Part shown: one piece after another, positions 1 to 64,000 of the stretch
Layout of the letters: each line of letters opens with the position of its first letter
Position numbering within the stretch: the first letter of the stretch is position 1
NCBI GenBank assembly: GCA_032622095.1
Contig: CP136062.1
Location: forward strand, 56,992,420 to 57,056,419
Length of the DNA: 64,000 nucleotides
Direction of reading: 5' to 3'
DNA from: Siphonodentalium dalli
Lineage: Eukaryota > Mollusca > Scaphopoda > Gadilida > Siphonodentaliidae
Program-made: the position numbers and the translations under genes
The notes under the pieces: model-generated
The model's input: the letters and a program-made list of their open reading frames with translations, nothing else
The model's database searches: none
What the model was told of the DNA's origin: nothing

Positions 1-637
1 GGTGCTGCTGAATTACTATGATGTTAGTGGGTGCTGCAGAATTACTATGATGTTAGTGGGTGCTGCTGAATTGCTATGATGCTAGTGGGTGCTGCTGAAT
101 TACTATGATGTTAGTGGGTGCTGCTGAATTAATATGATGTTAGTGGGTGCTGCTGAATTACTATGATGCTAGTGGGTGCTGCTGAATTAATATGATGTTA
201 GTGGGTGCTGCTGAATTACTATGATGTTAGTGGGTGCTGCTGAATTAATATGATGTTAGTGGGTGCTGCTGAATTACTATGATGCTAGTGTGTGCTGCTG
301 AATTTCTATGATGTTAGTGGGTGCTGCTCATTTGCTATGATGTTAGTGGGTGCTGCTGAATTACTATGATGTTAGTGGGTGCTGCTCATTTGCTATGATG
401 TTAGTGGGTGCTGCTCATTAAATATGATGTTAGTGGGTGCTGCTCATTTGCTATGATGTTAGTGGGTGCTGCTCATTTGCTATGATGTTAGTGGGTGCTG
501 CTGAATTACTATGATGCTAGTGGGTGCTGCTCATTTGCTATGATGTTAGTGGGTGCTGCTGAATTACTATGGTGCTGGTGGGTGCTGCTCATTTGCTATG
601 ATGTTAGTGGGTGCTGCTGAATTACAATGATGCTGCT
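1..637. repeat. 29-bp minisatellite, about 22 copies
   Basis: A head-to-tail array of a 29-bp unit starts at the window edge and ends near 637, so it may continue to the left. Units carry GGTGCTGCT followed by either GAATTACTATGATG or CATTTGCTATGATG and end in TTAGTG or CTAGTG. The two variants are interspersed, with GAATT-type units dominant on the left and CATTT-type units commoner after 320. No coding sense is evident. Confidence 0.95.
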
Positions 638-1242
638 AGCTGAACACGATGCTGTTAAGTAAAATCACCGTTATTGTATTGGTGTTGTTATTTTCGCGGT
701 GCTGTCGGCACGTCTGCCTGTCCGTCTGTCTGGTCGTCTGTCCGCCCGTCTGGTCGTTCTCCCAAGGATGCACTTGTGAGGTGCGAAGATTTTAGCAAAA
801 AATATATTTAATAGTGATTTTATTTCTGACGTTTTTCGTCAATATAATCTTACCAAAAAGAATGAATATTTCTAAATTAACTGTCTAGAGAAAACATATA
901 TTTCGAAGAACGTATCTTTGACGAAATAAACGGAGATTACAAAACAATTCTCCGTTATGCGAATTCGGTGTTGCACCTCACGAGTGGGTTTTTGGCGGAG
1001 AACAATATAATGTACACAAAAAAAAAGTGTATGTTGGTGCAACTTAGTGGGTATGTTTGCGTGTCAGTCAGTGCGTTAACATTTCTGGTGTCCGTACGAG
1101 AACTCACATTTGGATTCTGTTTATTGATTGTTTATTTGTACAATATTTACAAACATAATGCTAATATAGAATTATTTAGAAAATACACATGATTAGAGTG
1201 TACAGGAGCGGCATGGCCAAATAGGCCGTCTTCCTTCCTTGT
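638..1242. other. Non-coding stretch with CGTCTG-rich run and short inverted repeat
   Basis: After the minisatellite comes a CGTCTG/TGTCCG-rich run at about 700-760. A 16-bp imperfect inverted repeat follows (GCACTTGTGAGGTGC near 771-786 against GCACCTCACGAGTG near 973-986), bounding a ~215-bp AT-rich segment that may be a small degraded TIR element. No supported gene is seen. Confidence 0.5.
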
Positions 1243-1491
1243 TTGATCTGAACCAACGTTGGTACATGTGTTTCCCAGCTAAATTGTATACTTCGAATAT
1301 GGGTTTTGTCTAATTATTTGTACATGAGCTACGGCCCTTTTTATAATTTGCACAATTTCATAACAGTTTGGTTCCACACCGATAACTCCTTGTTGGATTA
1401 TTGTATCTGAACCAAAGTTGGTACGTCTTTCACAGCTAAATATACATGGCAAGTTCGAATATGGGTTCTGTCAAGTTATTGTAGATGAGCT
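1243..1491 (+). repeat. Direct duplication of a ~90-bp segment
   Basis: Positions about 1243-1331 and 1402-1491 are direct repeats. They share, in order, ATCTGAACCAA, GTTGGTAC, CAGCTAAAT, TTCGAATATGGGTT and ATGAGCTA. The second copy abuts the left end of foldback element FB-1. Confidence 0.75.
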
Positions 1492-2119
1492 ATTAGTTAG
1501 GGAGCCCGCATATGTTCTATTTACACTTTTGCGTACAAAAGGTTTGACCCCCTAAATTTGGTACCAATAATGGAGCATTCTGAAAAACCGATTTCTTAAG
1601 TTGCGCATTCCTGGGGTTTAGGGGCCGCTGAACCCCAAAAAGTGCCAAAAATCACTTCTATTTACACTTCCGCGTACATCGATGAATTTTGGTTTGATGA
1701 TACTCCTAAGTGTACTGATTAAGAAAATACAACTTAAGAAAGGGATTTCCCTGGGGTCTTCAGATAAGAAAGGGGGTCCCATGCTGAACCCCAAAACGTG
1801 ATTTTTCATTTTATTTTACACTTTCGCGCACATCCATAATTTTTGGTCTCAAAGTACTTTGATATATACTAATTATAAAAACACAGCTTAAGAAGCAACT
1901 TTTCCTGGGGTTTTAAGATAAGAAGGGGGTCATCGGGTCACCCATCAAAACGTTAAAAAAATCACTTTTATTTACATGATTGCATTCGTCCAACGTGTGT
2001 GTATGTGCGTACACTCCCGGAACGTTGCACTATTACAACCAATACATCCCTAAATCGATACGATCAACTTAAGAAATATATATTCATGTCGATTTCTGAT
2101 AAGAACGAGACTTGTTACA

Positions 2120-2135
2120 CCCCCCCCCCCCCCCC
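2120..2135 (+). repeat. C16 homopolymer in the left arm of FB-1
   Basis: Sixteen consecutive C residues. The matching point in the right arm (near 6780) has only a short G-rich run, so the tract expanded after the arms diverged. Confidence 0.9.
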
Positions 2136-3419
2136 ACAACCAGATCCATTTTCTAGAACTATAAGTGAGCCAGTTTTATGAAAATAAAGCGGGAAAATAT
2201 AGTAAAATGTATACAAATGTCTATATTTTCGAGTTAAGACATAATGACACTTTTTTGGGCCAAAATTGAAACTCACCATCAAATATGGCCGCCAAAATGG
2301 CCGCCGGAAGTTGAAAATATGACATTTTTTCACAAATATCTTCTAGATCAATTCATGCTGTTTGGAACTGGTTGAGTAATGCAACTTTATTTTGTGTTTT
2401 GTATATTAACTGATCATTGGAGCAATTCAATATGCAATCATTGGGGTCCTAACCGGCTAACCCCTTCCGATCCCTCAAAAATTCGTTTGTACAGAATGCG
2501 TATAACATTTCACAATTGGGATTCTAGTCATATTTCAACAAGAAATGAACAGAACTTTGTAATGTAAGTGAGGCATATCATTACCTATGAATATTCCTAA
2601 TCACTGGAACCAAAATTCTTACTTTGGCTCAAAATGGCTGCCAATATGGCCGGCCAAAATATGGAAAATGGTAAATATTACACCAGCGTGTCCTGCAATC
2701 GCTTACAAGTTGTGTTGATGTATAAAATTGGCTATTCTGCATTCTATACATTGAATAGTAACATGTATGATGCACCATTGTTAATTGTTACTATTTTCAC
2801 CACTGACACCGTCAAAAATATTGGACTTTTCTCTCACAAACTTGACAAAAATATTGGCAAAAATTCAGTTTTCAGGTTTGGACCATTTTTTCAGGTAAAA
2901 TATAACTATCTTTGGATTGAAAGGTGTTTATTGTTTTGGTCTATCTTAGATGTGTCACACTACGGTGTTTATAGACCAAATTGCTCAAGATGGCTTCCAA
3001 AATGGCAACCAAATTTGTAAAATGCTAATTTTTTACATATATCCCGAACATTCTCTGCATTATCCGAAAAGGTAGCAAATTGTGACTCACTTGGTTATTA
3101 TACGTGTTAGTTAATTAAATGACAACTACATGTTCTATTCCCAGTTGTCCCAGTTCCGTATGGGGCATGACAAATTCATTTTAATCTTAAAGTATGTAAT
3201 TTTGCCGAGAACCTCTTTTGTGATTTTGGCCATATTTATTTAAAGGAAATGGGCAGAACTTTGAGACAGAACAGAGATGGACCATAATCTTAGGCTATTC
3301 TGGTCCATTATGATAAAAACAATGTCAACAGGATACAGTGTGGATGCCAATATCGTAGCCAGGGAGTTACTCTGTGATCATATGTGAGGTGAATATATAT
3401 ACAGGGAGTTATTGTATGT

Positions 3420-5680
3420 CATGACTGATATGAGTAGGTATACAATGCGTGACTATATGGTTATGAGTGGGTTGTCCACGGTAAGATGCATCTAGGTATA
3501 CAGGGAGAGGTCATGGTCAGGTGTAGCGTGAATCGGTATGCATGTAGTGACTGTATGGTATATGATTGTGTATATCCAGTACGGGTGCACCCGGTGTGCC
3601 TGTATGGTCATTGGTGTGGTGTAAGGATATAGCTACATGTTCATCTATGTGTTGATTATGTATATATGGAGTTACTGTAAGGTCATGGGTGGGCTGTACA
3701 TGTGTTGTCTGTATGATCATGGATGGGGTGTGTGGATAAATAGGTAGTGATTTTATGGTTACGGGTAATGTGTATAGGTATACATGGAATGACTGTACGG
3801 TCATGATTGAATATGAATACCTGGAGTAAGCTGGGTGGACATTATCGAGCGTGCGGGTACATATGTAGTGTCCTTGTGGTAACGGTGGGATGTATATTTA
3901 TATATCTCGTGGATGTATTATCATTGGTGGGTGTATAGGGCTTAGCTGTATTATCATGGATGGCGTGTATTATTATACAGTGAATTGCTGAATTGTCATG
4001 TGTGAGGTGTATATGCAAGTATGGATTGTTTGAGTGGTCGTATGTGCGGGTTTTTTCGTATGTGAGGTTTACATGTATACCTGGTCTATGGTCTATGGTG
4101 AGCTGCATATGTATATCGAGTGGTTATATGACTATGTGTGTCGAATAGGTATAGCGGTAGTGACTGTATGGTTAATGATGATATGAGTACATGTAGGTAT
4201 ACAAGTAGTGACTGTATGATCATAAATGTAATGAACATATATACAGGGGCTGACAGGCGTATGAGTATACATGTACTAGTACCTGGTGTTTCTGTTTGGT
4301 GACTCGTGTCGGTATCGTCATGTGTAGGTAAAACCAGTACACACACGTGTTGCTTTATTGTCATGGGCGAGGGATATGTGTATATAGCGAGTGGCTATAT
4401 GGCCATGGATGAGGTGCATATGCATACATGGAATGAATATACTGACATGGCTGGGTATATTAGTATATGTTGAGTGGCTATTCGGCTATGGTGTGACAAA
4501 TAGGGATATATGGATTGACACGGCCAATGTTGAGGTGAATATGTATACAAGAATTGACCATGATCGTGTATGAATGTTTTGAATAGGTACACACGGGGTG
4601 ACTATATGGCCATAGGTCAGGTGAAGGAATATACCAGGTAACATGGGTGAAGGTATGTGTATGAAGCGAGTGGCTATATGGCCATTGGTGATGTGCATAT
4701 GTATACCGGAGTGACTTTATGGTCATTGTTGTGGTGTTGATGTATATATTGATTGACTATTTGACCATGCGTTTGGAGAATAGGTATACAGGGGATTACA
4801 TTATGGCCAATGGTGAGATGAATGGGTATACAAGGAGTGACTATATGGTTATGGGTCATGTTTAGGAGTATACCCGGTGTGCCTGCATTGTGACGCGTGG
4901 CTGTATGGTCATCCGTGGTCATGGGTCAGGTGTACATGAATACAGTGAGTCACTATGTTGTTATGTCTGTGGTGTTTATGTATATATGTAATGACTGTGA
5001 TAATGGGTGGCTATCGCTTTCCACGATATGACATGACCTCACTATTGATTAACATATCCTTGAGTTATTGTGGAAAGCGATAGCCACCCAATGTACACAT
5101 GTACAACCCACCATTACCCCAGTCACTCCATATGTACATAAGCACCACACAAATGACAACATAGTCACCCACTTCATACATGTACTAGTACACCTGGTCA
5201 TACAGCCATACTTGGTTATACCCGTACATACCACAAATGACAATACAGCCACGGGTCGCCATGCATGAACACCAGGTATACACCTACACCCGACACATGA
5301 CCATATAGTCACTCTATGTATACATATTCACTACATTCACGATCATACAGTCACTCATTGTATACGTATTCACCTCACCATGGACCATACAGCCAATACA
5401 TGTATACCTATTCACCATACCATGACCATAGCGTCAATCCAGATATACATATGCACATCACCAATGGTGACCCTTCAAGATATACCAATATCCACACATA
5501 CGACTACTCATAAGATCCATACTTGCCATACTCATGATAACACATCCACAACATATATAAATATACGTCCCACCGTTACCAACAGGGCATTCCCTATATA
5601 CCCACACATCATTCATGACCATACAATAACTCCCTGTATTATCTATTACCTATTATCCTCATCTATGATCATAGAGTAAC
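3420..5680. repeat. Central degenerate ~60-bp tandem array of FB-1
   Basis: Left of about 5020 the units repeat phrases such as GTGACTGTATGGTCATG and GAGGTGTATATG at roughly 60-bp spacing. Right of about 5070 the same phrases appear reverse-complemented (CATGACCATA, AGTCACTC). Several short reading frames cross the array, but they are low-complexity products of the repeat. Confidence 0.8.
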
Positions 5681-7413
5681 TCCCTGGCTGCCATCTTGGC
5701 TTCCACCCTGTATCCAGTTTATCATAATGGACCAGAATACCCACATATCATGGTTCATCTCAGTTCCGTCTCAAAGTTCTGCCCATTTCCTTTCAATAAT
5801 ATGGCCAGAATCACAAAAGAGGTTCTCCGCAAAATTCCATACTGCAACTTCAAAATGAATTTGTCATGCCCCATACGGAACTGGGACAAACATAATAGAA
5901 CGTAGTTGTCAGTTAATTACATTGTAACTAACACGTACAATAACCAAGTGAGTCACAATTTGCCACCTTTTTTCGTATAACGCAGAGAATAATGTTCGGG
6001 ATATGTTAACTTTTAACTTTTTACAAGTTTGGTTGCCATTTTGGAAGCCATCTTGAGCAATTTAGTCTATAAACACCGTAGTGTGACACATTTAAGATAG
6101 ACCAAAACAATAAACACCTTTCAATACAAAGATTGATACATTTTACTTGAACAAATGGTCGAACCCTGAAAAGTGAATTTTTGCCGATATTTATGTCAAG
6201 TTTGTGAGAGAAAAATCCAATATTTCTGGTGATGTCAGTGATGACAATAGTAACAATGATCCATGGTGCATCAGACATGTTAGTATGCAATGTATAGAAA
6301 ACAGATTAGCCAAGTGTGTACATCAACCACAACTTGTAAGCGATTGCAAGACACCTTGGGGCAATATTTACCATTTTCCATATTTTGGCGGCCATTTTCG
6401 CAGCCATTTTGAGCCAAGGTAAGATTTGTGGTTCCAGAGATTTGGAATATTTATAGGTAACGATATGCCTCACTTACCCCAATAATTGCATATTTAATTG
6501 CTCCAATGATCAGTTAATATACAAAACACAAAACAAAGTTGCATTACTCAACCAGTACCAAACAGCATGAATTGATCTAGAAGATATTTGTGAAAAAATG
6601 TCATATTTTCAACTTCCGGAGGCCATCTTGGATGGTGAGTTTCAATTTTGGCCCAAAAAATGTATCATTATGTCCTAGCTTCACGAAAATATATACATTT
6701 GTATACATTTTACTAGATTTTCCCGCTATAATTTTCATAAAACTGGCTCACTTATAGTTCTAGAAAATGGATCGGGTTGTGGGGGTGGTTACAAGTCTCG
6801 TTCTTATCAGAAAACGACATGAATATATATTTCTTAAGTTGATCGTATCGATTTAGGGATGTATTGGTTGTAATAGTGCAACGTTCCAGGGGTGTGCGCA
6901 CATACACACACGTTGGACGAATGCAATGATGTAAATAAAAGTGATTTTTTACGTTTTGATGGGTGACCCGATGACCCCCTTCTTATCTTAAAACCCCAGG
7001 AAAAGTTGCTTCTTAAGTTATGTTTTTATAATTAGTATATATCAAAGTACTTTGAGACCAAAACTTATGGATGTACGCGAAAGTGTAAACAAAAGTGAAA
7101 AATCACGTTTTGGGGTTCAGCATGGGACCCCCTTTCTTATCTGAAAACCCCAGGAAAATCCCTTTCTTAAGTTGTGTTTTCTTAATCAGTACACTTAGGA
7201 GTATCATCAAACCAAAATTCATCGATGTACGCGGAAGTGTAAATAGAAGTGATTTTTGGCACTTTTTGGGGTTCAGCGGCCCCTAAACCCTAAAAATGCG
7301 CAACTTAAGAAATCGGGTTTTAAGAATGTTCCATTATTGGTACCAACTTTAGGGGGTCAAACCTTTTGTACGCAAAAGTGTAAATAGAACATATGCGGGC
7401 TCCCCAACTATAT

Positions 7414-7950
7414 ACTGCCATTTTGCCACTTAATTCACCTGATTTAATAACAGTTTATAAGTATACGGGAGTACAGAAGTTTTTCTTAACAGCATAATTT
7501 TGTTCTGCCAACATCATAGTAATTCATCAGGACCCACCAACACCATAACAATTTAGCAGGACCACTTAACCACCTAACATCAGGTGATAACTGCTATGGT
7601 TCAATATATTATGTAAGAAAAACGATCCGTTCTGTAAATATAATCAGTGAGTGCATGAAATCACGTATACATAACATATGTGTACTTAGTATCCGCGCGA
7701 AGCCCAAGCGGTTAACACAGTATAACTGACATGCGCACAGCTACTTAAAACACGACCCAACGCGATGCATAACACTGCAACGGGGCCTTGTTCCTTTCTT
7801 GACATAAGATAACATTCGTTCACTGATATATCTCAGGGAGAAGATTGGGTCAAAATCCAGGATTATTTGAACGAACTGTTCGTCAACTTAAAATCTGGTA
7901 TCTTCGCAGGTGCAAACTTGAAGAATAATAAAATGACCGCGGAATTTTTT
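7414..7950. other. Spacer with inverted remnant of the 29-bp minisatellite
   Basis: Positions about 7508-7605 read like the reverse complement of the 29-bp unit found at 1-637 (AACATCATAGTAATTCAT, then CAACACCATAACAATTTAG), in two to three degraded copies. The rest of the stretch shows no gene or further repeat that I can recognise. Confidence 0.55.
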
Positions 7951-9660
7951 GACATTTGAAATTATTCCTTATTCCTTATTCCTTATTCTCAAAAATGTCT
8001 CTTTCGGACGATTTGACGGTATGTGTGGGTGGCCTGCCCCAAGTACCCCCTTGAAACACCGCGACCCCCCCCCCCCCACCCATTCATCCCAGTTGGGTGC
8101 CACCCCGAGGAGGTGAAAATGGGATATGGACCATTTTAGAGAGCGGTAGGGATTTCAAACGATTTGACGGCATGTTTGTGTGGCCCGCCCCAAATACCCC
8201 CATAAACACCCGATCCACAACCCATCACCGCCGGGGGTAACTCCCCGAGGGGGTAAAAATGGGGTATGGACCATTTTCTAGAACGGTAAGGATTTCGGCC
8301 GATTTGACGGTATGTGCATGTGGGTGGCCCGCCCCAAATACCCCTTATAGAAAAACCCCACCCATCATCCCGGTGGTACCACCCGAGGGGTGAACATGGG
8401 GCATGGACAATTTTCGAGAACGGTAAAGATTTCGACCGAATTGACAGCATTGTTGGGTGGCCCGCCGCAAATACCCAATAGAAACACCCCGACCCCCGAC
8501 CATCACCCGGGGGATACCACTCTGAGGGGGTAAAACTGGAGTTTGGGCCATTTTCGAGAACAGTAAGGATTTCGGCCGATTTGAAGGCATGGGTGGGTTG
8601 CCCCTTAGAAACACCCCGACCCCCACCCATCACCCCCGGCGTACCACCCTGATGAGGTGAAAATGGATCAACGCCAGACAGATTGTGCTTATACGCCCAA
8701 TTTGTGGCCGGTTATAATGGGTTACTTCGGTACTTCTTTGGTGGCTATGGACGAATTCATACCAATAGGGGCCACACATATGATAGATCTCCCACAATAG
8801 GAAATTCAGCAACATTTTTGGGTCCGTTTTGATGCCAGATTTAATTACGCCCAACGTGTGGCCGGGCATAATAAACTAGCGAGGACATTTTTTGTATAGT
8901 GATTTGCCCAAATACACGGACCGCCCTTTGATCAGAACTTGACACGGGCTGCATCAGCATGCATGGTGGTACCCCCGGGGTGGTGGTGGGGGTCGGGTGG
9001 TACCCCCGGTGTGAGGAGTGATGTGTTTCTAGTGGGTATTTGGGGGCCATCCACAGATGTCGTCAAATTGGCACACATTTTTACCGTTCTCGAAAATGGT
9101 CCCATTCTCACCCCTCGGGGTGTACCCCCGGTGTAATGGTGGGGGTATGGTGTTTCTATGGAGGTATTTGGGACGGGCCACCCACCCATGCCGTAAAATT
9201 GGTCCAAATCCTTACCGTTCTCGAAATTTGTCCATAGCCCATTCTCACCCCTCGGGTGGTATACCACCGGGGTGATGGTGGTGGTCGGGGTGTTTCCAGG
9301 GGGTGTTTGGGGCGGGTCCACGCACATATGCCGTCAAATCGACCGAAATCCTTGCCGTTCTCGAAAATGGTCCATACCCCATTTTTACCCCCTCTGGGTG
9401 GTACCCCCCGGAGATGGGTGGGGGTCGGGGTGTTTCTATGGGTATTTTTGGCGAGCCACCCACCCATGCCGTCAAATCGTTTGAAATCCTTACCGTCTCG
9501 AAAATGGTCCATACCCTCGGTGACCCTCAGCCCCCCCCCCCCACCGGTGATGGTGGGGGGGGGTCGGGTGTTTTTATGGGGTATTTGGGGGCGGGCCACC
9601 CACACATGAGAGATGTTTGAGAATAAGGAATAAGGAATAGGGATTAAGTTCCAAATGCCA
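7951..9660. mobile_element. Foldback element FB-2 with GC-rich tandem arms
   Basis: The termini are inverted copies of GACATTTGAAATTATTCC followed by repeated TTATTCC and TTATTCTCAAA (7951-7993, and the complement at 9616-9660). Inside, a ~137-bp GC-rich unit is repeated four to five times in each arm, forward at about 8010-8660 and inverted at about 8940-9610. The unit includes CGAGAACGGTAAGGATTTCG and a run of C-rich motifs. A ~280-bp unique centre (8660-8940) separates the arms. The many overlapping reading frames across it are translations of the repeat on both strands, not genes. Confidence 0.85.
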
Positions 9661-9940
9661 TGCTCGTAAAAGTTTTGCTTTATCTGTTTGAGAGGGCTAC
9701 TTCTTACATAATTAGTAAACATTCTGTATAATACTGAAACTAAATTACTGCTAGTGTTTTTTTGGCTTGGGACGTGAAAAATAACAACTTTCAGTTGAGG
9801 AAGTCAGCACCCCAGCCTCATGCAGCGCTGTTGATTTTGATTTTCAAAACTTTTAATTCTACTATCATAACTGTCTGTCTGCTAGAAAATCTACTATTAC
9901 AAACTTACAAACAATTTTGTGAGCTTTCAAGAGGTCACGC
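9661..9940. other. Spacer without recognised features
   Basis: AT-rich sequence between FB-2 and the palindrome. A short open frame at 9762-9983 runs into the palindrome and shows no recognisable domain. Confidence 0.4.
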
Positions 9941-10029
9941 AGTGTCACATTCAGATGCAGTTGAAAATATAAACTCGGCTTGACAAAACGGCCGAGTTTA
10001 TATTTTCAACTGCATCTGAATGTGACACT
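9941..10029. repeat. Perfect 39-bp inverted repeat with 11-bp loop
   Basis: The arm 9941-9979 is exactly complementary to 9991-10029, with the loop at 9980-9990. Arms begin AGTGTCACATTCAGATGC. The perfect match suggests recent formation or ongoing arm correction. It could be a small hairpin MITE or a template-switch palindrome. Confidence 0.95.
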
Positions 10030-10590
10030 GCTGTCCGACGTCGCGTTATGACATAATATCCGCACGGGCAAACCGGTTTCTCTGGAACTAGTGCCCGGAT
10101 CGCACTGGAATTTGGTACGGGTGTTTATTTCGCCCCTCCGGGTAACATGTAATGGGTCCAGACTCCGCCCAACGTTGGCGTTTGACGTTACAGGGGTATG
10201 TCAAATCCGCACGGGCAAGCGGTTTCTCTGGAACTACGGGCCGGATCGCACTGAAATTTGATACGGGCGTGTAATACGACACTCGGGTAACATGAGCTTG
10301 ATCCGGACTCCATTTTGACGTTACGACATCATTTTCTGCACAGACAAAATGGTTTCTCGCAAACCATTAGGCCGATTGTACTGAAATTTGGTGACTCCCA
10401 CAATGTCGCGTTTTAACGTTATGACGTCATATTCACACGAGCATCGCAGTTCTCAGAAACTATTGGTCGGATATCACTGAAACGTTGTGTGGTCATGTAT
10501 TTATAGCCATTGTTAGCCCTCCGGGTAACATGGGCTTAGTCTCGACTCTTCCCAACGCCGCCATTACGTTCTACCTTATCAGAACACAGT
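10030..10590 (+). repeat. Four diverged tandem copies of a ~100-150-bp unit
   Basis: Copies are anchored at about 10060, 10207, 10336 and 10433. They share GCACGGGCAA, GGTTTCTC, GGAACTA, CGGATCGCACTGAAATTTG and CCGGGTAACATG. Spacing is irregular (147, 129 and 97 bp), so copies have indels. GC content is higher than in the surroundings. No open frame crosses the array. Confidence 0.75.
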
Positions 10591-11298
10591 ACCGTAACAT
10601 GAAACACTCTTTAATATTCCGCTAGTACATATATGTGATATTTACAAGACCAATTTGGTATCGTATACCGATAGCTGGAATTTTTGTGTGGTATTTGGTA
10701 TTTAATATGTGCATGTATTTGTAGCTAATTAAAAATATTCCACCTTGTCTGACACCAAATTGGTCAAAATGTCATATTTCAAAGCCAATTTTCTGCTCGT
10801 CGCAATGTGTATTGTTTATTGGAAACTGTACATGTATCACGACAACCTCATAAGAACACCCAACTTAAAGACCCTTTGATACGGGCATCCTGGGGATAAA
10901 TATATGACTTATGTTTTATGAATGGTCCTTGGTCATCATAAATGGATGGGGTAATAATTCATTATGGATGAAATAATACCACACTGGCACTAGTGGGTGA
11001 ACTGAATTCAAAACTTAAATTCAGTGTACATGACATTGTGTCTGACGCTTGAATCTTGATAAACAACTATCGGCACATACATGTACTGTGAATGGGTTTA
11101 ATGGCTGTATCTCATTGAACCGTATTCTGGTATGCAGTCATCCCTCATAATTAGCTATAGCAAAAGGCAATACTGAGGAAACCCACATCGAATTTCATGC
11201 ATTTCTAAAGAAATACCATAGATGAAAAATGCCATTTTCAAGGGCTGTTTCGTGAAATTCATGTAGCCATCATACAGGGCTCAAGTATCAGGTTTAAA
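10591..11298. other. Intergenic stretch without recognised features
   Basis: AT-rich sequence with no exon-like frame, RNA gene or repeat that I could identify. Confidence 0.4.
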
Positions 11299-11656
11299 GG
11301 CATATATGGCCTTCGTGGTGGATATGCTGTTAAAATAGTCGCACCCATTAAAACTGCCATAAACAAAAAGAATATTAAAATATAGACATATTTTATTCTT
11401 GTACCAATCATCAATATCAAGTCAATGTCAAGTTTGTATGCTGTGCTGTGTAAACAAAAGCCAGATTCTGTAACATTTCAGGCCGTTGTTTACACAACAA
11501 AGCATACACACTTGACAATAATATACTATTTACACAATATTTGATTGGTATAAGAAAAAAGTATGTCTATATTATTTTAATATTCTTTTTGTTATGGCGG
11601 TTTTAACGGAAGTGAATTTTTTAACAGCAATACTCACCGTGGAGGCCATCAATGCC
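11299..11656. mobile_element. TIR element (MITE) of ~358 bp, probable TTAA flanks
   Basis: Long imperfect inverted arms of about 160 bp run from GGCATATATGGCC at 11299 to GGCCATCAATGCC ending at 11656. Inside they share GCTGTTAAAA, AACTGCCATAA, ACAAAAAGAATATTAAAAT and ACCAATCA. TTAA occurs at 11294-11297 and 11657-11660, a plausible target duplication offset by one A. No protein is encoded. A diverged relative of the right arm lies at about 51563-51706. Confidence 0.85.
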
Positions 11657-12798
11657 TTAATGTGTGTCAGATCACATTGGACAGATTGGGCACCAGTTTA
11701 GTAAACACTTGAAATACCCAGCAAACGTCATTTTTATTTTGAAAAATGTATGTTGTAAAATATGTTAATTAAAGGGGTACTTTACACTAAATATGGTCAT
11801 TTATGTGACTATCTCCTGTTATACTAAGCAGAATATATGCAACAAATGAATAGATTTGAGCCATGGATTGGTGCAAAATACACCCGTGTGCTCTTATAAA
11901 TATTAAGACGTAGACTCTAGACACAATACCGTAACATATAAATCAATGGCGATACATTGGTCAAGTTTGCATACCTGTTGTTCATGTGCAGAGTATCAAT
12001 ATAAAAAATGGCTGCCATCTTGTACGCCATCTTGAATTTTATACTTTCCCAATCTAGTATTTTAACTAAATCCGATATTTTCTGGGTTACTGGAGGGTTC
12101 TACACATTATAACACCGTAACATGTGCACTGTTAATTTATTATTGGATACAATCTACATGGATCCCTCTATTTGAATAATTATAATATTTGGGGGAGGGT
12201 GAAGTTTTTGTCGATAATTTCGCCAGTTGGAAAGATCTAATAAGTGTTTTAATACCATTATGTTGGGAATATTCTACCATTTTAAAAATTATATAGCATG
12301 AAAGAACATGACATATGTTGTATATTTGAATGTATGTAAATACAACAGTATGTTGTATATTTGAATGTATTTGATGTCTGGCACTTTGTCTGAATCGTCA
12401 TGAAATTTTGACGCGTGACGTTACATTCTTTACCATGACGTCACAAAATCAGAACGAAAGCAGAAAAACAATGTTGAATCTGATTAAGTGTCAACATTTG
12501 CCCCACAAATGTGCGCAGATATTTCATTGATTCCCATTTTGGTGCCCGGTTAGCCAGTTGTCTATTGCCAGTCACCCACTGAAAACATTTCAATTTATCG
12601 GTAGGGTACCCTATGAAACATAGCAAATATCGATATGTTGTCACCTGTCTCGGCTGGGCGTCCTCTGAATTCTTAAACTAGACTAATTTTCCCATAATAA
12701 AATGATGGTCGCCCAAATTTCTCCGATGTGCGACAACTAACCCCAGCACCGCAATAACTAATAATGATAACGGAATATGCGACCACCACTGCTGCCGC
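11657..12798. other. Intergenic stretch, small repeats only
   Basis: It contains TTAAAGGGGTACTTTACAC at about 11770, which resembles the end of other TTAAAGG TIR elements here. It also has a ~27-bp direct repeat, TATGTTGTATATTTGAATG, at about 12311 and 12349. No gene is seen. Confidence 0.4.
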
Positions 12799-13471
12799 TG
12801 CATGGCATTACGTAATATGTAATGTTCACTGGCACTGGGAGTACAATCATGATGCATTACGTAATATGCCATGTCCACTGGTACACTGGGAGTACGATCA
12901 TGATGCATTACGTAATATGACATGTTTACTGACACACTGGGAGTCCAATCATGATGCATTACGTAATATGACATGTTCACTGGTACACTGGGAGTACAAT
13001 CATGATGCATTACGTAATATGACATGTTCACTGGTACACTGGGTGTACAATCATGATGCATTACGTAATATGACATGTTCACTGGTACACTGGGAGTACA
13101 ATCATGATGCATTATGTAATATGACATGTTCACTGGTACACTGGGAGTACAATCATGATGCATTACGTAATATGACATGTTCACTGACACACTGAGAGTA
13201 CAACCATGATGCATTACGTAATATGACATGTTCACTGGTACACTGGGAGTACAATCATGATGCATTACGTAACATGACATGTTCACTGGTACACTGGGAG
13301 TACAATCATGATGCATTACGTAATATGACATGTTCACTGACACACTGAGAGTACAACCATGATGCATTACGTAATATGACATGTGTACTGGTACACTGGG
13401 AGTACAATCATGATGTTTTACGTAATATGACATGTTCACTGGCACAATGAGAGTACAATCATGATGCATAC
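12799..13471. repeat. 51-bp minisatellite, about 13 copies
   Basis: A 51-bp unit is repeated about 13 times. Because 51 is divisible by three, long frames stay open on both strands (12678-13469 minus, 12764-13195 plus), giving 17-residue peptide repeats. I treat these as by-products: no signal peptide, domain or splice context supports coding. Most units contain the palindrome ATTACGTAAT, plus ATCATGAT. Copies differ by a few substitutions (for example ATTATGTAAT near 13110). Confidence 0.95.
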
Positions 13472-14125
13472 TCCGATTTTGTATCTTCTCGTTTTACTAT
13501 ACACGTCTAATTCACCAGCACAGTCTGTTCTACAAAAATATCATTTAAGGTATGATCCCCCAACCGCGAAAATCGGCCAGTAAACACACAATTTACAAAA
13601 TGCTATTTTGTCAACCTTGCAAAACATCGAATTACCTTTCATGGTACTAAGTAAAGGAACATTGAGTTAAACAAATTCACGAACAATTGTTGGCGGTGCT
13701 CGCCAGAATAACTTGATAAAATTTTCCAGAGGCGACGCAGTCGCGGGGGTGGCACAGAGGACGTGTGCCCAAAACTTTCTTTCACCATTGACAGCTACGG
13801 GGTACCTCACAATTATAATATACGTATCTTATACCATATAATATACTGTCATACCTTATAATATACTGTCAAATTTTAAATCAACCCAAAAGTTATCCAA
13901 AGTAAAACTATTTGTTTTTTTAAATGTTTGAAATTGACACCCGCGCCCTCACCCAACGAAGGCTCTCTAATAACGTCCCTGACACTGGTAACCCTTTTCA
14001 CAGACATATGATTACCCGTGTTTGAAACCAAACGATAACAAGCGTGAATAGTGGTTTCAAAACGCACTTTCAATATAATACCCCGTAAATTAAAATAGGC
14101 TGTTTATCGTGTAAATGTGTTGCTG
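13472..14125. other. Intergenic stretch
   Basis: No supported gene. A short duplication ATACCTTATAATATACTGTC (with one near-copy) lies at about 13830-13870. Confidence 0.4.
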
Positions 14126-14257
14126 GAGGAACAGTAGATCATGCCATGAAAAACAGTAGATCATGCCATGAAGAACAGTAGATCATGCCATGAAGAACAG
14201 TAGATCATGCCATGAAGGACAGTAGATCATGCCATGAAGGACAGTAGATGATGCCAT
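14126..14257 (+). repeat. 22-bp tandem repeat, six copies
   Basis: Six head-to-tail copies of GAAGAACAGTAGATCATGCC plus AT, with small variants. The array is the outermost part of the left arm of the TIR element that follows. Confidence 0.95.
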
Positions 14258-14763
14258 GAATCTCTGCTCTGGCTAACGCCCGTAAAGATCATATTCCACC
14301 AGTACAAAACCTTGGAACTTTTTGAAGTTTTGACAGGGAACCTTATGAAGTTGAAAGAATAACGCGGGGAAAATATTTCTTAGCTGTTCCTTAATAATGT
14401 ACTAACTACTACTAATGTACTAACTCGAAATGTCATGATTTGAGTGACTTTTGTGAGCGATTTTGATTTTCGTCGCTTACAATTAACTTGAATTGATACT
14501 TGGTAATGATTCAATGTTTATTACAATATCGGTTCAGAAAAGTCACAGACAAATTAGTATGCAGTTTCGAGTTGGGACCTTCAACTTCAGTGAAATATAT
14601 TATTAAGGAACATATAATAACTAAGAAATATTTTCCTCGCGTTAACTTTTCAACATTATGAGGTTCCCTGTCAAAACATTAAAAAGTTCCATGGTTTTGT
14701 ACTGGTGGAATATATGCGATCTATAAGGGCGTTACCGAGAGCAGTGTGTCATGGCATGATCTA
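14126..14763. mobile_element. TIR element with ~165-bp inverted arms
   Basis: The left arm (about 14236-14400) and right arm (about 14605-14763) are inverted copies. They share GATCATGCCATGA, the segment around CCACCAGTACAAAACC, TTTGACAGGGAACCT and ATATTTCTTAG. The left arm ends in the expanded 22-bp array; the right arm has one copy (ATGGCATGATCT). The ~200-bp centre has no coding capacity. A second, more diverged relative lies at 16029-16560. Confidence 0.8.
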
Positions 14764-15145
14764 GAAGAAAAGCAGTTCGACATTTCAGAAGGAAACGATG
14801 GTTGAATGTTTCTGTTATTATTATAAATAACCAAACAAAATAAGTGAAAAGTGGATTGAATGTTTTCCTACTTTTAATTAAAATATATATTGATTCATCG
14901 GTCAGAAAATGTCCAATCCCATTTGGTATTTTGATTGAATTTATTATCAGTTGGATGGTTTCAGGTACAATGAGAAATTCTAATTTAATATCGATGCAAA
15001 TGAAACTTAATCAAGTTGCGAAAACGTATTGGTTCACGTGGGTTGTCTAAATACCCCCTTACCCAATGAGTGTCCGCATCATTCCCTGAAATATAGGTAA
15101 CACCCTTTCTTAGATTAAAGCTGTTCCATCCTGTTTGACACAAAC
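14764..15145. other. Spacer without recognised features
   Basis: A short open frame at 14844-15050 has no recognisable domain or splice context. Nothing else was identified. Confidence 0.35.
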
Positions 15146-15540
15146 CGCTCTTTAATATAAACCTACAAATAGACAAAGAAACAACAAACGCTCTTTAATA
15201 TACACCTACAAATATACAAAGGAACAACAAACGCTCTTTAATATACACCTACAAATATACAAAGAAACAACAAACGCTCTTTAATATACACCTACAAATA
15301 GACAAAGAAACAACAAACGCTCTTTAATATAAATCTACAAATAGACAAAGAAACAACAAACGCTCTTTAATATACACCTACAAATAGACAAAGAAACAAC
15401 AAACGCTCTTTGATATACACATACAAATAGACAAAGAAACAACAAACGCTCTTTAATATAAACCTACAACTAGACAAAGGAACAACAAACGGTCTTTAAT
15501 ATAAACCTACAATAGACAAAGAAACAATAAACGCTCTTTA
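15146..15540 (+). repeat. 43-bp tandem repeat, about nine copies
   Basis: Units contain CGCTCTTTAATATACACC, CTACAAATAGACAAAG and AAACAACAAA, and restart every 43 bp (15146, 15189, 15232 and so on). The last unit is truncated. Confidence 0.95.
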
Positions 15541-15710
15541 TCGTAGATGATCCGACCGACGGAATGTACTCCGACTAATCTTTTCATAACATGAATTATA
15601 AATTCTAACCACTGGTTTCTAACCAATTTAAGTCTTACAAACTGGCATTCTCCTTTAAAGGGTGTGGATCACTCCGTCTGTGATTTGAAGGCGGAATAAG
15701 ATCAACGCAC

Positions 15711-15826
15711 GAAACATCGATCTACATTATTTAACATAAGAAACATCGATCTACATTATTTACCATAAGAAACATCGATCTACATTATTTACCATAAGAA
15801 ACATCGACCTACATTATTTACCAGAA
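15711..15826 (+). repeat. 29-bp tandem repeat, four copies
   Basis: Four copies of a 29-bp unit starting GAAACATCGATCTACATT. The sequence is unrelated to the 29-bp minisatellite at the window start. Confidence 0.95.
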
Positions 15827-16028
15827 AAAGTTCTAGCTATTTTAGTTTTTGTTAGGCACATAAGTGTGATAGACTCTTTATTTTACCTTATCACGAATAG
15901 ACTAAAAAGGACATGCATGCAATATAAAGAAACATTCTTTATTCGGGGTTTAAATTGCACTAGTAACATTGCGAACTCGATTTTTCTAAATTCTTAGACA
16001 ATGTCACCAAACTATACTCTGGCTACGA

Positions 16029-16121
16029 CAGTATGGATCAGATTCCACCAGTTTTACAGCAGTATGGATCAGATTCCACCAGTTTTACAGCAGTATGGAT
16101 CAGATTCCACCAGTTTTAGAA
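16029..16121 (+). repeat. 31-bp tandem repeat, three copies
   Basis: Three copies of a 31-bp unit starting CAGTATGGATCAGATTCC. The GGATCAGATTCCACCAGT part corresponds to the arm segment GATCATATTCCACCAGT of the TIR element at 14.1-14.8 kb. Confidence 0.95.
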
Positions 16122-16560
16122 CATGGAGACTCTGTAGAATTTCTGATGGAGGACTTTATGACATCGAAACTATTTCACAAATAACTATGTTTCTTAGTTA
16201 ATACCCTTTAAGTGCAGCTCGAGATTACATTATTTAGAAGACTTTCGTGAGCCGACATCGTTTTGCATCACTTACGATCATACGATTTTAAAAGATATAT
16301 TCATGCACGGGATAATCAATTGAACTTTATCGGGAAATTGGCTCAAACAAGTTACACAATTAATTTAATATTGATATCAGACAGCTGCATTTATCTGCTG
16401 TGGAATACATGATTAAGAAATAAATACTGACTGAGAAATATAGCGTCTGTGTTGTTCTTTCGATGTTATAAATTTTCCCATCAGATCTTCAAAAAGTTCC
16501 CAAGATTTCAACAAATGAAATATGATCTCTACCGGCTTCACCAGAATAGAGTTTCGTGAC
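16029..16560. mobile_element. Diverged second copy of the 14.1-kb TIR element
   Basis: The order matches the first copy: the CCACCAGT arm segment (here expanded as 31-bp repeats), then GACTTTCGTGAGC around 16240, CACTTACGATC, GGCTCA, and a right arm at about 16400-16560. That arm carries GAAATATAG, TTCAAAAAGTTCC and AATGAAATATGATCTC. Identity is low, so this is an old copy. Confidence 0.55.
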
Positions 16561-18649
16561 CCGATCTTGACGTTAAACATATTTTATTTACATAATATAC
16601 AGCAGTAATTGGGGAACAAGTTTTTGAAACATCTGAAGCCACACTCCCAACACAATATAATAACACACGTTAAATGAAGATGACGGTATAAACGTATTTA
16701 CATGGTGATCAGTTTTGAGAATTGTATTGCCTTCCCGACTGGAGTTGTTTTGGGGCTGAGAGGAAACTTGTATTTAAAGAATATCACTGCATTATGGATG
16801 TTTGGTACGATTGATGGGAGTGCTATTACAATTATTTGTAATTTGTAAGTAAAATATAATGATACACTTGTATTCGATTTTGGTTATTGTTGTGCTCTGT
16901 AAGACAATACAGATAGTAAAGAGAATGATATGTTTGAATGGGAGGTTTTTCCGTTATGTGACCTGATCTAAATTATATGACTTGTACTAGCTATAGTCGG
17001 CCTGTGGTATATACTGTGCACAAAAAGTATTAACGTATTTACCGACATATTGTAGAACCCTGGAACAGGACCAGTTATACCACCACAATCGTAATCAGAT
17101 ACAGGCAATTAGTCATGCACCCGCTGCCCAGGACACCAAATACATTCAGGTCAGCTCATTGGGGTTCAGCGGGCTCACCAATTTGGGATATGTAGCGAGT
17201 TTTGTTCCGATTTGTTCTGATTTGTTCTTTACATTGGGCAATTTTGATCATCTAAAACCTACCCTGTCAACACTGCTGTCAAGAGAACATTGTTGTGGTG
17301 AGTGCCTTTGTCCCATTTGTTCGGAATGATTAGATGGATATTAATATAACCTACCATTAAAACGATGCTTATATAGGCGTCTCGCTGTGTCCATATGATG
17401 AGGCGATCAGCCAGATAAATGTAACATGCCATCGCCAGACTGTCAAATCACGTTTAGATATCATCAATATCGTGTGCCGTTTTTATTTTTTAAATGCACA
17501 CGGGCTCCGACTCGTTTTTTTCCAAAGGCTCCGACTCTTATATCTCGAAAAATTGTTGGCTCCGGCTCGTTTTAATTAGAAGATCATGGAATTATTTTAA
17601 TGCACTGGATCAGACCCTTTTTTCGAAGTCTGCGACTCTTATATCTCGAAAAATGACGGGCTCCGGCTCGTTTACATAGGAAAATCATACGTAGCTGTCG
17701 ACCTGGTAACGAGGTGGTAAACTAGTAAACTAGAGACATGGTATCGGTCGCGTTATTGTCTGTTAGCGATGAAATTGCACAATTGACCTCCTCATTGAGC
17801 GAGACCAAATTGGTAGCTCATTTTCATACTTATAAACATTAAGTTTATACATCCTTGTAATTAGTTATATAGTTATCTTTATTCCCATGCTTATTTTATT
17901 GTGCATCTATTTGCTTGCCAGTTTGCAGATTACATATGACACTTCTTATAAAATGTTCAGCGATGGAGAAAATTATAAAAATATAAGAATAAATTTCACA
18001 TACATCTATAGTGGTGGACGTCACTATATAATCAGTTTGCAGATATTTATGTTGATGCCATCTGAAATGTCGTTATTGACCTATAAGACAGTGAACATGA
18101 TTTATTGCAATGGTCAATGAGATTTGAAGATGAAAAGTGCATATCCGTATTGTGATAAATACCAACATACATCGATCGAACTTGAACGCTACATGAAGGC
18201 TATCAACATATTGTCCATCTTCCGTCTGATACTTTTAACGTTAGTCATATAGGAATGTGCTAATTATGTCAGGATATATAACTGAAGCTATTATCCTTAT
18301 TTTACAGACAAACTATAGATGCTATTATTGCAAGAAAAACAAATCCTGAGGGAGTATCAAGTCATTGTACAGTGGCTGTCCAGATTCTAGTATTAAACTT
18401 GCGTGAAGCCACTTTGTTATGGCTAAGAACGAATATAAATGACTAATCCACTCGCTGATCCAACAGAAGATTTTTTAAATAATAGGATTTGTTTTGCAAG
18501 AATCCGTTTTCTTTTGTGCACTATTCCAAGTTATCGGATTTGTTTATATCCATGCATTCGAAGCCGACTTTGTAATACGACAATCATATATCGACCAATG
18601 TAAGTTATCCAATGAGGTCCGGTTACCGACTTTAATATACAGTACTGAT
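16561..18649. other. Intergenic stretch with one short direct repeat
   Basis: Positions about 17499-17578 and 17607-17675 are direct repeats sharing GGCTCCGACTCGTTTT-like and CTCTTATATCTCGAAAAAT segments. Short open frames at 17887-18120 and 18494-18892 have no recognisable domain. No host exon could be supported. Confidence 0.45.
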
Positions 18650-19112
18650 ATTTTAGTTGTTGTCTGTGCTGTAAACGGTTTGTCGTGCATTACACATGTG
18701 TATTACATGTGTGTATTGTGTTGGTGTGTTGGCAGCTACCATGCGCATGTACCACTTAATAGGAAAGTAGCTTCATTATTTCGCCGAAACGGCAAAATAT
18801 GCCCATGCAACTGTTCCAAATACAACCCATTCAATCACCGCCCGCCCCACCCCCGATCTGAAGTTCTAGTATTGCATCGTCGGCATTACTAATTATATAT
18901 TAGTTGTTGCTTGCGCTGTAAAACGGTATGTCGTGAATTACATACGTGTATTGTGTTGATGTGTGGGCAGCTACCACCTGTACTACTTTATAGGAAAGTA
19001 GCTTCATTATTTCGCCGAAACGGCAAATGACCAGGCAACTCGTTCAAATACCACACCTTCAACCACCACCCACGATCTGAAGTTCAAGTATGGCGTCGTC
19101 GGCATTACTAAC
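18650..19112 (+). repeat. Tandem duplication of a ~230-bp segment
   Basis: The copies at about 18650-18892 and 18895-19112 share TTAGTTGTTG, GCTGTAAA, TGTATTGTGTTG, GGAAAGTAGCTTCATTATTT, CGCCGAAACGGCAAA, CGATCTGAAGTTC and GTCGGCATTACTAA. The second copy carries small deletions. Confidence 0.85.
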
Positions 19113-19479
19113 TATTTTGATTATTACCGTTTTAATCTTAGACACGATGAGTCGCCGCCATGCCTTCCATATGTCTGCGTCCCTGAATTTGCTTGTTTTG
19201 AGAAAAAATGGTAAAACAGGCCATACTGTAATGTAATGCTGACATCGACTGTCCAACAATTTGTTTGAATGAATACTGAGTTACGCCTAGTTCTATGGTT
19301 TATGGATATATCCGATATATATCCATATTGAAACGTCAATGATATGATTATGGGCGAAACTTGTTAACCGAGATCCATATAAAATTGTCGAGTGTTGTAT
19401 ATCGATGTTTGTTCTCTTATGTGCTTCACTCTGGGGTTGAAAACCCATAGCTTATTATAGTAAAAGTTATCTATATCTA
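19113..19479. other. Spacer without recognised features
   Basis: No gene or repeat recognised between the duplication and the Helitron-like copy. Confidence 0.35.
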
Positions 19480-21314
19480 TATTTGCGAATGTCTGTCTGT
19501 CTGTCTGTGTTCTATAGAAATTCACAGTGGACAACAAAGATGGCACAAAAAGGGTCTAATAGGGGTAACTTTTTACGAGAAAGATAATGGCGAGGGTTAG
19601 AATTTTGTAAAGTGACGCAGTTGTTGTCAGGGACAGAAAAGGGAGAGGGGCAGAAAAAAAATTTGTCGCCGATTGCCACCAAACTTATACATAATCATCC
19701 CCATAATATGAGGAATCTAATGGTGTAGTTTAAATTTGTCAAGATCGCGCCGTTCGCGCCAGGGATGCTCGGAAGAGGAGAGGGGCACCAAAATTGATCA
19801 AAAATAATTATAGCGTCGAATTCCACCAAATTGATGCACATTCTTCTGAGATATTCTCCATGATACACGGAATCTTATTGTATGATTTAAAAACGCCAAA
19901 TTGGTGTCGTTGGTGTGAGATATTTGGGGGGGGGGCGGTTGGTGGGTACTAAATCTGATACAAATTGGTTTAGTCGCCGATTGCCACGAAACTTATAGAA
20001 ATTCATCCCCATGGTGTGATGTGTCTAATGGCATGGCTTAAAGCTGACAAAAGGGGCGTCATCCGAGTCAGGGGTGCACTGAAAGGGAGAGGTGCACCAA
20101 AATTGATACACAATATGTTTAGCGCCAATTTCCACCAAATTGATAAACATTCTTATCCATGATATGAGGAATCTAATCGTGTGATTTTAAAGACGTCATA
20201 TTGGTGCTGCTTTGGTTAGAGCTGGGGTTGGGTGGGGTGGGCACTAAATTTGATAAAAAATTGTGTAGTCGCGGATTAGCACCAAACTTACAAATAATAA
20301 TCTCCATGATATCAGGAGTCTAATTGTGTGGCTTAAAGATGTCAAAAGTGGGGCCATTCGAGTCAGGGTTGCCTAGAAGGTGAGAGGGACACAAACTTTA
20401 ATAAACAATATGTTTAGGGCCGATTTCCACCTGGTTGATACATTATATTCTTCTCCGTGATACGATTAATCGAATCGTGTGGTTTATATGCGCCAAATTG
20501 GTGCCTTTCTGTGTAAGAGATATGCAATGGTGGCCCTAAATTTGGTACGAATTTGTATACTCGCCAGTTTTCATAAATTTTATATATATTCATCTATATA
20601 CTGAGTCTAAGTGTGTGGTTTAATGATGTCAAAAATGGCGCCGCTTGAGTCCGAAATAGGGACGGGAGGGTCACCAAAAACTTATAAAAATATGTTTAGT
20701 GCCAATTACCATCAAACTCATACCCGCTATTCTCAAATAATACAATGAATCAAATATTCGCGAATATCTGTGAGTGTTCTATATATAACGTTAAGGGTAC
20801 AATCGAGATGGCACCAAGACTCTCTACCAGGGGTAACTGTTTACGATTAAGATAATGGTGTGGGTTGAAATTTTCTAAAGTGACGTTGTTGGTGTCAAGG
20901 GAGGGGCTATTGTTAGCGCAGATTTCGACCAAATTGATATAGTATTCTTCTCCGTGATACGAGGAATATAAACGTGTGATTTAAAGACGCGAAATTGGTG
21001 CCGTTCGGGTGGGTGAGAGACGGGGGGGGTAATAACTATGATAAGAATTTGTTTAGTTGCCGATTACCACCAAACTTATATATAATCATCTCCATTATAT
21101 AATGCATGCATGAGTCTAATAGACGTAGTCTATATATGACAAACGTGGCGCGGTTCAAGTCATACATGAGGGGAGTTGCACTACAGTTGATACAAATATA
21201 TTTAGCACTTATTCCACCAAATTCATGCACGTTCTTCTCTAATGATAAAATGAATTAAATCACATTTGGGGTCGTTTTGGGTCATTGATGGCGAGAGGAG
21301 ATTCACTAGCATTT
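19480..21314 (+). mobile_element. Helitron-like element, 5' part with ~150-bp satellite array
   Basis: It begins with a TGTC microsatellite and GTGTTCTATAGAAATTCAC. A tandem array of ~150-bp monomers follows, anchored by CCACCAAA-CTTATAC or CCACCAAATTGAT at about 19678, 19823, 19984, 20134, 20280, 20426 and 20574. The monomers alternate between two types, so the higher-order period is ~300 bp. Monomer boundaries carry phrases such as GGAGAGGGGCACCAAAATTG. The element is cut at 21314 by FB-3 and resumes at 26887. Tandem core units beside a tetranucleotide run resemble the Pearl/Helentron group of bivalve molluscs; that placement is inference. Confidence 0.65.
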
Positions 21315-24300
21315 TAGTAGAGGCTCTTATGTCCATTTTTTGGCTCCCGTGTGCATTTTGTGAAGAAATATAGCCACTATGCTCATGATGTTGCTTGATA
21401 TCTCGGGCACCAGAAAACAAATGTTAGACACCTGGGGGTCGCGACTGGGTGGATTTATGACGTCATCAAAATGGCCGCCATCCAAAATTTCAGAGTAGGC
21501 ACTGAATCAGTTTTGATTAATAGCTAGTAGTGAATTTATGGTAGAAAATATAATATTTCTATACTATTGTGATACTATGATAACAGGCTTCACTTTGACA
21601 GAAAAATTGACCACATTTAACAAAGATGGCCGCCAAAATGGCGACCGAAGTTCGGGAAAATGATGAATTTTCACACATTTCTCTTAAAATATTCACGGTT
21701 GTTTGAAATCTGTGGCTAATTGCAACTTAATTTTAAAAACATTTGAATGCCTAACCATTTGAACATGATAATATGTCATAATTTGGGTCTTATTCCTACA
21801 AAATGTCGTCAAAATGTGAATTCATAAATATGCTATGAACTTTTACCAAATATATCGATTTTGTAATTCGAGCCAAGTGTTCGCCAGAAAATAGCTGAAT
21901 TTGATGACAATCATTTGCAACAAGTTTAAACATATATATTGCCATATAATTACAACCAAAAAAGTGCATCTGTATTCAAGATGGCGACCAAAATGGTTGC
22001 CAAAATTGATAAATCACTCAAATTTGTCAAATTTTCTTTGATATCACTCCTAATGTGCGATTTAGTGAATATAGGTGAATATATTTGCTCCGTGTTGGCG
22101 TAATAACATGGAGATATGAAACAATATGAATAGTTTGTGAACAATGGCTGTTTATACTCAAGAATTCGAGAGAATGAAACGACGAAAATGAGATGAAATC
22201 ATCAAAATGGCAACCATGAACAATTTCAGAGTTGGCATTGAGTCTGGGAGGAAAATTTAGATAGTGAAATGATTATGTTTCGCGACAAATAATAACATTG
22301 GATCACACTTCCTCTTGATGGTGCAATTTGGACCTCAAAATCCAAGATGGCTACCAAAACGGCGACCAAAATTTTAATAATTGATGATTTTTCACACTCG
22401 CCTCTTAAATTATTCACAGCGGTTTGAAATCGGTGGCTACTAGCAACCTTATTTTTGAATAAATTATACTATCTAATCATTCGACAACCATGAAACGTTA
22501 GATTAACATATTATTATTCATATGAATCTAAATTCAGGATGGTGACTCAGATGGTTACCAAAATAGAGAAATCATCCAAATTTGCTAGTTTTCATTGATA
22601 ACGCTCCTAAGGTGGGTTTCAGTGACTACTGGTAAACACATTTGTTCCCCTGTTGACGAAAGTGCCACGAATGCTGATATAATCTGATACAATATGAATA
22701 TTTTGCGAACAGTAGCTGCTTATATCCGAGATTTCATGAGAATGGAAACAGAAATCATGAAAAGTAGATAAATTCATCTGATGTTGACCTATTTGAAAAT
22801 ATCCAAATCTGAATATATGCTGATTACATCCATCATTACATGTACATCGGAAATGTCCTGATTGGGTGACTCCACTGGAGAAAAATCCCTACCTCAACAA
22901 TAAGGCTGTCGGTATTGAGCAATACTTTAATTACTTCCCCTTGATATCGCCCCCATTATGGGGTTTGGATAATAATTTTTCACTTGACTCCTGTATTGCT
23001 CATGTAATGCCATCATACTAAGTCAATTCTACCGAAATTCAGCTGCTTGCGGAAATTAATTGAATGGACATCACACAATGCAGTACCCAAAAACAGTAGC
23101 AGCATATAATGCGTCGACATTACAGACATCTTCCATGTTAACAAGCTTAATAATTAGTGTATACTAAGTCCAAATATAAGAATAGGAGCTAATATTTGTG
23201 TGATTCGTTCTTATTAATATACATGTACGAAAACACAGGGTATACTTTTGTGAAACTGAGAAAATTTACAATTGCTCGTCCTTGAATAACATCTAGTTCA
23301 AATTGTGTGTGCATCAGGGGATTATATGACAGTAATTGCTTTGTCGCAGACTACCAAACGAGAGCGTTCAGATGTGAACTGCTGTGGAGCTCTGGACAGC
23401 TCATATGTCAACTCACTGACTCCACACCCAAGATTTGCGAAAGCGTGGCTGATTTTGATCGAGCTAGGATAGGAAGATAGCCTCATATAATGAGTTCAAT
23501 TGGTATACATGTGTATTTGGGTTCCACAGAGATAGCTTTCTGAACATCGCATATACTGCAAGTTCGTTCCGTGTATGATCCCCATCTTCCTGTGTGGAAC
23601 TTATGCACTCATCAAGTTTATATTAGATACACCGATGTCATATTTGTCACATGTGTTATCGAAGTTCTTTCATTGCCTGCGTTATGCGGTCTCATCAAAA
23701 TGTCATACAAGAAACAAATTCACACCAAATGTTCTCTTTAAATGCCTGAATTTCTGTAATTGTATCGGCTATCGGCAATGTTCCAGATACAATTGATAAT
23801 AATTTCTCGCACCAATGCACAGTTCGACTTGGCTGTAGAGGGAATTCAACTCACCGACATGTTGGGGTACATGTATTATTATTGGGTGGAAAGTTTGTAG
23901 TATTCTTTCCAGATGTTTTATACAGGAACATTTGATATCCCACTACAATGAAATCAGGTCTGCAGAAAACTCAGGTCGTTAAACGTTGAAATCTGATACC
24001 TTCCTGAGCAATAGTTGAAGTCAATTTCTGTTATGGACTCTTCAAATGGCTAACAATCCACAATCTTCTCTCAATTCAAGCATAACATTGTTATCTATTA
24101 CTTCCAACTTTTGCGCATTATCTATATTCCAAGCTTGTAATTGGCCTACTTGTGGATCCGACTATTATGGTTGTACGGTTTGCCAGTAAATTCTATGACT
24201 ACATTTATTCGATGGACAATTAAAGGATTTCGTTCGAGATTGCGGGGTTTCTGTGATTCGAAGATCTTTACTTTCTGTGAACTAACAGTTGATGTATAAT

Positions 24301-26886
24301 GCTAATGAATGTCCCCATGTGGATGTTTTGCAAGAAATCTTAATAAACGTTCCATTAAATGATCTTGATGACCCGTCACTCTATTCATTACTTCGATGCA
24401 CCATCATATGGCATGGACCAAAGATGAGCTTCTGGTGTTTCGATGAGGTATTTCATCACTAAATATCCAGGCACTAGCCATAGGCATTTTGATTTCACGA
24501 CACTGATGTTTTGACATATTCTAAAATAAACTGACAGGCATTAACTCGGTTATGTGCACAGTTCTGTTAGACTACATCGAAGTAAATATGCAATGTATCT
24601 GCTATGAGGTCTGCGGCCGTATTGAAATTTATTTATGAAATCTGTATTATGGACTCTCCATTTCACAACCGAAGCAAACATACTATATGGAGTCTCTGAT
24701 ATGCAGTCGGAAAGTTTTGTGGTGAGCTCTGTTAGCTTGCGAGATGAGTTTGTAATTCAACTGTAGTTGCTGGTGTGAGTTGGTTGTAGGTAGACTACCA
24801 TCAATGTGACCATCTATTGGACGAAGTAACAGGAATGGTACATGTGCTGACTCACGTCTTGAGTAGTGTGACAATGTCTCAACTATTCAAACGAATTTCG
24901 GGTGATGAAACACAGATATGCCAAAAACAAGAAACTGAACAACGAAATCTCCCCTTATTGTATCTTATTAGACACAACTGTTTCATAATTAGATACGAAC
25001 TAATGTTTGCACTAACATGTAATGCCTGTGTATTTCTAACTTGAGCAATTATATTTCCCGGTGGCAGTATGATAGCCATGCAACTTCGACTTCGATGAAG
25101 TCAAGGTGTGATATTGTTCCTGAATCTTCTAAATTTTTGTGGCCGGGCGAAATCAACTTGGTCAACAATTCATCAAGAATTGGCAACGAATAAATAAAAT
25201 GACTGCAGGGAATCTTTTGCCTTCGAGTACCCGTTAAGCTCTTATAATGATACAGTCAGCACATATCCGGTTTGACTTCCTTCCCAGGAAACGGGCAGGA
25301 TCGTTTAAATTATATTGGGCAATTTCATGTTAGATTTCTAAGAGTCCATTCTGTTATATTCTCGATTATAAACAAACTATGTTTGGTCAAACATAGTCAC
25401 AATATACCTTAACGTGATAGTATCTAATTTAGATTGGGCGAATATATCCACCTCCTTTGCTAAATGCCGTTTGAAAATATAAACATTTATCACATTTTAT
25501 AACTTTGAGTTTTGGCGGCCATTCTGGCGACCATCTTGGGTCAAATAGATCAATGTCGAGTGTAATTGAATGACACTAACGATATTTAAAACTGTGTACA
25601 CTTTTGTTTATTTTATTATGCGTATTTGTGTCCAATGTCTAGAACCTCGAGAAGCAAGTTTATTTGTGAAATTACATAGCGAATTATTTAATTTGCATTT
25701 TTCGGAGTATGGACAACAATTAGACACAAATTACAGCATAATATGTTTTCCAAAGTACTTGGTGTCATAACTGATAAAAGCAAAGACAAGTCATACTCGC
25801 CACAGTTTACAAATAACCGAAAATGATGTAAGGGGCATGTGTAACAAAATTCAACACATTTCTATATTTCGGTCGCCATTTTGACAGCCATCTTGTTTTT
25901 TTTATCAATCTTGAACTTTCAAAAGGAAGCTTGGTGCAATTTTATCATTTCTGTGTTAAATTTGCTTCCTCACTCAGTGCCCATTCTGCAATTTTGTGTG
26001 GCTGCCATGAAGATGATTTGACTTAATTTTCGTGCTATAATTCTGTTGAATTATCGGGTATAAGCAGCTATATGGTTCACCAAATTTACAAATTATTCCA
26101 TAAGTCCATGGATTTCCGCGAAAAAGTAACACATATTCACATATATTTACTTTTCCCCAACACATGAGTGATATCAATAAAAATTGGACATATTTTGGTG
26201 ATTTCTCCATTTGGCCGCCATCTTGGCCGCCATCTTAAACGAAAATGCACTATCTTCAGTGTAACTATATGGCAATTCACATATTAAAAACATTTTTATA
26301 TTATCTTCATCAAATTCAGTTATTTTCTGTTCAACTCTTGGCTAGAACCACATATTTGAATTTTGGTTAACTTTCATAGCACATTTTTGAATTTGCATTT
26401 TAAAGATAGCTGGAAGGAATGAGATGCGAAATATGACATATTATGTTGTAGAAATGGTTGGATACTAGAATTTATTCAAATTTAGGTCTTTATTCGTTAC
26501 AAATTTCAAACATCGGTAAATGATTCAAGAGGAAAGTGTGAAAAATCATAAATTTTTCGAATTTCGGTCGCCATTTTGGCGGCCATCTTGGTTTATGGCG
26601 GCCAATTTTTCTGCCAAATGGAAGTATGGTGTATTAGTTTCACGTCAGTGGTGAGATAATCAAATTTCTATAATAAATTCACAAGTAGATATTAATCAAA
26701 CTGACTCAGTGCATACTGTGAAATTGTGTACGGCGGCCATCTTGATGACGTCATAAATCCACCCAGTCGCGACCCCAAGGTGTCTAACATTTGTTTTCTG
26801 GTGCCTGAGATATCAAGCAACGTCATTGGTATAGTCGCTATATTTCTTCACAAAGTGCACACGGGAGTACATAAGAGCCTCTACTA
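21315..26886. mobile_element. Foldback element FB-3 (~5.6 kb)
   Basis: The ends are TAGTAGAGGCTCTTATGT at 21315 and its complement ending at 26886. The inverted arms (about 21315-22790 and 25440-26886) align throughout, for example the GGTCGCGACTGGGTGGATTT region near 21440 against 26760. Each arm repeats a module containing GATGGCCGCCAAAATGG followed by TTTTCACAC. The centre (22790-25440) is single-copy in the window. The element interrupts a Helitron-like copy; the uninterrupted paralogous sequence is at about 33030-33080. Flanks suggest only a short AT-rich duplication. No transposase was recognised. Confidence 0.85.
22790..25440. other. Unique centre of FB-3, no recognised gene
   Basis: About 2.65 kb between the arms. 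Short frames (23575-23796 plus, 24817-25044 plus, 24683-24874 minus) show no identifiable domain. Autonomous relatives would be expected to carry a transposase here. A decayed one cannot be excluded, but I see no supporting motif. Confidence 0.5.
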
Positions 26887-27962
26887 TTTATAAGATTGTT
26901 CAATTCGCCGATATAAAGTAAAATATAGTTATCTCCCAGGCCATCTCCATGTCGTTCTAAGGCGTTTCTGGCATTCCAATTTCACAATCTTGACGAATGG
27001 TGACCGAATTAAGTCACTTAAACAATTATATCTTCTCAAATATCATATTTATATGGGGACGGAAATCAGGGCAGTATATTTATATCAATCTATTTAAGAG
27101 ATACATATATTCATGCAAACTGAGGGACATTGAATCGTCAGAGGATTGCATTTTATAATGGCTCATGTATATATTATAACACGATTGAGTCTGTCCCATT
27201 CAATATATTTTCCACAACAAAAGTTTCAGTTGCCAAGAGATATGGATATGTAGAGCAGACCTGTTCAAAAATAGTGGTAACAGTGTGCAGTCAAATGTGG
27301 TTACTTCTGAGATAAAGGAAAACGCAGTCCGTAGCACATGACTGTTCAGGATCCTCCAAAATGACATATGACAAGGGTATATCTGCCCGATACAGAGGAT
27401 TTCGTTCATTTTTTAGAACAGACTCATCGCCTAACATAAGCAACTCAAAATCTCGCTGTGTCTGGCACAATGAAGCTTCTATACTTGCATAACATCATTT
27501 CTTTTAAACTCAAAATTATTAGCCAGTATATAGGACCAGAACAGAGGGGCACCTGACCATATCTTTAAAACATCTCTATCGTCATGAAGATATGATAAAC
27601 TAGACTGATTGGTTGATTGGTTGATTGATACATATCTATGTAAAACCCAATTGTCGTCTTTTATTTTTTCGAACTAATGTATTTATGATGTTCATGTTTC
27701 ATGATGTAACGTCTGAAGTATCGCAGTTTTAAATAAATAAATACTTCTTTATTGGTGGGACGGATTAAACGCGATAAACAAAATGATAATCGCTCCGACC
27801 TAACAAGGTGAGCCACTACTTATATTCCATGTAAGAATAATGTTTTGTGATGCCATTTGGATATACAATTTATGAGAATACGTGTAACACGTTGAGAGCA
27901 AGAGTATTCACCAACTATCAACAGAGGGTTTCACATCACTTTAACCTGAGCAACGCCGGGTA
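26887..27962 (+). mobile_element. Helitron-like element, 3' part (continuation across FB-3)
   Basis: The sequence resumes directly after FB-3 with TTGTTCAATTCGCCGATA and ATCTCCCAGGCCATCTCC, matching the unsplit paralog at 32960-33040 (inverted). It continues through a ~500-bp module (to about 27480), a variable segment, then a ~240-bp terminal block (27730-27962). That block ends AACGCCGGGTAACCCTGCTA. The same end at 34905-34924 is followed by G, giving CTAG, with GGGTAACCC as a short near-terminal hairpin. Such an end fits Helitron 3' termini, but no Rep/helicase is present. Confidence 0.65.
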
Positions 27963-28140
27963 ACCCTGCTATATATATATAGTACTTAATAAAAGTGATC
28001 TCACCTATATATGGGATTCTCAGCCTGTTGGTGGTGGTGAATACCTTGCTCGATATGTTCAACAGTCGTTAAAGGGTCAATACTTGCAATAATATAGAAC
28101 GAAACTTTAGCCCAGAGCTCAAAATGTACTCTATATAAAC

Positions 28141-28417
28141 ATTTTATAAAGTACATGGCATAGAGAAATATCGTTTAGAACCGCCGCCAAAATTCAGATC
28201 ATACATGATCAAATTGAGAACTAGAAATAATCGGCTCCCTATTGAAATTTCCAGTTGCAAAAACTCAGAAGTTCCTTGTTCACGTTGCCAACTGTGTGGT
28301 GAGGATACACCGGATAACGAATACTATTATCTGTTCATATGCTACGAGTTTTTGTCCTTCCGAAGAACCTATCTAAAGACATACTTTCAAAGTAATCCAA
28401 CTTATGAAAAACTTTAA
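28141..28417 (+). pseudogene. LINE ORF2 C-terminal fragment
   Basis: In one frame from about 28141 the translation has a Cys-rich tail typical of the C-terminus of jockey/CR1-like non-LTR retrotransposon proteins: IEKYRLEPPPKFRS, LRTRNNRLPIE, then CSRCQLCGEDTPDNEYYYLFIC, which I read as C-x2-C-x2-C ... H/Y-x3-C. No reverse transcriptase precedes it, so it is 5'-truncated, the usual outcome of LINE insertion. It ends at a stop near 28415. It sits between two Helitron-like copies. It may be the same family as the LINE at 49.2 kb, but the two fragments do not overlap. Confidence 0.7.
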
Positions 28418-28870
28418 ATTCCCTTTAATGACGGAAATAAAACAAAACATGTTGGAATGAAGCGCATCGGAAATAGTTACCAAAGCAGCCATTTAAATTG
28501 GTTTAATATTGAATCTGCATGCTTGCCCTCCTGTACGTAAACATAGTACCAGTGCAGCTTTCCCAGCTAAGTGTGTATGTAATTATATATCCGTTTGTTA
28601 TCACTTCGGTTTTGTTATCTTTAGTTGTGTGAGTTTTCCTATTTTATTTATCTCAATTATTTTAAAGTATAGTTGACATTATGTATGATAATATAAATAT
28701 TCCACATCTTAGTGGGCGGGGACGTGGTTGGAATTGACGTTTGTTTGTAATTTTAAATTATATCAACACATGAACATCATAAACACATTAGTTGTCAAAA
28801 ATAAAAGACGACAATTATATGTTTCACATAGAGGTGTACATGTATAAATCAATCTGGCCTGTTAGACTAA

Positions 28871-28990
28871 GATGTTTAGGACGCCTGGTTATCATATATA
28901 CATGAAGATACATATGTTTTAGGACGCCTGGTTATAATATATACATGAAGATACATATGTTTTAGGACGCCGGGTTATCATATTTATCTC
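28871..28990 (+). repeat. 43-bp tandem repeat, about 2.7 copies
   Basis: The unit contains TTTAGGACGCCTGGTTAT and ATACATGAAGATACATATG and restarts every 43 bp (28878, 28921, 28964). It lies at the edge of an inverted Helitron-like copy. Confidence 0.9.
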
Positions 28991-30640
28991 AGTAGAAACT
29001 ATATTGACTGCACATTGTGACCACTATTTTTGAACAGGCCTTCTATACATTTCTCTTTCTCTTGAGAAATTGTGTCCTTTTTTGTGGAAAATAACTTGAA
29101 TGGGACAGACTAACTTGTTTTGTAATACATGAGCCACTCTAACATGCCATCCTCTGATGGTTGAAGGTCCCTAATTTTGAAAGTATTATGTATCTCTTAA
29201 ATTGAATGATAAATACAATTCTACGTATCTGTTTTTGCTAGCTAACTGATGACCTAATGTCCTGATTCCTGTCCCCATAAGAATATGACAATAGAAGATA
29301 GAATTGTTGGAGTTACTTAATTCGGTCACCATTTGTCGAGGTTGTGAAATTTTAACGCCAAAAGCTCACCAGAACGAATCATAGAGATGAATATACATAA
29401 CTTTGGTGGATATCGGCATTTAAACCATTCGTATCAATGTTATTGCCCCTCATCTGCGTTCCTGGCCCAAAACGATACCATATGTTACATTTTAACCCAT
29501 CCTCGTATCGTTGGAGAAGCACGTGCATTTGGTGGAAATTATGTCAAAACATATTTGTATCAGCTTCAAACAAAATGGGACCCCTCCCCTCCACGCTCAT
29601 GACTCGAACGGCGCCACTGTTGACATATTTAAACCTGATATAACTTCAACCTGATATTAGACGCATGACGTCACTTTAGAAAAAAGTTAACCGGCACCAT
29701 TATCTTCCCCGTAAACAAATTATCAATGTTAGATCCCTTTGGTGCCATCTAAATGGTCGCCCGTGAAGTTATATAGAACACAGACACTCACAAATATATA
29801 TACATGTAGGCATCAAATGTGGCGTCTTTAACCCACACCATCTGATTCCTCGTATCATTGGAGAAGAACGTGTATGAATTTGGTGGAAATTGACGATAAC
29901 AAATGTTTAGCAGTTTTGGCGACCCTCCCGTCCCGGCCCTGTCTCTGACTCAAGCGGTGCCACTTTTGACACACTTAAACCACGCAATTAGACTCATTAT
30001 GAAGATGAATATATATAACATTGGTGGAAATCGGAGACTATACAAATTCGTAGAAAATTACTGCCCCCATTTCTCATTCAAACGGCACCCCTGACTCGAA
30101 TGACTTTTAACAGCTTTAAGCCACACACTTAGACTCCTGATTCATGGAGATGAGTATGTCTCAGTTTGGTGGTAATCGGTGACTAAACAAATTCTTATCA
30201 AACTCCATGGGGATAGCTCTCACTCAAACGGCACCAATTTGGCGTCTTTAAATCAAAGATTATAGGAGAAGAATGTGTATCAATTTTGTGAAAATCTGCG
30301 CTAAAAATAGTTTTATCAAGTGTTGTGCCTCTCTCCCCTTCCGTGCATCCTGACTCAAACGGTGGCACTTTTGACATATTTAAACCACACCATTAGATTC
30401 CTCATATCATGGAGATGATAATGTATAAAATTGGTGGGAATCGTCGCAAAGAGTTTTGCTGCCCCTCTTATTTTCTGCCCCTGACAACAACAGTGCCACT
30501 TTAGAAAATTCTAACCCGCACCATTATCTTCCTTGTAAAAAGTTACCACTGTTAGTCCCCTCTGGTACCATCTATATGGTCCCCCGTTGATTTCTATAGA
30601 CCACAGACAGACATTCGCAATTATATATATATATTCTAAT
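28991..30640 (-). mobile_element. Inverted Helitron-like copy (module D plus satellite)
   Basis: Reading on the minus strand, the ~150-bp satellite (about 30640-29390) is followed by the D module (29390-28991), matching 26940-27315. Microsatellite-side signatures (CTATAGACCACAGACAGAC) occur near 30595-30620 and again near 29770, so at least two starts are nested. The terminal block is missing. Confidence 0.6.
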
Positions 30641-31124
30641 CGCGACAGACCGTTTTACAGACCAGCCGATGACTGTCATTGGCCAAGGGCTGATTGACGT
30701 GTTATAAATAATTGAAGAACCATTTTCACATATGGGTGCATGTCGGTTGTAGGGATACATGCTGTGATGTTATGGTATAAGTGTACCCCCCCCCCCCCCC
30801 CCGTACACATAACACATATTATCCTTCTCCAGACCGAATGGTAGCCACAGTAATAGACAATCAGTCAGAAGTAAGAACACGATACTGTGCCCAAACTGAA
30901 CATCTCACAGCGATCATGTGAACACAATTCGCTCATTGCTAACATAACGTAAGTGTCGCGATCACTAAAGATCCGAGGTTCATGGACGGACAAAGTACCA
31001 TGAGTCCCAAAATCAGTAACGAGTCGGACCCATTTTTGCGATTTCGTTTTGAAGCTCAAACATACTGAATGATCTATGCATACTTTATTATTTGATGATA
31101 GAGACTTTTATCTGCATGTGTATT
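30641..31124. other. Spacer with C17 tract inside GTGTAC/GTACAC
   Basis: A run of 17 C residues (30786-30802) is framed by GTGTA and GTACAC. Nothing else was recognised. Confidence 0.5.
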
Positions 31125-31740
31125 TGCGAATGTCTGTCTGTTTGTCTGTATGTCTGTCTGTCTGTGTTCTATAGAAATTCACGGCGGACCATCTAGATGG
31201 CACCACAGGGGTTTAACAGGGGTAACTTTTCACGAGAAAGTTAATGGTGCGGGTTATAATTTTCTGAAGTGACGCCGTTGTTGTCAGGGGCAGAAACGGG
31301 GAAGCGTAGAATTTTGTTTTGTCGCCGATTGTCACCAAACTGATATATCAGAATCCCCATGATATGAGCAATCTAAAAGTGTGGTTAAAATATGTCAAAA
31401 ATGGTGCCGTTATAGTCAGGGATGCACGGACGGGGAGAGGGGCACCAAAATTGTTAAAATAATTTTAGCGGCGATGTCCACCAAATTGATACACATTCTT
31501 CTCCATGATACAAGGAATGCAATTGTGTGATTTAAAGACGCCGAATTGGTGTCGTTTTGATGAGAGATTGGGGGGGGGGTGGGCACTGAATTTGATCAGA
31601 ATGTGTTTAGTCGCCGATTTCCGCCAAACGTATACATAATCATCTCCATGGTATGATGAGTCTAATGGTGTGGCTTACATATGTCAAAAGTGGCGTCATT
31701 TGAGTACGGAGTGCACTGAGGGGGAGAGGGTCACCAAATT
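31125..31740 (+). mobile_element. Helitron-like 5' fragment with satellite units
   Basis: It starts with a TGTC/TGTT microsatellite and GTGTTCTATAGAAATTCAC, then about four ~150-bp monomers like those at 19.5 kb. It joins abruptly at about 31740 to an inverted D module, so it is a rearranged fragment. Confidence 0.6.
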
Positions 31741-32215
31741 GATACACAATGTATATCAGCAACATGTGTCACAGAGAGCAAGATTTTGAGTTGTTTGTTA
31801 GGCGATGAGTCTGTTCTAAAAATGAAAGAAACTGACTGAGTTTTCTTTTATCCCAGAATAAACTATATGTGACTGCAAACTGTGACCACTATTTTTGAAC
31901 AGGCGTTCTATACATGTCCATATCTCTTGACAAATTGTAACTTTTTTGTGGAAACTATATTGAATGGGACAGACTCAATCATGTTGTAATATATACATGA
32001 GCCATTCTAATATGTAATCCTCTGACAGTTCAAGGTCCCTCATTTTTCATGAATATATGTATCTCTTAAATAGAATGATAAATATACCTTTAATGCTTTC
32101 TTCTATGTATCTGTTTTTGCTAGCTCATTATATGAATGCCCTGATTCCCACCTCTAAATCAATATGAGAGTAGATAAGATATAATTGTCCAAGTGACTTA
32201 ATTCGGTCACCATTT
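31741..32215 (-). mobile_element. Inverted Helitron-like D module
   Basis: On the minus strand it matches 26990-27440, including AATGGTGACCGAATTAAGT and the CCACAAAAAAGTTAC region. It is truncated at 32215, where the terminal block of another inverted copy begins. Confidence 0.6.
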
Positions 32216-33729
32216 GTACCAGGGTTACCCGGCGTTACTCAGGTTAAAGTGATGTGAAACCCTCTGCATGATGTGGACATTTGGTCGGAATAAAGAATAC
32301 TCTTGCTCAATACATGTGTTCTCATAAATTGTATGTCCAAATAGCATCACAAAACATGATTCTTACACATGGAATATAAGTAGTGGCCCACCATGTCGGA
32401 TCGGAGCGATTGCCATTTTGTTTATGTGGAAATAGCGGCTACGTATTATCAGTTTAAAAGAAATGTTGCTACGTACATGTATGTATATCCGCTACATCTG
32501 CCTCACAGAGAAAGAGTTTGAGTTGTTTGTTAGTCGTTGAGTCTGTTCTAAAAATGAAAGAAACTGACTCTGAGTTCTCTTTTATCTCAGAAGAAACTAT
32601 ATTTGACTGCACACTGTGCCCACTATTTTTGCACAATAACTCTTGACAAATTGTAACTTTTTTTGTGGAAACTATATTGAATGGGACAGGCTCAATTATG
32701 TTATAATATATACATGAGCCATTCGAATATGCAATCCTCTGACAGTTCAAGGTCCTTCATTTTGCAAGAATATAATTATCTCATAAATAGAATGATAACT
32801 ATACATTTAGTGCTTTCTTATATGTATCTGTTTTGCTAGTTCTTTATTATGAATGCCCTGATTACCATCCCCATATAAATATGAGAGTTGATAAGATATA
32901 ATTGTCCAAGTGACTTAATTCGCTCACCATTTGTCGAGATTGTGAAATTTAAACGCGAAAATCTCCTTAGAACGTTATGGAGATGGCCTGGGAGATGACG
33001 AAATATAGCTTTGGTGGATATCGGCAAATAGAACAATATTATCAATGCTTAGTGCATCTCCTCTCGCGATCCATGACCCAAAAGGCACCAAATGTGATTT
33101 AATTCATCGTATCATAAGAGAAGGATGAGTATGAATTTGGTGAAAATTAGTGCAAAAGATATTTGTATAAGCGTTGGTGCAACTCCCCTCCTCGTGCATG
33201 ACTTGAACGGCTGCATTTTTAACATATTTAAACCACGTCCATTAGACTCATGCTTGGATGATATAATGGAGATGATTATATATCAGTTTTGTGGTAATCG
33301 GTAACTAAACAAATTTTGCATCTTTAAATCACACGATTATATTCCTTTTATCACGGAGAAGAATAATACATAAATTTGTTGGAATTCTGCGCCAATAATA
33401 TTTATCAATTTATATATCAATTGTGGATGCCTCTCAGCCCGTTCGCCCCTGACACGAACGTCACCGTGTTGTGAAGGTGATTATGTATAAGAAATCTGCG
33501 ACAAAACTATTTCATCATTTTTTATGCCCCTCCCCTTTTCTGCACCTGACACCAACATCGTTACTTTAGAACAATTTAACCGCACCAATATCTTCCTCGT
33601 AAAAAGATACTCCTGCATGTTAGATCGCCTTGGTGTCATCTCGATTGTACCCCGTGAAGTTATATATAGAACACTGACATACAGATATTCGCAAATTTAT
33701 CTGGGCAACTACATGTGGCGTTTTTAAAA
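32216..33729 (-). mobile_element. Inverted Helitron-like copy, near complete and not split by FB-3
   Basis: Read on the minus strand: microsatellite-side start near 33700 (TATAGAACACTGACATAC on plus), satellite monomers (33700-33060), an unbroken satellite-to-D junction (about 33080-32960), D module (32960-32460) and terminal block (32460-32216) ending GCCGGGTAACCCTGG. The junction supplies the empty site for FB-3. Confidence 0.65.
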
Positions 33730-34330
33730 CGCAAGATTTGATTCCTCGTATCATTGGCACTAAACATATTGTTATCAGTTTTGGTGACCCGACCCTCCCT
33801 ATTTCGGACTCATGCAGTGCCACTTTTTACATCTTTAAACCACACATTTAGACTCGTTATGTAGATGAATATATATAAAATTGGTGACAAATAAAATTAT
33901 TGGCGGGTATACAAATTCGTATCAAATTTAGTGCCCCAATATCTCTCACCCAAACAGCACCAACTACACGATGATATTCCTCGTATCAACGAGAAGAATA
34001 TGCATCAATCTAGTTGAAATCGACGCTAAACATATTGCTTATCAATGTTGGCGTCCCTCTCATCCTCTATGCACCCCTGACTCGAAATTCAATGGCCCCA
34101 ATTTTGGCATCTTTATACCACACATTTAGACTCCTGATATCATGGAGATGACTACTTATAACTTTGGTCCTAATCTGCCTCTAAACAAATTTTTATCAAA
34201 TTTAGTGCCAAACCCCCCAGTCTCTCACCAAAACAGCAACGATTTGACGTATTTAAATCACACGATTAGATTCCTCGTATCATGGATAACAATGTGTAAC
34301 AATTTGGTGGAAATCGGCGCTAAACATAGC
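33730..34330 (-). mobile_element. Further inverted satellite units of the Helitron-like family
   Basis: About four ~150-bp monomers on the minus strand, with the usual anchors (CACCAAATTG and complements, GAGAGG blocks). They are adjacent to the previous copy but have their own microsatellite-side break near 33730. Confidence 0.55.
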
Positions 34331-34924
34331 AACATTTCTTTTGAACTGATAATACTTAGCCAGTATATACCACCATGAACAGTGCAGCACCTGGACATTT
34401 CTTTAAAACATCTGTATCTTCATGGAGATATGATAATCATGTGTCATCACAATCTTGGTATAACCCAATAGATTGATTGATACATCTCTATGTAAAACCC
34501 AAATTTTCGTCTTTTATATTTGCGAACTAATGTGTTTATGGTGTTCATGTTTTGATCCCAATAAAAATATTAGAACCAAAAAAAACAACAACAAAAAAAG
34601 ATCAATTTCGACCTCATCGACTGTATACGATTTAAAAGATATATAACGTCTGACGTATACACACAGATGTAAATAAATAAATACTTCATTATTGGTGGGA
34701 CGGATTAATCGCGATAAACAAAATGACAATTGCTCCGACCGACAAGGTGAGCCACTACTTATATTCCATGTGTATAAGAATCATGTTTTGTGATGCTATT
34801 TGGACATACAATTTATGAGAATACATGTATTGAGCAAGATAATTCTCTATTCCGACCAAATATGCACAGCATGTAGATGGTTTCACATCACTTTAACCTG
34901 AGTAACGCCGGGTAACCCTGCTAG
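34331..34924 (+). mobile_element. Helitron-like 3' fragment ending in CTAG
   Basis: It matches 27500-27962 in the same orientation: TAGCCAGTATATA, TCTTTAAAACATCT, TGATTGATACAT, then the terminal block from AATAAATAAATACTTC to GTAACGCCGGGTAACCC and CTGCTAG. Confidence 0.65.
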
Positions 34925-35384
34925 TAAAGTACATATAACCATATCCCTGAGATATAAACCGAAATAGATTCGTGTTTTTTGCAATAAACACAGTGCAAAG
35001 TTTCAATGGTAAATCGCATAGATAAGCGCGTGTTACAGCGATTGTCATGATCTATATATATTGCCCAATTTTCGGGGGTCGAATATAGATAACACAACCG
35101 TACGAAACCGATAAAGAGTATACTCATCGGAATATATATCAAGAGTTTCACATTTCATCCATCTTTTCGCCTTTCGCATCAAAAACTTCTAGAATGTTTT
35201 TTCTAAATATCCCAAAGTGGGGATCCCGCTGAACTCCCGTGAAGTTGGCATATGTAGTGGAAATATTCACGCGGAACTGTTATACATATAGACGATTAAT
35301 CGTGTACCCGGTGCTCAGTTCACCACAATGTAGTCTCCTCTAATCTGACACAATCATGTAATGGAATGTTCCCCTATAATAACA
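34925..35384. other. Spacer without recognised features
   Basis: No gene or repeat recognised. Confidence 0.35.
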
Positions 35385-35565
35385 TAGTCGCATCACTCAC
35401 TGCATGAAAAGCGAGATTTATAAAATATAAATGTCGCATAAATTTAGGACCCTAAATTTATGCATGCATTTATGCATATTAAATTCGCCTTTATACAAAA
35501 ATATAAATCTCGCATTTATATTTTTAAATCTCGCATAAATGCCGCATTAATTTCGCTCATTACTG
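35385..35565. repeat. AT-rich hairpin-forming region, left
   Basis: It begins with ACATAGTCGCATCACT, then a run of TTTATGCAT/ATGCATAAA and AAATATAAATCTCGCATTTAT motifs able to fold on themselves. A similar region lies at 37380-37700, beyond the 105-bp satellite. Confidence 0.6.
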
Positions 35566-35880
35566 TAACCAACGGCGGGTTTAAATCTTGGCCCATAATT
35601 TAATTACTACCATGTGGATATGTGAGGCATGTATCATTAACACGAGCTAACGGCCGGATACCTAGGTTTCTCTGTCTGCTAACAAAGCTGATGCGAAGAC
35701 GTGTGTGAATGGGATGGGAACTCGTTTTACCAAGGGTAAGTTAACACATGTGTGGCTATGAAATGAAGGCATTTCACAATTTATGTTGCCGATTCATTCT
35801 TTCATCAATTCGCAGCGTGATCGACACATGTCAAAATTAATATTTGATTATACAGAGACGTCGGAATAAGGTTATTCTAT

Positions 35881-36965
35881 CGCGTGAAAATGTGGTTTTG
35901 TGAGAGTGATTCCACCCTTAGCCAGATCACAAATAAAATGCCGTACATTACAATTAAATATTTTGCTAAACAGGCTAAAATATCGCGTAAAATGTGGAGT
36001 TGGAAGCGCGATTTCACCCTTGGCTATGCCACATACAAATTCATTGTACAATATATCCGTGATGTAATCCCGTTTTGAAGTTAGAATCGTATAAAATAGT
36101 GATCATGGAAGGGTGATATCACCCTTTGTCAGTTCACATATAAATTCATTGTACAATATATCCGTGATGTAATCCCGTTTTGAAGTTAGAATCGCGTAAA
36201 ATAGTGATCATGGAAGGGTGATATCACCCTTTGCCAGTTCACATATAAATTCATTGTACAATATATTCATGATGTAATCCCGTTTTGAAGTTAGAATCGC
36301 GTAAAATAGTGATCATGGAAGGGTGATATCACCCTTTGCCAGTTCACATATAAATTCATTGTACAATATATCCGTGATGTAATCCCGTTTTGAAGTTAGA
36401 ATCGCGTAAAATAGTGATCATGGAAGGGTGATACCACCCTTTGCCAGTTCACATATAAATTCATTGTACAATATATTCATGATGTTATCCCGTTTTGAAG
36501 TTAGAATCGCGTAAAATAGTGATCATGGAAGGGTGATATCACCCTTTGCCAGTTCACATATAAATTCATTGTACAATATATCCGCGATGTAATCCTGTTT
36601 TGAAGTTAAAATCGCGTAAAGTAGTGACCATGGAAGGGTGATATCACCCTTTGCCAGTTCACATATAAATTCATTGTACAATATATCCGTGATGTAATCC
36701 GGTCTTGAAGTTATAATCGCGTAAAATTATGGTAATGGAAGGGTAATATCACCCTTTGCCATATCACATATAAATCCATTGTACAGTAAGTCCATGATGT
36801 AAACCCGTTTTGAAGTTTGAATCGAGTAAAATTGTGGCGATGAAAGGGTGATATCACGCTTTGTCATATCGCATAAAAATTCAATGTACAATAAATCCAT
36901 GATGTTACACAATTTTGAATCCCGTAAAATTGTGTTCCTTGAAGGGCGATATCACTCTTTAGCAG
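35881..36965. repeat. 105-bp satellite, about ten copies, each with a palindrome
   Basis: The unit restarts at about 36071, 36176, 36281, 36386, 36491, 36596, 36701 and 36806. Diverged copies lie on both edges (35881-36070 and 36906-36965). Central units carry the perfect 18-bp palindrome AAGGGTGATATCACCCTT; outer units carry degraded forms. Short frames across it have no domain. Confidence 0.95.
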
Positions 36966-37379
36966 AAAAAAAATTCTTATTTTAGTTTTAATATTTTATC
37001 GTTTATACTTATTTCCCATGCGATCACTTAACTATTCAATTTTTATTCTTTATTGCAGAGACTACGAAAATTGATGACGGCAAGATACAACTATGACACA
37101 AAGTGCCATGTCCAAGTAGTTCATATTATATTTGTGACTGGTATAACCAACAATATAGGGCAGCATTTTGTTGGCAAATTACTACACATGGATATACCAG
37201 AATCAGGGCGACACATGTGTATATGTATAGTTAGATATACACATCCGTATCGCCTTATATGCTGGTTACAAGCCAAATGTCACCATAAAGTAGATTTCAC
37301 AAATATATATGGATATATATGTTCAAATCCAAATAATTTATACGGGGTATAATTGTGCATAAACTGGAGTATATAACCA

Positions 37380-37700
37380 GAATAAATGTAGCTATATATA
37401 TTTATGCAGCTTTATTCAGTGAATAAATTTCGCATTTATGCATAAACAGGTCGATAATAAATGTGCATAAACGTACGAATAAATTCCGAGTTTATTCTGT
37501 TGAATAAACGTGGGTTTATTCAGTGAATAAATTGTGTATAAATGTCGGCCTTTATTCATGAATAAATTGCGAATAAATGTGCATAAATGTCCGGATTTAT
37601 GCACATTTATTCAGTGAATAAATTTCTGATTTATCCAGATTTATGCACATTTATCCGGAATTTATGCAATGAATAAATTCCAGTTTTCATGCAGTGACTG
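37380..37700. repeat. AT-rich TTTATTC/GAATAAA inverted cluster
   Basis: Alternating TTTATTCAGTGAATAAA-type palindromes and ATGTGCATAAA motifs. It resembles 35400-35560, so the 105-bp array is flanked by related hairpin DNA. Confidence 0.7.
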
Positions 37701-37724
37701 TTATTCACATTTATACAGATAACA

Positions 37725-37960
37725 GCCCCGCAATAGTGACTTAGTCGCATCACTGTGCCGGGAGTGCCCTCATATAAAAATAATCGCATCACCGTGCCCA
37801 CATAGTAACATAGTCGCATCACTTTTATTCACATTCAGATATATAACACCCCCATTTTAACATAGTCGCATCACTGTGCCCTCATTGTAACACAATCGCA
37901 TCACTGTGCCCCCATAGTAACATATATAGTTGCATCACTGTTATTCACATTCAGACATAT
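37725..37960 (+). repeat. Degenerate tandem repeat around TAGTCGCATCACT
   Basis: About six copies of ACATAGTCGCATCACTGTG, with CCC-rich and TTATTCACATTCAGA spacers alternating. The same motif occurs once on the far side at about 35388. Confidence 0.75.
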
Positions 37961-38181
37961 AATAGAGTTCACCTCAACGGGCTCAGGAAGCTAAAATACG
38001 ATTGTTACACATTAAAAATATTATAATTGTGTAACATAAATAATTCTTTGTGTTCCCGCCCTGTGATTCCTCGTGCACCCACCATCCACCCGCATGTCCA
38101 TCAGCCAAATAGTAGCAGCCATGAGCGGCAGGTGACTGAATATGAAGAGCGATTACACTGTGAAATCATACCAGATATAAA

Positions 38182-38384
38182 TTATCCGGCCATGATTTCA
38201 CACATGTAACGTGTCGTCCATGTACACGAGTAGTCGTCATAACCACCACTGTAGCCGTAAACACAGTTCTGCCCGGTGCCGCCGTTCGGCTGCCTGGTTC
38301 CCCAAGCCGCCCACATAGCACTCCCGTCGGAGTGGACCCAGTTCCCCTCGTGGGCGACGTCACTCCCGTCTATCCAGTAACCAT
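38182..38384 (-). CDS. Terminal exon: second half of C-type lectin domain
   Basis: The acceptor is a pyrimidine-rich tract ending TTGTAG at 38385-38386, and the exon enters in phase 1. The translation starts GYWIDGSD, then GNW, then QPN, NC, DDYSC and YMCE, and stops at TAA. This is the C-terminal half of a C-type lectin fold: the WIG-like strand, a QPN motif at the sugar-specificity position, and the three Cys of the long-loop/C-terminal pair pattern. QPN replaces the classical EPN (mannose) or QPD (galactose). The usual WND calcium triad appears as YDDY, so calcium or sugar binding may be altered. The first half is on the exon at 46.5-46.7 kb, 8.1 kb upstream. Confidence 0.88.
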
Positions 38385-38454
38385 CTACAAGAGAGAATAG
38401 AAGGGTGACGTTAACTGAATGATGTGGCACCCAGAGCAGCCCACGCGGGTTCAT

Positions 38455-41385
38455 TCACGGTTTATGATTTGAAGATAAATACAATGGACATGTTTAGATC
38501 AGACTACGTCAAACGTCGCATTTCAAGACTCAACCGCTGAATGGTAACTAAATTATAACTCGCTGAAAACATCTACATAGAACCCCAGCATGAGTTTTTC
38601 GCACGAATGTTCGTATCATAATATACTAACTGCATGTACATGTATACGATGGTGCGTTTCATATATCGTTGTCATTTGAACGCACCGATCACAAATGTCG
38701 CAGTTAATGCGGTTGGAAGTAGATAGTCAGTTGATATACATGTATATTGTGATAATTTTCAGCCTCGTAAACAATATAAAACCCAAAGTCACATTCAGTT
38801 ATCGCATTTGTTAATTTTTGGGAAGAATATCGTCACAAGGAACCAGTTTATTTTCGCCGGAAATATCATATGTATGTCTGCTTTAATGTAGTTACATGAT
38901 TGTGTTCAGGTCATATCATTGTTCCGAGATTAATGTGACACAAACATTAGGTCCTATGAATCAGTTGGAAATTATAACCCCAGGTTCGATACTTTATGAC
39001 ACTAAAATATCACTGTTTTCAGGTACCAATAACTTCTGGAAAATAGAACTTCTTAATTCAGTGTCATATACATAATATAACTAAAGAGTATATGACATGG
39101 AATTCGAACTTGGTGTTTCTTGGTCCAAGACGTTTTATGATTACTTTCTTACAGAAAGACAACCACTCATAATATTTTTTTCAATATTTGAGAATATTCA
39201 TATCATGGCTGATGGTCAAAGGAACGTTCGGCTCAGATGAGAACTAGGCATAATAAAAATTATTATTATTCATTATTAAATCAATCATATCTCATTTATG
39301 TACCCTGTTTCAGTTGATTGCGCTCTGCTTGACTGGACCATAATATATGTAAACATTGTTGTGCTTTATCCCAAGTATTTCTATCTACTTTATTCTTCTT
39401 TGTACTAAATGAAGATATTCGGTTCAATTGTGTATTTTTCTTCCCTCGAAATACAACATGAGTATTGGGCCAGTTCTGTGAAGTTATATCGTGTAAACTA
39501 TAATTTAACTCAACATTATGACATTTGAAGCTGCCTTTCACAGAGCAATCACAAAGCAATAAGCTATGTTGGTGATAATTGTTATTGTTTTCTGAAATTA
39601 TTTATTATGCTATCACTTCTTATTGATATCTAAATAGACAAACACTATATCACATTTTAACTCCCAAATGTACTAAAATCCATTGATATTGTCTTTTCTT
39701 GATTACCGTTCAGATTATATATATGCAGCGAAGATGGTTATATGTAAAATATAACAGCTTTCGCTACACAGAGCATGGGTTGGGGGGGGGGGGTAGGACA
39801 AAACTCCAGGATACAAAGTCCGGTGGGCGTGTGGGTGGATTTTGAGCGTCGCGATAGCAGATTTTTCCAATTTCATGTAAAAAAAAATCCAAATCCATGT
39901 TTAAAGATAAGTTTCAATGTTTACGCAATATCTGTTATTTTATGACACGATATCATGGGTTGGGTCCCGCTTCTTATACGAGGAAAAAATTGAACTAAAA
40001 AAATAATATTTTCCATCAGTTCTCATCAATGTTGTTTTTGACATTCAATTATCGCTGTAATGCCAACGTCAGCTCATTTATTTGTTCTGGTGCTTTAAAT
40101 GTTATGAATACTGAAAGATAAACATATTTCCTGTATATTATTGTATGATGTTCAACATTGGGTAGATGTGACCTTGGATTTATGGGATTTACCAATATAA
40201 TGAAAAGCTGAGTAATTAAACATAACATGCTAAGTATTACAAAACAAGTATTCATCTTTTAGATGATAATATGTTATTTCGGGATTACTGTTTCTGCCAC
40301 ATGGGCTTGTAATACGACCCAATGCCCACCCGTCCAGACCCGCACTGTCCGTATGCACCGTCCCTATATACGTATATACCTGAGATATACATGTACATCA
40401 CGGTAGTATATATGCGTCTCATTTATACTACAAGGACTTAAGGCAGAAACGTATATACTATTAAGCATTATGTCTGCGAGGAGGTGTGGCAGGTAAATAC
40501 GCCGTACAAGTAAATCGTATAAAGTTAGTATGTATATAGTGCAGTTAGGGGTGTTGCGGAGCATCGAGCGCGTTACAATGCCCTGTATATGTTTGCCATT
40601 TGCAAAGAATACATGTATTTTATTAGTGTGTTCTTCAATTACTTGTTAGTGGTTAATTGAACAGACTGCAGATTGAAAATTATATAATTAATACATTGCA
40701 GAAACCGGACGATCATTTAGTGATCCGGCCATGCAGGGCTATATCCACAACATGCGAGAATACGCTGCTCTGCATACACATCTGTGTCGCATATACTGCG
40801 GGTAACCTATGAGAATGGATGCTGAACTTATTTGACAAGTTTATTTAATGAGTGTTATGCGATTTTCTGAGATTTCTGGTGATTGTCATTATGCTTACCT
40901 GATTAGCGTTTCATCCGTATGGTTATTTTAAACATTTCACACCCTCTGTCTGCCTTATCCTGCTGTTTTCACCGTTTGTCATCACAATTTGGGGTGGGTC
41001 CCTAATGCCCCTTGGAAAAAAACTTGTGTGGGAAGGGTGGGTGTCCGAGATCGCCAAGGAAAAAAACTTGCGTTCCAGGGGTGGTGGGTCCCAAAAATAA
41101 AAAAAATAAAAATTCAACCTTGTATCTTGAGTTTTGTTCATGCCCCCACCACACAGAGCCAACAGAAATGGTCATTGAAACTAGCTTGCAGTTCTTGTTT
41201 GGATTTATGCAAATCGTGCGCCCTTGCCTTAAATAGAATGTTCTATTCTATAACCCGGATAGAAATGAAAAACAGTCCTCATAAATGCAGCAGTAAACCT
41301 GATATATATATATATATAAGATAAGTGATACGTTGACAATAATTGAAATAATAAAATTATTTAATATAAAATAATTTAATATTAA
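38455..41385. other. Intron sequence without recognised exons
   Basis: It lies inside the 8.1-kb intron of the lectin gene. A short direct repeat (CCTTGGAAAAAAACTTG, and CCAAGGAAAAAAACTTG, about 41012 and 41056) and a G-rich tract near 39780 are the only features seen. Confidence 0.45.
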
Positions 41386-41846
41386 TTAAAGGTACTCAAT
41401 CCGATTTAACGCTCCTAGATTACTATCTTTTTGGCTTGGGGGGGGGGGGTAAAAATATTTGATTCGAGTCGAGGAACCCATCCATCAACGCTTAGAGTGA
41501 CCAGATATTGATTTTTGAAGTTTGTTATTTCAATTAGTTGTGGCCCAGAAACACGCCGTTCTAGTACGGATGGTCTCGGTCAAAATTGGTGATGAAGATG
41601 GATAACTCTAAAAACAAGTGGTAATACTGCCAAATTTCGTGAATACTCAAGTGATAATAGGCCATATTTTGTTGAAAACAATTTTGATAAATAACACGTT
41701 TTGGGAAATTTTATACCATAGTTAACAGCGGTTAGCATTATTTTGTTGCATTTAATCGATTATGATAACTAAAGCGTATTTTGAAGAAATGTTGTTGTTG
41801 TATCTTGATGATATGGGGACCCTCTGCTCGGATTGAGTACCTTTAA
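41386..41846. mobile_element. MITE with 15-bp perfect TIRs and TTAA duplication
   Basis: The ends AGGTACTCAATCCGA (41390-41404) and its exact complement (41828-41842) are flanked by TTAA on both sides (41386-41389 and 41843-41846). The interior is ~420 bp with no coding capacity. A TTAA target is the hallmark of piggyBac-type insertion, though the terminal bases here are AGG rather than CCC. Part of the interior (about 41440-41540) recurs at 60235-60345. Confidence 0.85.
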
Positions 41847-42748
41847 ATTATTTAGTATCCTAACTTTGTAATTTCGGCGTTCCTCGGTAATTTCACAATT
41901 CTGTAAAGCGAGACTTGTGTTCTATATATAGTACTGGCGAACAATGTATTCTAGTAAATTTCTTGCATGCATTATATATTGGAATTTAACACTTATTCTA
42001 GTCAATTTCTCATTGTTTACGATGTGACATCGAACTTATTCGATCTTCTCGGCGAGCCATCTTTAACTTTGATTCATTTCAGTAGCGAACTGCTTGTTTT
42101 TAGGGGTGGGGGAGTTCCCTAAATTTCCACCTTTTGGTTAATACATAGTACTGGAATGATCTGTCTTAGCAAAATACAAGAACTCGCTTAATGGGCTGAT
42201 AAATATTACCATCTTATAGAGTTTGATAGTACAGAAAAAATAGGGAATTGGTTAGAAAACAGTTTTTAATTGCTATTATACGAGGCTGAATTATTGATTA
42301 TCACCGCAGTGATTCGATGTGTGTATTGTGATTTGAAGGATTATCGCTGTGTGCATTGCGCTCTCATTTCTTAACCCTTTGTCGGTGCGCTAAGTTCCAC
42401 GAGAGGAAATCGCATAGCATGTTAGCATGCACGGGCGTGTATATATATTGGGATGGGGTTATAAACAGAGATACGTTCCATTCGATAAATAAAGGGTGTC
42501 TACAGAGAGGTTGCGACAGGAGCTAGAATATATTCTCACTAAGGTATTCAACAATTGGACATTTTATTTTTGGGACGACGTTTCAAAGTTCATTATTTTC
42601 TATCTTATAGTCGAATTATGGAGTCAAATGGCAATTACTGGATCACTTTTCGATCATATATAGGGAGTGTTTCATTGACATTTTCAAAAGTTGGAAATCT
42701 TGAGTAACCCTTGGATAATTCAAAACCCGATGGGCGCAGATAGATTTG
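41847..42748. other. Intron sequence without recognised features
   Basis: No exon, repeat or RNA recognised. Confidence 0.4.
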
Positions 42749-42949
42749 TCAAGGCTTGTCTGTTATTATCTGTTTAACGTGGTGAAAGATGCCGTTGTGA
42801 ATTACCTGTTGGATATCCGCCTCCTCTGAGAAAACTCTACAGCCACGTTCCCAATTCCATGCCCGAAATACATTGTTCCAATAGTTTACATTTCCAGCTA
42901 ATTGTAACTGTAAATTATACGTTCTAGTCGGATGTTGTCCTAAATTCAA
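42749..42949 (-). CDS. Possible orphan exon or gene fragment, unknown
   Basis: A minus-strand frame with normal-looking amino acid composition (motifs NVNYWNNVF and WNWERGCRVFSEE). A tract ending AAATAG precedes it, and CAACAG/GTAATT could serve as a donor. The implied phases (2 and 0) do not fit the lectin gene exons, so if real it is not part of that coding chain. No family recognised. It could be a fragment of the same unknown coding sequence as 43789-44118. Confidence 0.25.
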   Translation of the reverse strand: MNLGQHPTRTYNLQLQLAGNVNYWNNVFRAWNWERGCRVFSEEADIQQVIHNGIFHHVKQIITDKP

Positions 42950-43788
42950 TCTATTTTTTTGGTTGGAAAATTTAAGTTGGGCACACTAAAACAGTAAGTA
43001 ATAATTGCAATGGAAAAAATTACTTATATATCAATTGTTTACTACATTTGGAAAAAATTGTATCAATCTGTTATCTCCAGCCATTCTATTTTTGCAATTA
43101 TATTGTACATGTATCTAAATCGTGTGTATTTGACATCGACATCCAGTTAAAGATGACATGTCAGATTCGACCACCATATGTACGTGTTCTGTATCAGTAA
43201 ATAATGAGATCGGACCCAAAAGCTAATTAATATGAGGTATATAAGGTCAGATATCGACTTTCAGCAAGTGGAAGTTTTAATACGTTTTCATTTGTGTCAG
43301 CCTGGCAAAAACTAAAATGACCGTACGTCTCTTATAATGAGCGTGTATGCTTCTGTCGCACACAAGCGGTATATAATAAAGAGCGTTCTCAATAAGTATC
43401 TAGAATGAGACTAGACTCAGTTTGATAGCAAACACAGAGATGGTTCGTGGACGCTGATATTGACGAAGGAGGGAATTTTTTACAATAATAAATAGGAGGG
43501 GTTGTGGGGGTGTTCGTATTTCACGCCAAACTTGTGATGGCGTTAAAATATTTCTCCGAAAAAATGTTCCTGTATCGATTTTATTTGTTTCTCGGCAACA
43601 GAAATGATAAACCACGATATAAGTACATTTATTATCCATGACACTCAATCAGGCCCGTTGTTTAGGTTTCATTTTGTTCGTGGAATTCTTCAATGTGCAC
43701 AGTATTTCGCAATTGATGACTTTTAAGGTGTGATAAGAATCAAATCAATGGGTAGAGTCATTGCGTGCGGCAGGGTCGGAAAGATTGT

Positions 43789-44118
43789 TTAACCATGGTA
43801 AATTATAGGGGCAAATACCCCATGCCTCGAAAACGGATCAAACACTTGTACCATTGCGGAATGTTCATTCCAAATCACATAACAGTAGAATAATTTCCCT
43901 TTATATGTATAATATAAATTATATGGTAAAAAAAATTCGACTACACGCATAACAACAGGAGATCTATAGAACCTGGTACTCGATTGTGTCAGCTCTGGTA
44001 ATTGACGCGGAGCAGCATTCACTATTAAATTACCGGTGTTCATAATATTCAACACGTTCTCCGCGACCATATTATGAATTCTACAGTATGCTCCCCTGTG
44101 ATTGGTCAACACTATCAT
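43789..44118 (-). CDS. Hypothetical protein fragment inside the lectin intron
   Basis: A 109-residue open frame on the minus strand with globular-looking composition: RGAYCRIHNMV, NAAPRQLPELTQ, FYRSPVVMRVVEFFLPYNL and MVQVFDPFSRHG. A possible acceptor CAATCACAG lies just inside its 5' end. It is not repeat-derived as far as this window shows. I do not recognise the family. The order Tyr/Phe-rich strand, then His-Ser, then FDPFSR recalls papain-like or OTU-like cysteine proteases near their His region, but that is only a loose resemblance. It could be an exon, a captured gene fragment or a mobile element remnant. Confidence 0.4.
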   Translation of the reverse strand: MIVLTNHRGAYCRIHNMVAENVLNIMNTGNLIVNAAPRQLPELTQSSTRFYRSPVVMRVVEFFLPYNLYYTYKGKLFYCYVIWNEHSAMVQVFDPFSRHGVFAPIIYHG

Positions 44119-44540
44119 ATAATATACTCTTTCTCAACCAAAGAAGAGATGAACCAGACCTCGCGTTGAGCTGTGCTAACTTTCTCGCAACTAATTCTCG
44201 ATATGTATATATGCACAATGGTCGAAAATATTCAGAAATCAGGAATAATTTGGATAGTGATATTTTGTAAGTTGATAACGGGTACCCTCTGATTAAAGTA
44301 CATGTATTCTGTGTTATGCATGACGCACAGACAACTAGATGCTCTTTAGTATAATTCGTGTAGATAATGATTAAATGATATATATAAAATAAACTATTCA
44401 TTGGTAGTAAGTATAGGAGATATGGCACAGCACATGTTATATTTACGTCTCCGAACCATGCCGAATCTGGGACTATACAACACACAAGGCGCCTATTTTT
44501 AGAAGCAAATTTAATTTTTGAGACAGTGCAATTTTTTTTG

Positions 44541-44637
44541 GGATAGGGTGGGATTCGAACCCCGGCCCGTGACGGCGAGCGCGCCTTGCGACTCAAAGTC
44601 CGACGTCAATACCACACGGCCACCGAAGCGACCCCAA
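44541..44637 (-). ncRNA. tRNA-related SINE head, left arm
   Basis: On the minus strand it has GGGGTCGCTTCGGTGGCC, a GGACTTTGAGTC segment at the anticodon-loop position, a long variable-arm-like GC-rich segment, and a perfect internal B-box GGTTCGAATCCC. It is not a functional tRNA gene as far as I can fold it (anticodon stem poorly paired). It is best read as a Pol III promoter of tRNA origin. Confidence 0.65.
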
Positions 44638-44877
44638 AACAGGAAGCTCAAATGTCCGCTGTATTCCGACGTCGCACTTAGGACACTATAATTATGCACA
44701 TTTTAGGTCTCTATTGTATGTAAGTATAGGAGATATGGCACAGCATTTCGGAGACGTCAATATAACATTTGCTGTGCCATATCTCATATACTTACATACA
44801 ATAGAGCCCTAAAATGTGCATATAGTGTCCTAAGTGCGACGTCGGAATACAGCGGACATTTGAGCTTCCTTTTTTTG

Positions 44878-44975
44878 GGGTCGCTTCGGTGGCCGTGTGC
44901 ATATGGTATTGACGTAGGACTTTGAGTCGCAAGGCGCGCTCGCCGTCACGGGCCGGGGTTCGAATCCCATCAATC
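44878..44975 (+). ncRNA. tRNA-related SINE head, right arm
   Basis: The forward counterpart of the left-arm head, with a short insertion after GTGGCCGTGTG (CATATGGTA). The B-box GGTTCGAATCCC is intact, so either arm could in principle drive Pol III transcription outward from the centre. Confidence 0.65.
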
Positions 44976-45288
44976 CCCAAAAAAAAATTTGCGCTGCCTC
45001 AAAAATTAAATTTGCTTCTATTCATTGGTAGTTGATACGGAGTATACAACAATGAAACCCTGTTGTTATAAATATCAAAGACAACTGCAACAAAAAACCT
45101 AATCAATTCTTAGTCGAAAAAATTTAAATGTTAAACATGGGATAAACTTCGCGTATAGCTTGCCCGATCAGCATGAGTCCGCATAAACCAGGGTCAGTAT
45201 CAGCCGGATTAAATCGTGCATCTGGACAAGTGTGTCCGGTGTTCATAGTTTAGATCGATTCTCGTCTGATAGCCATGTTTGTCATAAG

Positions 45289-45441
45289 AAATTAATGGCG
45301 GTTTCAATGTGGTCATGGGATTTTGACAGTGAGAAAAATTCAGCAAACCGCACGAACCCCAAAGGGGTTCATGCGGGGTTTGCTGATTTTTATCGCGGTC
45401 AAAACGCATGACCACGTTGAATCCGCCGTTTATTATTTATA
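45289..45441. repeat. Hairpin element, ~70-bp arms, 3-bp loop
   Basis: Imperfect arms fold about the centre at 45361 (GAACCCC-AAA-GGGGTTC). Outer parts pair TGGCGGTTTCAATGTGGTCATG with CATGACCACGTTGAATCCGCC. Mismatches and small indels indicate age. No target duplication is evident. Confidence 0.85.
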
Positions 45442-46080
45442 TTTATTATCAACTAGGATTGTCTGTCTTTCCCATTATTTATGCATCTTTGAATGAACGC
45501 ATGCATGGAGTTCAGTTCTGACAGTTCAAATCCGCGCTTGTTAGAAAACCAAACATTGGGAGAATCCGCTGATGGAGAGCGGAAAAACGCAATTTCACAG
45601 TAAAGTATATGTAAACACATAAAGGACGAAATATCTTGTTAACTTGTAATGAATGTAGACGTGTTGACTTCAAGAATGATAATATCTTAAACTAACAATT
45701 AAGTTTCGGTTGTGGATGATAAGAAATTGACAACATGACGTTCTACCATAATGATATATTTGTGAGGTCGTGGGTTGTGTAATCAGAGGAGATGAGTTTT
45801 AGTTGCAGGTAACAACACTGATTGTAGACCAAAACAAATTGCTTGCCAAATCCGGACGTGCTGAATAGTCAAGCAGTCGTTCTTGCCCGACAATCCCCGG
45901 TGATTTCCGGGATCAATGTGTTCATAAACATATGTACTACATTGGAAGTGACGTCACGTTACGTTCATAGGTTTATGAACACATTTACTCAGGGGGCGTG
46001 TCTATCGTGACGCTATGGGGAAATCGGAAGCGATATTAGGTGTATGTAAATATAGTGGAATGAACAAATAAGCTGAGCAG
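45442..46080. other. Intron sequence with minor inverted repeat
   Basis: A short inverted pair TGTGTTCATAAACATA / GTTTATGAACACA lies at about 45919-45985. Nothing else recognised. Confidence 0.4.
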
Positions 46081-46184
46081 CAATATCCCCATAACCGGGA
46101 GATCAACAATATCCCCATAACCGGGAGATCAACAATATCCCCATAACCGGTAGATCAACAATATCCCCATAACCGGTAGATCAA
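46081..46184 (+). repeat. 26-bp tandem repeat, four copies
   Basis: Four copies of CAATATCCCCATAACCGG plus GAGATCAA, the last two with GTAGATCAA. Confidence 0.95.
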
Positions 46185-46536
46185 CAGAGAAAGTTATAAA
46201 GCTAAATTGCATTTTTTTTAAATATGACTATTTGGGGAATTTCCTGCAAACATTCTAAGAACTCTTTGGATCTCCGGTGTAATGTGTTTTCAGTTATTCT
46301 TTAGCTCAGTTTACTGTCAAAGTTATGGATTTTGTCGACGCCACGTGATAAGTAGGTAAGGATTTTAATAAAATATAACTTTGTGAATAGTAAGTGATTA
46401 TTACACGACCGGATTAAACTCCACATGACATGTAACTGGGGGACCATTGTTTAATATCTAACTACGTCTCAACACATCGTTTCACACGCCTCCAGAGCAG
46501 CATTGTGTTCATTATCGTGAGTCGTGTTATACTTAC

Positions 46537-46710
46537 TGGAGGAAATATGACCTTTAATCTCTTGGAACATGGCTGTGTTTTTTATGAAGATTAGTCGGCC
46601 GCACATCTGATTACAGGCCGACATAGCATCAACATGGTTCTTTGTATCAGTGCTGATATATGCACAGATCCCTGCGTCTGACAGCCACACCATGTTGCTC
46701 CCGGTGCAAT
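46537..46710 (-). CDS. Exon: first half of C-type lectin domain
   Basis: The acceptor TTATAG is at 46711-46712 and the strong donor GTAAGT follows 46537. The exon is 174 bp, 58 codons, phase 1 at both ends. The translation contains CTGSNMVW, AGICAYIS, AMSACNQMCGRLIFI and EIKGHIS, the N-terminal half of a C-type lectin domain (first Cys, the alpha-helix Cys, and the GG.L..I strand, here CGRLIFI). It joins in frame, across an AAT codon, to the terminal exon at 38384, giving a domain of ~125 residues, the normal length. Upstream it joins in phase to the TSP1 exon at 51.2 kb. Confidence 0.87.
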
Positions 46711-46909
46711 CTATAACACAATGGATGATACATGTGTATATTCGTTGTTGGTGGGATTGTGGGTTGTTCGTAAGATGATATGTGTACATTTTTAATGACC
46801 ATAACATATCATAACATTGTTCCTTTGAACAATTTTCCACATAACTAACACCAGAGTGTTGTTATGTTATCAAGTCAACAATTTGCTATCAATCTTCGCA
46901 ACGTATATA

Positions 46910-48950
46910 GCCCACAATTTTACTTCCCCAATTTCTGGAATGTTGGGCAATGGTAGTCGAAAAAACCAACATCGCGCCCAGTTATTTGTGAACAGTCGTT
47001 TATTTAATGATATACACACTGAAAAAGAGAACTATATATTGCATCTTCGTGTCCAATGTTCAAAACCAAAGTGGAGAATATGCTAACGGGAAAAAATGGT
47101 TCGACTAAAGGTATGCGCAAAACAATTCGTCACCACCCATTACCTGACATTGTCCACTGTCCACACAACTACATGAACAACCACTTCCATACAAAACACA
47201 GACCCATAACGCATCTGGTAGTTACGTCATGTATCAGCCCACGACAGGAACAATTCACCTAGCTACCCCATTATATATGTCAACCCAAAGTCAGAACGTA
47301 CTGGCTGGCTATGCCCCAATAACAACTATCGGTGACATGGGCGCTGCATGGGGGTATTTATCTTAGATGTTCTAACTCCCCCACCTGAACTCTGGGAAAC
47401 TGCATTTCCATGCACCCCTATTGATTAGGAAACTGAAAATTCAAACCCCTATGGTTATAGAAAGGTCCGATCTGACACAAGGTTGTGAAATGTCTAACTG
47501 TTGGTCATTTCATTTAAAATTACTGAAAGTAGGGATATGTGAATATTGGCCTAAAACGACACCATTTTACACTGACTATCGGTTGGAAACTCAAATTATC
47601 TAAATAATTGAAACTCGTTTTTCAACCTGACATTTCCAACTACTGCAACTAGACCGTTTATTATACGTGTTGAATGTCCAACTGGGTCACTATCTAGGTA
47701 CATCCCTGTAACATCAAACCACTATCCATCATCTAGGATCCTCCCTGTGACAACTTATTGTTGGGAGGCATTCATTTAGCCAGATACGTACATGTAAGTC
47801 CAGAAAAAACATGTATTCATATGTTATCCTATTTAAAATAACATCCGAAAGTAAACAACAAATTGCCTGATCTCAGCCAACGCCGATATAAGTACGATTC
47901 TCACTATCTAGTCGCGACGGCTTCTAAAGTCGACACACGCCATACCTAACAATGGGCGCCAAATGTTTGGCTATATTCGTAATGTAATGCATGTAAAAAC
48001 TTACCCGAAAACTTCACACGTGCATAATTTATAAGCCCAATGTTAACCCAGTTTCGGAGAGATTGGCCATTGGTAATCGAAAACACCAACATCCCGTCAT
48101 TTGCGAACAGTGTTGTGAACAATCCAAAGTGGAGGATATGCTAATGGCGAAACTGGATCGACACCAGGTTTGCACAACAAACACTCCGTCACCACCAATT
48201 ATAACCACAAATCTAGATATACCCCATTATATATGACAACCCAAAATCTAAACGCACTGGCTAGCTACGCATCATTAACAACCATCAGCGACAGGGACGC
48301 TGGGGATAGGCCTATCCATCTTAGATTTTCTAATTGCCCCCCCCCCATGTAGAATAGACCTAACCTCTGGAAATTTCATTTGCATGCATACCCGTTGATT
48401 AGAAATCTTGCAATTGATAACTCAAACCAGATTGGTTAGTCATTTTCAACCTGACACCCTAAAGGTTGTAAACATTCCAACCGTTGGCCATGTCATTTAA
48501 TATTACTGAAAGTGGGATATATGAATCTTGGTAAAAAACGACATAATTTTACTCTGTATATATCGGTTGGAAACTCAAACTATCGGAACAATCGCAACTT
48601 TTTTTCATTATGAAATTTCTAACTATACCATTGATTCGGGTGTGGAGTTTCCAACTGTGAAAATTGGGGGAGGGCCGATTAGTTACATTCCGGTAACATC
48701 AAACCAGCAACTGTGCACCTCCCTCTGGCGTCACCTTGTTTGGTGGCATTAGTATAGCCAGATGTTTACGTCCAGGAAATTTCTTAAATATACACATGTA
48801 CTATCCTTTTTAAAATAACCCTGAAAGGAAACCGCATATTGCCTTTCCTCCCAACGCTTATATAACGAGTGACTGTTCTCATCAGCGGTGGGGAGTGCAT
48901 GCGTCTAATCGCGACGACTTCTAAGATCGAACCACTCCATAACAATGACT
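46910..48950 (+). repeat. Tandem duplication of a ~1-kb intron segment
   Basis: The copies are about 46910-47960 and 48050-48950. Shared landmarks in the same order include AAACACCAACATC, CAAAGTGGAG, TCACCACC, TACCCCATTATATATG, ACTGGCT, CGGTTGGAAACTCAAA, TAGCCAGAT, TTTAAAATAAC, TTGCCT and CGCGACG, at ~950-1000-bp spacing. The copies are well diverged. Confidence 0.8.
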
Positions 48951-49244
48951 GAGTTCAATCACTTCTCTCTCATCTGGTGGTGGTATTTTTCGTCGATGTT
49001 GGTTGGTTCAGGTTCACTAATCAATAATAATAAAAATAATCGATCTATTTATTACAGTGTGGGATAATTGTTACCCTGATGAGCCTGAACACTCAGTAAC
49101 CATCTGCTGCCCCGGGGACAGGAGGAAGTACAGCCACACTGTGGCTAGCATGCTGACGATATCTTACACTGCTCATAACCGGGTACCCTTTTCAACGCAT
49201 GGTTGGTACGAAACGGACACAGTACGAGCGACATTGCTCAATGT

Positions 49245-50482
49245 TGATTCTTGATAAACCGGTAGATCAGGCAGTAAGTCTCGATTCTCTATTTACGCAT
49301 TTGAACTCAGTGAACAATAATATCATGGATTTGTCTGAATACATTACGGATCTGATACAGGATCAGGGACACTGTGATGACCCGATAACTGATGCGGAAG
49401 TTTATAATGCTATACGACTATTGAAGAATAGTTAGGCCCCTGGCCATGACCGTGTTGTTAACGTGTATATTCAAGCTACAGCTCACATGATGGTACCACT
49501 TTAGACAAGTTTTTTCAATATCATACTAGATACCGGAATATACCCACATGAATAGGGCATGGGAATCATACTATCCCTCTATAAGAAACAGGGAGATCGT
49601 AATGATCGGAACTCTCATAGGGGAATCACATTGCTGAGTTCTTTGGGAAAATTATTCACAAGTATATTCAATAAAAGACTTTGTAATTACGCCCAAGAGA
49701 AGGGTTTGTTAAACGACAACCAAATCAGGTGTAGACAAGGACATTCAACAGTGGATGGCCTATTTATCTTACAAAGTATAATTGAGTTATATATTAAGAA
49801 TAATAAAAAGCTTGTTTGCACATTTGTCGATTTCCAGAAAGCCTTTGATTCTGTTTGGCGACAAGGTCTCTGGGTGAAATTATTAAGACAGGGAATAAAT
49901 GGCAAAGTTTTTAGAATTATTAGAAATATGTATGAATGCACAAAATCATGTGCTTCTCAAAATGGGCTGATATCAGAGTATTTTTTTTGGTGGTAATTTA
50001 TGTGTAAGACAGGACGAATGCTGTCCCCTTTTCTATTTTCGATGTAAATAAACAACTTGGAAATTTTTGTACACGACTGTGCTGTTGATGGTCTGAACTT
50101 ATTGCACGATATCTCTTTTGATAAACTAGGAGTCTACCTGATATTCATATGCCTGTTATATGCTGACGACACAGTGCTGTTCGCTGATGATTTCGTAAGA
50201 ATGCAACGTACTCTTGATGCCTTCGTGGATTTCGCCGAAGCATGGAAATTGAATGTTAACACTAGCTAAACCAAAGTTATGATTTTCAGCAGGGAGAGGG
50301 TAGATACAGACGTGGAATTCGGATTATGCGACCAAATACTCGATATCGTTGATGAATTTCCGTACCTTGGAGTTGAGTTGTTTTATACAGGGCGATTTCA
50401 TAACGTCCTAAAAGCTACCAAGGACACCGCCATGAAAGCTATGTATGGTTTGTTACGTAAAACCAGTAAGCTAGACTCCTAA
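49245..50482 (+). pseudogene. LINE reverse transcriptase pseudogene (jockey/CR1-like)
   Basis: One frame carries, in order: ITDAEVYNAIRLLKNS (fingers region), an APGHDRV segment, GIILSLYKKQGDRND then RGITLLSSLGKLFTSI, the palm FVDFQKAFDSVWRQGL, and LLYADDTVLFADD with the catalytic YADD. It continues through WKLNVNTS and FPYLGVEL and stops at 50480. In-frame stops occur at about 49433, 49502, 49553, 49994, 50045 and 50267. Near 49985 an extra base in a T run and a compensating loss before CCCC shift and restore the frame. The endonuclease and C-terminal tail are missing. It lies in the intron between the last TSP1 exon and the lectin exons, antisense to that gene. Confidence 0.9.
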
Positions 50483-51211
50483 CAAAATCTTGTCGATTGG
50501 AACTGAGAAAGTTTTGCTTGTACGTAAAGTTAGCATTCAAACGCAGACATCAGTATCGTAATATAAAAGCTATGTTGTTTTTATGATATATAGATATGAT
50601 GACAATGTTGTTATTGTTGCGGTTGTTGTTATTTTCGAATGAATTATCCCTATGACATATATGAACAAGATAAATAACTGACTAAATAATGTTTGAACGA
50701 CAAACTCATAAGTAAACATTAACGCAGACGACGTGAAAATGATTGATATAATGATGATTATGCGAATGATGGTGTTGATGATGATGACAGAATGCTAATG
50801 ATGAAGATTAAACGCATTAATACCGCCACTGTATATATATGTATAATATTGCACTTAATTAACATGCACCTTGTGCATATACCTCACATCTCTTCGTAAC
50901 ATGTGAATCCATGTCAATAGAGAAATAAAGCATAGTCACAACTTGGCGCAAAATATGAACAGCGTACAATCCGACAATTATATGTCGATTAATTTAGCCA
51001 AGCCACTGCTGTTTGAGAATCACGTTAGACCAGCGGCGGACTGCGAAATCGTCTCGCTATGTTGACATCGACAGCAAGTCCGACGCGATAACCACGTGAC
51101 TATGGGCCTTCACAACACTTTCTTGCCATCGTGTACTTGTCCTCTGATGCCAATGTCAATATGTATTGTAATACTTATTGGTAATACACATTTAAATCAA
51201 TGCTTACTAAC
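50483..51211. other. Intron sequence without recognised features
   Basis: Low-complexity ATGATGATGA-type sequence near 50750 only. Confidence 0.4.
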
Positions 51212-51397
51212 CTCCATGGTTCGGCAGAACGCCACTGGTACAGCATGTCAATAGCTCTAGGTCGTGTCCCCGACACAATCGGCCGCCATATCTTGGTTCA
51301 GGGTTATTACACTGCCTTGTTCTCGTCGTCATTCCATGATATCCATAAGATGGTACGCATGGTTTGGAAACTGACCACAGCGCCCATTCACCATCAA
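51212..51397 (-). CDS. Exon: thrombospondin type 1 module (4th seen)
   Basis: The acceptor ATTATAG is at 51398-51399 and the donor GTTAGT follows 51212. The exon is 186 bp, 62 codons, phase 1 at both ends. The translation has EWALWSVSKPC, then GMTTRTRQCNNPEP, YGGRLCRG and LLTC. The WxxW core, the TRTR basic strand and the Cys pattern identify a TSP1 repeat. It is a little longer than the other three, with CTSGVLPNHG after the last TSP1 Cys, probably a linker to the lectin domain encoded next. TSP1 modules bind glycosaminoglycans and other matrix ligands and are often C- or O-glycosylated on W and T. Confidence 0.88.
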
Positions 51398-51562
51398 CTA
51401 TAATCATTAAACACTCTTAAATATAACAACACATATATAAGTACATTAGAGTGCATATACACCATATAGTGCCTACAGTATAGTACCAAGGGTGTTCAGT
51501 GTATTGCTTATCACACACTATTTACGTACTGTACAACAGGTTGTGTACCATAATTTGGCTTT

Positions 51563-51706
51563 TGTCTACATAATACAGCGTACGCTTGACAATAAATATA
51601 CTATTTACGCGATATTCTTTCTGTTTTTGGCGGTTTTCGTAGTACCGGATGAGACTGATTTAACAGCAATACCATTGCCCAGACCATCTGTATCTTTAAA
51701 TTGATA
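51563..51706 (+). mobile_element. Diverged single arm of the 11.3-kb MITE family
   Basis: It shares CTTGACAATAA-ATATACTATTTAC, TTCTTTCTG-TTTTTGGCGGTTTT and TTTAACAGCAATACCA with the right arm at 11510-11650. It is followed by TTTAAATTG. The opposite arm is absent. Confidence 0.65.
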
Positions 51707-53265
51707 TATTGTAAGTTGGTGGATATCGATTGATATTGCCCTCAAATCGTACTCTGATTTAATGCGCGCTCAATCATTCAGCATTATGTAACTGTTACTA
51801 CCGTACATGTACAAGTGGCATTGGCTTTACTGAATGTTTACCTGAGATTAATTAACATATTTGAAGTATTAAATGAATCAAGCTGTATTCAACACAGATC
51901 AGATACCTAGAATTACCAACCTGTCTAATTGTCATATTTTAGTGAGCTTTTTAATTATGTGTTACCTCAATTTGACCAATGTACAATTGCATGTGTAACT
52001 TCATAAAAATATATTGTCCATCAATTGGGAACTGGACCACGCCTTGTTCCCAAAACAATATATGGAATCTTAGTTCGTAAAATCACGAAGCCGAAATTTA
52101 CTACACCGAGTATTGGTGCTTAAAACCACGTGACACACCCCTATTATTGTATTTATGTAAATATTGTTCATTAGCACGCCCGCGTGTATACTGTTGGCCA
52201 AATATTAGAATGATGTGGTCCGATGGCGATTTTATAAATAGAATTTTTTTTTTTTCGGTTTATTTAAAAGTCGAACCGGAGGCCGAGTCCGGTAAAAGGT
52301 GTAGCTGGGAATTTCAATTTCGTTTATTGTCCTTTACAATATTGTGTCAATAATGTTGATTTTTGGTTTGTGATAAGCTCTATCAATTACCAATGAAAGA
52401 AATTTAAAAGATAATTTGTAAGTCCTATATTTCAACTTTTATAGATATTTTTCGTTCTGCAGCTTACTGATGGTTGTGGTCGGAGACGGCCGAGTTGGCC
52501 GCCGGTTGGTTAATTAGGTGCTGGTTGTTATTGTTATTCTGAGTTGGTCATTCGCGAAACCAATATATTTTATATTCTATAATTAAAATCATGGGTATAT
52601 AATATATGATCTTGTTTATGGATATTGTAGGAAATCTAATCTGTCCGTGTCAAATTGAGCTATAGCGATGAGATTTCTCGAAGAACAACAAATTTCGGGT
52701 TTTCGTGCGGTGTGTATCCGCTGGATGTCTTATAGTTGCAGTATGTAACGATTATGACCGCGCTAATTGCTTTCGATGTTTATGTATGAACAATGGCTGG
52801 GTCATGAACTCTTGGCGGGAACACAATACCTCCGATTTTGATCCGCATTTAGAAGCTTTCTGGTGTGGTGAATGAGAAACCTGCAGTAATAAGCCGTAGT
52901 TTTTTTTGTAATAATTTGAAGGATTAGTTGTTTTAACGGAATTCTGAGACGGTGCATTCATTATATTATAATTTATATTTATGGCTAATAATATGATCTT
53001 GAGGGCGTTACCATTTCTTATTATGGTTTTCTTGTACATGTATGTCTGCCATAGTAATCCGAGTTGGCGTGGTCATTTCGACAGTTCGCTCTAAGGCCAC
53101 CCTGGAATCTCACTGGAGACGGATGACGTGATTTCAGTTCTAACGGTAACTTAACGAGAACTGAAAAAGTGTGTGATACAAAAATCATTTTTCAAAACAA
53201 CGAGTGTCCATCGGTAAAGCTTAGAATAATATGACTTTTGTTTATGCTGGGGTATATGTAATAAA
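51707..53265. other. Intron sequence without recognised exons
   Basis: A T10 tract near 52247 and a short GC-rich palindromic GGCCGAGTTGGCCGCCGG near 52490. No exon or element recognised. Confidence 0.4.
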
Positions 53266-53402
53266 TATAGAGCCACACTCGTGTCAGTTTTAGTTAGAGA
53301 TTACCGCACTCGAACGGATTGCCTCCTGCTCTCGTGTATCCTTCCGTCATACTCTCTCGTGCAATAATCACTAACCCAAAACAACACAGTGTGGCTCTAT
53401 AT
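53266..53402. mobile_element. Small TIR element (~137 bp)
   Basis: ATATAGAGCCACACT at about 53266 pairs with AGTGTGGCTCTATAT ending at about 53402, with no coding content between. Flanks are AT-rich and a target duplication cannot be assigned. Confidence 0.7.
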
Positions 53403-53584
53403 ATACTTGTTATATATTCATGGTGTATATCTAGTATTCTATACATTCATGGTATATACAGACCACGCATTAGTATATAAAGTATTCCGCGACATTTCTC
53501 TGACTATTTCGATCACCACAATATGCAAGAAATTACTAGAATTATCTTAAGGATTAAAAAATAACTATGTTACAAGCCACTTAC

Positions 53585-53752
53585 CGGGACAATTTGATTG
53601 AAGACACTTAATCATGTCTTCGTCTGGACCATGGCATTTGCTACCTCCGTTTTTCGGTGGTGGATTTGAGCAATTTCTTGTCTTAATGGCGATTCCAACA
53701 CCACAATCAATGCTGCATTGATTAACAGTCCAGCTGGTCCAACCACCATTGA
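53585..53752 (-). CDS. Exon: thrombospondin type 1 module (3rd seen)
   Basis: The acceptor TTACAG is at 53753-53754 and the donor GTAAGT follows 53585. The exon is 168 bp, 56 codons, phase 1 at both ends. The translation runs NGGWTSWTVNQCSIDCG, IKTRNCSNPPP, GGSKCHGPD, then IKCLQSNCP. It has the WxxW core, the six-Cys pattern and a KTR strand of a group-2-like TSP1 repeat. It is too short to show up as a long open frame, so I found it by reading the minus strand between the neighbouring modules. The intron to the next exon is ~2.2 kb. Confidence 0.9.
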
Positions 53753-53835
53753 CTGTAACAAATAATGGAATATATCGTATTAGTCTCAGAGTCTATATCA
53801 AAATATTTAAAGTGTTTCTCCTATAACAAACATTC

Positions 53836-54960
53836 TGAGAATAAGGCCTAAAAAAATATCTTTGTTTCCGCTATCGAGCTAAACAAAATTAGATTAGGTA
53901 GGTAGGCTTAACTTTTTTTTGTTCAGTATCTTTAAAAATAACTGTATAATACTTGTCAATAACCCAAACTATGCACTTCTTAGCCCCAATCAGGTTAACC
54001 CAGATGACAGAGGATCTAGAAACTCCAATTCAATCTTACATATGCTTTAATATTTACATACATACTAGTCTATATACTAATATAGTCTTTGATAATCCCA
54101 ATATTTCCCATATGATCTGGCGACAACTGGAGTCAGTCCAACACCACTGCACTGTTCACATATTGGAGTGACCCTCTTGTGCCGATCTCTTAAGGGTGGC
54201 TTCACAACACCACCTTATCCTCCGCATTCAGAGAAGGATCTAGGTATTTTTTGGGACACCTGTTTTTGGGCAATGATATGCCCAAAATTTCAAATTTTTT
54301 GAAAATCCATTGCATTTAGAGCTAATCTAATGCTCTTTGAGTCAGTATTTTGAATTTTACTGAGAGGTCAATTTGATCAAGTTTCTCAAGCATAACTTTG
54401 GAACTTTTTATATATGTATGGATTGGAAATGCTTATAAGTTATTGTCAGATATCTTTTGGTTCAATGGATTATGCTTATCCTGCTTGAAATGAGACTTGC
54501 CATTATCACTCTTATTCATAAATATGCTATTTTATAAAATTCAAGTGAGACACATACCGTACATAATATACTACATGTACATGTAGCACAGAAATACTAC
54601 ATGTACATGTAGTACAGAAACAATGTACATGTATTAAGGTAGTAAATATGGTACTAATCTCTATGTTAATTTTTCATTTGTTATTATGAGATCCCACTTG
54701 ATAACCAGGTTTATTTGATCAAATTGTTAATGTTCCTGTGCTGTAATTGGTTGAAATACTGAAGTCTGAACGCTGAATGATAACATACCTGAACTCATTT
54801 TATTTGAAGTTTTCACAGATGAAAGCTAGATAAAGCCAAACATACTTTACAGTATGATTCCAACTGTTAAACTTAAATAACAAGTTTAGGGTCGGGGGTT
54901 TAAAATAGGGTCGATCGGGTTAGCGGAAACAGACGTATTTTTTTTAGGCCTAACTAGGCC
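53836..54960. mobile_element. TIR element (~1.1 kb) with GGCCTAAAAAAA ends
   Basis: AAGGCCTAAAAAAATAT followed by GTTTCCGCTA at about 53843-53877 is inverted as TAGCGGAAAC and ATTTTTTTTAGGCCTA at about 54920-54953. The interior is AT-rich with no coding capacity apart from a short frame at 53953-54171 without domains. Confidence 0.6.
54569..54621 (+). repeat. 26-bp duplication around TACATGTACATGTA
   Basis: Two tandem copies of TACTACATGTACATGTAG plus YACAGAAA. The core is an even palindrome common in mollusc DNA. Confidence 0.85.
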
Positions 54961-56920
54961 CTCTCAATGTGGTTCCTCAATAGTGACGCATTTTGCATGT
55001 ATAAATCGATTCAAATGTCCATTACAGGGTTACAGAAGATGTTTATTAAGGACCACATAAAGTTTATTCATAAACATTCTGATATTTTAAAATGGAGTTT
55101 GTCAGGGTATGTATTGGGAAATTGTTTGAAATTTGGTACAGGTTACCACTAACACAAATTCTATAACCGCGCGTTATACTAAATTGTCTGCAAACTTATG
55201 GTTACAACACATAAGTTTATTCGAAACAATAGTTATTTCTTATAATTTAACCCGTCATTTCACAGGGGAACCGCCATAAGTAGAAGGCAGAAGTAAACCA
55301 AGCGAAACACTTTCCAAAGAAATTCACACGCGGGTAAAGTTGAAACAGACATTCTTGACACTCAAGTGTCGTCGGAATTTTCGGCGTTTTTTAATTGGCT
55401 AGCCGGTAGTTATCATGCAATGTGCAGCTGGGGCCTGTGCACGTAGGATTTATATGTCTTCACGACACTCCCGGCATAATGGGAAAACAATAACACGAAC
55501 ACTAGTTCAGTGGTTTTAGTATGCGCTGGGCGCGGTCCCAACTATATTTATTCATATGAAATGAAATATTATAATATCGTAATTTATATACATCATGTAT
55601 ACTACCGTGTATATAATTCAAACTGAATTATCTTATATACATCTATGGAATGAATGATCACCCGTGTATTCTTATATATTTTTTCCATTTATCCCAAACA
55701 AATTTTGAAAACTCTGATAACACAATTTAGCGATTGAGAACATCGCATCCATCGGAAAAAGGACACCCTTCGTAAACCGGGGAGCCGCTCAGGTAAAACC
55801 GGAAACAACTTTTTTGGTCATCTCTTTTTATGACATCTTTTATGGCCATCTTTTATTTTATGACTTCTTTTATTGGTGCCCGGAACCCTGCATCCGAAAC
55901 GATGCTACCAATCGGTCTCCGGGTTTTGGAGTCGGAGTCCTCCACCCCTTTTTCCGATGAATTTTGTCAAAATTTGACGGGCATTATAAATGAGCCCAAT
56001 GCTAATAAAACTGATAAACTTTTAAATTTGTTCGACAAAATGTGTTCAACAACCTAACTCCAAAATTTTTCAAACTCTGCATTATCGTACAATTTACTTA
56101 ATTCAATTTGAGCGTTCACGGCCCTGAAAAAACAATCACGTGTATATGAATACGACATCTGTACTGCTTTAACAAACATATATACACTGTCTCAACAAAC
56201 ATATATACATATCTGATTATCGTCCGCGCTATACACGAATATGTGATGCCACATATGCACTCGAGTAGAATCCTACGATTCATACGAATCCTACGATTCG
56301 ATATTTAATATCATGTCTCGTGCTTCTCGTTGCGAACAATGGTAAATATTGCATCAAAACATCCTGGCATACACAATGTACAAGCATATATACGATTCAT
56401 AATTATCTTGCAAGGTTTAAATCAAAATTTCTGGATGCATTATGCCATATGATTTGTTTCTTCAACAATCTACTGAAATGCATTTAAACAGCTTTTTAAC
56501 AGGCGACCGACCCTTAAGAGCGCGTTCACTAGAATGACCTGAAAACATTCGGTCCTGCATAACACGGACCAACACAACTCAGTTGTTTAACGAGTAATCA
56601 CTCAGAAACGTCCGGACAATCAGCCGGATTACTACTCGACATGCCTGTCGAACAAGCTTTCCATTAACCTTCATCTGCCGTGAAGACAGCAATTTTCCTC
56701 TATACGCTGTAACGCGAAAAATCATATATTTCGACTGTGGTGACACGGCGACTAGTTAGTTTCGATTTCGAGTTTTATTTTTGTGCACGAGTCCTGCTGC
56801 TTTATTTATGTAATTGTGTACTTATGATTAGGAGGAAGTATTCTTCAAATTGTTGTACTATTAAAAGGAAAATGCCGTGAGGGCTTAGCAACTTTGAGCT
56901 TAAATAAGGTGCATATAATA
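54961..56920. other. Intron sequence without recognised exons
   Basis: Short frames (54967-55152, 55830-56057) have no domain or splice support. A small direct repeat AATCCTACGATTC lies at about 56268 and 56286. Confidence 0.4.
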
Positions 56921-57062
56921 AAAAAGAATACCAACAGTTTTTGTCTGAATACCTGAAACATCTCATTCGTGTCTGGAAAGAAATATCGAATTTTCACACG
57001 CGGCTTACAGCAGCTCGTGAAAATTTGATATTTCTTTCTAGACAAAAACTGTAGGTATTCTC
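56921..57062. repeat. Inverted repeat with a ~27-bp insertion in one arm
   Basis: GAATACC-ACAGTTTTTGTCT then GAAAGAAATAT...ATTTTCAC on the left pairs with the complement at 57016-57060. The left arm has an extra segment (about 56945-56970) that itself repeats GAATACCTG, suggesting slippage. Confidence 0.8.
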
Positions 57063-57132
57063 TATGTATTCGTGTGTTTTTGGTTATTAAAAATGTTATA
57101 AACAATTATTACTCAAATGCTGCATCACTCAC

Positions 57133-57297
57133 CTGGGCAATCCGCCATCAAACATGTGACATTCCTATGTGCGGGTCCGTCACACAGCTTCCCACTGCCT
57201 GCAGGTTGAGGGTTGGAGCAGTTCCTGGTCTCAGATTTCATGCCATGTCCACATGTGACACTGCACGTACTGCTCATCCAGTTAGACCAGCCACCAT
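57133..57297 (-). CDS. Exon: thrombospondin type 1 module (2nd seen)
   Basis: The acceptor ACACAG is at 57298-57299 and the donor GTGAGT follows 57133. The exon is 165 bp, 55 codons, phase 1 at both ends. The translation: GGWSNWMSSTCSVTCG, SETRNCSNPQP, GKLCDGP, NVTCLMADCP. This is a canonical TSP1 repeat with WSxW, CSVTCG and the ETRNC strand; CSVTCG is the classical CD36-type motif of thrombospondin modules. An NVT sequon near the end could be N-glycosylated. Confidence 0.93.
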
Positions 57298-57299
57298 CT

Positions 57300-58283
57300 G
57301 TGTCTGTAACGACACACATGATAATTGTTACAATCAGATAATGGATATCATATAGCTCGCTCGAAGCACGATATTACATGAAAATGACATTACCTGTATA
57401 CGGTCGTGGATTCCTACCACATATCACTTATTACCACCAACAAACGCCTTTCAAACAATCACATGCCTACATTATCCCACCGAATCATCAGTTACTAAAT
57501 GACAAGCAGTCACTATGCCGGACTTGGATAGTGTATGTGTTGTGAGGGTAGCATATCATCTGAGTTGATACACATGCAAATAATTCACTGATTGGTTTGT
57601 TGCACTAATTACAGTTATTTTCTGGCCAATGATAGCCACATTACTGTTTGGGACATTTTCCCGCTCTTGTTCCATGCACACACCGATCTGGGCTTAAATG
57701 TCTCAGTTATACATGTATCAGGACAAGTTTATTTAGTTCAAGTCTACATATCTCGAAGCTTCTTTCCAAAGGGTGTCACATCACCGTCCCATATGCAATA
57801 TGCCATAGCTTAATGTCATCTCCACTAAGGCCCATATGAGATCACAGTAACATAAAGATGGTGTTTTTTTGCAGTTATAATATGTTTTAACTCTTAAAAA
57901 TGTCAATTATGGGCACTAAAGATCTTTAGTAAACAATTTGCATAAAGTTATAAAACATGACTTTTGTGCCTCGCGGATCCTAACACCCACACATTCGTGA
58001 ATATCTTCCTGAACAGTTTTAATACCGCCCTGATCACATGATAATCAGAGTGTGGAATAAATAAAGAACCCAACTTGAATCATAACCTTGTGGAGTGAAT
58101 TTCGGACGACGATTAGTTACATTTCATTCAAGCTCCACGTGTGTGAGATATATCATTGCGCCGTCCGCAACTCATTCGATATCAAATTCTCGATTAAGAT
58201 GCGCATTTTGTTCCGTCTATTTAATCTATTCTAGTAAAAGTCCAATTAAAATTGTACTTAGTATTCACGACTCATAAACTTAC
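57300..58283. other. Intron between TSP1 exons 1 and 2
   Basis: No additional exon or element recognised. Confidence 0.45.
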
Positions 58284-58451
58284 CCGGGCACGCTACTTCC
58301 TGACAGAGGTCTGCTTCTTTGTTTGGGCCAATACAATTCTCGGCTGCGGTTTGGGGGTCGTCAATCGAACAGTTGCGCGTCCGATGAAGGACGCCCAACC
58401 CACAGCTTACACTGCATGGCCCCTCCGTCCACGCGAGCCATGGGGCACCAA
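58284..58451 (-). CDS. Exon: thrombospondin type 1 module (1st seen)
   Basis: The acceptor ATCCACAG is at 58452-58453 and the donor GTAAGT follows 58284. The exon is 168 bp, 56 codons, phase 1 at both ends. The translation: WLAWTEGPCSVSCG, HRTRNCSIDDPQT, NCIGPN, DLCQEVACP. TSP1 hallmarks are WxxW, CSVSCG and RTRNC. This is the most 5' exon I can support. Since it enters in phase 1 from an acceptor, at least one upstream exon must exist, either undetected in 58.5-64 kb or outside the window. Confidence 0.92.
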
Positions 58452-58663
58452 CTGTGGATATAATAATAACATTTAATCGCGATGATATTACACCTTTTAT
58501 CACTGTAAGTACTCACTGACAATGAGTTCCTTTGGGACATGTTCAGGTCATAAGTTCAATGGACGATCAAACATAGGCTGTTTCCTAAACGTATTGTCCG
58601 AGCATTTCGGACAATTAAAGATGGTCTATCTATGTTTCTATCAACTACTATTTATTTTATTTC

Positions 58664-58797
58664 GAATGTTATGGTATAATATACATACAGTCAATTAACA
58701 TTGATTTTAGTTAGAATGTTGTGGTATAATATACATACAGTCAATTAACATTGATTTTATTAAAAATGTTATGGTATAATATGCATACAATCAATTT
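58664..58797 (+). repeat. 50-bp tandem repeat, about 2.7 copies
   Basis: The unit begins GAATGTTATGGTATAATATA and includes ACAGTCAATTAACATTG. Starts are at 58664, 58714 and 58764. Confidence 0.95.
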
Positions 58798-59092
58798 GGT
58801 ACATTTACGGCTCGTGTTCGTTCGGAGAGCAGCATGCGGATAACTCTATTTAAAATACTAAAACTAGTAAGGAATAAATGTGGATTATATTATAAAACAT
58901 GCATATAAAATCAATATTAACTGATAAAAGCGTTTCCGGACAGGTGTTATCGACTCATAATTATTAGTTTATACTCCGGAAACTATATAAAACGTATTTG
59001 GGAAGAGATTCACCACATTTAATATGATTAAACAAATTTTAAGATGCATAATCCGAATTAATGCTCTCATGTTACTAAACCCATCAAAAACA

Positions 59093-60204
59093 GAAAGTCC
59101 CCCTAATATAATATGTAATATGTTCGGAGATATTGGGTGGATTTTTATGAAACTATTCACAAATGCTTATTGGACCTAGAAACACAATCCGTGCGAAGGA
59201 CAGCCATGTGCGTGGTGTTACGGCTGACTGAGCATCGATTGAATGGGAGTGGGGTAGATTTTAAAACTGACAAAACAAGATAACAATGAGATTTTATCCA
59301 ATGAATCAATATTGCGCGTAGCCATCGTGTCGAGTGATAACATGCTGGCATCGGGATAGCATGATGTTGATGGGATGGGCGATTCTACGTTTTGGAATGT
59401 TCTTCCATTCGTCTTCCAACAGACAGTGCATGTCACCGAGTATGGTGTGGTCATTGACACGATGATAAACAGCTTTCTTCCGTTGGCCCCATCAATGTTC
59501 TGGGCTCCTGCATTCAGATTCCCATTAACAGGGACGAGGTTAGTCTTTTGTGTGGTGCTGATACATACCACTTCTGAACGTCATCCTACGCAATGTAGCG
59601 TTTGTTAAATAACGATCTTGTCTAGCGGTTGTAACCATCAGTCTTCCAGTTCTGGGTCGATCTGCGATATTGCCAATCTGCTGGTTTCACTGTCTTAAAT
59701 TCTCTATGGTTTTTTGACATTACCCCATACGGCGGGCAACATGTTTATGGAGAAATTCACCACCAAAAGGCCAATAGCTATGGCTATGTTTTGGGTTGGT
59801 ATTCGACCTATCACTGGTTGATTTCAACATTCCCAGCTAAAGTGGTATGGAATGGCTGAAGGGAATGAGTGTGGGCCGGGTATATTGTTCCCATTCGGCA
59901 AAGCTATGCTCTAAAGCATGCAGGGGGACTCACGACATCATTTTCGGACAAAAAACTACAGGCAGTACACAATGTGTAATCAAGGAAACAATACTGTGGC
60001 CGAGATCACTCTACCTGTGTGTTTGCCATTTTTGAAAAGCACACCTCCTCCAATCAACTCGTGCTCAGTCGTCCGTAACACCTCTTACATGGCTGTCCTT
60101 TGCACGAACTGTGTCTCTAGCTCCAGTAATCATTTGTTGAAAGTTTAACCAAAATCCAACCAATATCTCCGAAAATATTACACATTATAGTATGGGGGAC
60201 TTTC
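59093..60204. mobile_element. TIR element (~1.1 kb) with ~150-bp inverted arms
   Basis: GAAAGTCCCCCTAATATAAT at 59093 pairs with the complement ending 60204. The arms continue through TCGGAGATATTGGTTGGAT, GACAGCCATGT and GGTGTTACGG. Inside is a minus-strand open frame (59218-59571, 117 residues, with TCTVCWKTNG) and a second possible minus-strand frame near 59700 (MSKNHREFK, PADWQYRR). Neither is recognised as a known transposase. It could be a decayed short DNA transposon rather than a MITE. Confidence 0.75.
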
Positions 60205-60224
60205 TTTTTGTTATGTGTTTATTT

Positions 60225-60440
60225 CTTTGGCTTCTGGTGTAAAAATATTTGATTCGAGACGAGGAACCCACCCATCAAATATCAGAGTGATGAGATATCG
60301 ATTTTTGAAATTTGTTATTTCACGCGATATGTAATTTTTGGCGGCCTGGCAATTTTCGACAAGCCCACGGTCTCGGACCAAAGTTCGGATGAAAAGTCAA
60401 GTGGCATTGGGTGTTAGATACTTGACAATACTGTCGGTTT
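60225..60440 (+). repeat. Dispersed relic related to the interior of the 41.4-kb MITE
   Basis: It shares GTAAAAATATTTGATTCGAG, CGAGGAACCCA, CCATCAA and GATTTTTGAA-TTTGTTATTTC with 41440-41540. It lacks recognisable TIRs. Confidence 0.7.
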
Positions 60441-60924
60441 AACCGTGTCGAACCGTCGTAATCCGACGGCCCCATACCGTTTCATTAGATGTACTGTGAA
60501 CCACCGTTGTTTATGTGCCATGAACATGGTCTAAGTTAAAACAATTCGTGGTTCAAAGTTCATGCCGTCAAAATTCAATAATATATTTATCGGTGACCAA
60601 ATTATATTCGGCAGTGACTCCATACAGTATGACTGAATTATATACGGCAGTGACTCCATACAGTATGACCGAATCTGACTCTACTGATATTTAATATGTA
60701 TTATTAATTGTTTTCTTGTATTCAGTACAGTGATCCGGTATTCATTTTGTGCAATGCGGATCCGTCTTATCTTGCGTCCGTAATTAAATTACGTCCCGTT
60801 GTCTTTATCGCTCACGAATATTCTATTATCAATTTGCCTATATCATCGCGGGCTCTCTACGAAGTATTTTTTTGTTGTTGAGAAAATGCGACCTTTACAG
60901 TTTTCAACTAATGTTAAGACGGTA
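60441..60924. other. Spacer with a short direct repeat
   Basis: CGGCAGTGACTCCATACAG occurs twice (about 60610 and 60647). No gene recognised. Confidence 0.45.
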
Positions 60925-63052
60925 TGACATCGGCAGTGGCTATTCGACACCCGGGTGGCGAATAGTCATATTTTCTTTATATGTTCCACATCCGGAGAGT
61001 ATGGTGATCTCGAGCATATGGAATACTGATTTTCAGTCCTTACGCAAAAGGGGGTTACATAACGTTTTTTTTTCGAACACTGGAACTTCAGATACGGAAT
61101 ACAAGCATATTTTAGCTCCAAATTATGTGATCTGTATGACAGGTGGAGATGGAGGAGGGGAGGAGGGGATTGTGTGTTGCATAACTGATTGAAGATTTTA
61201 GGGGGGTGGGGGAAGGGGTACCATTTTTTTCATCATACCTGGTGTCAGATTATTTGTTGTGTATTATATGTAAGGATTTGTGTACTACATTATAGGCGTT
61301 TATTTCATCTCAAGTTTTAGGTTTAGAAGTACATTTCGGACAAATCTTTGTTATTAAAATTTGTGATGGTGGGGGGGGGGGGGGGGAGCGAATAACATTA
61401 TTCTTAAATCTCGGACTTCAGTTAGATTTCTGCATTTGTGCATTGGATTAGCCGATCCATAAATCATAAACAATCATTTTCTAAGAACTGGAAGTGTGGA
61501 ATTGCGAAAACAAATCTGATCTGAATTGGTTGGGGGAGGGGTGGGTGATGATCATTCAATCATAGACAATCATTTTATGGACCTGGAAGTGGAATTTCGA
61601 ACAAAAATCTGCAATCTGAATTGGATGTTTGGTGTGGGTGGGGGGTTCCAGATTTTTGTTGGCAATTCCACTTCCAGTTCCAATGATTGTTTATGATTGA
61701 AGGATCGTCCAATCTAATGCACAAAGTAAGATGCTCATCTGACATCCAAGTTTTAAGAATGAAGTTATTCGCCACCCCCCCCCCACACCCCACCAACCAA
61801 CAATTCAGATTGCAGATTTGTGTTCGTAATTTCACTTCCAGTTCTATAAGATGATTGTAAATGATTGAATGATCGTCTAATATAATGCACAACGCAAGAA
61901 GCTCGTCTGACATCCGAGTTTTAATTCGCCACCCTCCCCCCCACCAAACATCCAATTTAGATTGCAGATTTGTTTTCGCAATTCCACTTCCAGGTCCATA
62001 AAATGATTGTCTATGATTGAATGATCATCTAATCTAATGCACAAAGAAACTCATCTTACATCCAAGTTTTAGGATTAAAGTTATTCGCCACCCCCTCCTC
62101 CCACACCCACAAGGCAACTCAGATCGCAGATTTGTGTTCCACTTCCAGTTCTATCAGTTATATATATTGATTATGATTGCTGGATCGTCTAATCTATTGC
62201 AAAACAATAACAAGCTCATCTCACATCCACGTTTTAAGAATAAAATTATTCGCCACCCCCTCCCTCACCAACCAATTCATATCGCAGATTTTTATTCGCA
62301 ATTCCACTTCCAGTTCTATAAAATGATTGTTTATGATTGAAGGATCGTCTAATCTAATGCACACAGTAAGAAGCTCATCTGATATCCAAGTTTTAATATT
62401 AAAGTTATTCCCCACCCCCACCAACCATCCAATTCAGATTGCAGATTTTTTGTTCGCAATTCCACTTCCAGGCCCATAAATTGATTGTCTATGTTTGTAT
62501 GATCGTCTAATCTAATGCACGAAATAAGATGCTCATACGAGGTCCCAGTTTTACGAATAATGTTATTCGCCACCCCACCCCCCTCCCCCCAACCAATTCA
62601 GGTCAGATTTGTTTTCGCAATTCCACACTTCCAGTTTTTAGAAAATGATTGTTTATGATTTAGGGATCGGCTAATCCAATGCACAAATGAATAAATCTAA
62701 CTGAATCTGAGAATTAAGAATAACGTTATTCGCCCCCCCCCCCCCCAATCACAAATTCCAATAACAAAGATTTGTCCGAAATGTACTTCTAAACCTAACA
62801 CTTGCGATGAAATGAACGCCTTTAATGTAGTACACAAATCCTTACATATAATGCACAACAAATAATCTGACACCAGGTATGATGAAAAAACGGTACCCCT
62901 TTCCTCACCCCCTAAAATCCTCAATCAGTTATGCAACACCCCATCCCCTCCTCCCCTCCTCCATCTCCACCTCTACCGGGTGGCGATAGCGATTCCTATG
63001 TGATATGACTATTCGCCACCGGGTGGCGAATAGCCACTGCCTCTGACATCGG
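60925..63052. mobile_element. Foldback element FB-4 with 9-bp target duplication
   Basis: TGACATCGG occurs directly outside both ends (60925-60933 and 63044-63052), bounding a 2110-bp insert. Termini are inverted copies of CAGTGGCTATTCG, each followed by GGTGGCGAATAGTCATAT, so each end is itself palindromic around CCCGGG or CACCGGGTGG. Inner arms at 61140-61410 and 62700-62975 are inverted (GGTGGAGATGGAGG, ATTATATGTAAGGATTTGTG). Between them is a ~160-bp tandem array: about 1.6 units inverted at 61380-61640 and seven forward to 62740, each with TTATTCGCCACC and TTCCACTTCCAG. A 9-bp duplication is typical of foldback and Mutator-type insertion. No protein is encoded. Confidence 0.9.
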
Positions 63053-64000
63053 TTTCTTTGTGAACCGGGCAAGTTCTAAATGTGTGAAAACCGGCTTAAT
63101 CATTGATATTTTAACACTAAATTGTGACAACTGGGTTGTCTTCGAGCTTACTCTTTGAGCTGTCGGCTATGACTTGCCTTCACGCGTCTCAGTGCTCATG
63201 TTGCAATTTTACAGTGCTGTGGCTGTCAAAACATTGACACATCTACAGACACAAGAGGATACAGGCACAGTTAACAAGAGCTTCGATGTCAACCACTGGT
63301 GAGAGTAATATCAACAACAACATAGCTGCTATTATAATGTTGACGCTGTTCAATCCAGTTGGCAGTGTTCTGTTTGTTTCAAAGCACATGTGTGTACATT
63401 TACGCCAGAGGATATACTATACGCACTAGAGTAATTCACAAGAGCCTCAATGTCAATAACAACACCGTAAACAAGGAACCGACGCTACGGAGTGACGGAT
63501 TGTCACATATCTACAATTCCAACTTACAAGTACAACTTTACAATTACATGGACCAATTCATCCCGTGTTCATCAGTTGTCATTGAAACATGTGGAAATGA
63601 GACATTGTCGTCATTCGCCATGTTATCGCCAAGTTATTACGACAATTTTGGATCGGAAGTGCACTATTGGTTGGATGTTCTTATCAAACTATATTTGGCT
63701 GACTAACTGAAATTTCGTCGAATAATGTGCGACTATAGTAGAATGTTGTCGCCAAGTCATCGTGCACAGTTATTACGGGATCTGCTGTTGTCTTAAAGGT
63801 TTTAATCCCAACTAACTGTTATTGATATACAGTACCAGTCAAAAGAAGTAGTATATTAAGCGCGTTATTTTCAAGTTATTGCAAGTGGAATCTCTTATAA
63901 GCACACCGCTTGCGATATTATTTAAATAATTTGCGCTTAATTTCGTAATATTTCGCTATTATATTGCGACATCTTGTGCTCAAAATTGTGACATTTAAAT
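63053..64000. other. Right-edge sequence without recognised gene
   Basis: A plus-strand open frame at 63359-63706 (115 residues) has no recognisable domain or splice support. TSP1 or lectin motifs were not found on the minus strand here. Confidence 0.4.

What the first reader, a model, noticed from the sequence alone, without database searches (positions are those of the whole stretch)
21315..26886. FB-3 insertion proven by an empty paralogous site in the same window
Left of FB-3 the sequence reads GAGAGGAGATTCACTAGCAT; right of it TTGTTCAATTCGCCGATA. In the inverted copy at about 33000-33080 the same flanks are contiguous (minus strand GAGAGGAGATGCACTAAGCA then TTGTTCTATTTGCCGATA), separated by only a few bases. 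This defines a 5.57-kb unit with TAGTAGAGG ends and shows it entered a pre-existing Helitron-like copy.
Basis: seen in the sequence. Interest (0 to 1): 0.75.

Follow-up and report, generated by a model that had tools for sequence, protein, structure and literature searches.

The report
Non-coding long-inverted-repeat DNA transposon family
A 5.6-kb non-coding jumping gene with long mirror-image ends, one of many related copies in this genome, inserted into an older repeat, and an almost identical uninserted copy elsewhere shows exactly how it went in.

Summary
The inverted paralog in the window joins the two flanks without the unit. A better empty site, 97.8-98.9% identical, lies at C2:46.99 Mb. 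It fixes the element at 21315-26886, TAGTAGAGG...CCTCTACTA, with a 3-bp target duplication (TTT). Of 18 insertions, 15 have an exact 3-bp duplication (shuffled mean 1.7). The genome holds 872+847 such ends against 151+177 in the reversed control. The copies read have no ORF over 135 aa, so the family looks non-autonomous, probably moved by an unidentified transposase. The ~1.1-kb arms are 73% alike, their outer ~170 bp 91%. They carry a mostly inward-pointing array of ATGGCNNCC sites (5-6/kb in one copy, 0.3/kb in its core and in the window outside). Some match the published YY1 site of ProtoRAG ends. A second family in the window (1494-7410) has different tips, the same kind of array and a TAT duplication. 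One tandem trimer shares single TA junctions inside one duplication. The host repeat is Helitron/Helentron-like only in part. Superfamily unassigned.

The parts
21315..26886 (+). FB-3 element, 5572 bp, TAGTAGAGG...CCTCTACTA
21312..21314 (+). target-site duplication, left copy (TTT)
26887..26889 (+). target-site duplication, right copy (TTT)
21315..22437 (+). left arm of the long inverted repeat (73% to the right arm)
25799..26886 (-). right arm of the long inverted repeat
21344..21513 (+). outer stretch of the left arm (91% to 26698-26867)
26698..26867 (-). outer stretch of the right arm
22438..25798 (.). core: no ORF of 90 aa or more in the window copy; shorter inside than other copies
21471..22355 (+). 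left-arm array of ATGGCNNCC sites at 21471, 21626, 21638, 21981, 22207, 22347, all +; one - site at 21481 overlaps the first
25514..26740 (-). right-arm array, - strand 5' ends at 26740, 26586, 26574, 26233, 26221, 26008, 25879 and 25522 (the last lies inside of the aligned arm); one + site at 26595
20685..21314 (+). host repeat left of the insertion, 98.9% to the empty locus L045
26887..29853 (+). host repeat right of the insertion, 97.8% to L045
33043..33045 (-). equivalent uninserted position in the inverted paralog (reads TTG on the - strand)
1494..7410 (+). FB-1, second family: TAGTT(A/G)GGGAGCCCGCATATG ends, TAT/TAT duplication, similar arm motif array

Best explanation
FB-3 is one copy of a non-autonomous DNA transposon family, about 5.8-5.9 kb when complete, with TAGTAGAGG...CCTCTACTA ends and 3-bp target duplications. 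An unidentified DDE-type transposase made elsewhere in the genome cuts at the TA tips (inferred) and inserts with a 3-bp stagger (shown by the duplications). The outer ~170 bp of both arms are probably the core recognition ends, because they are far more alike between the two arms than the rest. The rest of each arm is internally repeated and holds a mostly inward-pointing array of AAGATGGCNGCCAAAATGGCNGCC-type sites. These may bind a zinc-finger factor, host YY1-like or part of the transposase, that helps end recognition and pairing (inferred by analogy with ProtoRAG and Galileo). The confidence given is for the transposon and its 3-bp insertion; the role of the arrays is about even odds.
For: Empty site at 97.8-98.9% with exactly one TTT. 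15 of 18 exact 3-bp duplications, 0 of 18 at 4 bp; shuffled mean 1.67, maximum 8 in 20,000 shuffles. 872+847 ends against 151+177. Copies about 92-97% alike, tandem units aside; L036 82-83%. Arms 91% alike in the outer 170 bp against 73% overall. ATGGCNNCC: 7 in the left and 9 in the right arm of the window copy (6 and 8 of them inward), shuffle maxima 2 and 3 of 500. The six left-arm sites are all present in 8 of 10 copies and five in the other 2; in L036 all but the outermost are shifted. CAAGATGGC: 2-4 per left arm, all +, and 3-4 per right arm, all -, in 8 of 8 copies; 2 of the 8 have one more in the core; 2 in the remaining 52.5 kb of the window. ProtoRAG ends carry the same 9-mer, bound by YY1, which aids end recognition (PMC7481187, passages). 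Galileo long ends carry several THAP sites (PMC3688188, abstract and discussion).
Against: No transposase or autonomous copy was found, so superfamily and chemistry are unknown; only 5 ORFs of one copy were run against Pfam. Between copies, the left-end bin is clearly the least diverged (1.7%), but the right-end bin (2.6%) is barely below two inner bins at 2.8%. The arrays could persist because the arms are repeated modules copied from one master; shared ancestry alone gives shared positions. No binding data exist, and in lancelet YY1 also represses ProtoRAG transcription. 3 of 18 insertions lack an exact duplication (two differ at one base, one at two). The TA-inside-element reading rests base by base on one close empty site plus the flank pairs.
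Confidence: 0.85

Rival explanations
1. Tc1/mariner-type insertion in which the flanking TA is the 2-bp target duplication and the element starts GTAGAGG.
For: TA stands outside GTAGAGG in 39 of 39 distinct flanks (48 ends), but those loci were found with queries that include the TA. Tandem units share one TA.
Against: The empty site has CACTAGCA-TTT-ATAAG, so the TA pair came with the element. The bases outside TA match as 3-bp pairs in 15 of 18.
Confidence: 0.03
2. The unit is not a transposon but arrived as a segmental duplication or recombination product.
For: The window copy has a 98.75% twin at C2:57.29 Mb, and the host region has three further copies about 97% alike on C2.
Against: 18 insertions with different flanks, 15 with exact 3-bp duplications, and about 1,700 end matches genome-wide, some 330 of which the reversed control would predict by chance. 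The twin only shows that this insertion was later copied.
Confidence: 0.02
3. The arm arrays are passive by-products: YY1-like words inherited in a repeated module without function.
For: Arms are internally repeated (matches at offsets of about 718 and 565 bp in L031), so sites multiply with them. FB-1/FB-3 arm similarity outside the modules is weak: 102 against a shuffle maximum of 56 and a maximum of 83 among 31 other window stretches; BLAST finds only short matches.
Against: Orientation is nearly all inward in both arms; the sites recur in a second family with different tips; the core and the rest of the window have few.
Confidence: 0.4

Closest known systems
Galileo (P superfamily, foldback-like; PMC3688188, abstract and discussion)
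   Same: Long internally repeated inverted ends with several binding sites inside the arms.
   Different: Different ends and duplication length (7 bp for Galileo, recalled); no THAP transposase was found or specifically searched for here.
ProtoRAG (PMC7481187, passages)
   Same: Ends carry GCCATCTTG/CAAGATGGC, bound by YY1, which aids end recognition.
   Different: CACTATG element (TR1) in the ends, 5-bp duplications and encoded RAG1/2-like genes; one TR5 element per end against an array here.
Tetris / DAIBAM (PMC4079207, abstract)
   Same: Non-autonomous foldback-like element with tandem repeats in the arms; repeats that feed satellite arrays.
   Different: There the tips are shared between elements; FB-1 and FB-3 differ in tips and share the arm motif array.
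IS3EU (as described in PMC10045372, passages)
   Same: TA..TA termini.
   Different: IS3EU usually has 6-bp duplications; here 3 bp.
AcademX (as described in PMC10045372, passages)
   Same: 3- or 4-bp duplications.
   Different: Academ proteins were not searched for; its end sequences could not be read (PMC7165386 not held).

Membership tests
TIR DNA transposon (class II) | terminal inverted repeats plus fixed-length target duplication and a clean empty site | tested here: met
TIR DNA transposon (class II) | own transposase (autonomous copy) | tested here: inconclusive
   no ORF over 135 aa in the 10 copies scanned; a piggyBac-type ORF only in DNA without FB-3 homology; none in one long FB-1 copy; most of the family was not read
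Tc1/mariner | 2-bp TA target duplication | tested here: not met
   TA belongs to the element; duplication is 3 bp
PIF/Harbinger | TWA 3-bp target (recalled) | tested here: not met
   3 of the 15 exact duplications are TAA, none TTA; others include AGA, TCG, CAT, TGT
CACTA | CACT-type tips (recalled) | tested here: not met
   tips are TAGT; PF02992 has 78 matches in the genome, whose ends were not looked at
IS3EU | TA..TA termini | tested here: met
   definition from PMC10045372
IS3EU | usually 6-bp duplications | tested here: not met
   0 of 18 match at 4, 5 or 6 bp
AcademX | 3-4 bp duplications | tested here: met
   definition from PMC10045372
AcademX | Academ transposase and nuclease | not tested
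   no model known to me in the libraries on hand
Zator | 3-bp duplications with ISAzo13-like transposase | tested here: inconclusive
   duplication length fits (PMC10045372); PF07592 rang nowhere, controls included; that this model stands for Zator is recalled
Foldback (Drosophila FB type) | long arms with internal repeats | tested here: met
   1.1-kb arms with internal matches at offsets of about 718 and 565 bp
Foldback (Drosophila FB type) | 9-bp duplications (recalled) | tested here: not met
   3 bp
Helentron/HINE (host repeat only) | 3' palindrome and central tandem repeats, no target duplication | tested here: inconclusive
   shared 3' terminus with a weak hairpin, and internal repeats upstream; 5' end and insertion site not established; features from PMC7492417 (passages)

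The most novel reading that the evidence does not exclude
FB-1 and FB-3 belong to one modular lineage in which interchangeable tips (the transposase-specific part) are attached to a shared recognition arm: a directional array of YY1-like sites that recruits a host zinc-finger factor to pair and cut the ends. The one tandem trimer, with units sharing a single TA and one TAA duplication round the whole array, records end-to-end joined intermediates that were re-inserted as a concatemer.
Probability: 0.2. Interest if true: 0.65.

Novelty: new variant of a known kind. Interest (0 to 1): 0.42.

Why it matters
The close empty site and 18 flank pairs give a firm definition of a large non-coding transposon family (TA tips, 3-bp duplication) that could not be assigned to a superfamily with the tools used. 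If the arm arrays are host-factor sites, this would extend the ProtoRAG-YY1 case to a different, high-copy element and suggest why some elements keep kilobase-long inverted ends.

Tried and rejected
I first read TA as a Tc1/mariner target duplication (my note); the empty site showed this was wrong. I looked for an autonomous copy in pairs with unusual spacing. The 18-kb pair (L039, middle 10 kb only) shows no FB-3 homology and carries a 602-aa piggyBac-type ORF (PF13843, E 1.1e-85). In the 20-kb pair (L040, middle 10 kb only) the first 1.3 kb is FB-3 and the rest is other DNA. A long FB-1 pair (L072, 8.9 of 10.9 kb) has rearranged FB-1 DNA and no ORF over 153 aa. PF14830, tried to place the host organism, and PF07592 rang nowhere, controls included, so both are uninformative. 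PF02992 matched 78 places; their ends were not examined. No Rfam match in L031 at gathering scores. Pfam on 5 ORFs of L031 gave nothing over cut-off. The organism was not identified. I saw no description of this family in the listings of six literature searches; Repbase was not available, so absence from print is not claimed. Passages of PMC9783078 and PMC10799480 were looked at and not used; a term search in PMC11602158 found nothing.
Full report
Observation. The 17-mer TAGTAGAGGCTCTTATG occurs twice in the window, in inverted orientation, at 21315 and 26886. The flanks joined without the unit align contiguously with the reverse complement of 32500-33600 (BLAST 83% on the left, 73% on the right). 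The two flanks also match a locus at C2:46990400-46994000 (L045) at 98.9% (20685-21314) and 97.8% (26886-29853), with no FB-3 match in it. Read base by base, the empty locus has CACTAGCA-TTT-ATAAG. The window has CACTAGCA-TTT-[TAGTAGAGG...CCTCTACTA]-TTT-ATAAG.

Generality. Twenty short flanks were fetched for ten further pairs and added to eight insertions already read in full. In 15 of 18 the three bases on each side are identical; in two they differ at one base and in one at two. None matches at four bases or more. Shuffling right flanks gives a mean of 1.67 and a maximum of 8 in 20,000. Genome-wide there are 872 forward and 847 reverse ends at up to two mismatches, against 151 and 177 for the reversed control. 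Of the 100 exact ends listed there, 70 form 35 inverted pairs under 10 kb, 27 of them 5.4-6.0 kb long; this count was made by eye and covers C1 and part of C2 only. The first-look candidates for the left 221 bp number 1396, of which 40 were scored.

Anatomy. Complete copies are mostly 5.8-5.9 kb; the window copy is shorter inside. The arms align over about 1.1 kb at 73%, but their outer 170 bp at 91%. Among six copies, divergence is 1.7% in the left-end 200-bp bin and 2.6% in the right-end bin. In 27 of the 28 other bins it is 2.8-6.9%, and 14.3% in one. The left end is thus clearly the most conserved, the right end only marginally so. Within L031, parts of an arm match each other at offsets of about 718 and 565 bp. 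The 10 copies scanned (three of them the tandem units) have no open frame over 135 aa. Five ORFs of L031 have no Pfam match over cut-off, and there is no Rfam match at gathering scores. The family is non-coding as far as read.

Arm arrays. ATGGCNNCC occurs at about 155, 309, 321, 662, 888 and 1028 in the left arm on the + strand and at mirrored places in the right arm on the - strand; all six left sites are present in 8 of 10 copies, five in L032 and L035, and in L036 all but the first are shifted. Density is 5-6 per kb in the arms of L031, 0.29 per kb in its core and 0.27 per kb in the window outside FB-3, which includes FB-1. In the window copy there are 7 and 9 sites in the two arms, 6 and 8 of them pointing inward; shuffles give means of about 0.1 and maxima of 2 and 3 in 500. 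The 9-mer CAAGATGGC is present 2-4 times per left arm and 3-4 times per right arm in all 8 copies counted, always inward; 2 of the 8 have one more in the core. The remaining 52.5 kb of the window, outside FB-1 and FB-3, has 2. That 9-mer is the reverse complement of GCCATCTTG, the TR5 element of ProtoRAG ends. In lancelet, YY1 binds it, improves end recognition and precise rejoining, and represses transcription of the element's genes (PMC7481187, passages read). Galileo carries several transposase THAP sites inside its long ends (PMC3688188, abstract and discussion). Function of the arrays here is an inference: sites in repeated modules are not independent.

A second family. FB-1 (1494-7410) has ends TAGTT(A/G)GGGAGCCCGCATATG and a TAT/TAT duplication. 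The genome has 574+630 such ends at up to one mismatch against 0 in the reversed control. Its arms carry a similar inward array and align with the FB-3 left arm at a score of 225 against a maximum of 52 in 60 shuffles. With the motif modules masked the score falls to 102, against a maximum of 56 in 60 shuffles and of 83 among 31 other window stretches. BLAST finds only short matches. Homology outside the modules is possible but weakly supported.

Tandem trimer. At C2:55532561-55550182 three units stand head to tail, sharing single TA junctions, with one TAA/TAA duplication outside. Units 2 and 3 differ at 7 of 5882 places; unit 1 differs from them at 26 and 23 of 5846 plus 40 gap positions. 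Another copy, L033, differs from the units at 252-255 of about 5780. The palindromic junction was found nowhere else at up to two mismatches. It may record end-to-end joined intermediates, an in-place duplication, or an assembly error; this is open.

Host repeat. The host belongs to a very numerous repeat (7598 first-look candidates, 40 scored). Six dispersed copies were fetched. In five, pairwise alignments stop at a shared 3' terminus, GGGTAACCC or GGGTAACTC and then TKCTAGT; three places in the window have this stretch up to CTGSTA, one of them going on to CTAGT. The predicted hairpin there is weak. Internal repeats lie upstream. This is like Helentron-type elements with satellite-like repeats described in oyster (PMC7492417, passages), but the 5' end, insertion site and proteins were not tested. 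Besides the window, three copies of the wider host, about 97% alike, lie on C2. One, at 57.29 Mb, carries the same FB-3 insertion (98.75% over 7.4 kb), so the insertion was later duplicated; another, at 46.99 Mb, is the empty site. At the third (L044, 56.93 Mb) the sequence left of window position 28720 did not match in the piece fetched, so the insertion point could not be read there.

Mechanism. Shown: clean insertion, 3-bp duplication, TA inside the element, outer ends alike, mostly inward arm sites. Inferred: trans-mobilisation by a DDE-type transposase and a role for a zinc-finger factor. Superfamily stays open. TA..TA tips recall IS3EU, but its duplications are usually 6 bp; 3 bp fits AcademX (3-4) or Zator (3) by length alone (PMC10045372, passages). 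Tc1/mariner, Harbinger and CACTA fail on target or tips (the last two by recalled definitions).

Verdict. The thing is a large, non-coding long-inverted-repeat transposon family of a known general kind; its unusual part is the directional YY1-like array in the arms, also seen in a second family.

Noticed in passing
window 1494-7410: FB-1, a second long-inverted-repeat family with different tips, a similar arm motif array and a 3-bp duplication; 574+630 ends in the genome.
   Followed up: partly
G000:C1:105577984-105578498: Fifteen FB-1 end 21-mers in a row, mostly 33 bases apart: a short satellite-like array built from a transposon tip.
   Followed up: no
L037+L038 (G000:C2:55532361-55550382): Tandem trimer of FB-3 elements sharing single TA junctions, with one TAA duplication outside.
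   Followed up: partly
L019 (G000:C8:95554666-95566255): Apparently two FB-3 copies head to head, left end against left end, with a further left-end fragment between.
   Followed up: no
L013/L014 (G000:C4:135626162 and 135645304): Two FB-3 left ends about 19 kb apart in opposite orientation with the same 25 flanking bases, suggesting an inverted duplication.
   Followed up: no
L039 7232-9037 (-): Open 602-aa piggyBac-type transposase ORF (PF13843, E 1.1e-85) in DNA between two widely spaced FB-3 ends.
   Followed up: partly
window 21287 and C2:57288594: The twin copy diverges abruptly 28 bases left of FB-3, while matching to the right for over 7 kb.
   Followed up: no
window 49559-49996 and 46469-46840: An open frame that looks like a LINE reverse-transcriptase fragment and one that looks like a C-type lectin exon (by eye; not searched).
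   Followed up: no
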